Source of the DNA: Methylobacterium segetis
GTDB taxonomy: Bacteria; Pseudomonadota; Alphaproteobacteria; Rhizobiales; Beijerinckiaceae
Assembly: GCF_004348265.1 (NCBI RefSeq)
Contig: NZ_SMNT01000003.1
Span: 1 to 64,000 of the forward strand
Direction of reading: 5' to 3'
DNA: 64,000 nucleotides
Made by a program: the position numbers and the translations under genes
The notes under the pieces: generated by a model
Told to the model about the DNA's origin: nothing
What the model saw: only the letters and a program-made list of their open reading frames with translations
Database searches by the model: none
Shown here: one piece after another, positions 1-64,000 of the stretch
Layout of the letters: every line of letters starts with the position of its first letter
How positions within the stretch are numbered: the stretch's first letter is position 1

Positions 1-135
1 AACTTCGACACGTCGGGCTACCTTGCCGCCAATGGCGACGTCGCATCGGCGGGAATCAACCCGATGACGCACTACCTGCAATACGGGTTCTACGAAGGGC
101 GCGCCGCCGTCGACGACGGCACCTTCCTGGCCTGA
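1..135 (+). CDS. C-terminal end of a repeat-containing, probably secreted protein (partial)
   Basis: The first 44 codons of the window are open in frame 1 and end in TGA at 133-135; the 5' part lies outside. The residues read as one copy of a repeat of the form FD-x3-YLAANGDV-x5-NP-x3-HYLQYGFYEGR, a unit I recognise from the C-termini of large alphaproteobacterial secreted or calcium-binding proteins. The frame stops 35 bp before a strong hairpin. The full-length function cannot be judged from this fragment; the family name is inference from the repeat only. Confidence 0.6.
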   Translation, partial: NFDTSGYLAANGDVASAGINPMTHYLQYGFYEGRAAVDDGTFLA

Positions 136-169
136 GCGGCTCCCGATCCGGGCTCCGCCCGCACGAAAC

Positions 170-204
170 GAGCGTGGCCGGCGCCTCAGGCGCCGGCCAC
201 GCTC
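170..204. terminator. Strong hairpin between convergent genes
   Basis: A perfect 16-bp inverted repeat (arms 170-185 and 189-204, GAGCGTGGCCGGCGCC and its complement) with a 3-nt loop. It sits between the plus-strand gene ending at 135 and minus-strand gltD ending at 302, so it can serve both strands. There is no long T-run on either side. Confidence 0.7.
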
Positions 205-301
205 CACCTGTCTGATCCGGCGCCGATCCGTCCCGCGAACCGGGATCCGCCTTGCCCCAACAGGCGATCGGGCCAGCGCGAAACGGCCCGCTTCCCTTAT
301 A

Positions 302-1732
<1,431 letters not shown>

Positions 1733-1830
1733 CGATCCGTCCCTGGGATGGCGGATCACCCGATCCGGCCCCCTTGCGTCGTCGCCCTGATCGGAGCGGC
1801 CGGCTTCCGCGCCGGCCGCCTCTGTCGTTC

Positions 1831-4800
1831 TTATTCCGCCGCCACCGGCATGCGGGCCATCTCCATCTCGCGCAGCGCCCGGCGGTACTCCACCGGCATC
1901 ACCTTCACGAACTTGGTCCTATAGGCCGACCAATTGTCGAGGATCTCCTGCGCGCGGGGGCTGCCCGTATACTTCAGGTGGTTGGTGATGAGCTGCGAGA
2001 GCCGCTCCTCGTCGTGGCCGGACATGTCGGCCAGGATGTCGACGCGGCCTTTGGTCTCGAGGTCGCCGTCCTGGTGGAAGCGGCGCATCAGATCGTCCTC
2101 CTCCTCCACGGGCTCGAGGTCGACCATCGAGAGGTTGCAGCGCGCCGAGAACGAGCCGTCCTCGTCGAGCACGTAGGCGATGCCGCCGGACATGCCGGCC
2201 GCGAAGTTGCGCCCCGTCTCGCCGATCGACACCACGACGCCGCCGGTCATGTACTCGCAGCCGTGGTCGCCCATGCCCTCGACGACCGCGATGGCACCCG
2301 AATTGCGCACGGCGAAGCGCTCGCCCGCCGAGCCGCGGATGTAGCACTCGCCCGCGATCGCTCCGTAGAGCACGGTGTTGCCGACCATGATGGTCCGGCT
2401 GGGCGACGCCTTCAGCTCGTCGCTCGGCCGGATGATCAGCTTGCCGCCGGACAGGCCCTTGCCGACGTAGTCGTTGCCGTGGCCCGTCAGTTCGATCGTG
2501 ACGCCCGCCGCGACCCAGGCGCCGAAGCTCTGGCCGGCGGTGCCGGAGAGCTTCACCACGATGGTGTCGTCGGGCAGGCCTTCATGGCCGTGCGCCTTGG
2601 CGACGAGCCCCGAGAGCATGGCGCCCGCGGCCCGGTCCGAATTGCGGATCGTGTCGCGCAGCGTCACCGCCTCGCCGGTCTCGATGGCGTGCCGGGCCCC
2701 CTCGATCAGGCGCCGGTCGAGCACGTGCTCGATCGGGTGGTGCTGCGTCTCGACGTGGCGGATCGCGATCTCCGGCCCGACCTGCGGACGGTGGAACAGC
2801 TTCGAGAAGTCGAGGCCGCGCGCCTTCCAGTGGGCGATCGCCTCCACCTTGTCGAGGAGATCGGAGCGCCCGACCAGATCCTCGAGCTTGGCAAAGCCCA
2901 TCGCGGCCATGAGCTCGCGCACCTCCTCGGCCACGTAGAAGAAGTAGTTCACCACGTGCTCGGGCGTGCCCTTGAAGCGCTTGCGCAGCACCGGGTCCTG
3001 GGTCGCGACGCCGACCGGGCAGGTGTTCAGGTGGCACTTGCGCATCATGATGCAGCCCGCCGCGATGAGCGGAGCGGTCGAGAAGCCGAACTGGTCGGCC
3101 CCGAGGAGCGCGGCGATCATCACGTCGCGGCCGGTGCGAAGCCCCCCGTCCGCCTGCAGCGCCACGCGGCCGCGCAGGTTGTTGAGGACGAGCGTCTGCT
3201 GCGTCTCGGCGAGACCCGTCTCCCAGGGGCCGCCCGCGTGCTTGATCGAGGTGAGCGGGGCAGCACCCGTGCCACCGTCGAACCCCGAGATCGTGATATG
3301 GTCGGCCCGCGCCTTGGCAACGCCCGCCGCGACCGTGCCGACGCCGACCTCGGAGACGAGCTTCACCGAGACGTCGGCGGCCGGGTTCACGTTCTTCAGG
3401 TCGAAGATGAGCTGGGCCAGATCCTCGATCGAGTAGATGTCGTGATGGGGCGGCGGCGAGATCAGGCCGACGCCGGGTGTGGCGTAGCGGACCTTGGCGA
3501 TCTTGGCGTCGACCTTGTGGCCGGGCAGCTGGCCGCCCTCGCCGGGCTTGGCGCCCTGCGCGACCTTGATCTGCATCATGTCGGCGTTGACGAGGTACTC
3601 CGTCGTGACGCCGAACCGGCCCGAGGCCACCTGCTTGATGGCCGAGCGGCGCGAGCGCCCGTCGGGGAGCGGCTTGAAGCGCTCCACCTCCTCGCCGCCC
3701 TCGCCCGAGTTCGAGCGGCCGCCGAAGGAGTTGACGGCGATCGCCAGCGTCTCGTGCGCCTCCTTCGAGATCGAGCCGTACGACATGGCGCCGGTGGCGA
3801 ACCGCTTCACGATCTCGGAGGCCGGTTCCACCTCGGCGAGGTCGATCGGCTTCCGGCCGATCTCGTCGGCGCCCTTGATCCGGAACAGGCCGCGCAGCGT
3901 CTTGAGGTGGTTCTCCTGCTCGTTCACGAGGCGCGCGTATTCGCGGTAGCGCTCGGGCACGCCGAGACGGACCGCGTGCTGCAGCGTGGCCACGGTGTCG
4001 GGCGTCCAGGTGTGGGTCTCGCCGCGCAGCCGGTAGGCGTACTCGCCACCAACATCGAGGGCGTTGCGGTAGACCGGCGCGTCGCCGAAGGCGTCGCAGT
4101 GGCGCTGGGCCGTCTCCTCGGCGACCTCGGCCATGCCGACGCCCTCGATGGTGGTCGCCGTGCCGAAGAAGTCGCGCGCCACGAAATCGGAGTTGAGGCC
4201 GACCGCGTCGAAGATCTGCGCGCCGCAATAGGATTGATAGGTCGAGATGCCCATCTTGGACATGACCTTCAGAAGGCCCTTATCGATCGACTTGATGTAG
4301 CGGTAGACGATCTCGTCGTCGGTGAGGTCCGGCGGGAACTCGTCCTTCATCGCGATCAGGGTCTCGAAGGCGAGATAGGGGTTCACGGCCTCGGCGCCGT
4401 AGCCGGCCAGGCACGCGAAATGGTGCACCTCGCGTGGCTCGCCCGATTCGACCACGAGGCCGACCGAGGTGCGAAGCCCCTTGCGGATCAGGTAATTGTG
4501 CACGGCCGCGGTGGCGAGCAGCGCCGGGATGGGGATCCGGTCCGGGCCGACCGCGCGGTCGGACAGGATGATGATATTGTAGCCGCCGCGCACCGCGACC
4601 TCGGCCCGGTCGCAGAGCCGGTCGAGCGCGCCTTCCATGGCGGCCGCGCCCGTCTCGGCGGGGTAGGTCATGTCGAGGGTCTTCGTGTCGAAGCGGTCCT
4701 CGAAATGGCCGATCGAGCGGATCTTCTCGAGATCGCCGTTCGTCAGGATCGGCTGGCGGACCTCGAGCCGCTTCTTGCGGGAGGCGCCCTCCATGTCGAG

Positions 4801-6546
4801 CAGGTTCGGCCGCGGCCCGATGAACGAGACGAGGCTCATCACGGCCTCCTCGCGGATCGGGTCGATCGGCGGGTTGGTCACCTGCGCGAAGTTCTGCTTG
4901 AAGTAGGTGTAGAGGAGCTTCGGCTTGTCCGAGAGCGCCGAGAGCGGCGTGTCGGAGCCCATCGAGCCGACCGCCTCCTGGCCGGTCACGGCCATGGGCT
5001 GCATCAGGAGCTTCAGATCCTCCTGGCTGTAGCCGAAGGCCTGCTGGCGATCGAGGAGCGACACGTCCGAGCGCGAGGCGCGCGGGCTGACGGGCTTCAG
5101 GTCCTCCAGCACGATCTGGGTGTTCTTCAGCCACTCGGGGTAGGGATGTGCGGCGGCGAGCTCGCCCTTGATCTCCTCGTCCGAGACGATGCGGCCCTTC
5201 TCCAGGTCGATCAACAGCATCCGGCCCGGCTGCAGGCGCCAGGACTGGACGATCTTCTCGTCGGGGATCGGCAGCACGCCCATCTCGGAGGCGAGCACGA
5301 CAAGCCCGTCGTCGGTGACGAGGTAGCGGGCGGGCCTGAGACCGTTGCGGTCGAGGGTGGCGCCGATCTGGCGGCCATCCGTGAAGGCGACGGCGGCCGG
5401 CCCGTCCCACGGCTCCATCAGGGCGGCGTGATACTCGTAGAAGGCGCGCCGCTCCTCGCTCATCAGCGGGTTGCCGGCCCAGGCTTCCGGGATCAGCATC
5501 ATCATCGCGTGGGCGAGCGGGTAGCCGCCCATCACCAGGAATTCGAGCGCGTTGTCGAAGCAGGCCGTGTCGGACTGGCCCTCGTAGGAGATCGGCCAGA
5601 GCTTCGAGATGTCGTTGCCGAACAGCTCCGAATCGACGCTCGCCTGGCGGGCGGCCATCCAGTTCACGTTGCCGCGCAGCGTGTTGATCTCGCCGTTATG
5701 CGCCACCATCCGATAGGGGTGGGACAGGCGCCAGGTCGGGAAGGTGTTGGTGGCGAAGCGCTGGTGCACGAGCGCCAGCGCCGAGACGAAACGCTCGTCC
5801 TTGAGGTCGAGGAAGTAACGCCCGAGCTGGTGCACCAGCACCATGCCCTTGTAGACGATGGTCCGGCTCGACACCGAGACGGGGTAGAACTCCATCAGGC
5901 GCTCGTCCTGCGCGCCGTAGACCTTGCCCGAGATCACCTTGCGGGCGACGTAGACGCGCCGCTCGAACGCATCGGCGTCGGCGATCGACGCGGGACGGCC
6001 GATGAAGACCTGGCGGTGATGCGGCTCGGTCTTGCGCACGGCGGCGCCGAGATCCTCCGAATCGACCGGAACGTCGCGCCAGCCGATGAGCGGCAGCCCC
6101 TCGTCGGCGAGCGCCTTCTCGACGATCTCCTCGATCGTCCGGCGCGCATCCGCCTCCTGCGGCATGAAGAACTGGCCGATCGCGTACTCGCCAGCGGCCG
6201 GCAGCTCGAAGCCGAGGCGCGAGCATTCCTCCGCGAAGAAGGCGTGCGGGATCTGTACGAGGATGCCGCAACCGTCGCCCATCGTCGGATCGGCGCCGAC
6301 CGCGCCGCGATGGTCGAGGTTCTCCAAGATCTTCAGGCCCTGCTGGACGATCGCGTGGCTCTGGCGGTTGTGCATGTCCGCGACGAAGCCGACGCCGCAG
6401 GCGTCGCGCTCCTGGGCGGGATCGTAGGACCCTTGCGCCTTCGGCAGGGCCGGGTCGCGCACCGTCAGCGGCTTGCCAGTATCACGGGTGGCCGGGATGG
6501 ATGCCGGAACGGTCCCGAAGCCTTCAGATGCAGCCACGCTCTTCAT
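1831..6546 (-). CDS. gltB: Glutamate synthase [NADPH] large (alpha) subunit
   Basis: GltB makes glutamate: an N-terminal class II glutaminase releases ammonia, which is channelled to an FMN/[3Fe-4S] synthase site. From the ATG at 6546 the protein has 1571 residues, normal for the family. DACGVGF carries the expected N-terminal nucleophile Cys50, so a propeptide of 49 residues should be removed. The [3Fe-4S] cysteines are C1165, C1171 and C1176 (spacing x5, x4), followed by the C-terminal GXGXG beta-helix. An ATG at 6597 or TTG at 6600 would extend the N-terminus by up to 18 residues; neither has a clear ribosome-binding site, so the start is uncertain. It precedes gltD on the same strand. Confidence 0.95.
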
Positions 6547-7191
6547 CCCTCGTCTGCCGACCCTGCCCGCATGCGAGCATGTTTCGTGCCCGGCCATCAA
6601 CCGATGCCGGGTCCAGGTAACATTTTCGTCGGGTTCAGCCGGGTCTTCGGTGAGGAAGCGCCCGCCAACCCGCGGGCTCGACGCCGGCTCCGCTCAGCCG
6701 GCGTGGGCCCGGATCGCCGCGATGGCGACCGGCTTCAGATCTCGTTTCGACGTCACGATCGTCACGTGCCGAAATCCCCAGCCCGCCGGGTCTTGTTCCC
6801 AGGAGGCGCGCCCAACCGAAAAATGGGACAGTCATACTGTCCTAACGCTGGAACGTGACAGATTTCAACCGTTCCAGCAAGGGGCTGCGCAGGCGTGAAC
6901 GCGCGAATCCGGCGCATGGCGCCCCTGCGGGACGGAGATCAAACGCCGCATCTCGACGGCAAGCTTCGAACGGGTCTCGCCCGGATCGGCCCGCAATCTC
7001 GCCCCAATCCTTGCGTTAACAAAGTCTTGCCGAGCACAAGCGGCATGCGGGGCAACGACCTCGCCGGGACAGCCGAAGGACCCGCGGGACAAGCGGGCCT
7101 TCGGCACGCGCCGGGCGCGACGTCCGAACACGGGCGCGGCACCCTGACCCCGGCCGAGAGGTCGCCCCCGACAGCAACGGGACGAGGCGAC
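6547..7191. other. Intergenic region between divergent gltB and an exported-protein gene
   Basis: About 645 bp with no convincing gene. It must hold the gltB promoter (minus) and the promoter of the gene at 7192 (plus). Open frames run through it but start late and have no family resemblance. The one clear structure is the inverted repeat at 6826-6842. Confidence 0.6.
6826..6842. promoter_or_regulatory. Candidate operator: 7-bp inverted repeat GGACAGT-CAT-ACTGTCC
   Basis: A perfect dyad with 3-bp spacer, in a locally AT-richer stretch of the gltB / 7192 divergent intergenic region, 280 bp from gltB and 350 bp from the plus-strand start. Its size and symmetry fit a dimeric repressor or activator site. 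No regulator is identified. Confidence 0.35.
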
Positions 7192-8223
7192 ATGGCGGCA
7201 CGAGCCCACGGGCAAGCCAACGGCACTGCGCAGGAGATCGCCCGCCACCTTCGGGCGGGGCTCGCGGCAGGCGCCCTCCTGCTGACGGCCGGCGCCGCGC
7301 AGGCGCAATACCTCTACGAGGACGCGATTCTCTCGCCGCGCGCCGTGGCATGGCGCCTCACCGATCGCGGCTTCAGCGGGTTCTCGCGGCCACGCTTCGA
7401 CGGGCAGGATTACGTGGTCGAGGCCTTCGCTCCGAACGGGGCGCGGGTGCGCCTCTTCGTCGATGCCCGCGACGGGGCGATCGTCGGACGCCAGCGCCTG
7501 GACGCTGCCCCCGTCGCGCGGCTCGTGCGGCCGGCGCCCGGCTACGGCTGGACCGAGGCCGATGCCCGCCTCGTTCCCCCGGCCGATATCCCTCAGCCCG
7601 GTGGGCGCATCCTGCCGCCCCGGCCGGAACTCTATGGCCGCATCGAGGGGGCGCCCGCGCCGCGCCGCGACATGCAAGGCCGCGACATGCAAGGCCGCGA
7701 CCTGCAGGAGGGCAATCCCCTCAGCGTGAACCCGGACGCGAAGGCCCGGCCCGAGCCTCAGCGCCGCACGGCGCGCCTCGCGCCTCCCCCGGCGGCCAAG
7801 CCCGCCGAGACGCGGCCGGCGGCCCGTACCGCGCCGGAGGCGCCGCAGCCGAGCCTGAAGCCGGCCGAAGCCGCGAAGGAGGCTCCCAGGGCGCCGGAGC
7901 AGGCGAAGCCCGAGACCCGCGAGGCGCCGGTCGCGGCGGCCGAGCCGCCGAAGGCCGCGCCGGCACCCCAGACGCCCGCCGCCGTGCAGCCGCCGCCGAA
8001 GGAAGCCGCCGAGAAGGCGCAGGAGATCAAGCCGGCCGAGGCGAAGCCCGCGGAGGCCAAGGCTTCCGAGCCCAAGGCTCCCGAGGTCAAGGCCGCCGAG
8101 GCCGAGCACAAGCCCGGCACCTCCGGCTGGCAGGACCCCCCGGAGGGCAAGCGCAACGTCCGCGTGATCGGCGGTGCAACCGTCGTGACGCGACCCTCGG
8201 GCGAGGCCAGCAGCACGGACTGA
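7192..8223 (+). CDS. Exported Pro/Ala/Lys-rich protein with a PepSY-like N-terminal region
   Basis: A 343-residue protein starting at ATG 7192 with GACGAGG upstream. Residues 1 to about 38 look like a signal peptide (hydrophobic GLAAGALLLTAGAAQAQ, cleavage near AQA-Q), so export to the periplasm is expected. Residues about 40-105 form a compact alpha/beta stretch (AVAWRLTDRGFSGFSRPRF, then RLFVDARDGAIVG) like small PepSY-type modules. The remainder is low-complexity, rich in P, A, E and K, with PAEAK-type repeats and a 15-nt tandem repeat. An in-frame start at 6895 would add 99 residues ahead of the signal peptide and is unlikely. The role is unknown; the low-complexity tail suggests a flexible envelope linker. 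Confidence 0.7.
   Translation: MAARAHGQANGTAQEIARHLRAGLAAGALLLTAGAAQAQYLYEDAILSPRAVAWRLTDRGFSGFSRPRFDGQDYVVEAFAPNGARVRLFVDARDGAIVGRQRLDAAPVARLVRPAPGYGWTEADARLVPPADIPQPGGRILPPRPELYGRIEGAPAPRRDMQGRDMQGRDLQEGNPLSVNPDAKARPEPQRRTARLAPPPAAKPAETRPAARTAPEAPQPSLKPAEAAKEAPRAPEQAKPETREAPVAAAEPPKAAPAPQTPAAVQPPPKEAAEKAQEIKPAEAKPAEAKASEPKAPEVKAAEAEHKPGTSGWQDPPEGKRNVRVIGGATVVTRPSGEASSTD
7666..7710 (+). repeat. 15-bp tandem repeat, three units, in frame
   Basis: Two exact copies of CGCGACATGCAAGGC (7666-7680, 7681-7695) and a diverged third unit (7696-7710) encode RDMQG-RDMQG-RDLQE in the exported protein. Being in frame, copy number could vary without breaking the gene. Confidence 0.75.
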
Positions 8224-8294
8224 GCGAAACCGTCCGTCGAGGGCTATCGGCGCGACGCGTCGACCGGCTGATGCGATCGGCGGCGTGAGCTCGA

Positions 8295-9146
8295 TCACGT
8301 CCCTTCGAGGATCAGGCGCTCGGCGCCCGTGAACACGGTCAGCGTGTCCGAGCGGGCGATGGCGCACATCGTCATGCCGTGAAGCTTCGCCCGGTCGAGG
8401 GCGAGGGAGGTCGGCGCCGAGATCGCCACCAGCACCGCCGCCCCGAGATGGGCCGCCTTCTCCACCATCTCGAACGAGCAGCGGCTCGTGATGACGAGGA
8501 ACCCCTCGGCCGGATCGGTGCCGGTGCGGATCAGCGCGCCGATCAGCTTGTCGAGGGCGTTGTGGCGGCCGACATCCTCGCGCACCGCCACGAGGCTGCC
8601 GTCGAGCCGCGCCCAGGCCGCGGCGTGCACGGCCCGCGTCTCCCGATTGAGGGTCTGAGCGGGGCCGAGCGCGGTCAGCGCGGCGCTGATCGCCCGCATC
8701 GAGACCCGGGTGCGCGGCGCCTCGCGGGGCTCGGCCACCGGGAGCGATGCGAGATCGTCGATGCCGCAGACGCCGCAGCCGGTGCGCCCGCTGATCGCGC
8801 GCTTGCGGGCGAGGTGCTCGCGCAGGCGCCCCGGCACGAGGTCCACGAGGAGCCGCAATCCGCCTTCGCCTTCCTCCACCCGGGCCGAGCGGATCTCTCC
8901 GGCCGAGGCGACGATGCCTTCGGTCAGGCTGAAGCCGTAGGCGAAATCCTCCAGGTCCGAAGGGCTCGTCATCATGACCGCGTAGGGCACGCTGCCGTAG
9001 ACGAGATTGACCGGCGTCTCGACAGCGAGCGGACGCGCATCGTTCCGCGGCTCCGCCTCCTCGTAGGCGATGACCTGCGTCGGGACGCGGATCGCAGGAT
9101 CGGGCAGGAGGGGTTCGGCGGCGGGGCTCGGTTCGATGGGCGGCAT
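8295..9146 (-). CDS. fdhD: FdhD sulfurtransferase for formate dehydrogenase maturation
   Basis: FdhD moves sulfur from the IscS cysteine desulfurase to the molybdenum/bis-MGD cofactor and is required for active formate dehydrogenase. The 283-residue product carries the sulfur-transfer motif GCGVCG (C124, C127), then DVGRHNALDK and the C-terminal SRCSFEMVEKAAHLG and GAPT-like SAPTSLAL segments typical of the family. ATG start at 9146. No formate dehydrogenase subunit gene is in the window, so it works on enzymes encoded elsewhere; a methylotroph would have several. It is divergent from coxB. Confidence 0.93.
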   Translation of the reverse strand: MPPIEPSPAAEPLLPDPAIRVPTQVIAYEEAEPRNDARPLAVETPVNLVYGSVPYAVMMTSPSDLEDFAYGFSLTEGIVASAGEIRSARVEEGEGGLRLLVDLVPGRLREHLARKRAISGRTGCGVCGIDDLASLPVAEPREAPRTRVSMRAISAALTALGPAQTLNRETRAVHAAAWARLDGSLVAVREDVGRHNALDKLIGALIRTGTDPAEGFLVITSRCSFEMVEKAAHLGAAVLVAISAPTSLALDRAKLHGMTMCAIARSDTLTVFTGAERLILEGT

Positions 9147-9503
9147 GCGGGTCCGTCGCGGGATCGAGAGGGATGGCGGACATATAGCAACGGGCGTGCG
9201 GCGATGCTCCGGCTATCCTGATCCGCGTGCGACGCCGTGTCCCGCCCGCGCCGAGGCGGCTTGGCGGGAGCGCCCGGAAACGGCCCGAAACCCTGGAACG
9301 AGCCTAAGAAAACAGCCGATGCGACGCTGTTGCGGTTGCACCTTGACGTTCCTTGTGGTCTGACACCGCGATCGGAGGCCGGCCGGGTTCACGCACCCGC
9401 CGACGTCCTACCACGTCACGACAGCAGCGCGCAGACCCCGGGACAATCGGGGCGCGCGCGGTCGGCCATCGAGGCCAAGCCAAGGGGAGCCACGGGAAGG
9501 CAC
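9147..9503. other. Divergent intergenic region fdhD / coxB
   Basis: About 357 bp with promoters expected on both strands. A TTGACG hexamer at 9343-9348 points toward coxB but has no convincing -10 at normal spacing. I see no gene, repeat or RNA element. Confidence 0.5.
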
Positions 9504-10340
9504 ATGCGGACGGCGAAGACGCACACTCGCTCAACTTGGGGGGGCGCCGCGCTCGGCGCCATCCTGGCCTCGACCTCCCCGGCGCTCGCGGCCGGCATCG
9601 GCCAGCCGGAGCCGTGGCAGATGGACCGCCAGGTGCCCGTCACCGAGAACGCCCGGGACATCCTGAACTTCGAGGTGGCCCTGCACTGGCTCTCGCTCGG
9701 CATCTCGCTCTTCGTGCTGGCGCTGATCCTCTACTGCGTCTTCCGCTTCAGCGCGAAGGCGAACCCCACCCCCTCGAAGACCACTCATAACACCCTGATC
9801 GAGGTGGCCTGGACGATCGTCCCGGTGCTCATCCTCGTGGCGGTCGCCATCCCCTCCTTCCGCCTTCTGCGCACGCAGCTCTCCGACCCGAAGGCCGACG
9901 TGCTCGTGAAGGTCATCGGCCACGCTTGGTACTGGTCGTACGAGTACCCGGCCGACCAGGGCGGCGGCTTCACCTTCGACGCCAACCTCGACGAGGACAA
10001 GCAGCCGAAGCTGCTCGGCACCGACAACGACATGGTCGTGCCGGTGAACAAGGTGGTGAAGATCCAGGTCACCGCCGCCGACGTGCTCCACTCCTGGGCC
10101 GTGCCCTCCTTCGGCTTCAAGATCGACGCCGTGCCCGGCCGCCTCAACCAGTTCTGGTTCAAGGCCGAGCGCGAGGGCACCTATCACGGCCAGTGCTCCG
10201 AGCTCTGCGGCCAGCGCCACGCCTACATGCCGATCACCGTCCGCGTCGTGAGCGACGAGGCCTACGCCCAGTGGCTCACCGAGGCGAAGACCAAGTACGC
10301 CCGCATCGACGACGGCTCCAAGCTCGCCGACGCCCGCTAA
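9504..10340 (+). CDS. coxB: Cytochrome c oxidase subunit II (aa3 type)
   Basis: Subunit II accepts electrons from cytochrome c at its binuclear CuA centre and passes them to heme a. The 278-residue product has a signal peptide (to about ALAA-30), two membrane helices (about 58-82 and 98-120) and a periplasmic cupredoxin domain. The CuA ligands are all present: H196, C231, E233, C235, H239, M242. No C-terminal heme c motif is present, so it is the plain aa3 form. The ATG at 9504 follows AAGGGGAGC and gives a normal signal peptide; the frame is open upstream to 9237. First gene of the oxidase operon. Confidence 0.95.
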   Translation: MRTAKTHTRSTWGGAALGAILASTSPALAAGIGQPEPWQMDRQVPVTENARDILNFEVALHWLSLGISLFVLALILYCVFRFSAKANPTPSKTTHNTLIEVAWTIVPVLILVAVAIPSFRLLRTQLSDPKADVLVKVIGHAWYWSYEYPADQGGGFTFDANLDEDKQPKLLGTDNDMVVPVNKVVKIQVTAADVLHSWAVPSFGFKIDAVPGRLNQFWFKAEREGTYHGQCSELCGQRHAYMPITVRVVSDEAYAQWLTEAKTKYARIDDGSKLADAR

Positions 10341-12053
<1,713 letters not shown>

Positions 12054-12084
12054 CGGTCGGGATCCGATCCGTCGAGAAACCCTC

Positions 12085-12110
12085 GCGAGGACCGCCCCGG
12101 CGGTCCTCGC
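12085..12110 (+). terminator. Hairpin after coxA
   Basis: Arms GCGAGGACCGC and GCGGTCCTCGC (12085-12095, 12100-12110) with a 4-nt loop, followed by TCTTTC. It is probably an attenuating or partial terminator, as ctaB and the remaining operon genes continue in the same direction 100 bp later. Confidence 0.6.
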
Positions 12111-12214
12111 TCTTTCCCGGATACCCTCACGGCCCCGCTTTCGGGGGTATCCGGCAAGGGGCGGCGCCGCGGATGGCGCGAAGCGAGCCACCTGAACCGA
12201 GATCCGCGAGTACC

Positions 12215-13180
12215 ATGACGAGCCTGACGAACAGCCTGCCCGTCGGCGCCGAGGCCCAGGGCTTCGCCCACGCCCCGTCGATCGTCGGCGGTGACGTGCC
12301 GGACTACTTCGCCCTCCTGAAGCCCCGCGTGATGGTCCTCGTGATCTTCACGGCGCTGGTCGGCATGGTGGTCTCGCACGGCCACGTGAACCCGGCCATC
12401 GGCGCTATCTCGCTCCTGATGATCGCGGTCGGGGCCGGCGCCTCGGGCTGCCTCAACATGTGGTGGGACGCCGACATCGACGCGGTGATGACCCGGACCG
12501 CCAAGCGACCGATCCCGGACGGCCGCATCCAGCCCGGCGAGGCTCTCGCCTTCGGCCTGACCCTGTCGGTCGGCTCGGTCCTGATCCTGGGGCTCGCCGC
12601 GAACTGGCTCGCCGCCGGGCTCCTCGCCTTCACGATCGTCTTCTACGCCGTGATCTACTCGATGTGGCTGAAGCGGGCGACGCCGCAGAACATCGTCATT
12701 GGCGGCGCCGCCGGCGCCCTCCCCCCGGTGATCGGTCAGGCGGTGGTCTCGGGCACGGTCGGCATCGAATCGATCGTGCTGTTCCTGATCATCTTCATCT
12801 GGACGCCGCCCCATTTCTGGGCGCTGGCTCTCGTGAAGGCCGGCGAGTACGCCAAGGCCGGCATCCCGATGATGCCGAACGTGGCGGGCCCTCAATCGAC
12901 CCGCCGCCAGATCGTCTACTACACCCTGCTGCTGGCGCCGCTCGGTCTCGCGCCGGTCTTCCTCGGCTTCGGCGGCCTGCTCTACGCGATCGTCGGCGCC
13001 CTCGGCGGCCTCGGCATGCTGGCCTTCAGCGTCCAAGTGTTCCGCCATCGCGCGGGCGAGGCGGAGAAGCGCGCGGCGATGGGCATGTTCGCCTTCTCGA
13101 TCCTCTACCTGTTCCTGCTCTTCTCGGCGCTCCTCGCCGAGCAGGGGCTCGGCCTGTTCCGGCCCGTGACGTTCGCCTGA
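12215..13180 (+). CDS. ctaB: Protoheme IX farnesyltransferase (heme O synthase)
   Basis: CtaB attaches a farnesyl group to heme B, giving heme O, the precursor of heme A for the oxidase. The 321-residue membrane protein has the UbiA-family prenyl-diphosphate/Mg motif N-x3-D-x3-D at NMWWDADID, followed by MTRTAKRPI, a second polar loop YSMWLKR, and about nine hydrophobic segments. ATG at 12215 is the first start after the coxA terminator; the frame is open further upstream but overlaps coxA. It sits in the classic coxBA-ctaB-ctaG-coxC order. Confidence 0.95.
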
Positions 13181-13195
13181 GTGTTTGAGTTCCCG

Positions 13196-13360
13196 ATGCA
13201 GGATCCCCTACCCGGCTACCGGCCGTTGACTCCGGAGGAGGAGCGCCGCCGCCGCAAGCGCTCCATCGCCATCGCCCTCGCGCTCGGCGCCATGGTCCTC
13301 ATCTTCTTCGTCCTGACCATCGCCAAGCTCGGGCCGCAGGTCCTCAACCGGCCGCTCTAG
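13196..13360 (+). CDS. Small single-span protein of the oxidase operon (CoxF-like)
   Basis: A 54-codon ORF starts at ATG 13196, 15 bp after ctaB, and ends 17 bp before ctaG. The product has a basic N-terminal patch (EEERRRRKR), one membrane helix (about residues 23-43, IAIALALGAMVLIFFVLTI) and a short tail. A tiny membrane protein at exactly this place between ctaB and ctaG is usual in rhizobial and Methylobacterium oxidase operons and is often called CoxF or an oxidase assembly protein. GTG 13181 is an in-frame alternative start adding five residues. Function is inferred from position. Confidence 0.7.
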   Translation: MQDPLPGYRPLTPEEERRRRKRSIAIALALGAMVLIFFVLTIAKLGPQVLNRPL

Positions 13361-13377
13361 CTTCGACCTCGGAAACC

Positions 13378-13989
13378 ATGTCCGACCCGCAAAATAACTC
13401 GAACCGGAAAGCCAACCGCACGGCGCTCGCCTGCGCCGCTCTCGTCGCGGGCATGACTGGGCTCGCCTTCGCGTCGGTCCCCCTCTACGACGCGTTCTGC
13501 AAGGCGACCGGGTTCGACGGGACGCCGATCCAGGGTGTCCGCCGGAGCGCTGCGGCTCCCTCCGTCGACGACAGCATGGTCGTGCGCTTCGACACGAATG
13601 TCGGCGGCGGCCTGCCCTGGTCGTTCAAGGCCGAGACCCGCAAGGTCGAGGCGCGCCTCGGCGAGACGACGACAGTGTTCTTTCGCGCGACGAACACGAG
13701 CCCGACGCCCTCGACGGGCATCGCGACCTTCAACGTGCAGCCCGGCCTGATGGGCGGCTACTTCGTCAAGGTCGAGTGCTTCTGCTTCAAGGAGCAGACG
13801 CTGCAGCCCGGCGAGACCATGGACTTCCCGGTCGTGTTCTACATCGACCCGGCGATGCGCCAGGATTCCAACACGAGCCATCTCAGTGAGATGATACTCT
13901 CCTACACCTACTTCCCCTCGAAGAATGGCGCGCCTGCGACGGCCGCGCTTGCGACCGGCGGAGAGGCGGGCAAGAAGTCGAATTTCTGA
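13378..13989 (+). CDS. ctaG: CtaG/Cox11, copper delivery to CuB of cytochrome oxidase
   Basis: Cox11-type chaperone that inserts copper into the CuB site of subunit I. The 203-residue protein has an N-terminal membrane anchor (about 14-33), C41 just after it, and the copper-binding CFCF motif (C134, C136) in an immunoglobulin-like domain that would face the periplasm. ATG at 13378. It lies between the small CoxF-like ORF and coxC, the family's standard context. Confidence 0.95.
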   Translation: MSDPQNNSNRKANRTALACAALVAGMTGLAFASVPLYDAFCKATGFDGTPIQGVRRSAAAPSVDDSMVVRFDTNVGGGLPWSFKAETRKVEARLGETTTVFFRATNTSPTPSTGIATFNVQPGLMGGYFVKVECFCFKEQTLQPGETMDFPVVFYIDPAMRQDSNTSHLSEMILSYTYFPSKNGAPATAALATGGEAGKKSNF

Positions 13990-14111
13990 TCGCGTGCGCG
14001 TGACAAGGGCACGCCGCGCACCTAATGGGTTCCAAGCTTGAGGGTTCGGAGAGTTCCGCCCTCCGGGTCGCGACAACAAGGGCCTAGGCCGGGAACGGCG
14101 AAGGGCCGGGG

Positions 14112-14987
14112 GTGAGGAGAGAACGACAGAGGGCCGAGGCGCACGCCAAGAATCACGACTATCACATCCTCAACCCGAGCCCGTGGCCGCTGATCGGCGC
14201 CTTCTCCGGCTTCCTGATGGCGTTCGGCGCCGTCTTCTGGATGAAGAGCCTCTCGATCGGCAATCTCGCCGTCGGCCCCTACATCTTCGGCGCCGGCGCG
14301 ATCGGCGTGCTCTACACCATGTTCTCGTGGTGGAAGGACGTCGTCCACGAGGCCAATTCCGGCGATCACACCCGTGTCGTCCAGCTGCACCACCGCTACG
14401 GCATGATGATGTTCATCGCCTCCGAGGTGATGTTCTTCGTCGCGTGGTTCTGGGCCTATTTCGAGGCGGCCCTCTACACCGCCGACCCGATCCAGGCGAC
14501 CCGCGTTGGGTTCACGGGCGGCGTCTGGCCGCCGAAGGGCATCGAGGCGTTCGATCCCTGGCACCTGCCGCTCCTGAACACGCTGATCCTGCTCACCTCC
14601 GGCACCACCGTGACCTGGGCGCATCATGCCCTCCTGCACGGCGACCGCAAGGGCCTGAAATACGGCCTGTGGCTGACGATCATCCTCGGCGTGCTCTTCA
14701 CCGCCTGCCAGGCCTACGAGTACAGCCACGCCCATTTCGGCTTCTCGGGCAGCATCTACTCGTCGACCTTCTTCATGGCGACCGGCTTCCACGGCGCGCA
14801 CGTGATCATCGGCACGATCTTCCTCGCGGTCTGCCTGTTCCGCGCCTATGCCGGCCAGTTCACCCCCCAGCAGCACCTCGGCTTCGAGTTCGCGGCCTGG
14901 TACTGGCACTTCGTCGACGTGGTGTGGCTGTTCCTCTTCGCCGCCATCTACGTCTGGGGCTCGGGCGTCGGCCACGCCGCCCACTGA
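14112..14987 (+). CDS. coxC: Cytochrome c oxidase subunit III
   Basis: Subunit III stabilises the oxidase core and its proton uptake. Seven membrane segments and the conserved block [17 protein letters not shown] through FWAYFE are present, and the protein ends normally at GVGHAAH. The start is odd. The only in-frame initiator after the stop at 14085 is GTG 14112 (291 residues). The region that looks like the native N-terminus is [12 protein letters not shown], with AGG at 14130 where an ATG would be expected and a good Shine-Dalgarno sequence (AGGAGA, 14115-14120) spaced correctly for it. See findings. Followed by a strong terminator. Confidence 0.93.
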
Positions 14988-15015
14988 CCGGGTCCGCATG
15001 CAAGGCATGCAGGGG

Positions 15016-15040
15016 AAGGGCGGCGCAAGCCGCCCTTTTT
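15016..15040 (+). terminator. Rho-independent terminator of the cox operon
   Basis: Stem AAGGGCGGC / GCCGCCCTT (15016-15024, 15029-15037) with GCAA loop, running into TTTTT. This is the best intrinsic terminator in the window and marks the end of coxBA-ctaB-coxF-ctaG-coxC. Confidence 0.85.
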
Positions 15041-15140
15041 CATGCGCGCCGTCGCCCGAAACCCCATATCGGCGGGTGGGGGGAATGCGGGCACGCGGCC
15101 ACTCGGCCTCGCGTGCGACACAGGAATCCGAGGAGCCGTC

Positions 15141-15512
15141 TTGGACCATACTCACAGCCTTCCGCCCCCGATCCCGACGGGCCTGCGCGGTCGCTGCCCC
15201 CGCTGCGGCGACGGCCACCTGTTCCAGGGATTCCTGACCCTGCGCCCCTCCTGCGAGGCCTGCGGCCTCGATTATTCGAGCTTCGACTCCGCGGACGGGC
15301 CAGCCTTCTTCGTCATGTCGATCGTCGGGCTTCTCGTCGTCGGGCTCGCCCTCTTCCTCGAGATCACCTACGAGCCGCCGATCTGGGTCCATGCCCTGGT
15401 CGCGGGCTCCCTCTCGATCGGCCTCAGCCTGTTGCTGGTGCGCCCGCTGAAGGGCCTGCTGATCGCCCTGCAATTCGCCAACAAGGCCGAGGAGGGCCGC
15501 TTCCGCCAGTGA
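15141..15512 (+). CDS. DUF983 small membrane protein
   Basis: About 123 residues from a TTG at 15141, which has GAGGAG five bases upstream. An N-terminal zinc-ribbon-like pair (CPRCGDG and SCEACGLDYS) precedes two membrane helices (IVGLLVVGLALFLE and ALVAGSLSIGLSLLLV) joined by a short polar loop. The family commonly sits next to coxC and SURF1 in alphaproteobacteria and is suspected to take part in oxidase biogenesis, but no biochemical role is established. Its stop overlaps the SURF1 start (GTGA), so translation is probably coupled. The frame is open further upstream to 15042. Confidence 0.8.
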   Translation: MDHTHSLPPPIPTGLRGRCPRCGDGHLFQGFLTLRPSCEACGLDYSSFDSADGPAFFVMSIVGLLVVGLALFLEITYEPPIWVHALVAGSLSIGLSLLLVRPLKGLLIALQFANKAEEGRFRQ

Positions 15513-16273
15513 CGCAGGCCGCTCCCCGTGCCGCTCCCCGTGCCGCCTGGCGCGATCTTCTCGCGCCGGGGCTCGCCTCTCTCGTCGCGCTCGCGATCCT
15601 GCTCGGCCTCGGCACATGGCAGGTGGGGCGCAAGACCGAGAAGGAGGCGCTGATCGGGCGTATCGTCGCCCGCTCGAAAGCCGAGCCCGGCCCCCTCCCC
15701 GCCCCGGGTGCTTGGGATGCGGGCCGCGACGAGTTCCGGCACGTGCGCGTCACGGGGCGATTCCTCAACGATCAAGAGACCCTGGTGCACGGCCTCGCGG
15801 CGGGCGACACGCCGGGCCGGGCGCTGCAGGGATATTACGTGATCACGCCCCTGGTGCGGGCAGAGGGCGGTCCGGTTCTCGTCAATCGCGGCTTCGTGCC
15901 GACGGAGCTGAAGCGGCCCGAGGACCGTCAGGACGGGATCGTGGAGGGTGAGACCACGGTGACCGGCATCCTGCGGGCGAGCGAGGCGCGCTCGATGTTC
16001 GTGCCCGCCCCCGATCCTGCTCGCGGCGAGTGGTTCAACCGAGACGTCGCGGGGATCGCGGCCTCCCGCGGCCTCGCCGACGCGGCGCCCGTCCTCGTCG
16101 AGGCGGATGCGGTGCCGGGCCAGACGAGCTGGCCGCGGGGCGGCCAGTTGCGTGTCGACCTGCCGAACAACCACCTGCAATACGCGTTCACGTGGTTCGG
16201 CATCGCCGGATGCCTCGTCGGCGTCTTCTCCGTCTATGCTTGGCGGCGCCTTCAGGACGGCCCGCCGACCTGA
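15509..16273 (+). CDS. SURF1 family cytochrome oxidase assembly protein
   Basis: SURF1 (Shy1) proteins help insert heme a into subunit I. The 254-residue product has the family's two terminal membrane helices (about 17-35, then about 228-247 at YAFTWFGIAGCLVGVFSVY) with the hallmark G-x-WQ after the first (GLGTWQVGRK) and the central NRGFVP motif of the periplasmic domain. It starts at GTG 15509, overlapping the DUF983 stop by four bases. No ATG fits, since the signal-anchor begins immediately. Confidence 0.9.
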   Translation: MTQAAPRAAPRAAWRDLLAPGLASLVALAILLGLGTWQVGRKTEKEALIGRIVARSKAEPGPLPAPGAWDAGRDEFRHVRVTGRFLNDQETLVHGLAAGDTPGRALQGYYVITPLVRAEGGPVLVNRGFVPTELKRPEDRQDGIVEGETTVTGILRASEARSMFVPAPDPARGEWFNRDVAGIAASRGLADAAPVLVEADAVPGQTSWPRGGQLRVDLPNNHLQYAFTWFGIAGCLVGVFSVYAWRRLQDGPPT

Positions 16274-16339
16274 ATTGCGGAGCTTGCCGCGGCCGGTCCG
16301 CGCCTTACACTCCTCTCCTCCGGAGCGGAGTGGCTTTCG

Positions 16340-16753
16340 ATGCGCGCGATCCTCTGTCTCGTCCTGGCGTTCCTGACGCTCCCGGCCCTCGCCGCCGACG
16401 AGGCCTCGCGCGAGGCTGCGCGTGCCGCGATCACCCGGCAGGTCGAGGCACTCGGCCGCGACGACGCGCCCGCGGCCTATGCGCTCGCCGCCCCGGCGAT
16501 CCAGGCCCTGTTCCCGACCCCCGACGTGTTCATCGGCATGGTGCGCACGAATTACGGCGCGATCTACCGACACCGCCGCTTCGTGTTCGGCGAGGCGCGG
16601 GAGGATGGCGAGACCGGCCTCTCACAGGATGTCGCGATCCAGGATGCCTACGGCGTCGACTGGACGGCCTCCTACAGCCTGCAGCGCCAGGCAGACGGCG
16701 AGTGGCGCATCACGGGCTGCCGCCTGACGAAGGCGCCGGGGACGTCGCTCTGA
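16340..16753 (+). CDS. Exported DUF4864 protein
   Basis: 137 residues with a signal peptide (MRAILCLVLAFLTLPALA-AD, cleavage after about residue 18). The mature part is a small NTF2-like alpha+beta domain: ITRQVEALGRDDAPAAYALA helices, FIGMVRTNYGAIYRHRRFVFG, and strand pairs ending WRITGCRLTK. This matches DUF4864, whose role is unknown. It lies between SURF1 and thrC on the same strand, 66 bp after SURF1 and 76 bp before thrC. Confidence 0.75.
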   Translation: MRAILCLVLAFLTLPALAADEASREAARAAITRQVEALGRDDAPAAYALAAPAIQALFPTPDVFIGMVRTNYGAIYRHRRFVFGEAREDGETGLSQDVAIQDAYGVDWTASYSLQRQADGEWRITGCRLTKAPGTSL

Positions 16754-16829
16754 GGACCTGCCTCTCGCAACCCGGCTTCGACAGGGGCGCCCGCTTCGTG
16801 TAGAGGGAGCGCCTTCTCCGGAGGCCCCT

Positions 16830-18242
16830 TTGCTTCACGTCTCGACCCGCGGCGCCGCCGCGCCGCTCTCGTTCTCCGATGCCCTGCTGGCCGGCCTTGC
16901 GCGCGACGGCGGCCTCTACGTGCCCGAGAGCTGGCCGCAGATCGGCCGGGGCGAGATCGCCGGGCTCGCCGGAGTTCGCTACGCGGATGCCGCCAAGCGC
17001 GTCCTGCGTCCCCTCATCGACGGCGAGATCGACGACGCGGCCCTCGATTCCATGATCGAGGCCTCCTACGCCACCTTCCGCCACCCGGCGGTCTGCCCGC
17101 TGACGCAGCTCGACGACAACCTGTTCCTGCTCGAGCTCTTCCACGGCCCGACGCTCGCCTTCAAGGACGTGGCGATGCAGCTCCTCGGGCGGCTGATGGA
17201 CCACGTGCTGCGCGCCCGCAATGCGCGCGCCACCATCGTCGGGGCAACGTCCGGTGACACCGGCTCGGCCGCGGTCGAAGCATTCCGCGGGCTCGATCAG
17301 GTCGATGTCTTCGTGCTGTTCCCGTACGGCCGCGTCTCCGAGGTGCAGCGGCGCCAGATGACCTCGGTGGCGGATGCGAACGTTCACGCCATCGCCATCG
17401 ACGGCACCTTCGACGATTGCCAGAACATCGTGAAGGGCATGTTCCAGCATGCCGATTTCGCCGACGCCGTGCGGCTGTCCGGCGTCAACTCGATCAACTG
17501 GGCCCGGGTCGCGGCGCAGGCCGTCTACTACTTCACGAGCGCGGTGGCGCTCGGCTCGCCGCACCGGCCCGTCTCCTTCGCGGTGCCGACCGGTAATTTC
17601 GGCGACATCCTCGCCGGCTGGGTCGCCAAGCGCATGGGCCTGCCGGTCGGGCGCCTGATGATCGGCACCAACGCCAACGACATCCTGGCCCGCACGCTGG
17701 AGCATGGCGCCTACGAGGTCCGCGGCGTCGAGCCGACCACCTCGCCCTCGATGGACATCCAGATCTCCTCGAACTTCGAGCGCCTGCTGTTCGAGGCCCT
17801 CGGCCGCGACGCCTCGACCCTGAGCCGACTGATGGCCGGCCTCAAGCAATCGGGCGGCTTCACCTTGGACGAGGCGGTGCTCGCCACCGTGCGCTCCGAG
17901 TTCGACGCCGTTGCCGTGCCCGAGCCCGACGTTGCCGACGAGATCGCCAAGACCTACGCGGCGACCGGAATCGTGCTCGATCCGCACAGCGCCATCGGCG
18001 TGCGCGCCGGCCGCCGCCTTCTGGAGAAGGACCCCGCGACCCCGGTCGTGGCGCTGGCGACCGCCCACGCGGCGAAATTCCCCGACGCCGTCGTCAGGGC
18101 GACCGGCGCCGGCCGGCCCGCCTTGCCGCCCCACCTCGCCGACCTCATGGATCGTCCGGAACGCCTGTCGCGGGTCGCCAATGACCAAGCGTCGGTCGAG
18201 GCCTTCATCCGCGAGCGCGCCCGCATCACGAAGGGGGCCTGA
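16830..18242 (+). CDS. thrC: Threonine synthase
   Basis: Converts O-phosphohomoserine to threonine with pyridoxal phosphate, the last step of threonine synthesis. The 470-residue protein is of the longer type II class. The PLP lysine is K112 in HGPTLAFKDVAMQLLG, followed by the SGDTGSA phosphate loop and the GNFGDILAGW motif. The start is TTG 16830, supported by GGAGG five bases upstream and by LHVSTRG matching family N-termini. The stop is 3 bp from the next gene, so the two are probably co-transcribed, an arrangement common in this order. Confidence 0.95.
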   Translation: MLHVSTRGAAAPLSFSDALLAGLARDGGLYVPESWPQIGRGEIAGLAGVRYADAAKRVLRPLIDGEIDDAALDSMIEASYATFRHPAVCPLTQLDDNLFLLELFHGPTLAFKDVAMQLLGRLMDHVLRARNARATIVGATSGDTGSAAVEAFRGLDQVDVFVLFPYGRVSEVQRRQMTSVADANVHAIAIDGTFDDCQNIVKGMFQHADFADAVRLSGVNSINWARVAAQAVYYFTSAVALGSPHRPVSFAVPTGNFGDILAGWVAKRMGLPVGRLMIGTNANDILARTLEHGAYEVRGVEPTTSPSMDIQISSNFERLLFEALGRDASTLSRLMAGLKQSGGFTLDEAVLATVRSEFDAVAVPEPDVADEIAKTYAATGIVLDPHSAIGVRAGRRLLEKDPATPVVALATAHAAKFPDAVVRATGAGRPALPPHLADLMDRPERLSRVANDQASVEAFIRERARITKGA

Positions 18243-18245
18243 GCG

Positions 18246-19541
18246 ATGAACCGGCACTTCGCGACGCACGGAGCCTCCCCCGGCCTGAAGGTGAGCCGCC
18301 TCGCCAACGGCCTGACCGTGACCACGGAAGCGATGCCCGGCGTCGCCACCGCGACGCTCGGGGTCTGGGTCGGCGCGGGCTCCCGCCATGAGCGGGCCGA
18401 CGAGCACGGGCTGAGCCACCTCCTCGAGCACATGGCGTTCAAGGGCACGCGCAGCCGCTCGGCCCGGGTCATCGCCGAGGATATCGAGAATGTCGGCGGC
18501 GAGATCAACGCGGCCACCAGCGCGGAGAGCACGAGCTACACCGCCCGCGTCCTCGGCGAGGATGCCGGCGTCGCCCTCGACGTGATCGGCGACATCCTCA
18601 CGAACTCGGTCTTCGACGCGGACGAGCTCGCCCGCGAGAAGGGCGTGATCCTGCAGGAATACGCCGCCGTCGAGGATACGCCGGACGACGTCGTCTACGA
18701 CGCCTTCACCGAGGCGGCCTTCCCCGACCAGCCGATCGGCCGCCCGATCCTGGGTCGCCCCGAGACGATCGCGAGCTTCGACGGCGGTGCCATCGAGAGA
18801 TATCTCGCCCGCGAGTACACGCCGGACCGGATGGTGCTGGCCGCGGCGGGCGCCGTCGAGCACGACGAGATCGTCGCGGCGGCCGAGCGGCATTTCGGCG
18901 GCCTCGGGGGCGCGACCGCGCCCGAGGCGGCGCCGGGCGTGTATGGCGGCGGCGAGCGGCGCCTGCAGCGCCGCCTGGAGCAGGCGAACCTCGTCCTCGG
19001 CCTGCCCGGCCTTTCCTTCCGCCACGACGATTACTACGCCCTCCACATCTTCGCGCAGGTGCTGGGCGGCGGCCTGACCTCGCGGCTCTGGCACGAGGTC
19101 CGCGAGACCCGGGGTCTCGCCTACGAGATCCAGGCCTTCCATTGGCCCTTCTCCGATTGCGGCCTGTTCGGCATCGGCGCGGGCACCTCGGCCCGCGACC
19201 TGCCGCAACTCGTCGAGGTGACGCTGGACGCCACCGTGCGGGCAACGCGCGACCTCGATTCGGCTGAACTCGCCCGGGCCAAGGCGCAGCTCAAGGTCGC
19301 CCTGCTCACGGCGCTGGAAACTCCGGGCGGGCGCATCGAGCGCAACGCCCGCCAGCTTCTGGCCTGGGGCCGGGTGATCCCCTCCGACGAGGTGATCGCC
19401 AAGGTTGATGCGGTCACGGTCGACCACGTGCGGGCAGCCGGTCGCGCGCTCCTCGGGGGCGCGCCGACCCTTGCCGCGATCGGCCCGATCGCGAAGCTGC
19501 CGAGTCTCGATCGGGTCGCCGCGCAGCTGAAGGCGGCCTGA
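18246..19541 (+). CDS. M16 zinc peptidase, mitochondrial-processing-peptidase-like
   Basis: A 431-residue M16B (pitrilysin) protease with the inverted zinc motif HLLEH (H58, E61, H62) and the distal zinc-ligand glutamate in the EEYAAVEDTP-type segment (LQEYAAVEDTPDD). The C-terminal half has the inactive homologous domain with GGGLTSRLWHEVRETRGLAY. Alphaproteobacterial relatives are close to the beta subunit of the mitochondrial processing peptidase; substrates are unknown, cytoplasmic or periplasmic-facing peptides being plausible. ATG at 18246, 3 bp after thrC. Confidence 0.92.
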   Translation: MNRHFATHGASPGLKVSRLANGLTVTTEAMPGVATATLGVWVGAGSRHERADEHGLSHLLEHMAFKGTRSRSARVIAEDIENVGGEINAATSAESTSYTARVLGEDAGVALDVIGDILTNSVFDADELAREKGVILQEYAAVEDTPDDVVYDAFTEAAFPDQPIGRPILGRPETIASFDGGAIERYLAREYTPDRMVLAAAGAVEHDEIVAAAERHFGGLGGATAPEAAPGVYGGGERRLQRRLEQANLVLGLPGLSFRHDDYYALHIFAQVLGGGLTSRLWHEVRETRGLAYEIQAFHWPFSDCGLFGIGAGTSARDLPQLVEVTLDATVRATRDLDSAELARAKAQLKVALLTALETPGGRIERNARQLLAWGRVIPSDEVIAKVDAVTVDHVRAAGRALLGGAPTLAAIGPIAKLPSLDRVAAQLKAA

Positions 19542-19550
19542 GCCCCGGCT

Positions 19551-19571
19551 GGGAAGCGGAATCCGCCTCCC
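19551..19571 (+). terminator. Weak hairpin after the M16 peptidase gene
   Basis: GGGA-A-GCGG-AAT-CCGC-C-TCCC: two 4-bp stems separated by one mismatch, ten bases after the stop. No T-run follows directly. Confidence 0.35.
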
Positions 19572-19750
19572 GTCCCCAACTTGTTTTGGCCGCAAAAGCG
19601 CGCGATCGACTCCCCCGGTGTCGCGGCAGGAAGCGGTGGGCGCCCTCTCCCGGCCCGGGCTGCTCGCCTTGCCGCTGGCGGGGGCGGCCTTTACCACTGC
19701 CCGGAACCTGAGCCGTATCGTTGCCGCCGCCCGGCCGGAATTCACGCCCG

Positions 19751-22636
19751 TTGCGCATCCTCGCCACCGTCCTCGCCGCCCTCGTCACGGCTCTCGTCGG
19801 ATCGCTGCTCCTCAGCGCTCCGGCGCGCGCGGTCGAGGCGGTCCGCGTCACCCTCGACTCCCCCGTGATCGACCTGACGCCGATGATCGAGCGCTACCGC
19901 TCGGACGGCGACCTGATCCAGATCTCGACGGCGCCGGGCAAGGACGGGATCGTTCGCCGCATCGTGGTGAAGGCGCGCGATGCGGGCGCGCGGCCCGACT
20001 GGATGGTGTTCGCCCTCACCAATGACACCGACGAGCAGATCGACCGGCTCCTCGTCGCCCCGCATTTCCGCCTCGTCGGCTCGGGCGTGGTCTGGCCCGA
20101 TCTCGGCGGCTCGCGCATCGCCGCCATCACCGCGAGCCAGGGCATCCGGCCGGAGCGGGACGAGAACCCGGAAGCCGACCAGTTCGTCATTACCCTCGAT
20201 CCCGGCACGACCGTCACCTTCGTGGCGGAGCTGAGAGGGCCGAACATCCCGCAGGTCTACCTCTGGGACCAAGAAGCCTACCGCAAGAAGTCGACGGGCC
20301 TGACGCTCTACAAGGGCATCATCATCGGCATTGCGGGGCTCCTCGCCCTGTTCCTGACGATCATCTTCGTGGTGAAGGGCGCGATCATCTTCCCCGCCGC
20401 GGCCGCGCTCGCCTGGGCCGTGCTCGCCTATGCCTGCATCGATTTCGGCTTCCTGCAGCGGGTCTTCCCCGTCACCGAGGTGGCCGAGCGGGTCTACCGG
20501 GCCTCCGCCGAGGCGATCCTCGGCGCCACGCTCCTCGTCTTCCTGTTCGCCTACCTGAACCTCGCCCGCTGGCACGTGCGCTACAGCCACGTCGCCTTCT
20601 TCTGGCTCGCCTTCCTCGCCGGGCTCGTCGGGCTCGCGGTGTTCGATCCGCCGGTGGCGGCGGGCGTCGCCCGCATCTCGATGGCAGCGGTCGCCGGCGT
20701 CGGCCTGCTGCTCATCGTCTATCTCGCCGCGCATAACGGCTACGACCGGGCGATCCTCCTGGTCCCGACCTGGGCGCTCCTTCTCGTCTGGGTGGTGGCG
20801 GCGGGCTTCGCCATCACGGGGCAGATCGGATCGGACCTCGTGCAGCCGGCGCTGATCGGCGGCCTCGTCCTCGTCGTCATGCTGATCGGCTTCACGGTGA
20901 TGCAGCACGCCTTCGCGGGTGGCGGCCTCACCCACGCCCTCGTCTCCGACACCGAGCGGCGGGCGCTCGCGCTGACAGGCGCCGGGGACGTGGTGTTCGA
21001 CTGGGACGTGCCGGGCGACCGCGTCTTCGCCGGCCAGGAGATCGAGGGCCAGCTCGGCCTCAAGCGGGGCGCCCTCGAGGGTCCGGCCGCCAACTGGCTG
21101 AACCTCCTCCACCCCTTCGACGTCGAGCGCTACTCCGCGGCCCTCGACACGGTGATCGAGGAGCGGCGCGGCCGCATCGTCCACGATTTCCGCCTGCGCG
21201 CGGCCTCGGGTGCCTATTACTGGTACCGGCTGAAGGCCCGGCCCGTGATCGGCTCGGACGGCGAGGTCATCCGCATCGTCGGCACCATCGCCGACGTGAC
21301 CGAGCTCAAGACCGCCGAGGAACGGCTCCTGCACGACGCGGTCCACGACAGCCTCACGGGCCTGCCGAACCGCGAGCTGTTTGGTGACCGCCTCGACGCG
21401 GCGCTCGCCTTCGCGAGCCAGGACCCACGCCTGAAGCCCACCGTGATCGTGCTCGACATCGACCGGTTCAAGGCCATCAACGACGCGATCGGTCTCTCGG
21501 CCGGCGATTCGATCCTGCTCACGCTCTCCCGCCGCCTCGGCCGCCTGCTGCGCCCGCAGGACACCCTCGCCCGGGTCGCAGGCGACGAGTTCGCCGTGAT
21601 CCTGGTCTCGGAGCGTGATCCCGACCGGATCCTCGCCTTCGCCGAGATGATCCGGCGGACGATCGCCACGCCGATCACCTACGCGGACCGCGAGATCTTC
21701 CTCACCGTCTCGGTCGGCATCGCGCTGCACGAGACCGGGGCGGCGCAGAAGCGCGAGGAGGTCTTCAAGAACGCCGAGATCGCGATGGTCCAGGCCAAGC
21801 GCGGCGGCGGCGACCGCCTCGAAGTCTTCCGCGCCCATATGCGCAACGAGCGCTCGGACCGGCTGATGCTGGAGAGCGACCTGCGCCGGGCGATCGAGCG
21901 CAACGAGATCAAGGTCCTGTTCCAGCCGATCGTGCGGCTCGAGGATCGCACGGTGGCCGGATTCGAGGCGCTGCTGCGCTGGGACCACCCGAAACTCGGC
22001 CGGATCCCGCCCTCGACCTTCATCCCGATCGCCGAGGAGAGCGGCTTCATCGTCAATCTCGGCGTGTTCGCGCTGGAGCGAACGGCACTCGAACTCGCTG
22101 CCTGGCAACGCTCGCTCGATGTCGAGCCGCCGATCTTCGCGAGCGTCAACGTCTCCTCGCGCCAGCTTCTCCGGCACGATCTCCTGCACGATGTGAAGAC
22201 CGTGCTCGCCCGCTCAGGCGTGCTGCCGGGCTCGCTCAAGCTCGAGCTCACCGAGAGCCTCGTGATGGAGAACCCCGAATATGCCGCCCAGATGCTGGCG
22301 CGGATCCACGACCTCGGCGCCGGGCTGTCGCTCGACGATTTCGGCACCGGTTACTCGGCGCTGTCCTACCTGCAGCGCTTCCCCTTCGACACGATCAAGA
22401 TCGATCAGTCGTTCGTCCGCCAGATGGCCTCGGGCAAGAGCGTGATCCTGCGCTCGATCGTGAAGATGGCGACCGAGCTCGGCCTCGCCATCATCGCCGA
22501 GGGCGCCGAGTCGGAGGCCGACGCGCAGGCGCTGGCCGAACTCGGCTGCGAGTACGCGCAGGGTTACGCGTTCGGCGAGCCGATGACGATGCATCAGGCC
22601 CGCCAACTCGTCGGCGCGGCGCCGGAAGCCGCCTGA
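19751..22636 (+). CDS. 7TM sensor with PAS, GGDEF and EAL domains (c-di-GMP turnover)
   Basis: About 961 residues. A signal-like start (LRILATVLAALVTALVGSLLL) leads to a periplasmic beta-rich domain (to about 190). Then come exactly seven hydrophobic segments (about 195-405), a 7TMR-DISM architecture, and a PAS fold (about 415-540). The GGDEF domain has the active-site variant AGDEF (610-614). The EAL domain (EALLRW at 739, ELTES, DDFGTGYSAL at 862, KIDQSF) keeps the known catalytic motifs. It likely senses an envelope ligand and makes and/or degrades cyclic-di-GMP; with an Ala first residue in GGDEF, synthase activity is uncertain. Start is TTG at 19751 or 19721; neither has a clear ribosome site. 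Convergent with the response regulator at 22640. Confidence 0.88.
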   Translation: MRILATVLAALVTALVGSLLLSAPARAVEAVRVTLDSPVIDLTPMIERYRSDGDLIQISTAPGKDGIVRRIVVKARDAGARPDWMVFALTNDTDEQIDRLLVAPHFRLVGSGVVWPDLGGSRIAAITASQGIRPERDENPEADQFVITLDPGTTVTFVAELRGPNIPQVYLWDQEAYRKKSTGLTLYKGIIIGIAGLLALFLTIIFVVKGAIIFPAAAALAWAVLAYACIDFGFLQRVFPVTEVAERVYRASAEAILGATLLVFLFAYLNLARWHVRYSHVAFFWLAFLAGLVGLAVFDPPVAAGVARISMAAVAGVGLLLIVYLAAHNGYDRAILLVPTWALLLVWVVAAGFAITGQIGSDLVQPALIGGLVLVVMLIGFTVMQHAFAGGGLTHALVSDTERRALALTGAGDVVFDWDVPGDRVFAGQEIEGQLGLKRGALEGPAANWLNLLHPFDVERYSAALDTVIEERRGRIVHDFRLRAASGAYYWYRLKARPVIGSDGEVIRIVGTIADVTELKTAEERLLHDAVHDSLTGLPNRELFGDRLDAALAFASQDPRLKPTVIVLDIDRFKAINDAIGLSAGDSILLTLSRRLGRLLRPQDTLARVAGDEFAVILVSERDPDRILAFAEMIRRTIATPITYADREIFLTVSVGIALHETGAAQKREEVFKNAEIAMVQAKRGGGDRLEVFRAHMRNERSDRLMLESDLRRAIERNEIKVLFQPIVRLEDRTVAGFEALLRWDHPKLGRIPPSTFIPIAEESGFIVNLGVFALERTALELAAWQRSLDVEPPIFASVNVSSRQLLRHDLLHDVKTVLARSGVLPGSLKLELTESLVMENPEYAAQMLARIHDLGAGLSLDDFGTGYSALSYLQRFPFDTIKIDQSFVRQMASGKSVILRSIVKMATELGLAIIAEGAESEADAQALAELGCEYAQGYAFGEPMTMHQARQLVGAAPEAA

Positions 22637-22645
22637 TATTCAGGC
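22631..22645. terminator. Short dyad built from two convergent stop codons
   Basis: GCCTGA-TAT-TCAGGC. The TGA of the GGDEF/EAL gene and the TGA of the opposite response regulator lie in the two arms, and only 3 bp separate the genes. A 6-bp stem is weak alone. Confidence 0.3.
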
Positions 22646-23008
22646 CGGCGCGCGCGCGCAGAGCGAGGCCAGGGCCGCAACCAGTCGGCGGGCCTCGACC
22701 GGCTTGCGCTGGATCGGCAGGTCCGGCCACGCGAGGCGCATCTCGCGCGGCAGGATGCCGGCCGTGCAGATGAGCACCGGTATGCGCGCCGCGATGAGCC
22801 GGTGGGCCGCGGGCGTCGCCTCTCCGTCGGCGAGGTTGAGATCGAGGATGGCGGCATCGAGGCGCTCCGCCTCGATCAGGCGGATCGCGTCGCGGTTCGT
22901 GCGCGCGGGGCCGACCACGCACCCGTTCACGTCCTCGACGATGTCCATCAGTTCCATCGCGATCAGGATCTCGTCCTCGACGATGAGGACCTTTCGGCCA
23001 GTCAACAT
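22640..23008 (-). CDS. Single-domain response regulator (receiver only)
   Basis: 122 residues, entirely a CheY-like receiver: acidic pair E11/D12, phospho-acceptor D56 in AILDLNLA, Thr in LICTAG and Lys in QRKP. There is no output domain, so it acts by protein-protein contact or as a phosphate sink. No histidine kinase is adjacent; the neighbour on the other strand is a c-di-GMP enzyme. ATG at 23008. Confidence 0.88.
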   Translation of the reverse strand: MLTGRKVLIVEDEILIAMELMDIVEDVNGCVVGPARTNRDAIRLIEAERLDAAILDLNLADGEATPAAHRLIAARIPVLICTAGILPREMRLAWPDLPIQRKPVEARRLVAALASLCARAPA

Positions 23009-23348
23009 CGATCGCTCCCAGACAGGCGCCTGAGCGAGCCGCGGCTCGTTCCATGTCGTGCGAAAGGGGTTTGCACAGCGCCGCGTCGCGGCCTCCCGGC
23101 CGCTGCCGAAGCACCGCCGCGCTGCCGGGTCAGGATGCGGCGGGCAACCGGGCGCGTCAACGCGATTGCGGGAACGGCGGGAGGCGCGGCGCGAGATTTA
23201 TTTTTGCCGGCTCGCGGAACCTTCAGGCCGCGGTGACTGGCATCTTGAGCGATGCATTTAAACCTCCCTTAACCATGATGGTCGAAGACTGGATCTCGGT
23301 TCGGTCGCGGCGTCCGTCTGCGGAGTCCGGCCCTGTGGGAGACGCGTG
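23009..23348. other. Divergent intergenic region with a CtrA box
   Basis: About 340 bp between the response regulator (minus) and the gene at 23349 (plus). It contains an AT-rich patch near 23200-23280 and the CtrA-type site at 23258-23273. No gene is seen. Confidence 0.5.
23258..23273 (+). promoter_or_regulatory. CtrA binding box TTAA-N7-TTAAC
   Basis: TTAA at 23258-23261 and TTAAC at 23269-23273 are separated by exactly seven bases, a full match to the CtrA consensus known from Caulobacter and used across alphaproteobacteria. It lies 75 bp upstream of the ATG at 23349 in an otherwise GC-rich region, so chance occurrence is less likely. Confidence 0.65.
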
Positions 23349-23696
23349 ATGGCCGATGTGGCGCGGCGGGTACGTGATGGCGGCGGGTCCGACCTCGTGC
23401 GGCGGCTGATCGCGCGGCCGATCCGCTTCGACGTCGCGCGGCACGTGCCGGTCCCGGTATCCTCGCCGGCGGCGACGCCGATGGACGAGGATTCCGACGA
23501 GCCCGGCGATCTCGTTCGCCTGCGGGCCGAGATGACCGTGATGAAGGCGGTCCTCGATGCCGAACGCCGCGAGACGGCGAAGCTTCGGGCGACGGTGCGG
23601 AGCGTCACCGGCCCCGAGCCGGTCGGCGAGGAGGCACGCGCCGTCCGCGACCGCTGGGCGACGCTCGTCGACGGCATCCTGAACGCGCAGCGCTGA
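23349..23696 (+). CDS. Small hypothetical protein behind a CtrA box
   Basis: 115 residues, ATG at 23349 (a GTG directly before it is an alternative). The N-terminal half is basic and proline-containing; the second half, about residues 52-88, is a charged helix likely to form a coiled coil (LRAEMTVMKAVLDAERRETAKLR-type heptads). There is no signal peptide or membrane segment. I do not recognise the family. The CtrA box suggests cell-cycle or motility-linked control. The next gene starts 36 bp downstream. Confidence 0.55.
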   Translation: MADVARRVRDGGGSDLVRRLIARPIRFDVARHVPVPVSSPAATPMDEDSDEPGDLVRLRAEMTVMKAVLDAERRETAKLRATVRSVTGPEPVGEEARAVRDRWATLVDGILNAQR

Positions 23697-23732
23697 CCCG
23701 CACCGATCATCGACAAGAACCAGGAGACGACC

Positions 23733-24662
23733 ATGAGCGCCCGCTGCTCACTCGTCGTCAACGGCAAGTCCGTGCGTGTCTCCACCGGCGATACGCCTCT
23801 GGAGGCCGCGCTCGCCGAGGGTATGATCGCGTCCCCGCAAGGGATGCACGGGGCCGCAGCGCCCGGCCACGCCGCGCCGGCAGCGCGACGGATGCCCGGA
23901 CGCGGTCACCGGCCCGACATGACGAAGCTGCCGCTGCCCCGGCCGCAGCCCACGATCACGTTGCCGGCCGTGCCGGCCACTGCGCCGGTCAAGCGCACGG
24001 GCACGGTCACGGAGATGCGCGCGCTCTCGCCCCGCGTGATCGAGGTGGTGGTCACGGTGACCCGGCGCCTGCCGCTCGAGCCCGGCCATCAGGTCGTCCT
24101 CGCGCTCGATGGGCTTGAGCCGCTGACCCTCTCCCCGACCCTGCGCGTGGACGGTTCCGCGGAGCTGAACGAACTCGTCTTCCACCTTCCGCACGATCCC
24201 GCCGCACCGGGACCGGCCGCCTCCATCGCGGTCGGCGCCGCCGCCAAGGTGCGGGGCCCTGTCGGGCGCGCTCAGTACCGGCCGGGTGGCGGGCGTCTGA
24301 TCCTCGTCTCGGACGGGGCGGGCTTCGCACCCGTCTGGGCCGTGGCGCGGGCCGCGCGCTACATCGAGCCCGCCCGCGACATGGCGCTCGTCATCGGCGC
24401 CCGCGACCCGCTCGACCTCTACATGCGCCCGTCCATCGACTGGCTGCGCGCAACCGGCATCGGACGGATTACCCTCGTGGCCGACCGGAGCCGCCAGCGA
24501 CCGCCGGATGTGCGTCCGGGACCCCTCACCGCGCACGTGCCGCCCCTGCGGACCACCGACGTGGTGCATGTGGCCGGATCGGGCTCGACGGTCGGCGCCG
24601 TCGAGGTCCTCGCGGCTGCCGCCGGAGCGCGCTGCTATCCGCTCCTCGTCCCCGGGGCATGA
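23733..24662 (+). CDS. Ferredoxin-reductase-like protein with a degenerate [2Fe-2S] domain
   Basis: 309 residues, ATG 23733 with AGGAGA upstream. Residues 1-35 resemble the start of a plant-type ferredoxin domain (LVVNGKSVRVSTGDTPLEA, then LAEGMIA), but the four cluster cysteines are missing and the text runs into a Gly/Ala/Pro linker to about 90. Residues about 90-309 fit an FNR-like module: an FAD/flavin barrel (EPGHQVVLAL) and an NAD-binding half (GGGRLILVSDGAGFAPVWAVAR, then VVHVAGSGSTVGAVEVL). It may be an oxidoreductase that has lost its iron-sulfur cluster and uses a separate electron partner, or a non-redox relative. Possibly co-transcribed with the small genes on either side. Confidence 0.6.
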   Translation: MSARCSLVVNGKSVRVSTGDTPLEAALAEGMIASPQGMHGAAAPGHAAPAARRMPGRGHRPDMTKLPLPRPQPTITLPAVPATAPVKRTGTVTEMRALSPRVIEVVVTVTRRLPLEPGHQVVLALDGLEPLTLSPTLRVDGSAELNELVFHLPHDPAAPGPAASIAVGAAAKVRGPVGRAQYRPGGGRLILVSDGAGFAPVWAVARAARYIEPARDMALVIGARDPLDLYMRPSIDWLRATGIGRITLVADRSRQRPPDVRPGPLTAHVPPLRTTDVVHVAGSGSTVGAVEVLAAAAGARCYPLLVPGA

Positions 24663-24741
24663 GGGCTGGCCGAGGCCTCTCGCGCGATTGACCCTAAGGC
24701 CAAGGCGGGGCACCTTTCGGGCCGCGTGGCGGGAGCCCTCC

Positions 24742-25083
24742 GTGCCGTTCGACCTCTCCGAAGCCAGACGGACCCGTGATCTCGTGAGGGATCTGCACGA
24801 CCTCACGGAGAAGCTGCGCGCCACCGTGCAGACCTCGCGCGCCATCGCGGCGCGCGCCGAGGCCCGCGGCGAGGCCGGCCGGACTTCCCTGAAGAGCCTG
24901 CTCATCTCCGAACCGCACGATCCGGTCGAGGGCGTCATCGACGGCTTGGCCTATGCGTGCGAGCACAGCGCCGCCTACGGCGACCCTGCCGTGGATTCCC
25001 TGATCCGAACGGCCCTCTGGCTGATCGGCCGGAAGATCGGCGCGCGCGAGAGTTCCGGAGCCGAGGGGAAGACCCTGCACTGA
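24742..25083 (+). CDS. Hypothetical protein, helical
   Basis: 113 residues from GTG 24742 with GGGAG eight bases upstream. The first 50 residues are strongly helical and charged (SEARRTRDLVRDLHDLTEKLRA, then AIAARAEARGEAG in pieces), the rest a mixed segment with ACEHSAAYGDPAVDSLIRTALWLIGRKIG in parts. No signal peptide; no family recognised. Convergent with glgP, which ends at 25178. Confidence 0.5.
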   Translation: MPFDLSEARRTRDLVRDLHDLTEKLRATVQTSRAIAARAEARGEAGRTSLKSLLISEPHDPVEGVIDGLAYACEHSAAYGDPAVDSLIRTALWLIGRKIGARESSGAEGKTLH

Positions 25084-25177
25084 AAAGCCTGGCCGCCGAG
25101 CGATCAGGTGGAAGCGCCGGCGCCCGAGCGGAACGGTTCGCGGGGACGCGAGCGTGTCGCCCCGCCCCCGCGCGGCC

Positions 25178-27709
<2,532 letters not shown>

Positions 27710-28006
27710 GGGAAACCCCCAATTCGCGGCTGCTCTTCGAGCATCCAGTCCAGGCCCCGCCCGCTTCTTCCGGCGGCGGTCGACCCGGGATGTGAAACCA
27801 GACATCGTGAGTTCGCGCGGCCGCCCTGTCGAGTGCCGAAGCGGCGTCCGCCCGCGGCGACGAGCGGTCCGCCCCGCGCCTGTGACCGCGTGGACACAGA
27901 TCGGAGCCTGCCTGCAAAACCCGTCATCAATTTGGCGCGCCGGTCTTGAAGAGAAGCTGAATGAGGCAACCTCCGCCGGGCCTGCTTCCTACTGGAGAGA
28001 CGACGC
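27710..28006. other. Divergent promoter region glgP / GH13 glucosidase
   Basis: About 300 bp between two starts pointing away from each other. There are AT-richer stretches around 27900-27960, but I could not fix promoter hexamers or a symmetric operator. Confidence 0.4.
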
Positions 28007-29608
<1,602 letters not shown>

Positions 29609-29622
29609 GAGCAGGCGTCCTT

Positions 29623-29659
29623 CTTGCTGCAATGCGATGCCGGTTGCCCTCGCAGCAAG
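29623..29659 (+). terminator. Inverted repeat CTTGCTGC...GCAGCAAG
   Basis: 8-bp arms (29623-29630, 29652-29659) with a 21-nt loop, between the glucosidase stop and glgA. With the next bases (TTC / GGAAG) the stem extends past one bulge. It could be a terminator or part of the glgA leader. Confidence 0.35.
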
Positions 29660-29730
29660 GAAGCGTTAACCGACATCGTGGCCTGACTTGTGCATTGCAG
29701 CGGAACGAGTGCGGCACAGGAACGTTGACG

Positions 29731-31332
29731 ATGACGACGTCGGTCGCGGGCAGGGGCGCCCGTCACGAGCTAATCGCTCGCCGTGGGGACGCTTTGATGG
29801 CCTATGCCGGTTTCGCGGACGCTCCGAGGTTCGGAGCGCCCGTTCCGCCTGCCGACTTCCGCGCCTCCCTCCCCGACCTCCGGACTTCCCTTCAGCCCCG
29901 CATCCTCTACGCGACCCCCGAGATGGCGGATTTCGTGAAGACCGGTGGACTCGGCGAGGTCGCGGGCGCCCTGCCCCGGGCGCTGCGAAACAATTTCGAT
30001 GTCCGGGTGCTCATCCCTGGCTACCGGCAGGTGGTCGACGCCTTCACCGAGATCCCGGTCGTGGCGCGCCTCGAGGCCCAGGCCGCCGTGCCGCCCTGCG
30101 ACCTCGGCCTCGTCGAGACGGGCGACGGGCTGCGTATCTACGTACTGCTCAGCCCTGACCTCTACGACCGCGACGGCACGCCCTACGGGAATGGGGCCGG
30201 CGACTTCCCCGACAACGATCTGCGCTTCGCCCGACTCAGCCTCGCGGCGGCCGAGATTGCGCTCGGCGCCGACCCCGCCTGGGCGGCGGACCTTCTCCAC
30301 CTCAACGACTGGCAGGCGGCGCTCGCCCCGGCCTATCTCGCCTGGCGCCAGCTGCGGGTGCCGAGCGTCCTGACGATTCACAACCTCGCCTATCAGGGCC
30401 TCTTCCCGCGGGACAACCTCGCCCGCCTCGGCGTGCCCGAGCACGCCTTCCAGATCGACGGCGTCGAGTTCTACGGGCAGCTCTCCTTCCTCAAGGCCGG
30501 CATCTACTACGCGTCGCACGTCACCACCGTGAGCGAGACCTACGCCCGTGAGATCATGACCCCGGAATCGGGTTGCGGCCTCGACGGGCTCCTGCGGACC
30601 CGCGCCGGCCAGGGCCGGCTCACCGGCATCCTCAACGGCATCGACGAGACCTGGGACCCGCGCACGGACCCGCACCTCGTCACGCGCTTCGAGGCCGACG
30701 ATTGGAAGGGCAAGCGCGCCAACGCCGAATCGGTGCGGCACCAGTTCGGCCTCGCCGTCTCACGTGGCCCGCTCTTCGCCATCGTCTCGCGCCTCGTGCA
30801 CCAGAAGGGCATCGACCTCTCGATCCAGGCCGCCGAGACCATCGTGGCCGAGGGCGGGCAGCTCGTCGTGATCGGCCAGGGCGAGAGCCGGTTCGAGGAG
30901 GCCCTGCGCGGTCTGGCCCGGCTCCATCCGGATTCGGTCGGCGTCCATGTCGGCTTCGCCGAGACCGATGCGCGCCGCATGTTCGCGGGCAGCGACTTCC
31001 TGCTCATGCCTTCCCGCTTCGAGCCCTGCGGCCTCGCGCAGATGTACGCTCAGCGCTTCGGGTCTCTGCCGATCGTGCGCCGCACGGGTGGCCTCGCCGA
31101 CACGGTCGAGGACGGGGTGACGGGCTTCACCTTCGCCGATTCGTCGCCGAAGGGCTTCCTCGGCGCCGTCCGCCGGGCCCTCGACACCTTCGGCGAGAAG
31201 AAGCGCCTGAACGCGATGCGGCGCAACGCGATGGCGAAGACCTTCGGCTGGGACGAGGCCGCCACGAGCTACACGTCGCTCTACACGCGGGCCTTCGGCA
31301 ACAACGCGGCCGTGCGCTGGCGCGCGGCCTAG
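29731..31332 (+). CDS. glgA: Glycogen synthase (ADP-glucose, GT5)
   Basis: Transfers glucose from ADP-glucose to the growing alpha-1,4-glucan. From ATG 29731 (AGGAA upstream) it has 533 residues. The N-terminal KTGGLGEVAGALP carries the ADP-glucose-binding lysine, and LHLNDWQAAL, SRLVHQKGIDL and the C-terminal PSRFEPCGLAQMYAQRFG with RRTGGLADTV are diagnostic GT5 motifs. About 55 residues precede the first barrel strand, longer than in E. coli GlgA; starting at ATG 29797 would trim 22 of them. glgC, its usual ADP-glucose source, is not in the window. Confidence 0.93.
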   Translation: MTTSVAGRGARHELIARRGDALMAYAGFADAPRFGAPVPPADFRASLPDLRTSLQPRILYATPEMADFVKTGGLGEVAGALPRALRNNFDVRVLIPGYRQVVDAFTEIPVVARLEAQAAVPPCDLGLVETGDGLRIYVLLSPDLYDRDGTPYGNGAGDFPDNDLRFARLSLAAAEIALGADPAWAADLLHLNDWQAALAPAYLAWRQLRVPSVLTIHNLAYQGLFPRDNLARLGVPEHAFQIDGVEFYGQLSFLKAGIYYASHVTTVSETYAREIMTPESGCGLDGLLRTRAGQGRLTGILNGIDETWDPRTDPHLVTRFEADDWKGKRANAESVRHQFGLAVSRGPLFAIVSRLVHQKGIDLSIQAAETIVAEGGQLVVIGQGESRFEEALRGLARLHPDSVGVHVGFAETDARRMFAGSDFLLMPSRFEPCGLAQMYAQRFGSLPIVRRTGGLADTVEDGVTGFTFADSSPKGFLGAVRRALDTFGEKKRLNAMRRNAMAKTFGWDEAATSYTSLYTRAFGNNAAVRWRAA

Positions 31333-31348
31333 ATCGCGATCCGCGATC
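31332..31348 (+). terminator. Hairpin at the glgA stop
   Basis: GATCGCG-ATC-CGCGATC, a perfect 7-bp dyad with a 3-nt loop that begins at the last base of the glgA stop codon. Confidence 0.5.
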
Positions 31349-31500
31349 CTCCGATCGCCCTGAGGAATTCGCTCCTTCGTTCACCCGAACGTTTCTTGTC
31401 CGCTCCCGCGTCGCCGGTTCTCGGCGCCGGAGCGAGCAGTTGCGCGTCCGCTCCCGGCCTTGCCGCGGTTCCCGCCCAGGCGGAGCGCGACATTCCCGTC

Positions 31501-31686
31501 ATGCGGTTTCCCATCCTCCGGCCGGTGCTCGACTTCTCGCGGCGCTCGCAAGAGACCTCTGCCCTCTGCGCCGAGGCGGACGCCCTGATCGACGAGGCCC
31601 CGCAAAACGTCACGGCGATCGTCCGAGAGAAGCGGGTCGGCCACGACACATTCTGGGACGGCAACAAGGCTCCTGACGCCCGATAG
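31501..31686 (+). CDS. Small hypothetical ORF, doubtful
   Basis: 61 codons from ATG 31501, in a frame open from 31396. The text (MRFPILRPVLDFSRRSQETS, then DEAPQNVTAIVREKRVGHDT) is not obviously low-complexity, but there is no clear ribosome site and no family that I recognise. Directly after its stop, a second frame (31678-31983) reads protein-like (NDWRTYGFDEIADAAL, then LLRDVWGYSG) without a usable start, which hints that this stretch is decayed coding sequence. Confidence 0.3.
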   Translation: MRFPILRPVLDFSRRSQETSALCAEADALIDEAPQNVTAIVREKRVGHDTFWDGNKAPDAR

Positions 31687-32027
31687 GGTGGAACGCCTGC
31701 GCAGCGGGCTTCGCGCCGCCGGGACGAGCCCTGAACGATTGGCGGACCTACGGCTTCGACGAGATCGCCGACGCGGCGCTCGCGGCGGAACTCCTCACCC
31801 TCCTCCGCGACGTCTGGGGATACTCCGGAGCGACGAGGCTCACGGTTCGCAGGGAGCAGGCGCATCGGCTCGGGAGAGCCTGGGAGCGGCCCGGCCATCG
31901 TCCCTCCAGTACGGAAGAAGGCGGACCAATCCGAGGGGCCATCCGGCGGTCTCTCCGCCGGCCCCGTATCATAAGCGTTTGTTGACGGGTATATTGTCTT
32001 ATTCCTCACAATCTTGGGGGTAATGCC
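31687..32027. other. Probably non-functional or regulatory stretch before the chemoreceptor gene
   Basis: About 340 bp. The first part carries the start-less protein-like frame described for the ORF at 31501. The last 60 bases (31965-32027) are strikingly AT-rich for this genome and include TTGACG at 31982-31987 and TATATT at 31990-31995, so a promoter for the chemoreceptor probably lies here. Exact hexamers are not certain. Confidence 0.4.
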
Positions 32028-33821
32028 GTGGGTAAGCTGGTCAGATCATTTTCTGCACTGTGCGTTGTCAGTATAATCGCGGGCGCAACTCTGGCGGGAG
32101 CTATCTACCAGAATGAGGCGGCCGTGGCGCGCGTGGTGCGGGCTCACGAGACCCGGCTCCAATCGCTCCTTCTCGCCGACGAGATCCGCCAGAGTTCCGA
32201 CGACCTGACGCGCCTCGGCCGGACCTACGTGGTCACGGGCGATCCCGTCTGGAAGCAGCATTATGAGGATGTGCTGGCCATCCGCGCGGGGCGGCGCCCG
32301 CGGCCCACGGATTATCACCGCATCTACTGGGACCTCGTGGCCGGCGGCGAGGCGAGGCCACGCCCGGACGGCGAGGCGGTCGCCATCGGCACCCTGATGG
32401 ACCGGCTGGGCTTCACCGCCGAGGAGACGAGCAAGCTGGCGGAGGCCGTGCGCAACTCGGACGGCCTCGTCAGACTTGAGGTCGAGGCCATGAACCTCGT
32501 CGAGGGCAAGGATGCCCAGGGCGCTCCCCTCGCGCAGTTGGACCGCGAGGCGGCACGGACGCGCGCGGCGGCTCTCGTTCATTCGGGAGAGTACCATCGC
32601 TTCAAGGCCGCGATCATGCGGCCGTTGGACGAGTTCTACGTGCTCCTCCAGGTCCGTACGACGGAGACCGTCTCGCGCTACGAGGCGGATGCGGCCTTGT
32701 GGTCCCGGGTGGTGCTCGGGGCACTCGCCTTCACGATCGCGTCCGTGTTGGCGCTGGGCTTCTTCGCCTACCGGGCCCTTGTGGGCGGCTACGCGGCCGT
32801 GGGAGCGGCGATGGCCACGGTCGCAGAGGGCGATTACCAGCACGCGGTTCCGGGGCGTGAGCGCTCCGACGAGGTCGGCGACATGGCCCGGCGCCTGGAA
32901 GCGCTCCAGCAGGGATTGATCCGAGCCGAGGAGGAGCGGCGCCTGCGCGAGGGGGTCGAGCAGGCGCGTGCGCGGCGTGCCGGCACCGCCGCGATGGCGG
33001 ACGCCTTCGAGGCGACGATCGGCACGATCGTCGGGCGGCTCGCGGCCTCCGCCGACGAACTCCAATCGACGGCCCGGAGCATGAGCGAGACGGCCGCCGA
33101 GACGACCGGCCGGTCCGCTGACGTCGCTTCGGCAGCCTCGGCGGCATCCGCCCACGTGGAGAGCGTGGCCTCGGCGGCCGAAGAGCTCGGCGCCTCCGTC
33201 GATGAGATCGCGCGACTGGTGGAGGGATCGGCCACTCTCGCGAGAGCGGCCGTGTCGGAGGCGGGCCGCACCGCGGCTCTGATCGGCGATCTCAGCAACT
33301 CGGCCACGCAGGTCGGCGACGTGGTGGCGATGATCTCGGCCATCGCCGGGCAGACCAACCTTCTGGCGCTCAACGCGACGATCGAGGCGGCGCGGGCCGG
33401 TGAGGCGGGCCGCGGCTTCGCCGTCGTCGCCGCCGAGGTCAAGGAACTCGCGAGCCAGACGGCGCGGGCCACCGACGAGATCTCGCGTCAGATCGGCGGT
33501 ATCCAAGACGCGACCCGTCAGGCCGTGGCCGCAATCGGCGGCATCGGCGCCCGAATCGAGGAGATAAGCACGGTGGCGACGACGATCGCCTCGGCGGTCG
33601 AGGAGCAGGGTGCGGCGACCCGGGAGATCGTGCGCAGCGTCGAGCAGGCCGCCTCGGGCACGGGCGGGGTGACGCGGAATATCGCGGGCGTCGCCGATGC
33701 GGCCGGCGAGACCGGAGCGGCGGCGGCGCAGGTGCTGGGTTCGGCCTCCGGCCTGTCGCGCCAAGCCGAGCATCTCGGCACTGAGGTGGCGCGCTTCCTG
33801 GCCGAAGTGCGCGCGGCCTGA
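32028..33821 (+). CDS. Methyl-accepting chemotaxis protein
   Basis: 597 residues from GTG 32028 (GGGGG seven bases upstream). Membrane helix near residues 9-27, a ligand-facing helical domain to about 225, a second helix (about 232-255), a HAMP linker ([17 protein letters not shown]) and a long cytoplasmic coiled coil. The signalling tip ([19 protein letters not shown], near 440-460) is complete, so it should engage CheA/CheW. No C-terminal CheR-binding pentapeptide is present. No che genes are nearby; it sits alone inside the glucan/trehalose locus. The first 30 codons are much more AT-rich than the rest. Confidence 0.92.
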
Positions 33822-33975
33822 ACGCTGACCGCTCCTCGACCAGTTGAAGGCCGACGCCTGCCGGCACTGCCGCATCCCCGCGCCCTGAGGCGTCGTGACG
33901 AGGAGCATCAGCCCGGCGCGGGTCGGCCCTCGGGTGGCCGAGGATCGCCTCCGAGGTCCCGAACCCCCGCCGAGT

Positions 33976-36276
<2,301 letters not shown>

Positions 36277-39200
36277 TCACATGCCTCTCTTGGCTTCGTC
36301 CAGAATGTTGAGAACCCCACGGGCCGGGATTTCGATCCAGTCCGGCCGGTTGTTCGCCTCGTAGTCGACCTCGTAGAGCGCCTTGGTGAGGACGCAGAGC
36401 TTGAGCAGCCGCGCGTGGGTCTCCGGATCGGTCACGGCGGCCCGGCTCGTGCGCACGGCGGTCTCATAGCCGTCCAGGAAGGCTGCATCGATCATGCCGC
36501 GCCACGCGATCGAGGCGTTTCGGGCGCGCTCCTCCGAATCGGCGAAGCGGCTCGCGATCTCGCGGGTGACGGTCTCCGCGCCGTAGGCGAAGGAGCGCAG
36601 CATGCCGGCCACGTCCCGCAGGGGCGTCGACTTGGCGCGGCGCTCGTCCGCCGGGCGGGAGGGCTCGCCCTCGAAATCCACGATGACGAGGTCGCCCTCG
36701 GATGCCAACACTTGGCCCAGGTGATAGTCGCCGTGGATGCGCGTCTTCCAGGCGCCTCGCGGCGGCTCGGCCGTGAGACGTTCGATCAACCCCTCGACCT
36801 CGCCCCGGCGGGCAGCCAGAGCCGCGCTCGCGGGCCGGCCGGCATCGAGGCCGCGATCGGCCATCGCGGACAGCCCGCGGAAGGCCCGCTCCGCCTGATG
36901 GCGGGCGTCGCGCCCGAGCACGTCGAGATCCTCGCTCGTGAAGGGCTCCGCCGCGAAGGCCGGGTCGTCGGTCTCCAGGGCGAAGGCGTTGTGCATCTCC
37001 GCCGTGCGGCGGCCGAGGAGGTCGGCCCAACGCAGGTGGGCGTTGAAGGCCTCGTCCGGCGTCGGCGCCTCGCTCTCGGGAGCGAGGACCACCGTGTCGA
37101 AGTCGCGGCGCAATCCCTCGAGCATCAGGGTCCACGCATCACCCTGGTTGAGCACGTAGCGCTGCAGGAGAGCGAGCGCCGTGCGGGTCCCGTCCGCCGC
37201 GACGTGTTCCAGTGTGCCGAGCAGGGCGGGCGTGTTGGCGAAATGCGCCTTCTCGGTGAGGAAGCGCCCGACCTCGATCTCTGGATGCGTGCCGGGCTGG
37301 AGCCGCCGCAGCAACTTCAGCATCATCTTGGCGCCGATGGCGATCGACGTGTTGCTCTGCTCCGCCGAGAGGCGGCGCACCTCGCCTTCCTCGAAGGGCA
37401 TCTCGGGATCGAAGGCGGAGGTCGCCGTGAAGACGAGGGTGCCCGTCTCCGTCGGGATCTCGCGGCCGGCGCGCATGCTCTCGACGAGGCTGATCGCGAA
37501 GGCGGGCGAGGCGGCCGCGCCGTAGAGGAGGCCGAGGCGGGGACCGCGGCGGACGCGGGCGACCGCGTGCGGCATCAATCCCTCGTCCTCGCGGCCCTCG
37601 TCCACGCCGACGGGGACGAAATATTCCTGCCGCTCGCCATTCGCGAGTTGCACCGCGACCCGCGGCAGCAGGAACCTGGCCTCACCCGAACCGTCCTTCA
37701 GGGCGGCGGTATCCGTCACCTGAACGGCCTTGATGCGCGAGCCCTTGGCGCCGAACCAGCGGCGGCTCGCCAGGAAGGGCGGCACGACCGTGCGCTCGAA
37801 GGCCGTGCGCTCGCGCCCCGCCATCAGGGTCTCGATCCCGCCGGTGAGCACGAGGGTGAACAGTTCCGGCGCCTCGGGCTGGGGTCCGACCGCGCCGGTA
37901 TTCGCGGCGCTCAACGTGAACCAGTAGAAGCCGTAGGAGGGCAGCGTGAGCAGGTAGGGCAGCTCGCCGATCGGCGGGAACTCGGTGCCGCCCGTCAACT
38001 CGATCGGCACGGCGCTGCGCAGCTCGGAGAGGTCGAGCTGAACGGCCTGGGGCGCGCGCGAGAGGTTTGCCACGCACAGCACCCGCTCGCCCTCGAACTC
38101 GCGGATCCAGGCCAGCACCTTGCGGTTCGACGGGTAGAGGAACTGCATCGTGCCGCGGCCGAGCGCGACGCTGTTGTTGCGGATCGCGATCATGCGCCGC
38201 GTCCAGTTGAGCAGGCTTGTCTGCGCCTGGGTCTGCGCCTCGACGTTGATCGCGTCGAAGCCGTAGATCGGGTCCTGGATCGCAGGAAGGAACAGCTTCT
38301 GCGGGTTTGCCCGTGAGAACCCGCCGTTCCGGTCCGGCCCCCATTGCATCGGCGTGCGCACGCCGTCGCGGTCGCCGAGATAGATGTTGTCGCCCATGCC
38401 GATCTCGTCGCCGTAATAGAGCACGGGCGTGCCCGGCATCGACAGGACGAGGGACTTCATCAGCTCGATCTTGCGGCGGTCGTTCTCGAGCAGCGGCGCG
38501 AGGCGGCGACGGATGCCGAGATTGATGCGGGCGCGGCGCTCGGCGGCGTAGAACGACCAGAGGTAGTCGCGCTCTTCCGCCGTGACCATCTCGAGGGTCA
38601 GCTCGTCGTGGTTGCGCAGGAAGATCGCCCACTGGCAGCCCTCCGGGATCTCCGGGGTCTGGCGCATGATGTCGGTGATCGGGTGCCGGTCCTCGCGGGC
38701 GATCGCCATGTACATGCGCGGCATCAGCGGGAAGTGGAATGCCATGTGGCACTCGTCACCGTCGCCGAAATACTGCGCCGTCTCTTCCGGCCATTGGTTG
38801 GCTTCGGCCAGCAGCATCCGGTCCGGATAGCTCGCGTCGAGCGCTGCGCGGATCTTCTTGATGACGGTGTGCGTCTCGGCGAGGTTCTCGCAATTCGTGC
38901 CGTCGCGCTCGATCAGGTAGGGGATCGCGTCGAGGCGAAGCCCGTCGACGCCCATGTCGAGCCAGTAGCGCATCACCTCAATGACGGCGTCCAGCACCTT
39001 CGGGTTGTCGAAGTTGAGGTCCGGCTGGTGCGAGTAGAAGCGGTGCCAGAAGTACTGCTTGGCGACCGGGTCCCAGGTCCAGTTCGAGGCTTCCGTGTCG
39101 AGGAAGATGATCCGCGTGTCGGCGTAGGGCTCGTCCGTGTCCGACCAGACGTAGAAGTCGCGCTCCGGCGAGCCGGGAGGCGCCTCGCGGGCACGCTGGA

Positions 39201-39543
39201 ACCAGGGATGCTGGTCCGAGGTGTGGTTGATCACGAGCTCCGTGATGACGCGAAGGCCGCGCTCGTGCGCCGCCTCCACGAAGCGCCGGAACGCGTCCAT
39301 GTCGCCGTAGGAGGCGTTGATGTCCCGGTAATCCGCGATGTCGTAGCCGTCGTCGCGCAGCGGCGAGGGATAGAACGGCATCAGCCAGATCGCGGTGACG
39401 CCGAGATCGCGCACGTAGTCGAGCTTCTGGGTGAGCCCCTCGAAGTCGCCGATCCCGTCATTGTTCGAGTCGAAGAACGACTTGACGTGGATCTGGTAGA
39501 TGATGGCGTCACGGTACCACTGCGGATCGCTGCGATCGATCAT
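36277..39543 (-). CDS. treS: Trehalose synthase - maltokinase fusion
   Basis: One 1088-residue chain with two enzymes. Residues 1 to about 550 are TreS (GH13_16): D205 (GLRLDAIPYLIERDG), E248 (LLAEANQWPE), D313 (LRNHDELTLEM), interconverting trehalose and maltose. Residues about 575-1088 are maltokinase (Mak/Pep2): the catalytic loop HGDYHLGQV (D939) and metal-binding VDFEGEP (D956) are intact, so maltose can be turned into maltose-1-phosphate by ATP. This fusion is known in several bacteria and delivers the GlgE donor directly. ATG 39543 with GAGG upstream; it follows glgE by 159 bp. Confidence 0.95.
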   Translation of the reverse strand: MIDRSDPQWYRDAIIYQIHVKSFFDSNNDGIGDFEGLTQKLDYVRDLGVTAIWLMPFYPSPLRDDGYDIADYRDINASYGDMDAFRRFVEAAHERGLRVITELVINHTSDQHPWFQRAREAPPGSPERDFYVWSDTDEPYADTRIIFLDTEASNWTWDPVAKQYFWHRFYSHQPDLNFDNPKVLDAVIEVMRYWLDMGVDGLRLDAIPYLIERDGTNCENLAETHTVIKKIRAALDASYPDRMLLAEANQWPEETAQYFGDGDECHMAFHFPLMPRMYMAIAREDRHPITDIMRQTPEIPEGCQWAIFLRNHDELTLEMVTAEERDYLWSFYAAERRARINLGIRRRLAPLLENDRRKIELMKSLVLSMPGTPVLYYGDEIGMGDNIYLGDRDGVRTPMQWGPDRNGGFSRANPQKLFLPAIQDPIYGFDAINVEAQTQAQTSLLNWTRRMIAIRNNSVALGRGTMQFLYPSNRKVLAWIREFEGERVLCVANLSRAPQAVQLDLSELRSAVPIELTGGTEFPPIGELPYLLTLPSYGFYWFTLSAANTGAVGPQPEAPELFTLVLTGGIETLMAGRERTAFERTVVPPFLASRRWFGAKGSRIKAVQVTDTAALKDGSGEARFLLPRVAVQLANGERQEYFVPVGVDEGREDEGLMPHAVARVRRGPRLGLLYGAAASPAFAISLVESMRAGREIPTETGTLVFTATSAFDPEMPFEEGEVRRLSAEQSNTSIAIGAKMMLKLLRRLQPGTHPEIEVGRFLTEKAHFANTPALLGTLEHVAADGTRTALALLQRYVLNQGDAWTLMLEGLRRDFDTVVLAPESEAPTPDEAFNAHLRWADLLGRRTAEMHNAFALETDDPAFAAEPFTSEDLDVLGRDARHQAERAFRGLSAMADRGLDAGRPASAALAARRGEVEGLIERLTAEPPRGAWKTRIHGDYHLGQVLASEGDLVIVDFEGEPSRPADERRAKSTPLRDVAGMLRSFAYGAETVTREIASRFADSEERARNASIAWRGMIDAAFLDGYETAVRTSRAAVTDPETHARLLKLCVLTKALYEVDYEANNRPDWIEIPARGVLNILDEAKRGM

Positions 39544-39702
39544 CGCGTCGCTGCCTCATGAAACGGAACTTTGGATGTTCGCTGGCTGCCGCACGACGGG
39601 GTCGGTCGGTCCGTGAACGTTCGGTGGGGTTTCCACCCCATCATCTTGGCGACAGCGCGACGACGGGCGCCGCGCGGCTGCGATCTCGTGACACCGACGC
39701 CC

Positions 39703-42700
39703 TCAGTCCGCAACCCGCCGCGGCAGGCTGAGTCGCCAGACGATGCAGGACCGCTCGGCGGGATCGAGGGCGATGCGGTGCGACTTGCCGTAGAGTTCGA
39801 ACCGGTAGCTCTGCAGCAGGTCCTCCACCGCCACGGCCCCGTGATCGCCCTGCCCGAACAGCCAGAGCGGCACCTCATAGGTGCATTCCTGGCGGTTCTT
39901 CGGGTCGAGGTTGACCATCACGAAGATGCAATTGTCCCCTTCCGGCGACATCTTCGCGTAGGCGATGATCTGATCGTTGAAGGCGCCCGTGAAGACGACG
40001 TTCCGGAAGTCCCAGAGGGCCGGGTTCTCGCGGCGGATGCGGTTGAGCTTGACGATGTGCTCGCGGATGTTTCCGGGCCGGTCGTAGTCCCAGGCTTTCA
40101 GCTCGTACTTCTCGGAGTTGAGGTATTCCTCCTTGCCCGGATAGGGCGCGGCCTCGCACAACTCGAAGCCGTTGTAGATGCCGTAGACGGAGGAGAGCGT
40201 TGCGGCCAGCGTCGCCCGCACGATGAAGCCCGGCCGGCCGCTGGTCTGGAGGTAGTAGGGGTTGATGTCCGGCGTGTTGGCGAAGAAGTTCGGCCGGTAA
40301 TACTCGCCCATCTCGCCCGCGAGCTCGAGGGCGTAGTCGGTCAGCTCCTGCTTCGTGTTGCGCCACGTGAAGTATGTGTAACTCTGCTGGTAGCCGGCCT
40401 TGGCGAGCTTCTTCATCATCTTCGGCCGGGTGAAGGCCTCGGCGAGGAAGATCACGTCGGGATAGCGCCCGTTCACCTCGCCGATCATCCATTCCCAGAA
40501 CGGGATCGGCTTGGTGTGCGGGTTGTCGACGCGGAAGATGCGCACCCCCCGCGCGGCCCATCCCATCACGATGTCGCGAAGCTCGATCCAGAGGGAGGGC
40601 AGCGCGCCGCCGTAGAAATGGACGTTCGAGATGTCCTCGTACTTCTTCGGCGGGTTCTCGGCGAACTTGAGCGTCCCGTCCGGGCGCCACTCGAACCATT
40701 CCGGGTGGTCCCTGATCCAGGGATGGTCGGGCGAGCACTGGATCGCGAAGTCGAGGGCGATTTCCATGCCGTAAGCGTGGCTGGCCGCCACGAGGCGCTC
40801 GAAATCGGCGAAGGTACCGAGATCGGGGTGCACGGCCTCGTGGCCGCCCTCCTCCGAGCCCACCGCGTAGACGGAGCCGACATCGCCCGGCTCTGCCTTG
40901 AGCGTGTTGTTCTTGCCCTTGCGGTTGGTGCGACCGACCGGGTGGATTGGCGTGAAATAGAGCACGTCGAAGCCGAGCTCACGGATCTCCGGCAGCCGCC
41001 GGATCACGTCGTCGAACGTGCCGTGGCGGTTCGGATCGCCCGATTGCGAGCGGGGGAAGATCTCGTACCAGGCCGAGAACCGGGCCGCGAGCCGATCCGC
41101 GATGACCGGAATCGTCACGGGGTAGCGCGAGGCGTTGACCCGCTCGGCATTGCGGCGGATGAGCTTCGTGGTCTCGGGCTCCAGGATCAGCCGGAGTTGC
41201 GCGGCCGAGCCCGTCTCCTCGGCGCCGAGCGCCGAGACAACGGCGGCGAGGCGCTCCCGGTCGCGGCCCGTGGCGAGGCTCGCGGCGGCCTCGACGATGG
41301 CGATGCCCTCGATCGTCTCCAGCGTCACATCGATGCCGGCATCCCGCTTCTTCAGCGTGTCGCGGACCCAGGACGAGAAGCCGTCCCGCCACGCCTCGAT
41401 GGTGAATTCGTAGCGGCCATTCTGCTCCAGGGGGAAATGGCCGCCCCAGCGGTCGTTGTCGATGAACACCATCGGGTCGCGGCGCCACGCGCTCTCGCCG
41501 ACGGGGCGCGAGAGGATCGCGGCGTTGATGATCTCGTGCCCATCGGAGAAGATGTCCGCCTCGACCTGCAGGGTCTCGCCGACGATCCGCTTCACGGGGG
41601 AGCGGCCGCCGTCGATCTCGGGGCTCACGGCCTCGATCACGACACGGCCTTCGCCCCGCGGGGTGCCGCGGCTCGGCAATTCTGTGACGACGGCCCGGTC
41701 GGCGGCGAGGATGCGGAACTCGCCCGGCACGAGGTCGATGGCGGAGCCCGGATGGAAGGCGATCGGTTCGGCCTGCGGCGTCCGGTCGACGAAGGTGCCG
41801 AGCTGACCGCCGGTTCGGGCGATCAGCGCGCCGGCATCGACCGGGACCGGGCGCGAGCCGGGGTTGAACAGGACGAGGATCGCGTGGCGCGCCGAGGCCG
41901 GATGCCCCGTGTCGAAGCGCGCCAGGGCCAGGAACCCCGCATCCGGCGCCGAGATCCGGGCCTGGGCGCCCTCGACATTGGCGGCGGGCAGCTCCGCCCG
42001 CAGGGCATTGATCGCGGCGATTCCGACTGAGATGTCGAGGCCGCTCTCGGTCTCGCGGTCGCCCGGGTTCGTGTCGACCACGTGCAGCGCCCGCCGGTAG
42101 CCCCACTCGTACCCGATCGGCATCAGCACGCCGGCGGAGAAGAAGGCGGCCAGCGCATAGCGGTTGAGGAGGCCCTTCGCGACGGCGTCCGGCTCGCCCG
42201 GCAGCTCGGCGGCGAGCCGGGCCATGTCGTGGTTCTCGGGGAAGGCGATCGAGGGCGCGATGGTGCGCAGCCGCTCGTACTGCTCGAGAGCCCAGGGTGC
42301 CCGCAGGTCCCACCACGCGAAGGAATTGAACAGGTAGTCGAAGCCCGCGCCCGCCGTCGCCCTCGCCTCCTCGAAGGTGCATCCGAGCGTCTCGGCCGCG
42401 AACAGGCAGGCGCGGTCGCGCGCCTTCGCCCCGCCGATCAGCCCGCGCCAGACGTCGGGCGGCACCTTGTAGGCGGCGTCGCAGCGGAAGCCCGCGACCC
42501 CGAGCCCCTGCAGGCGCGCGACGTATTCGTCCCAGATCCGGGTCAACTCGCGGCGTGCCTGCTCGGAATGATAGTCAAGCTCGGCCAGATCCCCCCAGAT
42601 TGTGCGCTTCGTCGGGTCGTCGGGATCGACCGCGTAGGGACTGGCGGGCTGGCCGGTCTCGTCCTTCACGAAGAAGTCCGGCCGCTCGCGGGCGAGGCGC

Positions 42701-43086
42701 CCGTCATTGGCCGTGTGGTTGACGACGAGGTCTGTCATCACCCGCAGGCCCTCCGCGCGGGCGGCCGCGCAGAAGCGGCGGATCTGCTCGTCGTCGGGCG
42801 TCCCGTCGAGGTCACGCAGGCGCTCGTCGAGGGCGTCCGTATCGGCCACCGCGTAGAGGCTGCGCGAGCCGCCGGTCTGATGGAACGGATTGAGGTAGAT
42901 CCAGTCGAAGCCGAGACGGGCGATCCGCGGCAACTCGCGGGTCCAATCCGAGACCCGGCCCACGAGGAGCGGGAACAGGTTGTAGATCCGCGGGCCCTCC
43001 GCGCGCGGCGCGAGGCCCGCCGGCAGCGCGACGGCCTTCGCGCCGGTCGCCTTGTGGGTCCCCGTGGCTGTGGTCGGTGCGTTCAT
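39703..43086 (-). CDS. glgE: GH13 domain fused to GlgE maltosyltransferase
   Basis: 1127 residues from ATG 43086. Residues about 482-1127 are GlgE (alpha-1,4-glucan:maltose-1-phosphate maltosyltransferase, GH13_3): the GlgE N/S domain begins at RVVIEAVSPEIDGGRSPVKR, and the catalytic D854 (FRVDNPHTKPIPFWEW), E883 (FLAEAFTRPKMM) and D940 (FANTPDINPYY) are present. Residues about 30-475 form a second GH13-like barrel with its own triad D203 (GFRCDAAYK), E232 (FAAETLGC), D287 (FPENHDMARLA) and a C-terminal beta domain. Mycobacterial and Streptomyces GlgE (about 660-700 residues) lack this part. Its activity is unknown; an amylase or transferase that trims the acceptor is one possibility. It lies 56 bp after malQ-treY. 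Confidence 0.92.
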   Translation of the reverse strand: MNAPTTATGTHKATGAKAVALPAGLAPRAEGPRIYNLFPLLVGRVSDWTRELPRIARLGFDWIYLNPFHQTGGSRSLYAVADTDALDERLRDLDGTPDDEQIRRFCAAARAEGLRVMTDLVVNHTANDGRLARERPDFFVKDETGQPASPYAVDPDDPTKRTIWGDLAELDYHSEQARRELTRIWDEYVARLQGLGVAGFRCDAAYKVPPDVWRGLIGGAKARDRACLFAAETLGCTFEEARATAGAGFDYLFNSFAWWDLRAPWALEQYERLRTIAPSIAFPENHDMARLAAELPGEPDAVAKGLLNRYALAAFFSAGVLMPIGYEWGYRRALHVVDTNPGDRETESGLDISVGIAAINALRAELPAANVEGAQARISAPDAGFLALARFDTGHPASARHAILVLFNPGSRPVPVDAGALIARTGGQLGTFVDRTPQAEPIAFHPGSAIDLVPGEFRILAADRAVVTELPSRGTPRGEGRVVIEAVSPEIDGGRSPVKRIVGETLQVEADIFSDGHEIINAAILSRPVGESAWRRDPMVFIDNDRWGGHFPLEQNGRYEFTIEAWRDGFSSWVRDTLKKRDAGIDVTLETIEGIAIVEAAASLATGRDRERLAAVVSALGAEETGSAAQLRLILEPETTKLIRRNAERVNASRYPVTIPVIADRLAARFSAWYEIFPRSQSGDPNRHGTFDDVIRRLPEIRELGFDVLYFTPIHPVGRTNRKGKNNTLKAEPGDVGSVYAVGSEEGGHEAVHPDLGTFADFERLVAASHAYGMEIALDFAIQCSPDHPWIRDHPEWFEWRPDGTLKFAENPPKKYEDISNVHFYGGALPSLWIELRDIVMGWAARGVRIFRVDNPHTKPIPFWEWMIGEVNGRYPDVIFLAEAFTRPKMMKKLAKAGYQQSYTYFTWRNTKQELTDYALELAGEMGEYYRPNFFANTPDINPYYLQTSGRPGFIVRATLAATLSSVYGIYNGFELCEAAPYPGKEEYLNSEKYELKAWDYDRPGNIREHIVKLNRIRRENPALWDFRNVVFTGAFNDQIIAYAKMSPEGDNCIFVMVNLDPKNRQECTYEVPLWLFGQGDHGAVAVEDLLQSYRFELYGKSHRIALDPAERSCIVWRLSLPRRVAD

Positions 43087-43142
43087 GCTGCCCTCGGCGT
43101 GTCTCTCATGATGTCGTTCGGCGCGAGCCGGCCTGCTTCGCC

Positions 43143-46100
43143 CTAACCCACGCGCCGCAGGACGGCGCAGGGGAGGTGCGCGAACAGGCGCCCCAGATCG
43201 AGCCGGCCGCCCGCGTGATGCTCGCCCGTCAGCAGATCCTGCCACGCCCCCGGCGCGTCGAGCCCCGTGCCGGCGAGCGTCTCGCCGGTCCATGGCCCGT
43301 CCCCGATCAGCTTCGAGACGAGGCGTGGAACCGCGACGAGCAGTTCGCCGGCTTCCGCGGTGCCATCGGAACGTGTGAAGGCGATGACATGATCCGCGTG
43401 CGCGCCGCTCGCGGCGAGTGGCTCGTAGCCGGCCTCGGCGTAGAAGCCCGCGCGCTCCGCCCTGTCGCGCAGGAGGGCGGCCAGCACGGCCTGCTTCACC
43501 TGCCCGTCCTGCCAGGTCGGCAGCAGGTCGGCCGCCGCCCGGCCCGTCTCGAGAGCCGCTGCGCGAGCCTTGTAATCCACTGGACGGCGGTTGTCGGGAT
43601 CGACGAAGGAGAAGTCCCAGAACTCCGTGCCCTGGTAGGTGTCGGGCAGGCCGGGCAGCGTCGCTTTCAGAACCGTGCGCCCGAGGCTCGCGATCATGCC
43701 GAGATGGGCGAGGCGCCGTGCGAAGGGGCGGAGCTTCGTGAGGAAGGCCGAGCCCGGTGCGACGATCGCCTCGAACAGGGCGCGCACCGCGCCTTCATAC
43801 GCCTCGTCGACGTTGACCCAGCTCGACCGGCGCTTGCCCTCGCGCATCGCCTTCTCGGAATAGGCGGTGAGCCGCGCCCGGAAATCCTCGATGGCCCCTG
43901 CGTCGTCGCCCTCCAGGAGTTCGAGGGGCCACGCGCCGAGGATCGCCTGCAGGAACATCCACTGGTCGTTCGGGTCGGGTGCCGGCTCGTCGTCGAGGCT
44001 GCCGAGATGGGGGCCTGCGGCCTCCCGCCAGATGTCCCAGGCGCGGGCCCACTCCTCCGGCAGCTCCGAGAGGGCGAGGAGACGCGTGCGGGCATCCTCG
44101 CCGCGCTTGGTGTCGTGGGTCGCCGTGGCGATCATGGCGTTCGGCCAGTCGCGGGCGCGAGCCGCCTGGAGCGCGTGGAAATGCTCCGCGTCGATGCCGT
44201 ACTCGCCCGGATCGCCGCCGACCTCGTTCAGCCCCAGCAGCATGGCGTAGCGGTAGAAGAGCGTGTCCTCCAGGCTCTTGGCCATCACCGGCCCGGTGAG
44301 CTGCTGGAAGCGGCGGCGGAAGCGCAGCACGACGCGCGGGTCCGGCCGGCCCGGTCCCGACGTGTCGACGCGCCCGAGGAGGGCATTGGCGGCGAAATCG
44401 TGCACCGAGCGGTCGGGCAGCGCGCTCCAGCGCTTGGCCTTGGCGACCGCCCCCTCGATCAGGCGCACGTCCTCGGATTCCACCTCGCTCTCGTCGAGAT
44501 CGGGCGGCAGGTAGCTGCGGTAGGTGGGAAAGCGCGCGATGATCTCGATGAGCGCACGGCGGATCGCGTTGAGGGAGAAGTCGCGGGTGCGCCGGTCGGA
44601 ATCGGCGATCTCCTTGAGATCGGCGGTCAGCACCTCGAGTTCGCTCGCGAAGCTGATCTCCAGGATCTCGGACTTGGCGGCGCGAAGCTGGAAGCCGTAG
44701 GGCTCGTCGAAGCCCGTCGCCCACTCGTAGAGGCGCTTGATCCTCGCGCGCTTCTCCTTGTCGACCAGGATGCCGTCGAGCTGGTTCAGCACGTCGTAGC
44801 CGGTGGTCCCTGCGACCGGCCAGGGCCGCAGCCGCTCGCCGGGCTCCAGGATCTTCTCCACCACCACGTAGAAGCCGGGGCCGACCGCCGCCTGAAGCGC
44901 CCTCGCGTAGCCGAGCGGATCGGCGAGCCCGTCGATGTGGTCGATGCGCAATCCGTCGATGCGGCCCTCGCGGACGTGCCGGAAGATCGTCTCGTGGGAG
45001 CGGTGGAAGATGTCGGACTTCTCGACGCGAAGCCCTGCGAGCGAGTTCACGTCGAAGAAGCGCCGGTAGTTGATGTCGCTGGACGCCACCCGCCAATGCG
45101 CGAGGCGGTAGGCTTGGCTCTCCAGAAGCCGGTGCAGCGGCCCGAAGCTCTCTGGATGGCCCTTGAAGCCATTGAGGAGCTTGAGGGTGCGCGCCACCGC
45201 GTCGCCGATGGCGGGCGTGCCCCGGACCAGCTTCGCGAGCCGCTGCTTGAGCCCCTCCGCCTCCTCCGGGAAGGCGAGGCGGCGCTCGCGCGTGGTCTCC
45301 TCGCCCATGCGGCGCAGCCGCTCGGAGATGGTGAGCAGCTCGGCCGAGGCGTCGTCGCCGACCTCGCCGAGCGCCGCGAGAACCCGGTTGAGGATCGTCG
45401 GATAGTTGAGCGGGCGGATCGGGAACTGGTGCTCGTAGTGCCAGACGCTGAAGGCGCCGGCGGCCGCGTCGAATTTCAGCTCCAGCGTCCCCTTCTCCAG
45501 GGCCTCGCCGTAGCGATCGCCGAGGAAGGGTATGACGAGGTTGCGGTTCGCCCCCTGTCGCTCCCAGTCGATGTCGAAGGCGTGTGCGAAGGGCGAGAGC
45601 GGCCCCCATTCGAGCACCGAGAGCCACCACGGATTGTCCGCGCCACCGACGCCCATATGGTTCGGCACGATATCGACGAGGAGCCTCAACCCGTTGGCAC
45701 GCAGCGCATCGGACAGGCGCACGAAGCCCGCCTCCCCGCCGAGTTCCGGGTTGATCGCGCCGTGATCGACGATGTCGTAGCCGTGGGTCGAGCCGGGCCG
45801 CGCCTTCTGCAGCGGCGAGGCGTAGACGTGGCTGATGCCGAGCCGCGCCAGATAGGGCACGATGGCTTCCGCGTCCGCGAAGGTGAAGTCCTTGTGGAAT
45901 TGCAGGCGATAGGTTGCCCGCGGCGGCTCGGAGGCGAGGCGTGCCGCGCCCGAGCGGGGTCCGCGATCCTCCGCCGAGAGGGAGGCGGCGAGCTTGGCCA
46001 GCGGACCGCCGGGCGCTGCGATGGAGTCGAGGTTGCGGTCGAGCTTGCGCCGCCAGTTCGGGTAGCCCTCGGTCGAGCCCGGCACGTTGGCCTGACTCAG

Positions 46101-48047
46101 TTCCGAGACCACGTCCTCGTACTGCACGGCCGTCAGCATGGCGGGCGCGCGGGCGAGATAGCGCGCGGCGGCCTCGAAGGGCGCGGCTTCCGGCGGGTCG
46201 TAGGAGGCGAGGAGTTGCTCCCCGGCCAGCGCCTCGGTGAGGCGGGCGCGCTCGCTCACGCGCTCCGCGCGCTCGGCATCCGCCCGATCGGAATCGTAGA
46301 GGCCGAGGGACTGGCGGGTATCCGTGTCGACGCCTCGCCACCAGCCGACGAAGGTCGGCAGATCGTGCGTCGTGATGGCCGTGAGCGCGTCGCGGGGATA
46401 GGCGTCCGGCGCCTTGAACCGGCCCTCGTGCTCGCGCTCGAAGGCGAGGATGCGGTAGCTCAGGACGCCCGCCTGCATCAGCGCGTCCGAGAAGCCCTCC
46501 GGCGCCGTGCCGAGGTCCTCGGCGATCACGAGGCACTTGTTGCGGTGGCTCTCGAGCCGCAGGACCGCGAGCATGGGCTCGAAGGGCATGGCGACGTAGG
46601 CGCCCTCGCGCGCGCTCCCCGTCAGCGGGATCAGGTAGAGCCGGGCGAGCTGGAAGGCGTGGTCGATCCGGATTGCGCCGGCGTGGCGCATGTTGGCCCG
46701 CACCAGCGCGCGGAAGGCCGCGAGCCCGTCGCGCTCCATTTCCAGGGGATCGAAGGCCGGCAGGCCCCAATCCTGGCCCTTCGGCGCCAAAAGGTCCGGC
46801 GGCGCTCCGATCGAGACGCGGTTGGCGAAGCGCTCGGGATGCGACCAGACCTCCGAACCGCCGCGATCGGCGCCGACGGCGAGATCCCGGTAGAGGCCGA
46901 TCCGCATGCCGGCCTTGAGAGCTGCCGCGGACGCCTCCTCCAGCTGCCGGTCGGCGAGATATTGCAGCCAGGCATGGTAGGCCACCTCGTCGGCCTGCGA
47001 ATCGGCGAAGCTGCGCACGGCCTCGGTCTCGGCGCGGCGATACTCCTCCGGCCAATCCCCGAGCCAGTGGGCGCCCTGCCCCCGGAAATGCTCGGAGAGG
47101 GCCTCGAAGACGGCGTGCGAGCGCAGATCCTCGCCGCCCTCCTCCCGGAAGGCGTTGAAGCCGGGGTCCGTCCCGGCGCGAGCGGGCGAATCGGCCCAGA
47201 GGGTGCGCAGAACCGGCGAGAGCACCTCCCAGACCCCGGCATGGTCCACGAGGGCGGCATCGCGAAGGGCCTCGACGCGCTTGCCCTGCTCCGCGAGGAG
47301 AGCGTCGGCGCGCGAGCCCTTGAAGCCCGGCAGCGCGCCGGGCTCGATGAAGAGCGTCTCCAGGAACAGGCGGGAGGAGGGCGAATAGGGCGAGATCTTA
47401 GTCCGGTCGCTCTCGAACAGAGCGTGGACCGGGCTCAGCCCCAGGAAGGAGGCGCCCCGCAGGCCGGCATCGTTGGCGGCGCGGCCGGCATCGGCGTAGG
47501 TGCCGATGCCGAGATTGCCCGGCGAGCGCAGGCCATAGAGCTGCGCGGCGAGGCCCCAGTCGCGGGCGCCCTCATCGGCGTAGGCCCGCGGGCGCCAGCA
47601 GCGCTGGGGTGCCGCGATGACCCAGGAATCGGCGCTCCGCTCGCCGAGCGTCACGGAGAGGTGGTGGTAGCCCGGCGTCAGGGGCGGCAGCTCCAGTGTG
47701 GGATCCGACCCACCGAGCGTGACGCGACCCTCGCGCGCCTGTCCCCGCTCGTCGACGAGGCGCCAGACGAGAATCCCGTCGACAAGCGTCCCCTCTCCCG
47801 CCTGCACCGGCACCCGATGGCTGCGGCGCGCCTCGATGGGCAGGAGCGGCGGGATCAGGCCACGGCGCAGGGCTTCGACCCGGCGAAGGCTGCCGGCAAT
47901 CTCCGCGTCGTCGCCGACGGCGAAGCCGAGGGCATCGAGCAGGCCGGCCCGCGCGTCGAGCGATGTCTCGACCCGCTGCCCGAAAGCGTCGGTGTAGCCC
48001 GCCGCGACGCCGACGAGGTCTGCGAGCCGTTCGAGGTTGCCGGTCAA
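43143..48047 (-). CDS. 4-alpha-glucanotransferase - maltooligosyltrehalose synthase fusion
   Basis: A 1634-residue chain. Residues 1 to about 680 are MalQ (GH77): LERLADLVGVAAGYTDAFG start, SPYSPSSRLFLETLFI, and triad D462 (IRIDHAF), E510 (VIAEDLGT), D562 (TTHDLPT). Residues about 705-1634 are TreY (GH13_26): THGYDIVDHGAINPELGG, triad D1036 (GLRIDHIDG), E1064 (VVVEKIL), D1312 (ATHDTKRGED), PDTYQGTEFWDFSFVDPDNR. MalQ would rescale short maltodextrins and TreY convert the chain end to a trehalosyl unit for TreZ. The start is TTG 48047, overlapping the stop of a micro-ORF (TTGA); no ATG fits the MalQ N-terminus. Confidence 0.93.
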   Translation of the reverse strand: MTGNLERLADLVGVAAGYTDAFGQRVETSLDARAGLLDALGFAVGDDAEIAGSLRRVEALRRGLIPPLLPIEARRSHRVPVQAGEGTLVDGILVWRLVDERGQAREGRVTLGGSDPTLELPPLTPGYHHLSVTLGERSADSWVIAAPQRCWRPRAYADEGARDWGLAAQLYGLRSPGNLGIGTYADAGRAANDAGLRGASFLGLSPVHALFESDRTKISPYSPSSRLFLETLFIEPGALPGFKGSRADALLAEQGKRVEALRDAALVDHAGVWEVLSPVLRTLWADSPARAGTDPGFNAFREEGGEDLRSHAVFEALSEHFRGQGAHWLGDWPEEYRRAETEAVRSFADSQADEVAYHAWLQYLADRQLEEASAAALKAGMRIGLYRDLAVGADRGGSEVWSHPERFANRVSIGAPPDLLAPKGQDWGLPAFDPLEMERDGLAAFRALVRANMRHAGAIRIDHAFQLARLYLIPLTGSAREGAYVAMPFEPMLAVLRLESHRNKCLVIAEDLGTAPEGFSDALMQAGVLSYRILAFEREHEGRFKAPDAYPRDALTAITTHDLPTFVGWWRGVDTDTRQSLGLYDSDRADAERAERVSERARLTEALAGEQLLASYDPPEAAPFEAAARYLARAPAMLTAVQYEDVVSELSQANVPGSTEGYPNWRRKLDRNLDSIAAPGGPLAKLAASLSAEDRGPRSGAARLASEPPRATYRLQFHKDFTFADAEAIVPYLARLGISHVYASPLQKARPGSTHGYDIVDHGAINPELGGEAGFVRLSDALRANGLRLLVDIVPNHMGVGGADNPWWLSVLEWGPLSPFAHAFDIDWERQGANRNLVIPFLGDRYGEALEKGTLELKFDAAAGAFSVWHYEHQFPIRPLNYPTILNRVLAALGEVGDDASAELLTISERLRRMGEETTRERRLAFPEEAEGLKQRLAKLVRGTPAIGDAVARTLKLLNGFKGHPESFGPLHRLLESQAYRLAHWRVASSDINYRRFFDVNSLAGLRVEKSDIFHRSHETIFRHVREGRIDGLRIDHIDGLADPLGYARALQAAVGPGFYVVVEKILEPGERLRPWPVAGTTGYDVLNQLDGILVDKEKRARIKRLYEWATGFDEPYGFQLRAAKSEILEISFASELEVLTADLKEIADSDRRTRDFSLNAIRRALIEIIARFPTYRSYLPPDLDESEVESEDVRLIEGAVAKAKRWSALPDRSVHDFAANALLGRVDTSGPGRPDPRVVLRFRRRFQQLTGPVMAKSLEDTLFYRYAMLLGLNEVGGDPGEYGIDAEHFHALQAARARDWPNAMIATATHDTKRGEDARTRLLALSELPEEWARAWDIWREAAGPHLGSLDDEPAPDPNDQWMFLQAILGAWPLELLEGDDAGAIEDFRARLTAYSEKAMREGKRRSSWVNVDEAYEGAVRALFEAIVAPGSAFLTKLRPFARRLAHLGMIASLGRTVLKATLPGLPDTYQGTEFWDFSFVDPDNRRPVDYKARAAALETGRAAADLLPTWQDGQVKQAVLAALLRDRAERAGFYAEAGYEPLAASGAHADHVIAFTRSDGTAEAGELLVAVPRLVSKLIGDGPWTGETLAGTGLDAPGAWQDLLTGEHHAGGRLDLGRLFAHLPCAVLRRVG

Positions 48048-48175
48048 AGTATCAGGTCCATCTCGCGCATCGGAAAATCGGAAGTGCAGGCGTCCGCGCC
48101 GTCACCCTCTCCCGAACCGGAGACGATGACACGCCGCGTCCCGCCGGGAGCGGCGAAGACGCTCCCGTCCCTCAC
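48044..48175 (-). CDS. 43-codon micro-ORF coupling treZ to malQ-treY
   Basis: On the minus strand a GTG (48175-48173) overlaps the treZ stop as GTGA, the frame runs 43 codons, and its TGA (48046-48044) overlaps the TTG start of malQ-treY as TTGA. The product begins VRDGSVFAAPGGTRRVIVSG and ends PMREMDLIL. It has no membrane segment and I recognise no family. The four-base overlaps at both ends argue for translation through it, either as a real small protein or as a device to carry ribosomes across the 124-bp gap. The frame also continues open upstream inside treZ as an antisense-free shadow, so ORF length alone proves nothing. Confidence 0.45.
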   Translation of the reverse strand: MRDGSVFAAPGGTRRVIVSGSGEGDGADACTSDFPMREMDLIL

Positions 48176-49974
48176 GCCTCGCTCCCTCTCAGGAAGATCC
48201 CGGTCCAGCCGGGCAGATGCCCGCTCTCGTCCGGGGCGTTCGTCCAGAACACGCGCCCGCCCGCCAAATCGGCCGCGAAGGGCTCCGAGCCGACATTGGC
48301 GACGAAGCGGTAGCTGCCGCCCGTGAAGCGCCAAGTGCAATCCACCACGTCTTGCCGCGGAAGCGTGGCGGTCGCGCCGAGGTATCGGGTCTTCGTCAGC
48401 GGCACCACGACCTCGCTGCGCAGGGCGAGCAGGCGCGTCGTATCGGCCAGAACCTCGCGGTGCGGCGAGCGCTCGCGCTCGGACCAATCCAGCCTCGAAT
48501 CCGTGAAGGTCTTCGCCTCGGTCGGGTCCGGGATCACGGAGGTATCGTCGGCGAATGCCGCGAAGCTCTTGAACTCGCGCCGCCTGCCCTCGCGAACCGC
48601 CCTGTTCAGGTCCTCGTCCGGTGCGAAATCGACGAAGAACAGGAACGGCGTCGAGGCCGACCATTCCTCCCCCATCCAGAGCATCGGGATCTGCGGCGCG
48701 AGCAGGAGGCCCGCTCTGGCGAGCGCGAGACGATCCGGGGCGGCAAGCTCGCTCAGGCGCTCGCCGAGAGCCCGGTTGCCGACCTGATCGTGGTTCTGCA
48801 GGAAGGTCACGAAGGCCGAGGGAGGCAGGTGGCCGGATGGCTCGCCCCGCGGGTGGTTGTCGAGCGTCTTGAAGGGTTCGCCCTGGTAGGCGAAGCCCTC
48901 CGAAAGGCAGCGGGCGAGGTGCTCCACCGGGCGGTCGCTGAAGCTCTCGTAATAGCCCGCATCCTCGCCCGTCAGCAGCACGTGCCAGCAATGGTGGAGG
49001 TCGTCCGCCCATTGCGCGCTGTGCTGGCGGGGCGTGCCGCTGTCGTCGCGCTCCAGCCAGCGCGCCTGGTTCGCCTCGTTCTCGAGAACGAGATGGATAT
49101 GCCGGTTCGGCAGCCGCTCCCGCACGGTCTCGCCGAGCTCGGCCAGAAAGTGGCGCTCGGAATCGTCGAGGATCGCGTGCACCGCGTCGAAGCGCAGCCC
49201 GTCGAAATGGTACTCCTCCAGCCAGTAGAGGGCGTTCTGGAGGAAGTACTGGCGGACCACGTGGCCGCTCTCGGCGCCGTCGAAATTGATGCCCGCGCCC
49301 CAGGGAGTCTGGTGGCGCTCGGTGAAGAAGGTCTTGGCGTAGGCGTGGAGATAGTTCCCGGCCGGGCCGAAGTGATTGTAGACCGCGTCGAGGAAGACCA
49401 TCAGGCCGAGGGCGTGCGCCCGGTCGATCAGCCGCTTCAAGTCCTCCGGCCGGCCGTAGGCGGCGTCGGGCGCATAAGGCAGCACCCCGTCGTAGCCCCA
49501 GTTGCGGCTGCCCTTGAAGTCGGCGATCGGCAGGAGCTCGATCGCGGTGACGCCGAGATCGCGCAACTCCTCCAGGCGCTTCTCGAGGCCCGCATAGGTG
49601 CCCTCCGGCGTCGCGGTGCCGACGTGGACCTCGTAGATCACGGCTTCCTCGAAGGGGCGGCCAGTCCAAGCGCCGTCGCTCCAGGCGAAGGCGGCGGGAT
49701 CGATCACCTCGCTGAGGCCGGAGACGTCGTCCGGTTGGAAGCGCGAGGCGGGATCCGGCACCACGAGATTGCCATCGACGCGGAAGCCGTAGCGGGCGCC
49801 GGCCCGGGCGTCACGCAGCGTCGCCTCGCGCCAGCCCTCCCCCACGTCCGGGAAAGCGTGATCGGACCCGTCGGCGACGAGGACGACGTCCTGCGCCGTG
49901 GGCGCCCAGAGACGGAAGCGCACGCCGTCCGGGACGATCTCGCTGCCAAAGGCCATCGTGTGGGCGCGCCGCAT
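48172..49974 (-). CDS. treZ: Malto-oligosyltrehalose trehalohydrolase
   Basis: Hydrolyses the bond next to the trehalosyl end made by TreY, releasing free trehalose. 600 residues with an N-terminal CBM48-like domain (VRFRLWAPTAQDVVLV), the GH13_10 barrel (VIYEVHVGTATPEGTYAG) and triad D263 (GLRFDAVHAI), E298 (LVLENEANQARW), D396 (LQNHDQVGNR). ATG 49974 has GAGGATGG upstream; ATG 49956 is possible but has no ribosome site. It is followed without break by the micro-ORF and malQ-treY, its functional partner. Confidence 0.95.
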   Translation of the reverse strand: MRRAHTMAFGSEIVPDGVRFRLWAPTAQDVVLVADGSDHAFPDVGEGWREATLRDARAGARYGFRVDGNLVVPDPASRFQPDDVSGLSEVIDPAAFAWSDGAWTGRPFEEAVIYEVHVGTATPEGTYAGLEKRLEELRDLGVTAIELLPIADFKGSRNWGYDGVLPYAPDAAYGRPEDLKRLIDRAHALGLMVFLDAVYNHFGPAGNYLHAYAKTFFTERHQTPWGAGINFDGAESGHVVRQYFLQNALYWLEEYHFDGLRFDAVHAILDDSERHFLAELGETVRERLPNRHIHLVLENEANQARWLERDDSGTPRQHSAQWADDLHHCWHVLLTGEDAGYYESFSDRPVEHLARCLSEGFAYQGEPFKTLDNHPRGEPSGHLPPSAFVTFLQNHDQVGNRALGERLSELAAPDRLALARAGLLLAPQIPMLWMGEEWSASTPFLFFVDFAPDEDLNRAVREGRRREFKSFAAFADDTSVIPDPTEAKTFTDSRLDWSERERSPHREVLADTTRLLALRSEVVVPLTKTRYLGATATLPRQDVVDCTWRFTGGSYRFVANVGSEPFAADLAGGRVFWTNAPDESGHLPGWTGIFLRGSEA

Positions 49975-50126
49975 CAGGCCACCATCCTCGTCTCTCGCAA
50001 TTGAAGCTGGCGTGTCGGGCTCCGCCTTCCTGAGAAGCTTGCCCCGAGCGGTCTGGTTCCCCGCACCGCAACTAAGGCGTCCGCAACGGTCGGCAACCGT
50101 GGCCCGGAATGGTCCAGGCTCAAAAT

Positions 50127-52232
<2,106 letters not shown>

Positions 52233-52271
52233 CGGGGCGCGCTCAGAAGCCAGGCGGCGGCGTGCGCGGGA

Positions 52272-53693
52272 CTATTCCGCCGCCGCAGCGGCCGTCGGCG
52301 GCTCGCGCTCGACGGTGCGGAAATTCTCGAGTTCCGAGAGGAAGTTGCGCGCCCACCAATCCACGTCCTCGCGCGTCATCCGCTCGGCCATCGGCCTCCA
52401 GCGCTCCAGCCGCTCACCCCTCGGCATGTAGAGTGCGGTGCGGATCGCCTCCGCGACCTCGAAATGGTCGTACGGGTTGACGAGGATCGCCTCTGGCAAT
52501 TGGCGTGCCGCGCCCGCGAACTTCGAGAGGACGAGCACGCCCGGATCCTCTTCGCTCTGGGCGACGACGTATTCCTTGGCGACGAGGTTCATGCCATCGC
52601 GCATCGGTGTCACGAGGCCGACCCGGGCCGCCCGGTAGAGGCCGGCGAGCACGGTGCGGGGATAGGCCTTGGTGACGTACTGGATGGGCGTCCAGGCGGG
52701 CTCGCCCAGCGAGCCGTTGATCTCGCCCACCGTCTCGTTCACCTCCCGCGAGAGCTGCTCGTATTCCGGCACCTCGCTGCGGGATTTCGGGGTGATCTGG
52801 ATGTAGACGACGTTGCCGCGCTGGTCCGGGTTCGAGGCGAAGAAGCGGTTTACCGCCTCCATGCGCTCGGGCACACCCTTCGAGTAGTCGAGCCGGTCGA
52901 CGCCGATCAGCAGCTTGCGGGTGCGCAGCCCCGCGATCGTGTCCCGCACGACCTTGTTGGAGCCGGCCCGCTCGGCCGCCTCCCTGAATCCCGCGACGTC
53001 GATGCCGATGGGGAAGGAGCGGATGCGCGTGCGGCGCCCGTCCACCATCAGGGAGCCGCCGCCGAGGGGGATCGCCCGCAGCGTGTCGCAGAGGTTGCGG
53101 TGCAGGTTCTGCACGTCCGGGTCGGTCTGCAGGCCGATCAGGTCGTAATCGGCGATGGCGCGCAGGAGGTCGCCGCTCGCGGGCAGCGAGTTGAACACGT
53201 CGGCGGCGGGCCACGGGATGTGGTGGAAGTAGCCGATCGGGTTCGCGATGCCGAGGCCGCGCAGCTCGGATGCGAGCGGCAGCAGGTGGTAATCGTGCAC
53301 CCAGATGATGTCGTCGGGCTCGATCAGCTTGGCGAGCTGGCGGGCGAAGATGCGGTTGACCCGGCAATAGCCCGCGTAATCCGAGCGCGAGAAGGCGCCG
53401 AGCCCGAGCCGATAATGCATGATCGGCCACAGCGCCCGGTTGGCGAAGCCGGCGTAGTATTCCCGGTGATCCTGCGGTGAGAGGTCGACGACGGCGTACT
53501 GGACGCGGCCCCGGTCGATCAGCGTCGGCTCCTCGGAGGGATCGTCGGCGATGTTGCCGCTCCAGCCGAACCAGAGACCTTCGTAGGCGGTGAACGCTTC
53601 CTTCACGGCGACGGCGAGGCCGCCGGCTGCGACCGCCTTGCCGCCCTCTTCGGGGACTGCAACGCGGTTGGATACGATGACAAGGCGTGCCAC
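52272..53693 (-). CDS. otsA: Trehalose-6-phosphate synthase (GT20)
   Basis: Makes trehalose-6-phosphate from nucleoside-diphosphate glucose and glucose-6-phosphate. From GTG 53693 it has 473 residues, the same size as E. coli Ots[53 protein letters not shown] and [15 protein letters not shown] are the expected GT20 motifs. The frame is open 18 codons upstream to an ATG, but [10 protein letters not shown] is where the family starts. No otsB phosphatase is adjacent or elsewhere in the window. First gene of the minus-strand trehalose/glucan series. Confidence 0.95.
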
Positions 53694-54114
53694 GAAGCCG
53701 GCTCCGGTCCTCAGAACGCGGGCGCGAGGGTGCCCGCGCCCGGCCATAACGTGTCCTCGGGTGAACGCGCGGAAGCCAAGCGCGATCCGTTGGCACTAGC
53801 CAAGCGCGATCGTCCCCTTCGGGTCAAGATGCAGTTTTCGCAGGTGCACGAAGAAAGTCGCGGGTCGTCCCGCATCGCCGTCCGCGGATCGCGGCCTCTC
53901 TCATGTCCCGTCAAGCCCCGGAATCCAGCCGTGCCGCCAAGCTCGACAATCCTGCCCCGCCCTGCCTGAACGAAGGCTGAGCCGCCATGGCGCAACGGCA
54001 CGGAGGCCGGCACCGCGGCTGCGACGGCGGCAGGGGGTGCGGCGGAACCGGGGGCGACCGGGGCGGTTACTCAGCCGACACGCCCCTCCGCCCTGCAGTG
54101 CTAGGAGTAAGCCC
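53694..54114. other. Divergent intergenic region otsA / envelope-stress-like genes
   Basis: About 420 bp. It contains a CGCGGGC...GCCCGCG dyad (53717-53738) in the otsA leader and the repeat pair at 53774-53811. The plus-strand half up to 54114 shows nothing beyond the ribosome site AGGAG at 54103-54107. Confidence 0.5.
53774..53811. promoter_or_regulatory. Candidate operator: 14-bp direct repeat with internal dyad
   Basis: AGCCAAGCGCGATC occurs at 53774-53787 and again at 53798-53811, a 24-bp period. Between them TTGGC-ACTA-GCCAA forms a perfect dyad (53790-53803). The element lies 80-120 bp upstream of otsA and could bind a regulator in two registers. Confidence 0.45.
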
Positions 54115-54606
54115 ATGGCCGCCAACGCGTCTCCCAATCCATCCGACGGGCCGGCGGGCACGGGCGATCCGGCCGATTGGCGCACCCTGAAGGACGATGT
54201 CGAGGACATCCGCGACACCGCGGTCGAGCGCGGCCGCGGCCTCATGGACGCCGCCCGCGCCCAGGCGCAGGAGTACGTCGAGCGCCGCAAGTCCGATGCC
54301 GCGCAATCCGTCAACGATCTTGCCCGGACGATCCGGGATTCGAGCAAGACCTTCGACGACCGACCGAACATCAAGGCGTTCTTCGATAGCGCGGCGGAGG
54401 GACTGGAGCAGCTCGGCGGCTCGATCGATGCCCGCAGCTTCTCGGATTTCTACGAGGATGCCGAGGCCTTCGCGCGCCGCGCGCCGGTCGCCGTCGCTGT
54501 GGGCACTTTCGTGGCTGGCTTCATCGCGGCCCGGTTCATCAAGTCGTCGAGCCTGCCGGTGGAAAATCGCTTCGGCCGCGATCGGTACGACGGTCGCACC
54601 TCCTGA
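54115..54606 (+). CDS. YqjD/ElaB-like tail-anchored protein
   Basis: 163 residues, ATG 54115 with AGGAG eight bases upstream. The first 100 residues are charged helices (DWRTLKDDVEDIRDTAVERG, then AQAQEYVERRKSDAA), and a glycine-alanine membrane segment follows near the C-terminus (PVAVAVGTFVAGFIAARFI, about 127-145), the layout of DUF883/YqjD proteins that tether to the inner membrane. First of four consecutive genes of this kind; the next starts 11 bp downstream. Role unproven; relatives associate with ribosomes or envelope stress in E. coli. Confidence 0.7.
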   Translation: MAANASPNPSDGPAGTGDPADWRTLKDDVEDIRDTAVERGRGLMDAARAQAQEYVERRKSDAAQSVNDLARTIRDSSKTFDDRPNIKAFFDSAAEGLEQLGGSIDARSFSDFYEDAEAFARRAPVAVAVGTFVAGFIAARFIKSSSLPVENRFGRDRYDGRTS

Positions 54607-54617
54607 GGGATCGCGAG

Positions 54618-55028
54618 ATGTCGAATGGATCCCATCCGAACGGCGCGCCGACGAGCATCCAGAGCCTCGTCGGCGATGCCCTGCGCGAGACGAACGAGCT
54701 CGCGCGCAAGGAGATCGCCCTGTTCCGCGCCGAGATGGCGAGCAACGTGCGCTCCCTCTTCATTGGCCTGGCCTGCCTCGTGGGTGCAGCGGTCTTCGCG
54801 GTCGTGGCGCTGCTCGTGCTGATCGACGCGTTCGTCAAATGGCTCGCGACGATCGTCGGCTCGGAATGGCTCTCGGCGCTGATCGTCGGCGGCGTCCTCC
54901 TCATCGTCGCGGTGGGTCTGGCGCTCTGGGGCCGGAGCGCGATGTCGCTCTCCACCCTCGCGCCGACCCGCACCACGCGCCAAGTCCGCCAGGATGCCCG
55001 CGCCCTGTCTGAGAGGGTTTCCGGATGA
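54618..55028 (+). CDS. Phage-holin-like YqjE family membrane protein (DUF1469)
   Basis: 136 residues, ATG 54618. A short polar start and an amphipathic helix (ETNELARKEIALFRAEM) precede two adjacent membrane helices (SLFIGLACLVGAAVFAVVAL and LSALIVGGVLLIVAVGLALW), the layout of Phage_holin_3_6/YqjE. The name holin reflects fold only; nothing here suggests a phage. Its stop overlaps the next start (ATGA). Confidence 0.8.
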   Translation: MSNGSHPNGAPTSIQSLVGDALRETNELARKEIALFRAEMASNVRSLFIGLACLVGAAVFAVVALLVLIDAFVKWLATIVGSEWLSALIVGGVLLIVAVGLALWGRSAMSLSTLAPTRTTRQVRQDARALSERVSG

Positions 55029-55414
55029 GTTCGATGAACGAGCTGGAGCGCGAGATCGAGGAGAGCCGCGCGCGCCTCGACAGCACGATCGACCGCATCC
55101 AGAACCGCCTGTCCCCGGCAAGCCTCGTCGACGAGATGCTGGGCAGTGCCCGCCGGACGCCGCTCAACGGCGCCTACGACGGCGCCCTCGAGGCTGTGCG
55201 CCGCAATCCCGTGCCGGTGATGCTGATCGCGGCCGGTCTCGGATGGCTCCTCTACCGCATGCAGGACGATGCGGCGCGGGCCGGGCGCCTGCGCCGGGCG
55301 CGCCGCTCGGCCGACCGCGTTCCCGTTCTGAATACCGGCGCGGCACGCGTCTACGACCCCGACCTGCCACCCGGCCGGCCGGCCCGCGAACTCGCCGAGG
55401 AAACACAGATCTGA
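55025..55414 (+). CDS. DUF3618 protein
   Basis: 129 residues, ATG 55025 overlapping the previous stop. It begins with the DUF3618 signature (MNELEREIEESRARLDSTID, then IQNRLSP), followed by RNPVPVMLIAAGLGWLLYRM, a single membrane helix, and a basic tail. Third member of the envelope set; translation is coupled to the YqjE-like gene. Function unknown. Confidence 0.82.
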   Translation: MSSMNELEREIEESRARLDSTIDRIQNRLSPASLVDEMLGSARRTPLNGAYDGALEAVRRNPVPVMLIAAGLGWLLYRMQDDAARAGRLRRARRSADRVPVLNTGAARVYDPDLPPGRPARELAEETQI

Positions 55415-55476
55415 CGGCGCCTTCGCGCGTCTTGAGCGCGACGCGGCACCGGACACGAGACGAGAGGAGTATCGCC

Positions 55477-56373
55477 ATGAGTGAATCGGGCAATCCCCAG
55501 AAGGACGGCCGCAGCCTGCCCGACGACATCGCCGCGGCGGCGGGCATGCCGAGCGGCCCCGGCGCCGCGCGGAGCCAGCACGCCGGCGGAGGCGCCGGCG
55601 GGACCACGGGCGGCAACCTCGACCCGCACGCGCAGGCCCAGGATTTCAGCCTGCGCCCCGACTCGACCGGCGCCCACGATCCGCTCGGGGCCGCGCGCAC
55701 CGATCCCCATGCCAAGCCGCAGGACTTTTCCTTCCGCCCCGATGCCGGGGGGAGCCGCGATCCGGGCGGCCATGCAGGCCTGACCGGTCAGGAGACGCGC
55801 TCCGCCGCGGGCGACGCGGCGGGCCGCGCGCGAGGCGCCGCGTCCCAGGCCGCCGGTCAAGCCTCCGACCTCGCGGGACAGGCGCGCGACCGCGCATCGG
55901 ACTTCGCGAGCGGGGCCGGCGACCGGCTGCGCGGCGCGGCGGACGACGTCCGCGAGCGTGCCTCCGAAGCCTACGACGACGCCCGGACCTGGATCTCCGA
56001 CATGCAGAGGGACCAGCGCCGCCGCGTCGAGGATCTCGCGGCCCGCGGCCAGGACCGGCTGCGCCAGCACCGCTCCAGCGCGGAGCTCTTCGTGCAGGAG
56101 AACCCGCTCCTCGTCGGCGTGGTCGGCTTGGCGGCAGGTCTGCTCCTCGGAGCCCTGCTGCCGCGTACCCGGAGCGAAGACCGCAATCTCGGACCTTACG
56201 CTGACGAGTTGCGTGGGCAGGGCCTGCGCTACGCCCGCGATTTCGCCGACCGAGGCCGCGAATTCGTCGAGAACGCCCTCGATCCGGACAATCTCAACGC
56301 GACTGCCCAGCGTGCCGGAGCCCAGCCGGGTTCGGATTACCAGGGCGAGGAGCGGGCGGCGCACCGGCTCTGA
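55477..56373 (+). CDS. Apolipoprotein-like helical protein with YqjD-type C-terminal anchor
   Basis: 298 residues, ATG 55477 with GAGAGGAG upstream. Residues 1-105 are Gly/Pro/His-rich with an imperfect internal repeat (PHAQAQDFSLRPDSTGAHDP, PHAKPQDFSFRPDAGGSRDP). About 105-205 is Ala-rich helix with AGQASDLAGQARDRA-type heptads. Then comes the membrane anchor ENPLLVGVVGLAAGLLLGAL followed by PRTRSEDR, the YqjD/ElaB end motif, and a helical tail. Fourth member of the envelope set. It is followed by a perfect 15-bp inverted repeat. Confidence 0.72.
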   Translation: MSESGNPQKDGRSLPDDIAAAAGMPSGPGAARSQHAGGGAGGTTGGNLDPHAQAQDFSLRPDSTGAHDPLGAARTDPHAKPQDFSFRPDAGGSRDPGGHAGLTGQETRSAAGDAAGRARGAASQAAGQASDLAGQARDRASDFASGAGDRLRGAADDVRERASEAYDDARTWISDMQRDQRRRVEDLAARGQDRLRQHRSSAELFVQENPLLVGVVGLAAGLLLGALLPRTRSEDRNLGPYADELRGQGLRYARDFADRGREFVENALDPDNLNATAQRAGAQPGSDYQGEERAAHRL

Positions 56374-56411
56374 GACCACATGCCGGGGCAGGTTTCTGTC
56401 CCCGCAACACT

Positions 56412-56450
56412 GTGAGCGACGCGGATCGTGCTAGGATCCGCGTCGCTCAC
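56412..56450. terminator. Perfect 15-bp inverted repeat before pxpB
   Basis: GTGAGCGACGCGGAT (56412-56426) and its exact complement (56436-56450) enclose a 9-nt loop CGTGCTAGG. It lies 38 bp after the upstream gene and ends 16 bp before the pxpB ATG, so it may terminate the envelope operon, control pxpB expression, or both. No T-run follows. Confidence 0.6.
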
Positions 56451-56466
56451 GCCGTCCAATGCCTCG

Positions 56467-57204
56467 ATGCCCTTGACCGAACCCAGCTTCCGCGTCCTCG
56501 CCTGCGGCGACACGGCGCTCACGGTCGAGTTCGGAGAGGCGATCGACCCCGCCCTGAATGCGGCCGTGCTTGCGCTGGAGGCCCGGATCCTCGCGGCCCG
56601 CCCCGCCGGCCTCGTCGAGACGGTGCCGACCTACCGATCGCTCACGCTCCACATCGATCCCCTCGAGACCGATCCGGCCGCCGTCGAGGAGGCGGTGCGG
56701 GAACTCGCGCGCGGTGCCCTCCCCGTCCCGGCGCGGCGGCGACTCTGGCACGTGCCGGTCGTCTACGGCGGCGAGCACGGGATCGACCTCGACAGGGTCG
56801 CCGAGCATCACGGCATGCCGGCCCGGGAGGTCGTGGAGCGACATGCCGCCCCTGAATATCGGGTCGTGATGCTCGGGTTCCTGCCGGGCTATGCCTATCT
56901 CGCGGGCCTCGATCCTAGGCTCGCCCTGTCCCGCCGCCCGAACCCGCGGCCCGTGACGCCTGCCGGCACGATCTCGATCGGCGGCGCACAGGCACTCGTC
57001 GCCAGCATCGCGGCGCCGAGCGGCTGGCATCTCCTCGGGCGCACCCCGGTACGCAGCTTCGCGCCGGGACGGGAGCCCGTCTTCCTGTTCGAGCCCGGCG
57101 ACGCGATCCGCTTCATGCCGACCGATCCCGCCCGGTGGGACGCCCTCGACCGGGCCGCCGCCGCGGGCGAGTGGGTGGCGGAACGCGTGGAGCGTGATGC
57201 GTGA
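56467..57204 (+). CDS. pxpB: 5-oxoprolinase subunit B (KipI family)
   Basis: With PxpA and PxpC it cleaves 5-oxoproline to glutamate using ATP. 245 residues from ATG 56467. The carboxyltransferase-like core shows DTALTVEFG, VPTYRSLTLHIDP, HVPVVYGGEHGIDL, VMLGFLPGYAYLAGLDPRL and RRPNPRPVTPAGTISIGGAQ, all typical of KipI/PxpB. A GTG at 56428 is an alternative start, inside the inverted repeat. The ATG has no strong ribosome site, so the hairpin may matter for expression. Overlaps pxpC by four bases. Confidence 0.93.
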   Translation: MPLTEPSFRVLACGDTALTVEFGEAIDPALNAAVLALEARILAARPAGLVETVPTYRSLTLHIDPLETDPAAVEEAVRELARGALPVPARRRLWHVPVVYGGEHGIDLDRVAEHHGMPAREVVERHAAPEYRVVMLGFLPGYAYLAGLDPRLALSRRPNPRPVTPAGTISIGGAQALVASIAAPSGWHLLGRTPVRSFAPGREPVFLFEPGDAIRFMPTDPARWDALDRAAAAGEWVAERVERDA

Positions 57205-58217
57205 GCCGCGCCCATCTCCTCGTGCTCGAATGCGGGCCGGCGACCGGCCTGCAGGATGGTGGGCGGCCGGGCTACCAGCGCCAGGGCCTCTCGGGCTCCG
57301 GCCCGATGGACCGCCTCGCCCTCGCTGCGGCCAATGCCCTCGTCGGGAACGCGCCGGGCGTGGCGGCCCTCGAACTCGCCCTCACCGGCGCTCGCCTGCG
57401 CGCTGCCGGCGGCAGCGTGCGCCTCGCGCTCGCCGGCGCACCCTTCGGGCTCTCGATCGACGGCGAGGCCGTGGGCGATCACCGCTCGTTCCAGGTGCCG
57501 GACGGCGCGACGCTGGTGCTCCGGCCGCCGCGTCAGGGTCTGTTCGCCTATCTCGCGGTGGCCGGCGGCATCCACGTGCCCGAGAGCCTCGGAAGCCGCG
57601 CCCTTCATCTCCGGGCGGCACTCGGAGGCCTCGAGGGCCGGAATCTGCGGGCGGGCGACCGCCTGCCCGTCGCGACCTGCACCGACGCCGCGCCGGACCG
57701 GGCGCTCGTTCCCCTACCCCTCGACGCCGACGAGCCCGTCCGCGTCGTCCTCGGTCCTCAGGCCGACCATTTCCCGGACGAGGCCGTCGCGGACTTCCTG
57801 GCCACCCCCTACACCGTGTCGAACCGGGCCGACCGGATGGGTTACCAACTCGACGGGCAGACGATCCGCCACGGGGGGCGCGGCTTCAACATCGTCTCCG
57901 ACGCGACCGTCCCGGGCTCGGTCCAAGTGCCCGGCAGCGGCCTGCCGATCATCCTGATGGCCGACCGCCAGACCACGGGCGGCTACCCGAAGATCGCCAC
58001 CGTGATCTCGGCGGATCTCCGTCGCGTCGCCCAGCGCCGACCCGGCGAGCCTCTGCGTTTCGCGCCGGTCTCGGTGGATCGTGCGGTTGCCCTCGCCCGC
58101 GAGGCGGCGGCGCTGCAGGCCGGTTTGGCGGGGCGACTCGGTCCGGTCACCTCCCGCGAGGAGCGGCTGATGGAGGCGAACCTCGCCGGCGATGCCGTCG
58201 ATGCCCTCGCGCCCTGA
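57201..58217 (+). CDS. pxpC: 5-oxoprolinase subunit C (KipA family)
   Basis: Biotin-dependent-carboxylase-like subunit of 5-oxoprolinase. 338 residues from GTG 57201, overlapping the pxpB stop (GTGA). Family landmarks: GLQDGGRPGYQRQGLSGSGPMDR at the N-terminus (in pieces), FAYLAVAGGIHVP, VLGPQADHFPDEAV, VSNRADRMGYQLDG and ILMADRQTTGGYPKIA. pxpA (LamB/YcsF), which completes the enzyme, is not in the window. Confidence 0.93.
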   Translation: MSRAHLLVLECGPATGLQDGGRPGYQRQGLSGSGPMDRLALAAANALVGNAPGVAALELALTGARLRAAGGSVRLALAGAPFGLSIDGEAVGDHRSFQVPDGATLVLRPPRQGLFAYLAVAGGIHVPESLGSRALHLRAALGGLEGRNLRAGDRLPVATCTDAAPDRALVPLPLDADEPVRVVLGPQADHFPDEAVADFLATPYTVSNRADRMGYQLDGQTIRHGGRGFNIVSDATVPGSVQVPGSGLPIILMADRQTTGGYPKIATVISADLRRVAQRRPGEPLRFAPVSVDRAVALAREAAALQAGLAGRLGPVTSREERLMEANLAGDAVDALAP

Positions 58218-58270
58218 CACCGCGACCGGCCAAGCTTGCGTCGAATCCGCACCGTCCGCGTTGTCGCCCC

Positions 58271-59368
58271 ATGAGCGACGCCCCGACCGACGAGACCACC
58301 GGCACGCCCCGCCTCGGCTTCTGCTGCAAATTCATCCCGGACGAGCCGCCGGGCACCCACAAGACGGTCAAGGCGGCCAAGGAGGCGGCGCTCGCCATGA
58401 ACGTCACCAGCGTGACGATGGCCTATCTCCAGCGCCAACCGCCCGCGGCGGCGCAGGCGAAGCTTGGCGACATCGTCGGGCACAACCTCACCGCACTCGC
58501 GCGGCAGGTGGAGTGGGTCGGCGCGCGGCCTCCGCTGGAGCGGCTCCTGCGGATGGCGAGCTCGATCCTGCCCGGCTACACGCACCCCGTCGTCAAGCCC
58601 TTCTATGCCGAGCCGGACCTGCGTGCGGCCGTCGAGACCGGCCTTGCCGAGATCGGCGAGCGGGCACGGATCCTCGGCGTGCGCCTCAGCCTGCATCCCG
58701 GGCCCTTCTGCATCCTCGCCTCGCGCAACGAGGCAGCCCTGCGCAACGGCATCGAGGAGCTCGATTACCACGCCGAAATCATGGACATGATGGGCTACGG
58801 CACCGGCTGGCACCCGCACGGCGCCCACATCAACATCCATGTCGGCGCCCGCGACCCCGGCACCGAGGGCTGGCGGGCGAACCTGCCGAAGGTCAGCCGT
58901 GTCGCGCGCGACCTCGTCACGGTGGAGAACGACGAATCCTCCTTCGGGCTCGATGCGGTCCTGACCCTGAGCGACCTCGTACCCGTCGTCCTCGACATCC
59001 ATCACCACTGGGTCGAGAGCGGGGGAGAGTACATCGAGCCAGACGATCTCCGCATCGCGCGGGTCCGCGATTCCTGGCGAGGCGTGCGTCCCGTCTCTCA
59101 CATCAGCGTCTCGCGCGAGACGCTCCTGCCCGACCACGATCCCGACCGGCTGCCCGACTTCGCGGCCCTGCGCGCGTCCGGGCATTCCTGGCGGGATCTC
59201 GCCGCCCATTCCGACCTGATGTGGAACCGGGCCCTCAACGCCCTCGTCGGCCGCCACCTCGCCTGGACGGATTTCGAGATCGAGGCGAAATCCAAGAACC
59301 TCGCCTCGGTCGGCATCGCGGCGCAGATCTCCGGCTCGCTCGCTCCCCTCGCCGTCGCGGCGGCGTGA
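58271..59368 (+). CDS. uvsE: UV damage endonuclease (UvsE/UVDE family)
   Basis: Cuts DNA 5' to UV photoproducts and other lesions, as an alternative to UvrABC. 365 residues from ATG 58271. The TIM-barrel signature segments are visible: RLGFCCKFIP, VRLSLHPGPFCILAS, ELDYHAEIMDMMG, HPHGAHINIHVGA, LVTVENDESSF, PVVLDIHHHWVES. The histidines and acidic residues of the metal site (H, E, D in those blocks) are present. It lies 53 bp after pxpC and may be read through from it, though no functional link is apparent. Confidence 0.88.
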   Translation: MSDAPTDETTGTPRLGFCCKFIPDEPPGTHKTVKAAKEAALAMNVTSVTMAYLQRQPPAAAQAKLGDIVGHNLTALARQVEWVGARPPLERLLRMASSILPGYTHPVVKPFYAEPDLRAAVETGLAEIGERARILGVRLSLHPGPFCILASRNEAALRNGIEELDYHAEIMDMMGYGTGWHPHGAHINIHVGARDPGTEGWRANLPKVSRVARDLVTVENDESSFGLDAVLTLSDLVPVVLDIHHHWVESGGEYIEPDDLRIARVRDSWRGVRPVSHISVSRETLLPDHDPDRLPDFAALRASGHSWRDLAAHSDLMWNRALNALVGRHLAWTDFEIEAKSKNLASVGIAAQISGSLAPLAVAAA

Positions 59369-59414
59369 GGAGGCGGGTCGACGGCGCTGCCGCGAGCCGT
59401 TATCGCGAGTCGCC

Positions 59415-59966
59415 ATGAAGACAGCCGATTGCGACATCCTCGTCATCCCGGGGCTCGCCGGCTCCGAGGAGGAGCACTGGCAGGCCCGCTGGGCGAGCCG
59501 CCTGCCCACTGCCCGCATCGTCGAACAGGCGGATTGGGATCGGCCGGAGCCCGAGGCTTGGTGCGGCCGGATCCGGGAGGCGGTCGAGGCGTCGACCCGA
59601 CCCGTCGTCCTGATCGCCCACAGCCTCGGCGTCATCGCGAGCGTCGCCGTCGCACCCGCCCTGCCCCCGGGCGTCGTGCGCGGCGCCCTCTTCGTCGCGC
59701 CGCCCGACATCGAGCGCACGCCGAACCTGCCCGAGAGCGTGCGCGCCTTCGCGCCGATCCCGCGCGAGCCCCTGCCCGTCCCCGCCCTCGTCGTGGCGAG
59801 CCGGACCGATCCGTACTGCACCTACGAGCGCGCCGAGGATCTCGCTTATGCCTGGGGCGCGGTGATCGTCGATGCGGGCGAATCGGGCCACATCAACGTG
59901 GCGAGCGGGCACGGGCCTTGGCCGGAGGGTCTGATGCGCCTCGCGGGTTTTCTGAAGAACCTCTGA
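59415..59966 (+). CDS. RBBP9/YdeN-type serine hydrolase
   Basis: 183-residue alpha/beta hydrolase. Nucleophile S70 in IAHSLGV, D132 in ASRTDPYC and H159 in ESGHINVAS form the expected triad, and the N-terminal VIPGLAGSEEEHWQARW is typical of the family. No signal peptide; substrates are unknown. ATG 59415, 46 bp after uvsE, same strand. Confidence 0.88.
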   Translation: MKTADCDILVIPGLAGSEEEHWQARWASRLPTARIVEQADWDRPEPEAWCGRIREAVEASTRPVVLIAHSLGVIASVAVAPALPPGVVRGALFVAPPDIERTPNLPESVRAFAPIPREPLPVPALVVASRTDPYCTYERAEDLAYAWGAVIVDAGESGHINVASGHGPWPEGLMRLAGFLKNL

Positions 59967-60143
59967 TCAGTCGTTCAATCCCCTGTTCGCTTTGCCGTGT
60001 CGGCAGGCGGCCGCGCGCTGCGCGAGAATGTCGGCCTGGGACAATTCGGGAACTGATCCAGGTTAAGCTGGTTTCATCCGCGAAAGCAGGCCGCGGCGCT
60101 CCGCCGGGGGCCGCGCTATCCTTGCGATTTCACGGAGAACCAG

Positions 60144-60650
60144 ATGAAAAGCGGACGGATCCTCGCCGGCCTCGCGCTCGCGTGCCTGACCACTCCCGTT
60201 CTTGCGGGCCCCTGCACCGAGCAGATCGCGGCTGTGGCGAAGCAGCTGGAGAGCAGCCCCGCCGCGGGCGCGGCCGTGACGGGCTCGGTCTCGGGCAGCG
60301 TCGCCGAGACGAAGTCCGATGCCAGGACGTCCCGCGACAAGACCGCCGCCACCGAGAGCGCCCCGAGCCTCAACAAGGATGGCAGGACGGGCGGCGTCGG
60401 CGGCAACGACGAGGTGAATGCGGCGGCCGCCGACCGCGCCACCTCCGCCGCTGACGTGCGCCGGCAACAGGAGGGCAAGCCGACGGCCGCCGCGAACCCC
60501 GCCGCGGCCGGCAACGCCGACAGCGGCGAGAGCCGGGCCAAGAACCTCCTCGCCGAGGCGCGCGCCCTCGACGCCAAGGGCGACGATGCCTGCAAGGGCA
60601 AGCTCGCCGAGGCCAAGGATGCGGGCGGCCTGAGCCAGAGCTACCGCTGA
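60144..60650 (+). CDS. Exported hypothetical protein
   Basis: 168 residues, ATG 60144 with GGAGA upstream. A clear signal peptide ends at PVLA-GP (about residue 21). The mature protein starts GPCTEQIAAVAKQLE, continues as a Gly/Ala/Ser/Thr-rich low-complexity region and ends in a short helix with a second cysteine (DDACKGKLAEAK); the two cysteines could pair in the periplasm. The 177-bp gap before it holds no gene. No family recognised. Confidence 0.65.
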   Translation: MKSGRILAGLALACLTTPVLAGPCTEQIAAVAKQLESSPAAGAAVTGSVSGSVAETKSDARTSRDKTAATESAPSLNKDGRTGGVGGNDEVNAAAADRATSAADVRRQQEGKPTAAANPAAAGNADSGESRAKNLLAEARALDAKGDDACKGKLAEAKDAGGLSQSYR

Positions 60651-60723
60651 GGTCGCGCAGGCCCGCGCCGGGTCGGAATGCTGTCGCAGGAATGCGGGGG
60701 CTTTCTCGTTTCCGGGCGCGCTC

Positions 60724-60739
60724 TTAACCCCTCGTTTAC
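60724..60739 (+). promoter_or_regulatory. Near-match CtrA box TTAA-N7-TTTAC
   Basis: TTAA at 60724-60727 and TTTAC at 60735-60739 with seven bases between, one mismatch from the CtrA consensus. It ends 52 bp before the ATG at 60792. Confidence 0.35.
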
Positions 60740-60791
60740 CATCCTCGCGCTCGATGGTGCCGACCCACCCGTCCGCAGAGTGCGAGGACTC

Positions 60792-61046
60792 ATGACGAGA
60801 AAAGAGCTTCTGGCCCGCCTCGACGCCGTGCAGGCGGCCCTCGGCCCCCGCGCCAATACGAGCTTCAACAGCTCGATCTTCAACGACGCGGCGCTCCTGA
60901 AGCGCATCGAGGCGTTCGAGGCGCAGGTCGCCGTCGCCGACAAGCCGAAGCCGGCCGAGTATACCGGCAACATGTTCAGCCGCATCCAGAACCGCAGAAA
61001 TGCCGCGCCGGCCGCACCCGCCCGGACGCTGGTGACGGGGCAGTAG
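60792..61046 (+). CDS. Small hypothetical protein
   Basis: 84 residues from ATG 60792 with GAGG just upstream. The N-terminal helix (RKELLARLDAVQAAL) is followed by a polar central stretch (NTSFNSSIFNDAALLKRIEA) and a basic end. No membrane or signal sequence and no family that I recognise. A CtrA-like box lies upstream. It ends 3 bp from ycjF on the other strand. Confidence 0.55.
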   Translation: MTRKELLARLDAVQAALGPRANTSFNSSIFNDAALLKRIEAFEAQVAVADKPKPAEYTGNMFSRIQNRRNAAPAAPARTLVTGQ

Positions 61047-61049
61047 GCC

Positions 61050-62075
61050 TCAGCTCTGCTCCTCCCGGGCGGGACGCAGCAACTCTCCCGCGACGTCCGC
61101 CAGCCGCGGGGGCGCCTCGCGGGTGAAGGGCAGCGGACGGCACACCGCGATGGCCGCGAGCCCGAAGCGTGCGGTCATCAGGCCGTTGAGCACGCCCTCG
61201 CCGAGCTTCGCCGAGACGCGGGCGGCGATGCCGAGGCCGAGCACCTGTTGCACCACGCTGTCGCCGACCGCCATGCCGCCGGTGACGGTGAGATGGGCGA
61301 AGGCGGCGCGCGCGAGCCGCAGGAAGCCGAGGAAGCCCGGCCTCCCGCCGTAGATCGCGGCGATCCGGCGCAGTAGCCGCACCGCGGAGAACACCACGAA
61401 CGCGACGTCGACGATGGCCCGCGGGCTCAGCGCCGTCACCGCCGAGACCTGCTTGGCGGCCGTGGCGATGGCGCCGCGCGCCTGCGCATCGAGGGGCGCG
61501 AGGAGTTCGCGCTCGGCGATGCCGATCCGGTCCTCCACGTCGAGGATCGCGTCCCCGAGCGTGTCGAGGCGCCGGCGTCCCTCCGCGAGCGGCGCCCGCT
61601 CGGCGTAGAAGGCGGCGAGATCCCGCACCACCGCCTGTGCGCCGGTATGATCCCGGGTCGCGATCGCCTGGATCGCGGCCTCGCGCAGCTTCTCGATCCG
61701 CCGCTCGCGCCAGAGACCCCCGATCTCGCGGCCGACGATCGCCAGGAAGGCCAAAGCCGCCAGCGCGAGGAGCGCGAGGGCGACGCCGCCGAGCCACGGT
61801 GCGGCCTGGAACAGGTCTGCGATCAGCCGCTCGACCGACAGGCCGATCCCCAGGGCAACGAGCCCGCCGAGGGCGGAGAGGAGCAGGCCGAGCCAGGGTG
61901 CACGGCGCCGGCCGGCGACCGGCACGGGCGTGCCGTCCGCCGCGTCGACGATCTCGAAGGGCTCCTCGACCATCCGGACCTGGGCGGGAGGCGCGACGGG
62001 CGGTGCGGCGCCGGCCTCCGGGGCAGCGCCCGGTGTTGGCATGCGGAAGGCGCGCGGGCGCTGGGAGGAACTCAT
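61050..62075 (-). CDS. YcjF/UPF0283 family membrane protein
   Basis: 341 residues, ATG 62075. An N-terminal proline-rich 60-residue tail, two membrane helices (about 62-80 and 93-115), then the TIGR01620 domain with the conserved C-terminal block RPLPFTREAPPRLADV. It is paired with a YcjX NTPase directly upstream on the same strand (70 bp), the standard partnership; in E. coli both belong to the phage-shock/heat-shock response. Molecular role unknown. Confidence 0.88.
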   Translation of the reverse strand: MSSSQRPRAFRMPTPGAAPEAGAAPPVAPPAQVRMVEEPFEIVDAADGTPVPVAGRRRAPWLGLLLSALGGLVALGIGLSVERLIADLFQAAPWLGGVALALLALAALAFLAIVGREIGGLWRERRIEKLREAAIQAIATRDHTGAQAVVRDLAAFYAERAPLAEGRRRLDTLGDAILDVEDRIGIAERELLAPLDAQARGAIATAAKQVSAVTALSPRAIVDVAFVVFSAVRLLRRIAAIYGGRPGFLGFLRLARAAFAHLTVTGGMAVGDSVVQQVLGLGIAARVSAKLGEGVLNGLMTARFGLAAIAVCRPLPFTREAPPRLADVAGELLRPAREEQS

Positions 62076-62145
62076 GCGAGGAATCCCGAGACAATGGGGC
62101 GGCCGGTCTGAGACCTGGCCACGGGGAGCGAGGCGGACGCCGCGC

Positions 62146-63591
62146 TCACGCCAGCCGGTCCCCGATCAGGAACTGCATCGCCCGGTCGAGCCGGATCTGC
62201 GGCAGGTGGCCGGGGCGGCCGAGGCCGTCGGGCCGCACCAGGGGCGGGCGGAAGCGCGGGAAGCGGAGTGAGCCGGGCTCGACCGCGCCCTCGAGCACCG
62301 CCTCCGGCCGGGCGGGTAGCTCGCCGGGGAAGATCGCGGCCTCGCCCAGCCCGTCGAAGGTCTCGTCGCCGACCACCTCGCCCGCCTCCGGCGTGCCGGT
62401 GACCGCGCGGAAGGTGGCCTCGCCCTCGTGCACGGTGGTCTCGCGGGTGGCGCGCACGGAGGCGAGCGCCACCGTGCCGACGCGGGCCCCCGCGGCCTCC
62501 GTCCGGCGCATCGCCCGCGAGACGAGGAGGCGCAGGAGGGCGTCGAGGCGGTCGTGGCTCGTCTGGTGGAGGTGGTCGGCCTTGGTGGCGGCGAAGAGCA
62601 CGCGGTCGGCGCGGGGCGCGAACAGCCGGGAGAGCAGCGAGTTGCGCCCGATATTGAGGCTGAGCAGCACGGAATCGAGCGCCTCCTCCAGTTCCGCCAG
62701 GGCGGCCGGCCCCGCATCGACTGCCGCGAGCACGTCGACGAGCACGATCTGCCGGTCGACCCGCTGGAAATGGTCGCGAAAGAAGGGCTCCACCACCTTC
62801 GCTTTGTAGGCCTCGAAGCGGCGCTCCATGAGGCCCGCGAGGCTATCCGGCGCCAGCGCCTCGGGCAAACGGTCGAGGGGCGCGAAGGTGAGCGCGGGCG
62901 AGCCCGCGAGATCGCCGGGCATCAGGAAGCGGCCGGGCGGGGTCGTCGCCACCGCCTCGGGACCGGCGCGGAGACCGGCGAGATAGGCCTTGAAGGCGTC
63001 GCTCGCGCGCTCGGCCAGGGGTTCGTCGAGGGGGCCGTTCGGATCGAGGCCGGAAAGCATGGCGAGCCAGGGCGCGGCGATTCCCGCGCGGCCGGCCCGG
63101 CGCGTCCCCGCGATCGTGGCGCGCGACCACGTCGTGTAGCTCTGCTCGATCAAGGCGAGGTCGAGGAGCCACTCGCCCGGATAATCCACCACGTCGAGCA
63201 TCAATCTGCCCGGCCCCGAGCGCCAGCCGCCGGCCCGCTCGTACTCGATGGCGAGGCGGAACTGGCTGATCCGGTCTGTGGAGCGCGGCCAGCGCCGCTC
63301 CTCGGTGAGCGCCGCGAAATGCTCCTCGAAGGGGAAGCGCGGCACGTCGTCGTCGGGCTGCGGCACGAGGCGGGCCCGGCGCAGGCGCCCCTCCTGCGTC
63401 GGCGCGAAGGCGGGCAGCGCGTGCGTCTCGACGAGATGGTGGATCAGGGCCGTCGTGAACACGGTCTTGCCCGAGCGTGCGAGCCCGGTGACGCCGAGCC
63501 GCAATGTCGGCTGGATCAGGAAGTCGCTGGAGGCCTCGGCGAAGGCCTTCACGGCCGATCCGGCGCGCGCGGCGAAACTGTTCAGGGGCAA
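62146..63591 (-). CDS. YcjX family NTPase (DUF463)
   Basis: 481 residues. The P-loop GLARSGKT (36-43) follows RLGVTG, and the later VDYPGEWLLDL, FAATKADHLHQTS and VALASVRATRE segments match the DUF463 P-loop NTPase family. The start is TTG 63591; no ATG or GTG lies in frame close by. Its partner ycjF follows 70 bp downstream. It probably responds to envelope stress together with YcjF. Confidence 0.9.
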   Translation of the reverse strand: MPLNSFAARAGSAVKAFAEASSDFLIQPTLRLGVTGLARSGKTVFTTALIHHLVETHALPAFAPTQEGRLRRARLVPQPDDDVPRFPFEEHFAALTEERRWPRSTDRISQFRLAIEYERAGGWRSGPGRLMLDVVDYPGEWLLDLALIEQSYTTWSRATIAGTRRAGRAGIAAPWLAMLSGLDPNGPLDEPLAERASDAFKAYLAGLRAGPEAVATTPPGRFLMPGDLAGSPALTFAPLDRLPEALAPDSLAGLMERRFEAYKAKVVEPFFRDHFQRVDRQIVLVDVLAAVDAGPAALAELEEALDSVLLSLNIGRNSLLSRLFAPRADRVLFAATKADHLHQTSHDRLDALLRLLVSRAMRRTEAAGARVGTVALASVRATRETTVHEGEATFRAVTGTPEAGEVVGDETFDGLGEAAIFPGELPARPEAVLEGAVEPGSLRFPRFRPPLVRPDGLGRPGHLPQIRLDRAMQFLIGDRLA

Positions 63592-63614
63592 GGCGAGCTC
63601 GGTGGGATGATGTG

Positions 63615-63644
63615 ACCGGCCGCTGAGGTGGCGCGCCGGCCGGT
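63615..63644 (-). terminator. Hairpin between the truncated gene and ycjX
   Basis: ACCGGCCG (63615-63622) and CGGCCGGT (63637-63644) with a 14-nt loop, just past the stop (63665) of the minus-strand gene running off the window. Confidence 0.45.
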
Positions 63645-63664
63645 CGGCCGCAAGGCTTGGGTGC

Positions 63665-64000
63665 CTACCGGCCGGCCTCCGCGGTGGGGGCGACGCGCAC
63701 CGTCGAGGCGGAGAGCCGGGCGATCGCGGCCTGCACGAGGTCCGGCCCGGCCCGCAATGTGCCGAGTTCGACCCCCGACATGGCGAGCATGACGGGTGCG
63801 AGGTTCGGCAGCGGCCCGCCCGCCTCGTCGAACAGCTTCAGGTCGTCGCCCGGCTTCAGCCCTACGCTTCCGGCGATGCGGGCGGCGTAATTCCCGATAC
63901 GCACCTCGTCGTTGCCGCAGAGGGGGGGTGGCAGGCGCAGGTCGAGGAGCGGCAGGCCCGCCGCGATCGCCGGGAGGGCGGCCGATTCCGCGACGAGCCG
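63665..64000 (-). CDS. C-terminal part of an unidentified protein (partial)
   Basis: The minus-strand frame is open from the window edge (64000) to TAG at 63665, 111 codons. The text includes LPLLDLRLPPPLCGNDEVRI, LKPGDDLKLFDEAGG and DLVQAAIARLSAS. I do not recognise it. A GTG at 63904 is available as an internal start, but the frame and protein-like text continue upstream, so the gene most likely begins outside the window. Confidence 0.5.
   Translation of the reverse strand, partial: RLVAESAALPAIAAGLPLLDLRLPPPLCGNDEVRIGNYAARIAGSVGLKPGDDLKLFDEAGGPLPNLAPVMLAMSGVELGTLRAGPDLVQAAIARLSASTVRVAPTAEAGR

Follow-up and report, generated by a model that had tools for sequence, protein, structure and literature searches.

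What does a full CtrA box do in front of a gene with no name? The question arises from a 64-kb stretch of Methylobacterium segetis DNA (the window), in which the original prediction placed such a box 75 bp before the ATG of an unknown coiled-coil gene and between that gene and a divergent gene for a receiver-only regulator, so that either might be its target. The answer that we favour, on the strength of sequence comparison and with considerable confidence, is that positions 23258-23273 form a predicted CtrA-binding box that most likely activates a two-gene unit made up of the genes starting at 23349 and 23733. The box is found unchanged before the same two genes in the Methylobacterium relatives examined, which places the pair very probably in the CtrA programme.

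Conservation of the CtrA box

The box lies on the forward strand, matches TTAA-N7-TTAAC and reads TTAAACCTCCCTTAAC, followed by CATG; its end, taken together with 23274-23276, gives the extended half-site TTAACCAT (forward strand, 23269-23276). It is the single TTAA-N7-TTAA in the whole window, and no such site appeared in 100 dinucleotide-preserving shuffles of the window. Exactly 75 nt (23274-23348) separate it from the ATG at 23349, and the full-consensus box described in the original prediction is thus borne out in both its sequence and its position. A GTG at 23346, one codon before the ATG, is a possible alternative start; for either codon the GGGAGA at 23337-23342 could plausibly bind the ribosome. 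In the genome of M. segetis as a whole (5.59 Mb), TTAA-N7-TTAAC has 40 strand-wise matches, spread over 29 places, and the reversed control pattern has 3: the motif is rare and enriched, yet not unique.

Conservation of the half-sites in related species had been put forward as the check on the original prediction, and it turned out to be complete. All 108 orthologous promoters of the genus (105 distinct 60-mers) contain a perfect TTAA-N7-TTAAC, and 103 of them have the TTAA-N7-TTAACCAT form, in which the half-site carries CCAT. The first half-site has a mean pairwise identity of 1.0 and TTAACCAT one of 0.99, while the DNA flanking the box is near background, with values of 0.31 at flank positions -60 to -20, 0.39 at -20 to 0 and 0.36-0.38 at +32 to +64, where 0.28 is expected from composition alone. 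The spacer between the half-sites (23262-23268) is kept more strictly than the CtrA consensus requires, with a purine as first base and C as sixth in every one of the 108 promoters. A scan of named genomes found the box in 68/68 loci, 64 of them with CCAT, and in only 2 of 1004 control windows, mostly coding, taken from the same loci; these loci (66 titled Methylobacterium or Methylorubrum and two Beijerinckiaceae MAGs) come largely from the genomes that supplied the 108 promoters. The spacing between the second half-site and the start codon ranges over 64-104 nt in the first 36 loci (the start being unsure in one, L036), so it is not coding sequence that carries the match.

Two other boxes served as benchmarks. 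The fliL/flgF box, read in 30 of 59 matching genomes, is perfect in all 30, and the ftsK box, read in 30 of 58, is perfect in 14 and has one mismatch in 16. With 108/108 against 30/30, the site studied here is kept as strictly as the flagellar CtrA box.

The regulator is present, and the M. segetis genome has further boxes to go with it. The CtrA model NF045991 scores above its cut-off in the M. segetis genome and in 41/41 genus genomes; at E 1e-75 it matches only Caulobacter among 14 control genomes. Boxes elsewhere in the M. segetis genome lie beside fliL/flgF, an operon for flagellar rod proteins, two MCPs, ftsK, a gene for a MinD/ParA-type ATPase and lpxC, with others next to a gene identified by eye as rpsB and next to genes to which no name was given. 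One neighbour in the rod-protein operon is confirmed by Pfam; the candidate that we take to be FlgB has no Pfam match. The flagellar, chemotaxis, FtsK and MinD/ParA neighbours are the company expected of CtrA, whereas LpxC is not, and as some of these boxes stand at genes without an obvious link to CtrA, a box alone is no proof of membership in the regulon. The original prediction saw in the box a reason to make the hypothetical protein a cell-cycle or motility candidate; what the box does make of its gene is a likely CtrA target.

More than one NF045991 match at E<=1e-75 is present in 12 of the 41 genus genomes, M. segetis included, with up to six in one (G023) and some of the matches being contig-end fragments. 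In G310 some 10.8 kb separate two ctrA copies that have transposase and resolvase genes in their vicinity, and in L330 a resolvase gene is found ~6 kb from a ctrA copy; given such neighbours, mobile DNA may be what carries the additional copies of ctrA. The M. segetis genome itself has four partial ctrA matches (C124, C10, C117 and C61), of which two are missing their N-terminal part and two others their C-terminal part, and these are possibly two ctrA copies broken by assembly.

Promoter anatomy and the target of the box

Passages of PMC11264516 and PMC6180460 locate activating CtrA boxes near -35, and the latter describes, for CtrA promoters of R. sphaeroides, a start 23-24 nt after the box, an invariant A at -11 and G at -4. 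When this rule is carried over to the window, the predicted transcription start region falls at 23296-23297 (forward strand), 23-24 nt after the last box base, where the window has T and C, not purines. A start at 23296 puts the box at -38 to -23, with A at -11 in 89/108 promoters and G at -4 in 12/108; for a start at 23297 the corresponding counts are 73/108 and 65/108. The promoters contain a second conserved block, which begins 26 nt past the first box base with C or G (108/108), followed by A (89/108), and has T at its sixth position in 85/108, for a genus consensus of about SAWNNT. In the window this block reads GAAGAC (forward strand, 23284-23289), a putative -10 element that is weak in M. 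segetis itself, with C, not T, at the sixth position. We infer that the block is the -10 element of a CtrA promoter. At the same place relative to the other boxes of the M. segetis genome there is a slight excess of A (12 of 39 oriented sites, palindromic sites being counted both ways) that is not clearly an enrichment.

In the mechanism that we propose, CtrA would bind at about -38 to -23 and take over the -35 contact, and polymerase would start near 23296-23297. The genes at 23349 and 23733 would then be transcribed together on one transcript, and the two proteins, working together, would have an accessory and not a catalytic part in some process timed by CtrA, for example division, polarity or motility. 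Several features speak for this reading: the conserved box, its fixed orientation, the -10-like block, the presence of CtrA and the boxes found at flagellar, chemotaxis and division genes.

A box as such does not tell activation from repression. The opposite effect, in which CtrA binds the box yet represses the pair, for instance by covering a -10 element, the pair being expressed at low CtrA levels, nevertheless strikes us as unlikely. Repression by CtrA half-sites that lie over the -10 element is described for C. crescentus in passages of PMC6180460 and PMC11264516; the box considered here, however, is a full site and not a half-site, and the conserved -10-like block is separate from it, downstream, and spaced as in activated promoters. 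Nor does the receiver gene make a convincing target. It occupies 22640-23008 on the reverse strand (Response_reg, E 5.3e-8), with 250 nt between its start and the box, and in the window and 11 other loci of 36 it is indeed divergent with the box between. It is, however, a facultative neighbour, detected in those 12 loci and not detected in the upstream flank searched (1.5 kb, shorter in L009) in the remaining 24, all of which keep the box, whereas matches to the coiled-coil and reductase-like genes stand at the box in 36/36. The orientation of the box is likewise unchanged in 36/36, with the extended half-site always directed towards the coiled-coil gene and the receiver start about 110-261 nt away. 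The suggestion that the box could control either neighbour therefore survives for the coiled-coil gene, while the receiver gene was rejected as its target; that the box serves the receiver gene, or both genes, is in our estimate very improbable.

There is equally little to recommend the idea that some other regulator, or a general promoter element, accounts for the conservation instead of CtrA. Conservation of the spacer past the CtrA consensus, with its unvarying C at the sixth base, would fit such a cause, but published CtrA motifs (in passages of PMC6180460) include the full site as well as the TTAACCAT variant, the same full site marks fliL/flgF in all 30 relatives read, and GANTC (CcrM) sites are under-represented rather than enriched, being found in 19/108 promoters against a mean of 36.5 in shuffles. 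A chance match can be dismissed: the presence of the box in every orthologous promoter refutes it, and the empty shuffles and the gulf between the named loci and their control windows leave it a negligible probability. Activation of the gene pair by CtrA is thus the reading that we retain.

Other neighbours were also recorded. Upstream of the box, 19721-22636 encodes a GGDEF-EAL protein that also has PAS and 7TM sensor domains, and its like stands beside the box in 30/36 loci; in 13/36 the box comes 24-63 nt past the end of the upstream GGDEF-EAL match. A c-di-GMP link between this protein and the gene pair is possible. Downstream of the pair, a small gene (forward strand, 24742-25083; 113 aa) occurs in 4/36 loci, all from close relatives (L001, L002, L003 and L005), and its product has no Pfam or NCBIfam match.

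A small helical protein and a degenerate reductase

The first gene of the unit (forward strand, 23349-23696) encodes a 115 aa protein with a conserved N-terminal SDxVRRLIARPIR motif, a variable acidic/Pro linker and two C-terminal helices. The helices, at residues 51-87 and 94-111, are both predicted with confidence (mean pLDDT of the model, 72) and fit the label of coiled coil given to the gene at the outset, although the coiled coil itself is putative. For the protein, Pfam gives nothing above cut-off, NCBIfam nothing up to E 1 and a fold search no match, and a search of PDB sequences returned weak coiled-coil matches only, troponin I among them (best E 0.022). Among coiled-coil division proteins, DivIC matches the window protein at E 0.016 and 15.4 bits, below the curated cut-off of 28.9, and ZapB has no match in the window protein and matches in 3 of 35 family members (best E 0.0086). 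Eukaryotic coiled-coil families match more members, as in the cases of Sos7 (17/35) and Macoilin (10/35).

A profile of this family, A1, was made from 35 of the 36 loci, leaving aside L036, which has no clean start. It matches 109 of 111 genus genomes, and an orthologue was accepted in 108, the match in G326 (E 8.3e-5) being dropped as a non-orthologue. The other two genomes with no accepted orthologue are G012, where a contig end cuts the reductase gene short, and G356, which has neither gene. In the first search, matches were found in 36/37 genus genomes and 0/24 genomes from other families of the order; in a family-wide sample of 248 genomes there were 16 within the genus and two weak ones outside (G202, E 2.5e-4; G115, E 9.1e-4). 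The loci of these two, 3.1-3.2 kb in length, have neither a box nor homologues of the neighbouring genes and were left out of the counts. The gene pair appears to be specific to the genus.

A gap of 36 nt leads to the gene for a degenerate ferredoxin-NAD(P) reductase-like protein (forward strand, 23733-24662; 309 aa), the probable second gene of the unit. Comparison of the protein with GcoB (5ogx) gives a profile E of 9.5e-12 and a Foldseek E of 9e-13, indicating an FNR-type fold; the model has a mean pLDDT of 75, with residues 30-80 below 50. Alignment A2 covers 34 of the 36 loci, without L019 and L036, and was set against 20 comparison proteins (10 from other genera and 10 paralogues from the genus), all of which keep the core cysteines and arginine. 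At the five columns of the [2Fe-2S] cysteines, the comparison proteins have 18, 10, 20, 20 and 20 cysteines and the 34 members none at any column. The FAD motif RxYS keeps its Arg in 5/34 and its Tyr in 3/34, against 20/20 and 17/20 in the comparison proteins, while in the NAD motif GxGxxP the first Gly is retained in 15/34 (Glu in 19), the second in 34/34 and the Pro in 19/34. The genus paralogues are drawn from 14 genomes that have a second, intact-looking reductase match (40-44% identity), 10 of which were read.

The reductase-like proteins linked to the box make up one side of a branch with support of 100/100, at which long branches meet. Relatives of the reductase were found in 10 of 43 genera sampled, counting Methylobacterium itself, and in the other genera a full box was present in 0/20 upstream stretches of about 1.2 kb each. 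In 15 of those 20 stretches a similar-looking frame of 374-409 aa precedes the intact reductase, and the one tested matches Pfam EB_dh. Taken together, the branch, the loss of cofactor motifs and the context in other genera suggest that a duplicated electron-transfer subunit was stripped of its cofactors and given a CtrA promoter and a new partner. The reductase-like protein has many invariant residues (mean column identity 65% in A2), which speaks for continuing selection, although an in-frame stop interrupts its frame in G036. Two reductases outside the genus, L188 and L189, differ in the spacing of their cysteines and also in their upstream neighbours (stretches L175 and L178).

Comparison with known systems

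Among the papers listed by searches of the openly accessible literature we recognised no description of this promoter or of the gene pair; passages of PMC2877005 mention Methylobacterium once, as background. A nameless pair of proteins, found in nearly every Methylobacterium genome searched, is now tied to CtrA by a strictly kept box. Should the pair act in the cell cycle, it would give methylotrophs a CtrA output peculiar to their lineage and would add a further example of a metabolic-enzyme fold seemingly turned regulator.

The box has much in common with the CtrA-activated promoters of C. crescentus and R. sphaeroides, with which it shares the same full TTAA-N7-TTAA and the TTAACCAT variant. 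The likeness to R. sphaeroides extends to a conserved A at about -11 if the start is set 23-24 nt after the box, as in passages of PMC6180460. It differs from the promoters of both species in that the bases of its spacer are unusually conserved, that its target genes have no known counterpart and that it is known here from sequence.

Each of the two proteins can also be set beside more familiar ones. Like the small coiled-coil division proteins DivIC and ZapB, the 115 aa protein is short and helical, and there are weak matches between them; unlike them, the window protein stays below the DivIC cut-off, and its family has no transmembrane segment that could be seen by eye. The 309 aa family has the same fold and N-terminal hairpin as the Fer2-FAD-NAD reductases, represented by GcoB (5ogx), the BenC-type enzyme 1krh, the carbazole dioxygenase reductase 7c3a and the intact Methylobacterium paralogues. 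It departs from them in having no Fe-S cysteines in any of its 34 members, in having mostly lost RxYS and the C-terminal tail, and in sharing its locus with a CtrA box and a coiled-coil gene.

One further idea is speculative and rather doubtful, namely that a CtrA-timed pseudo-reductase, once a duplicate and now without cofactors, may work with a new small helical adaptor to sense the redox or pyridine-nucleotide state of the cell or relay it to division or polarity, in the manner of KidO but with a separate origin. According to passages of PMC7083601, KidO and GdhZ are NAD(H)-binding regulators of cell division in C. crescentus. The comparison is offered as a bold analogy and not as homology, NAD binding and a role in division being known in the C. 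crescentus proteins; what the two systems would share is an oxidoreductase homologue tied to the CtrA pathway, in the Methylobacterium pair by its promoter only.
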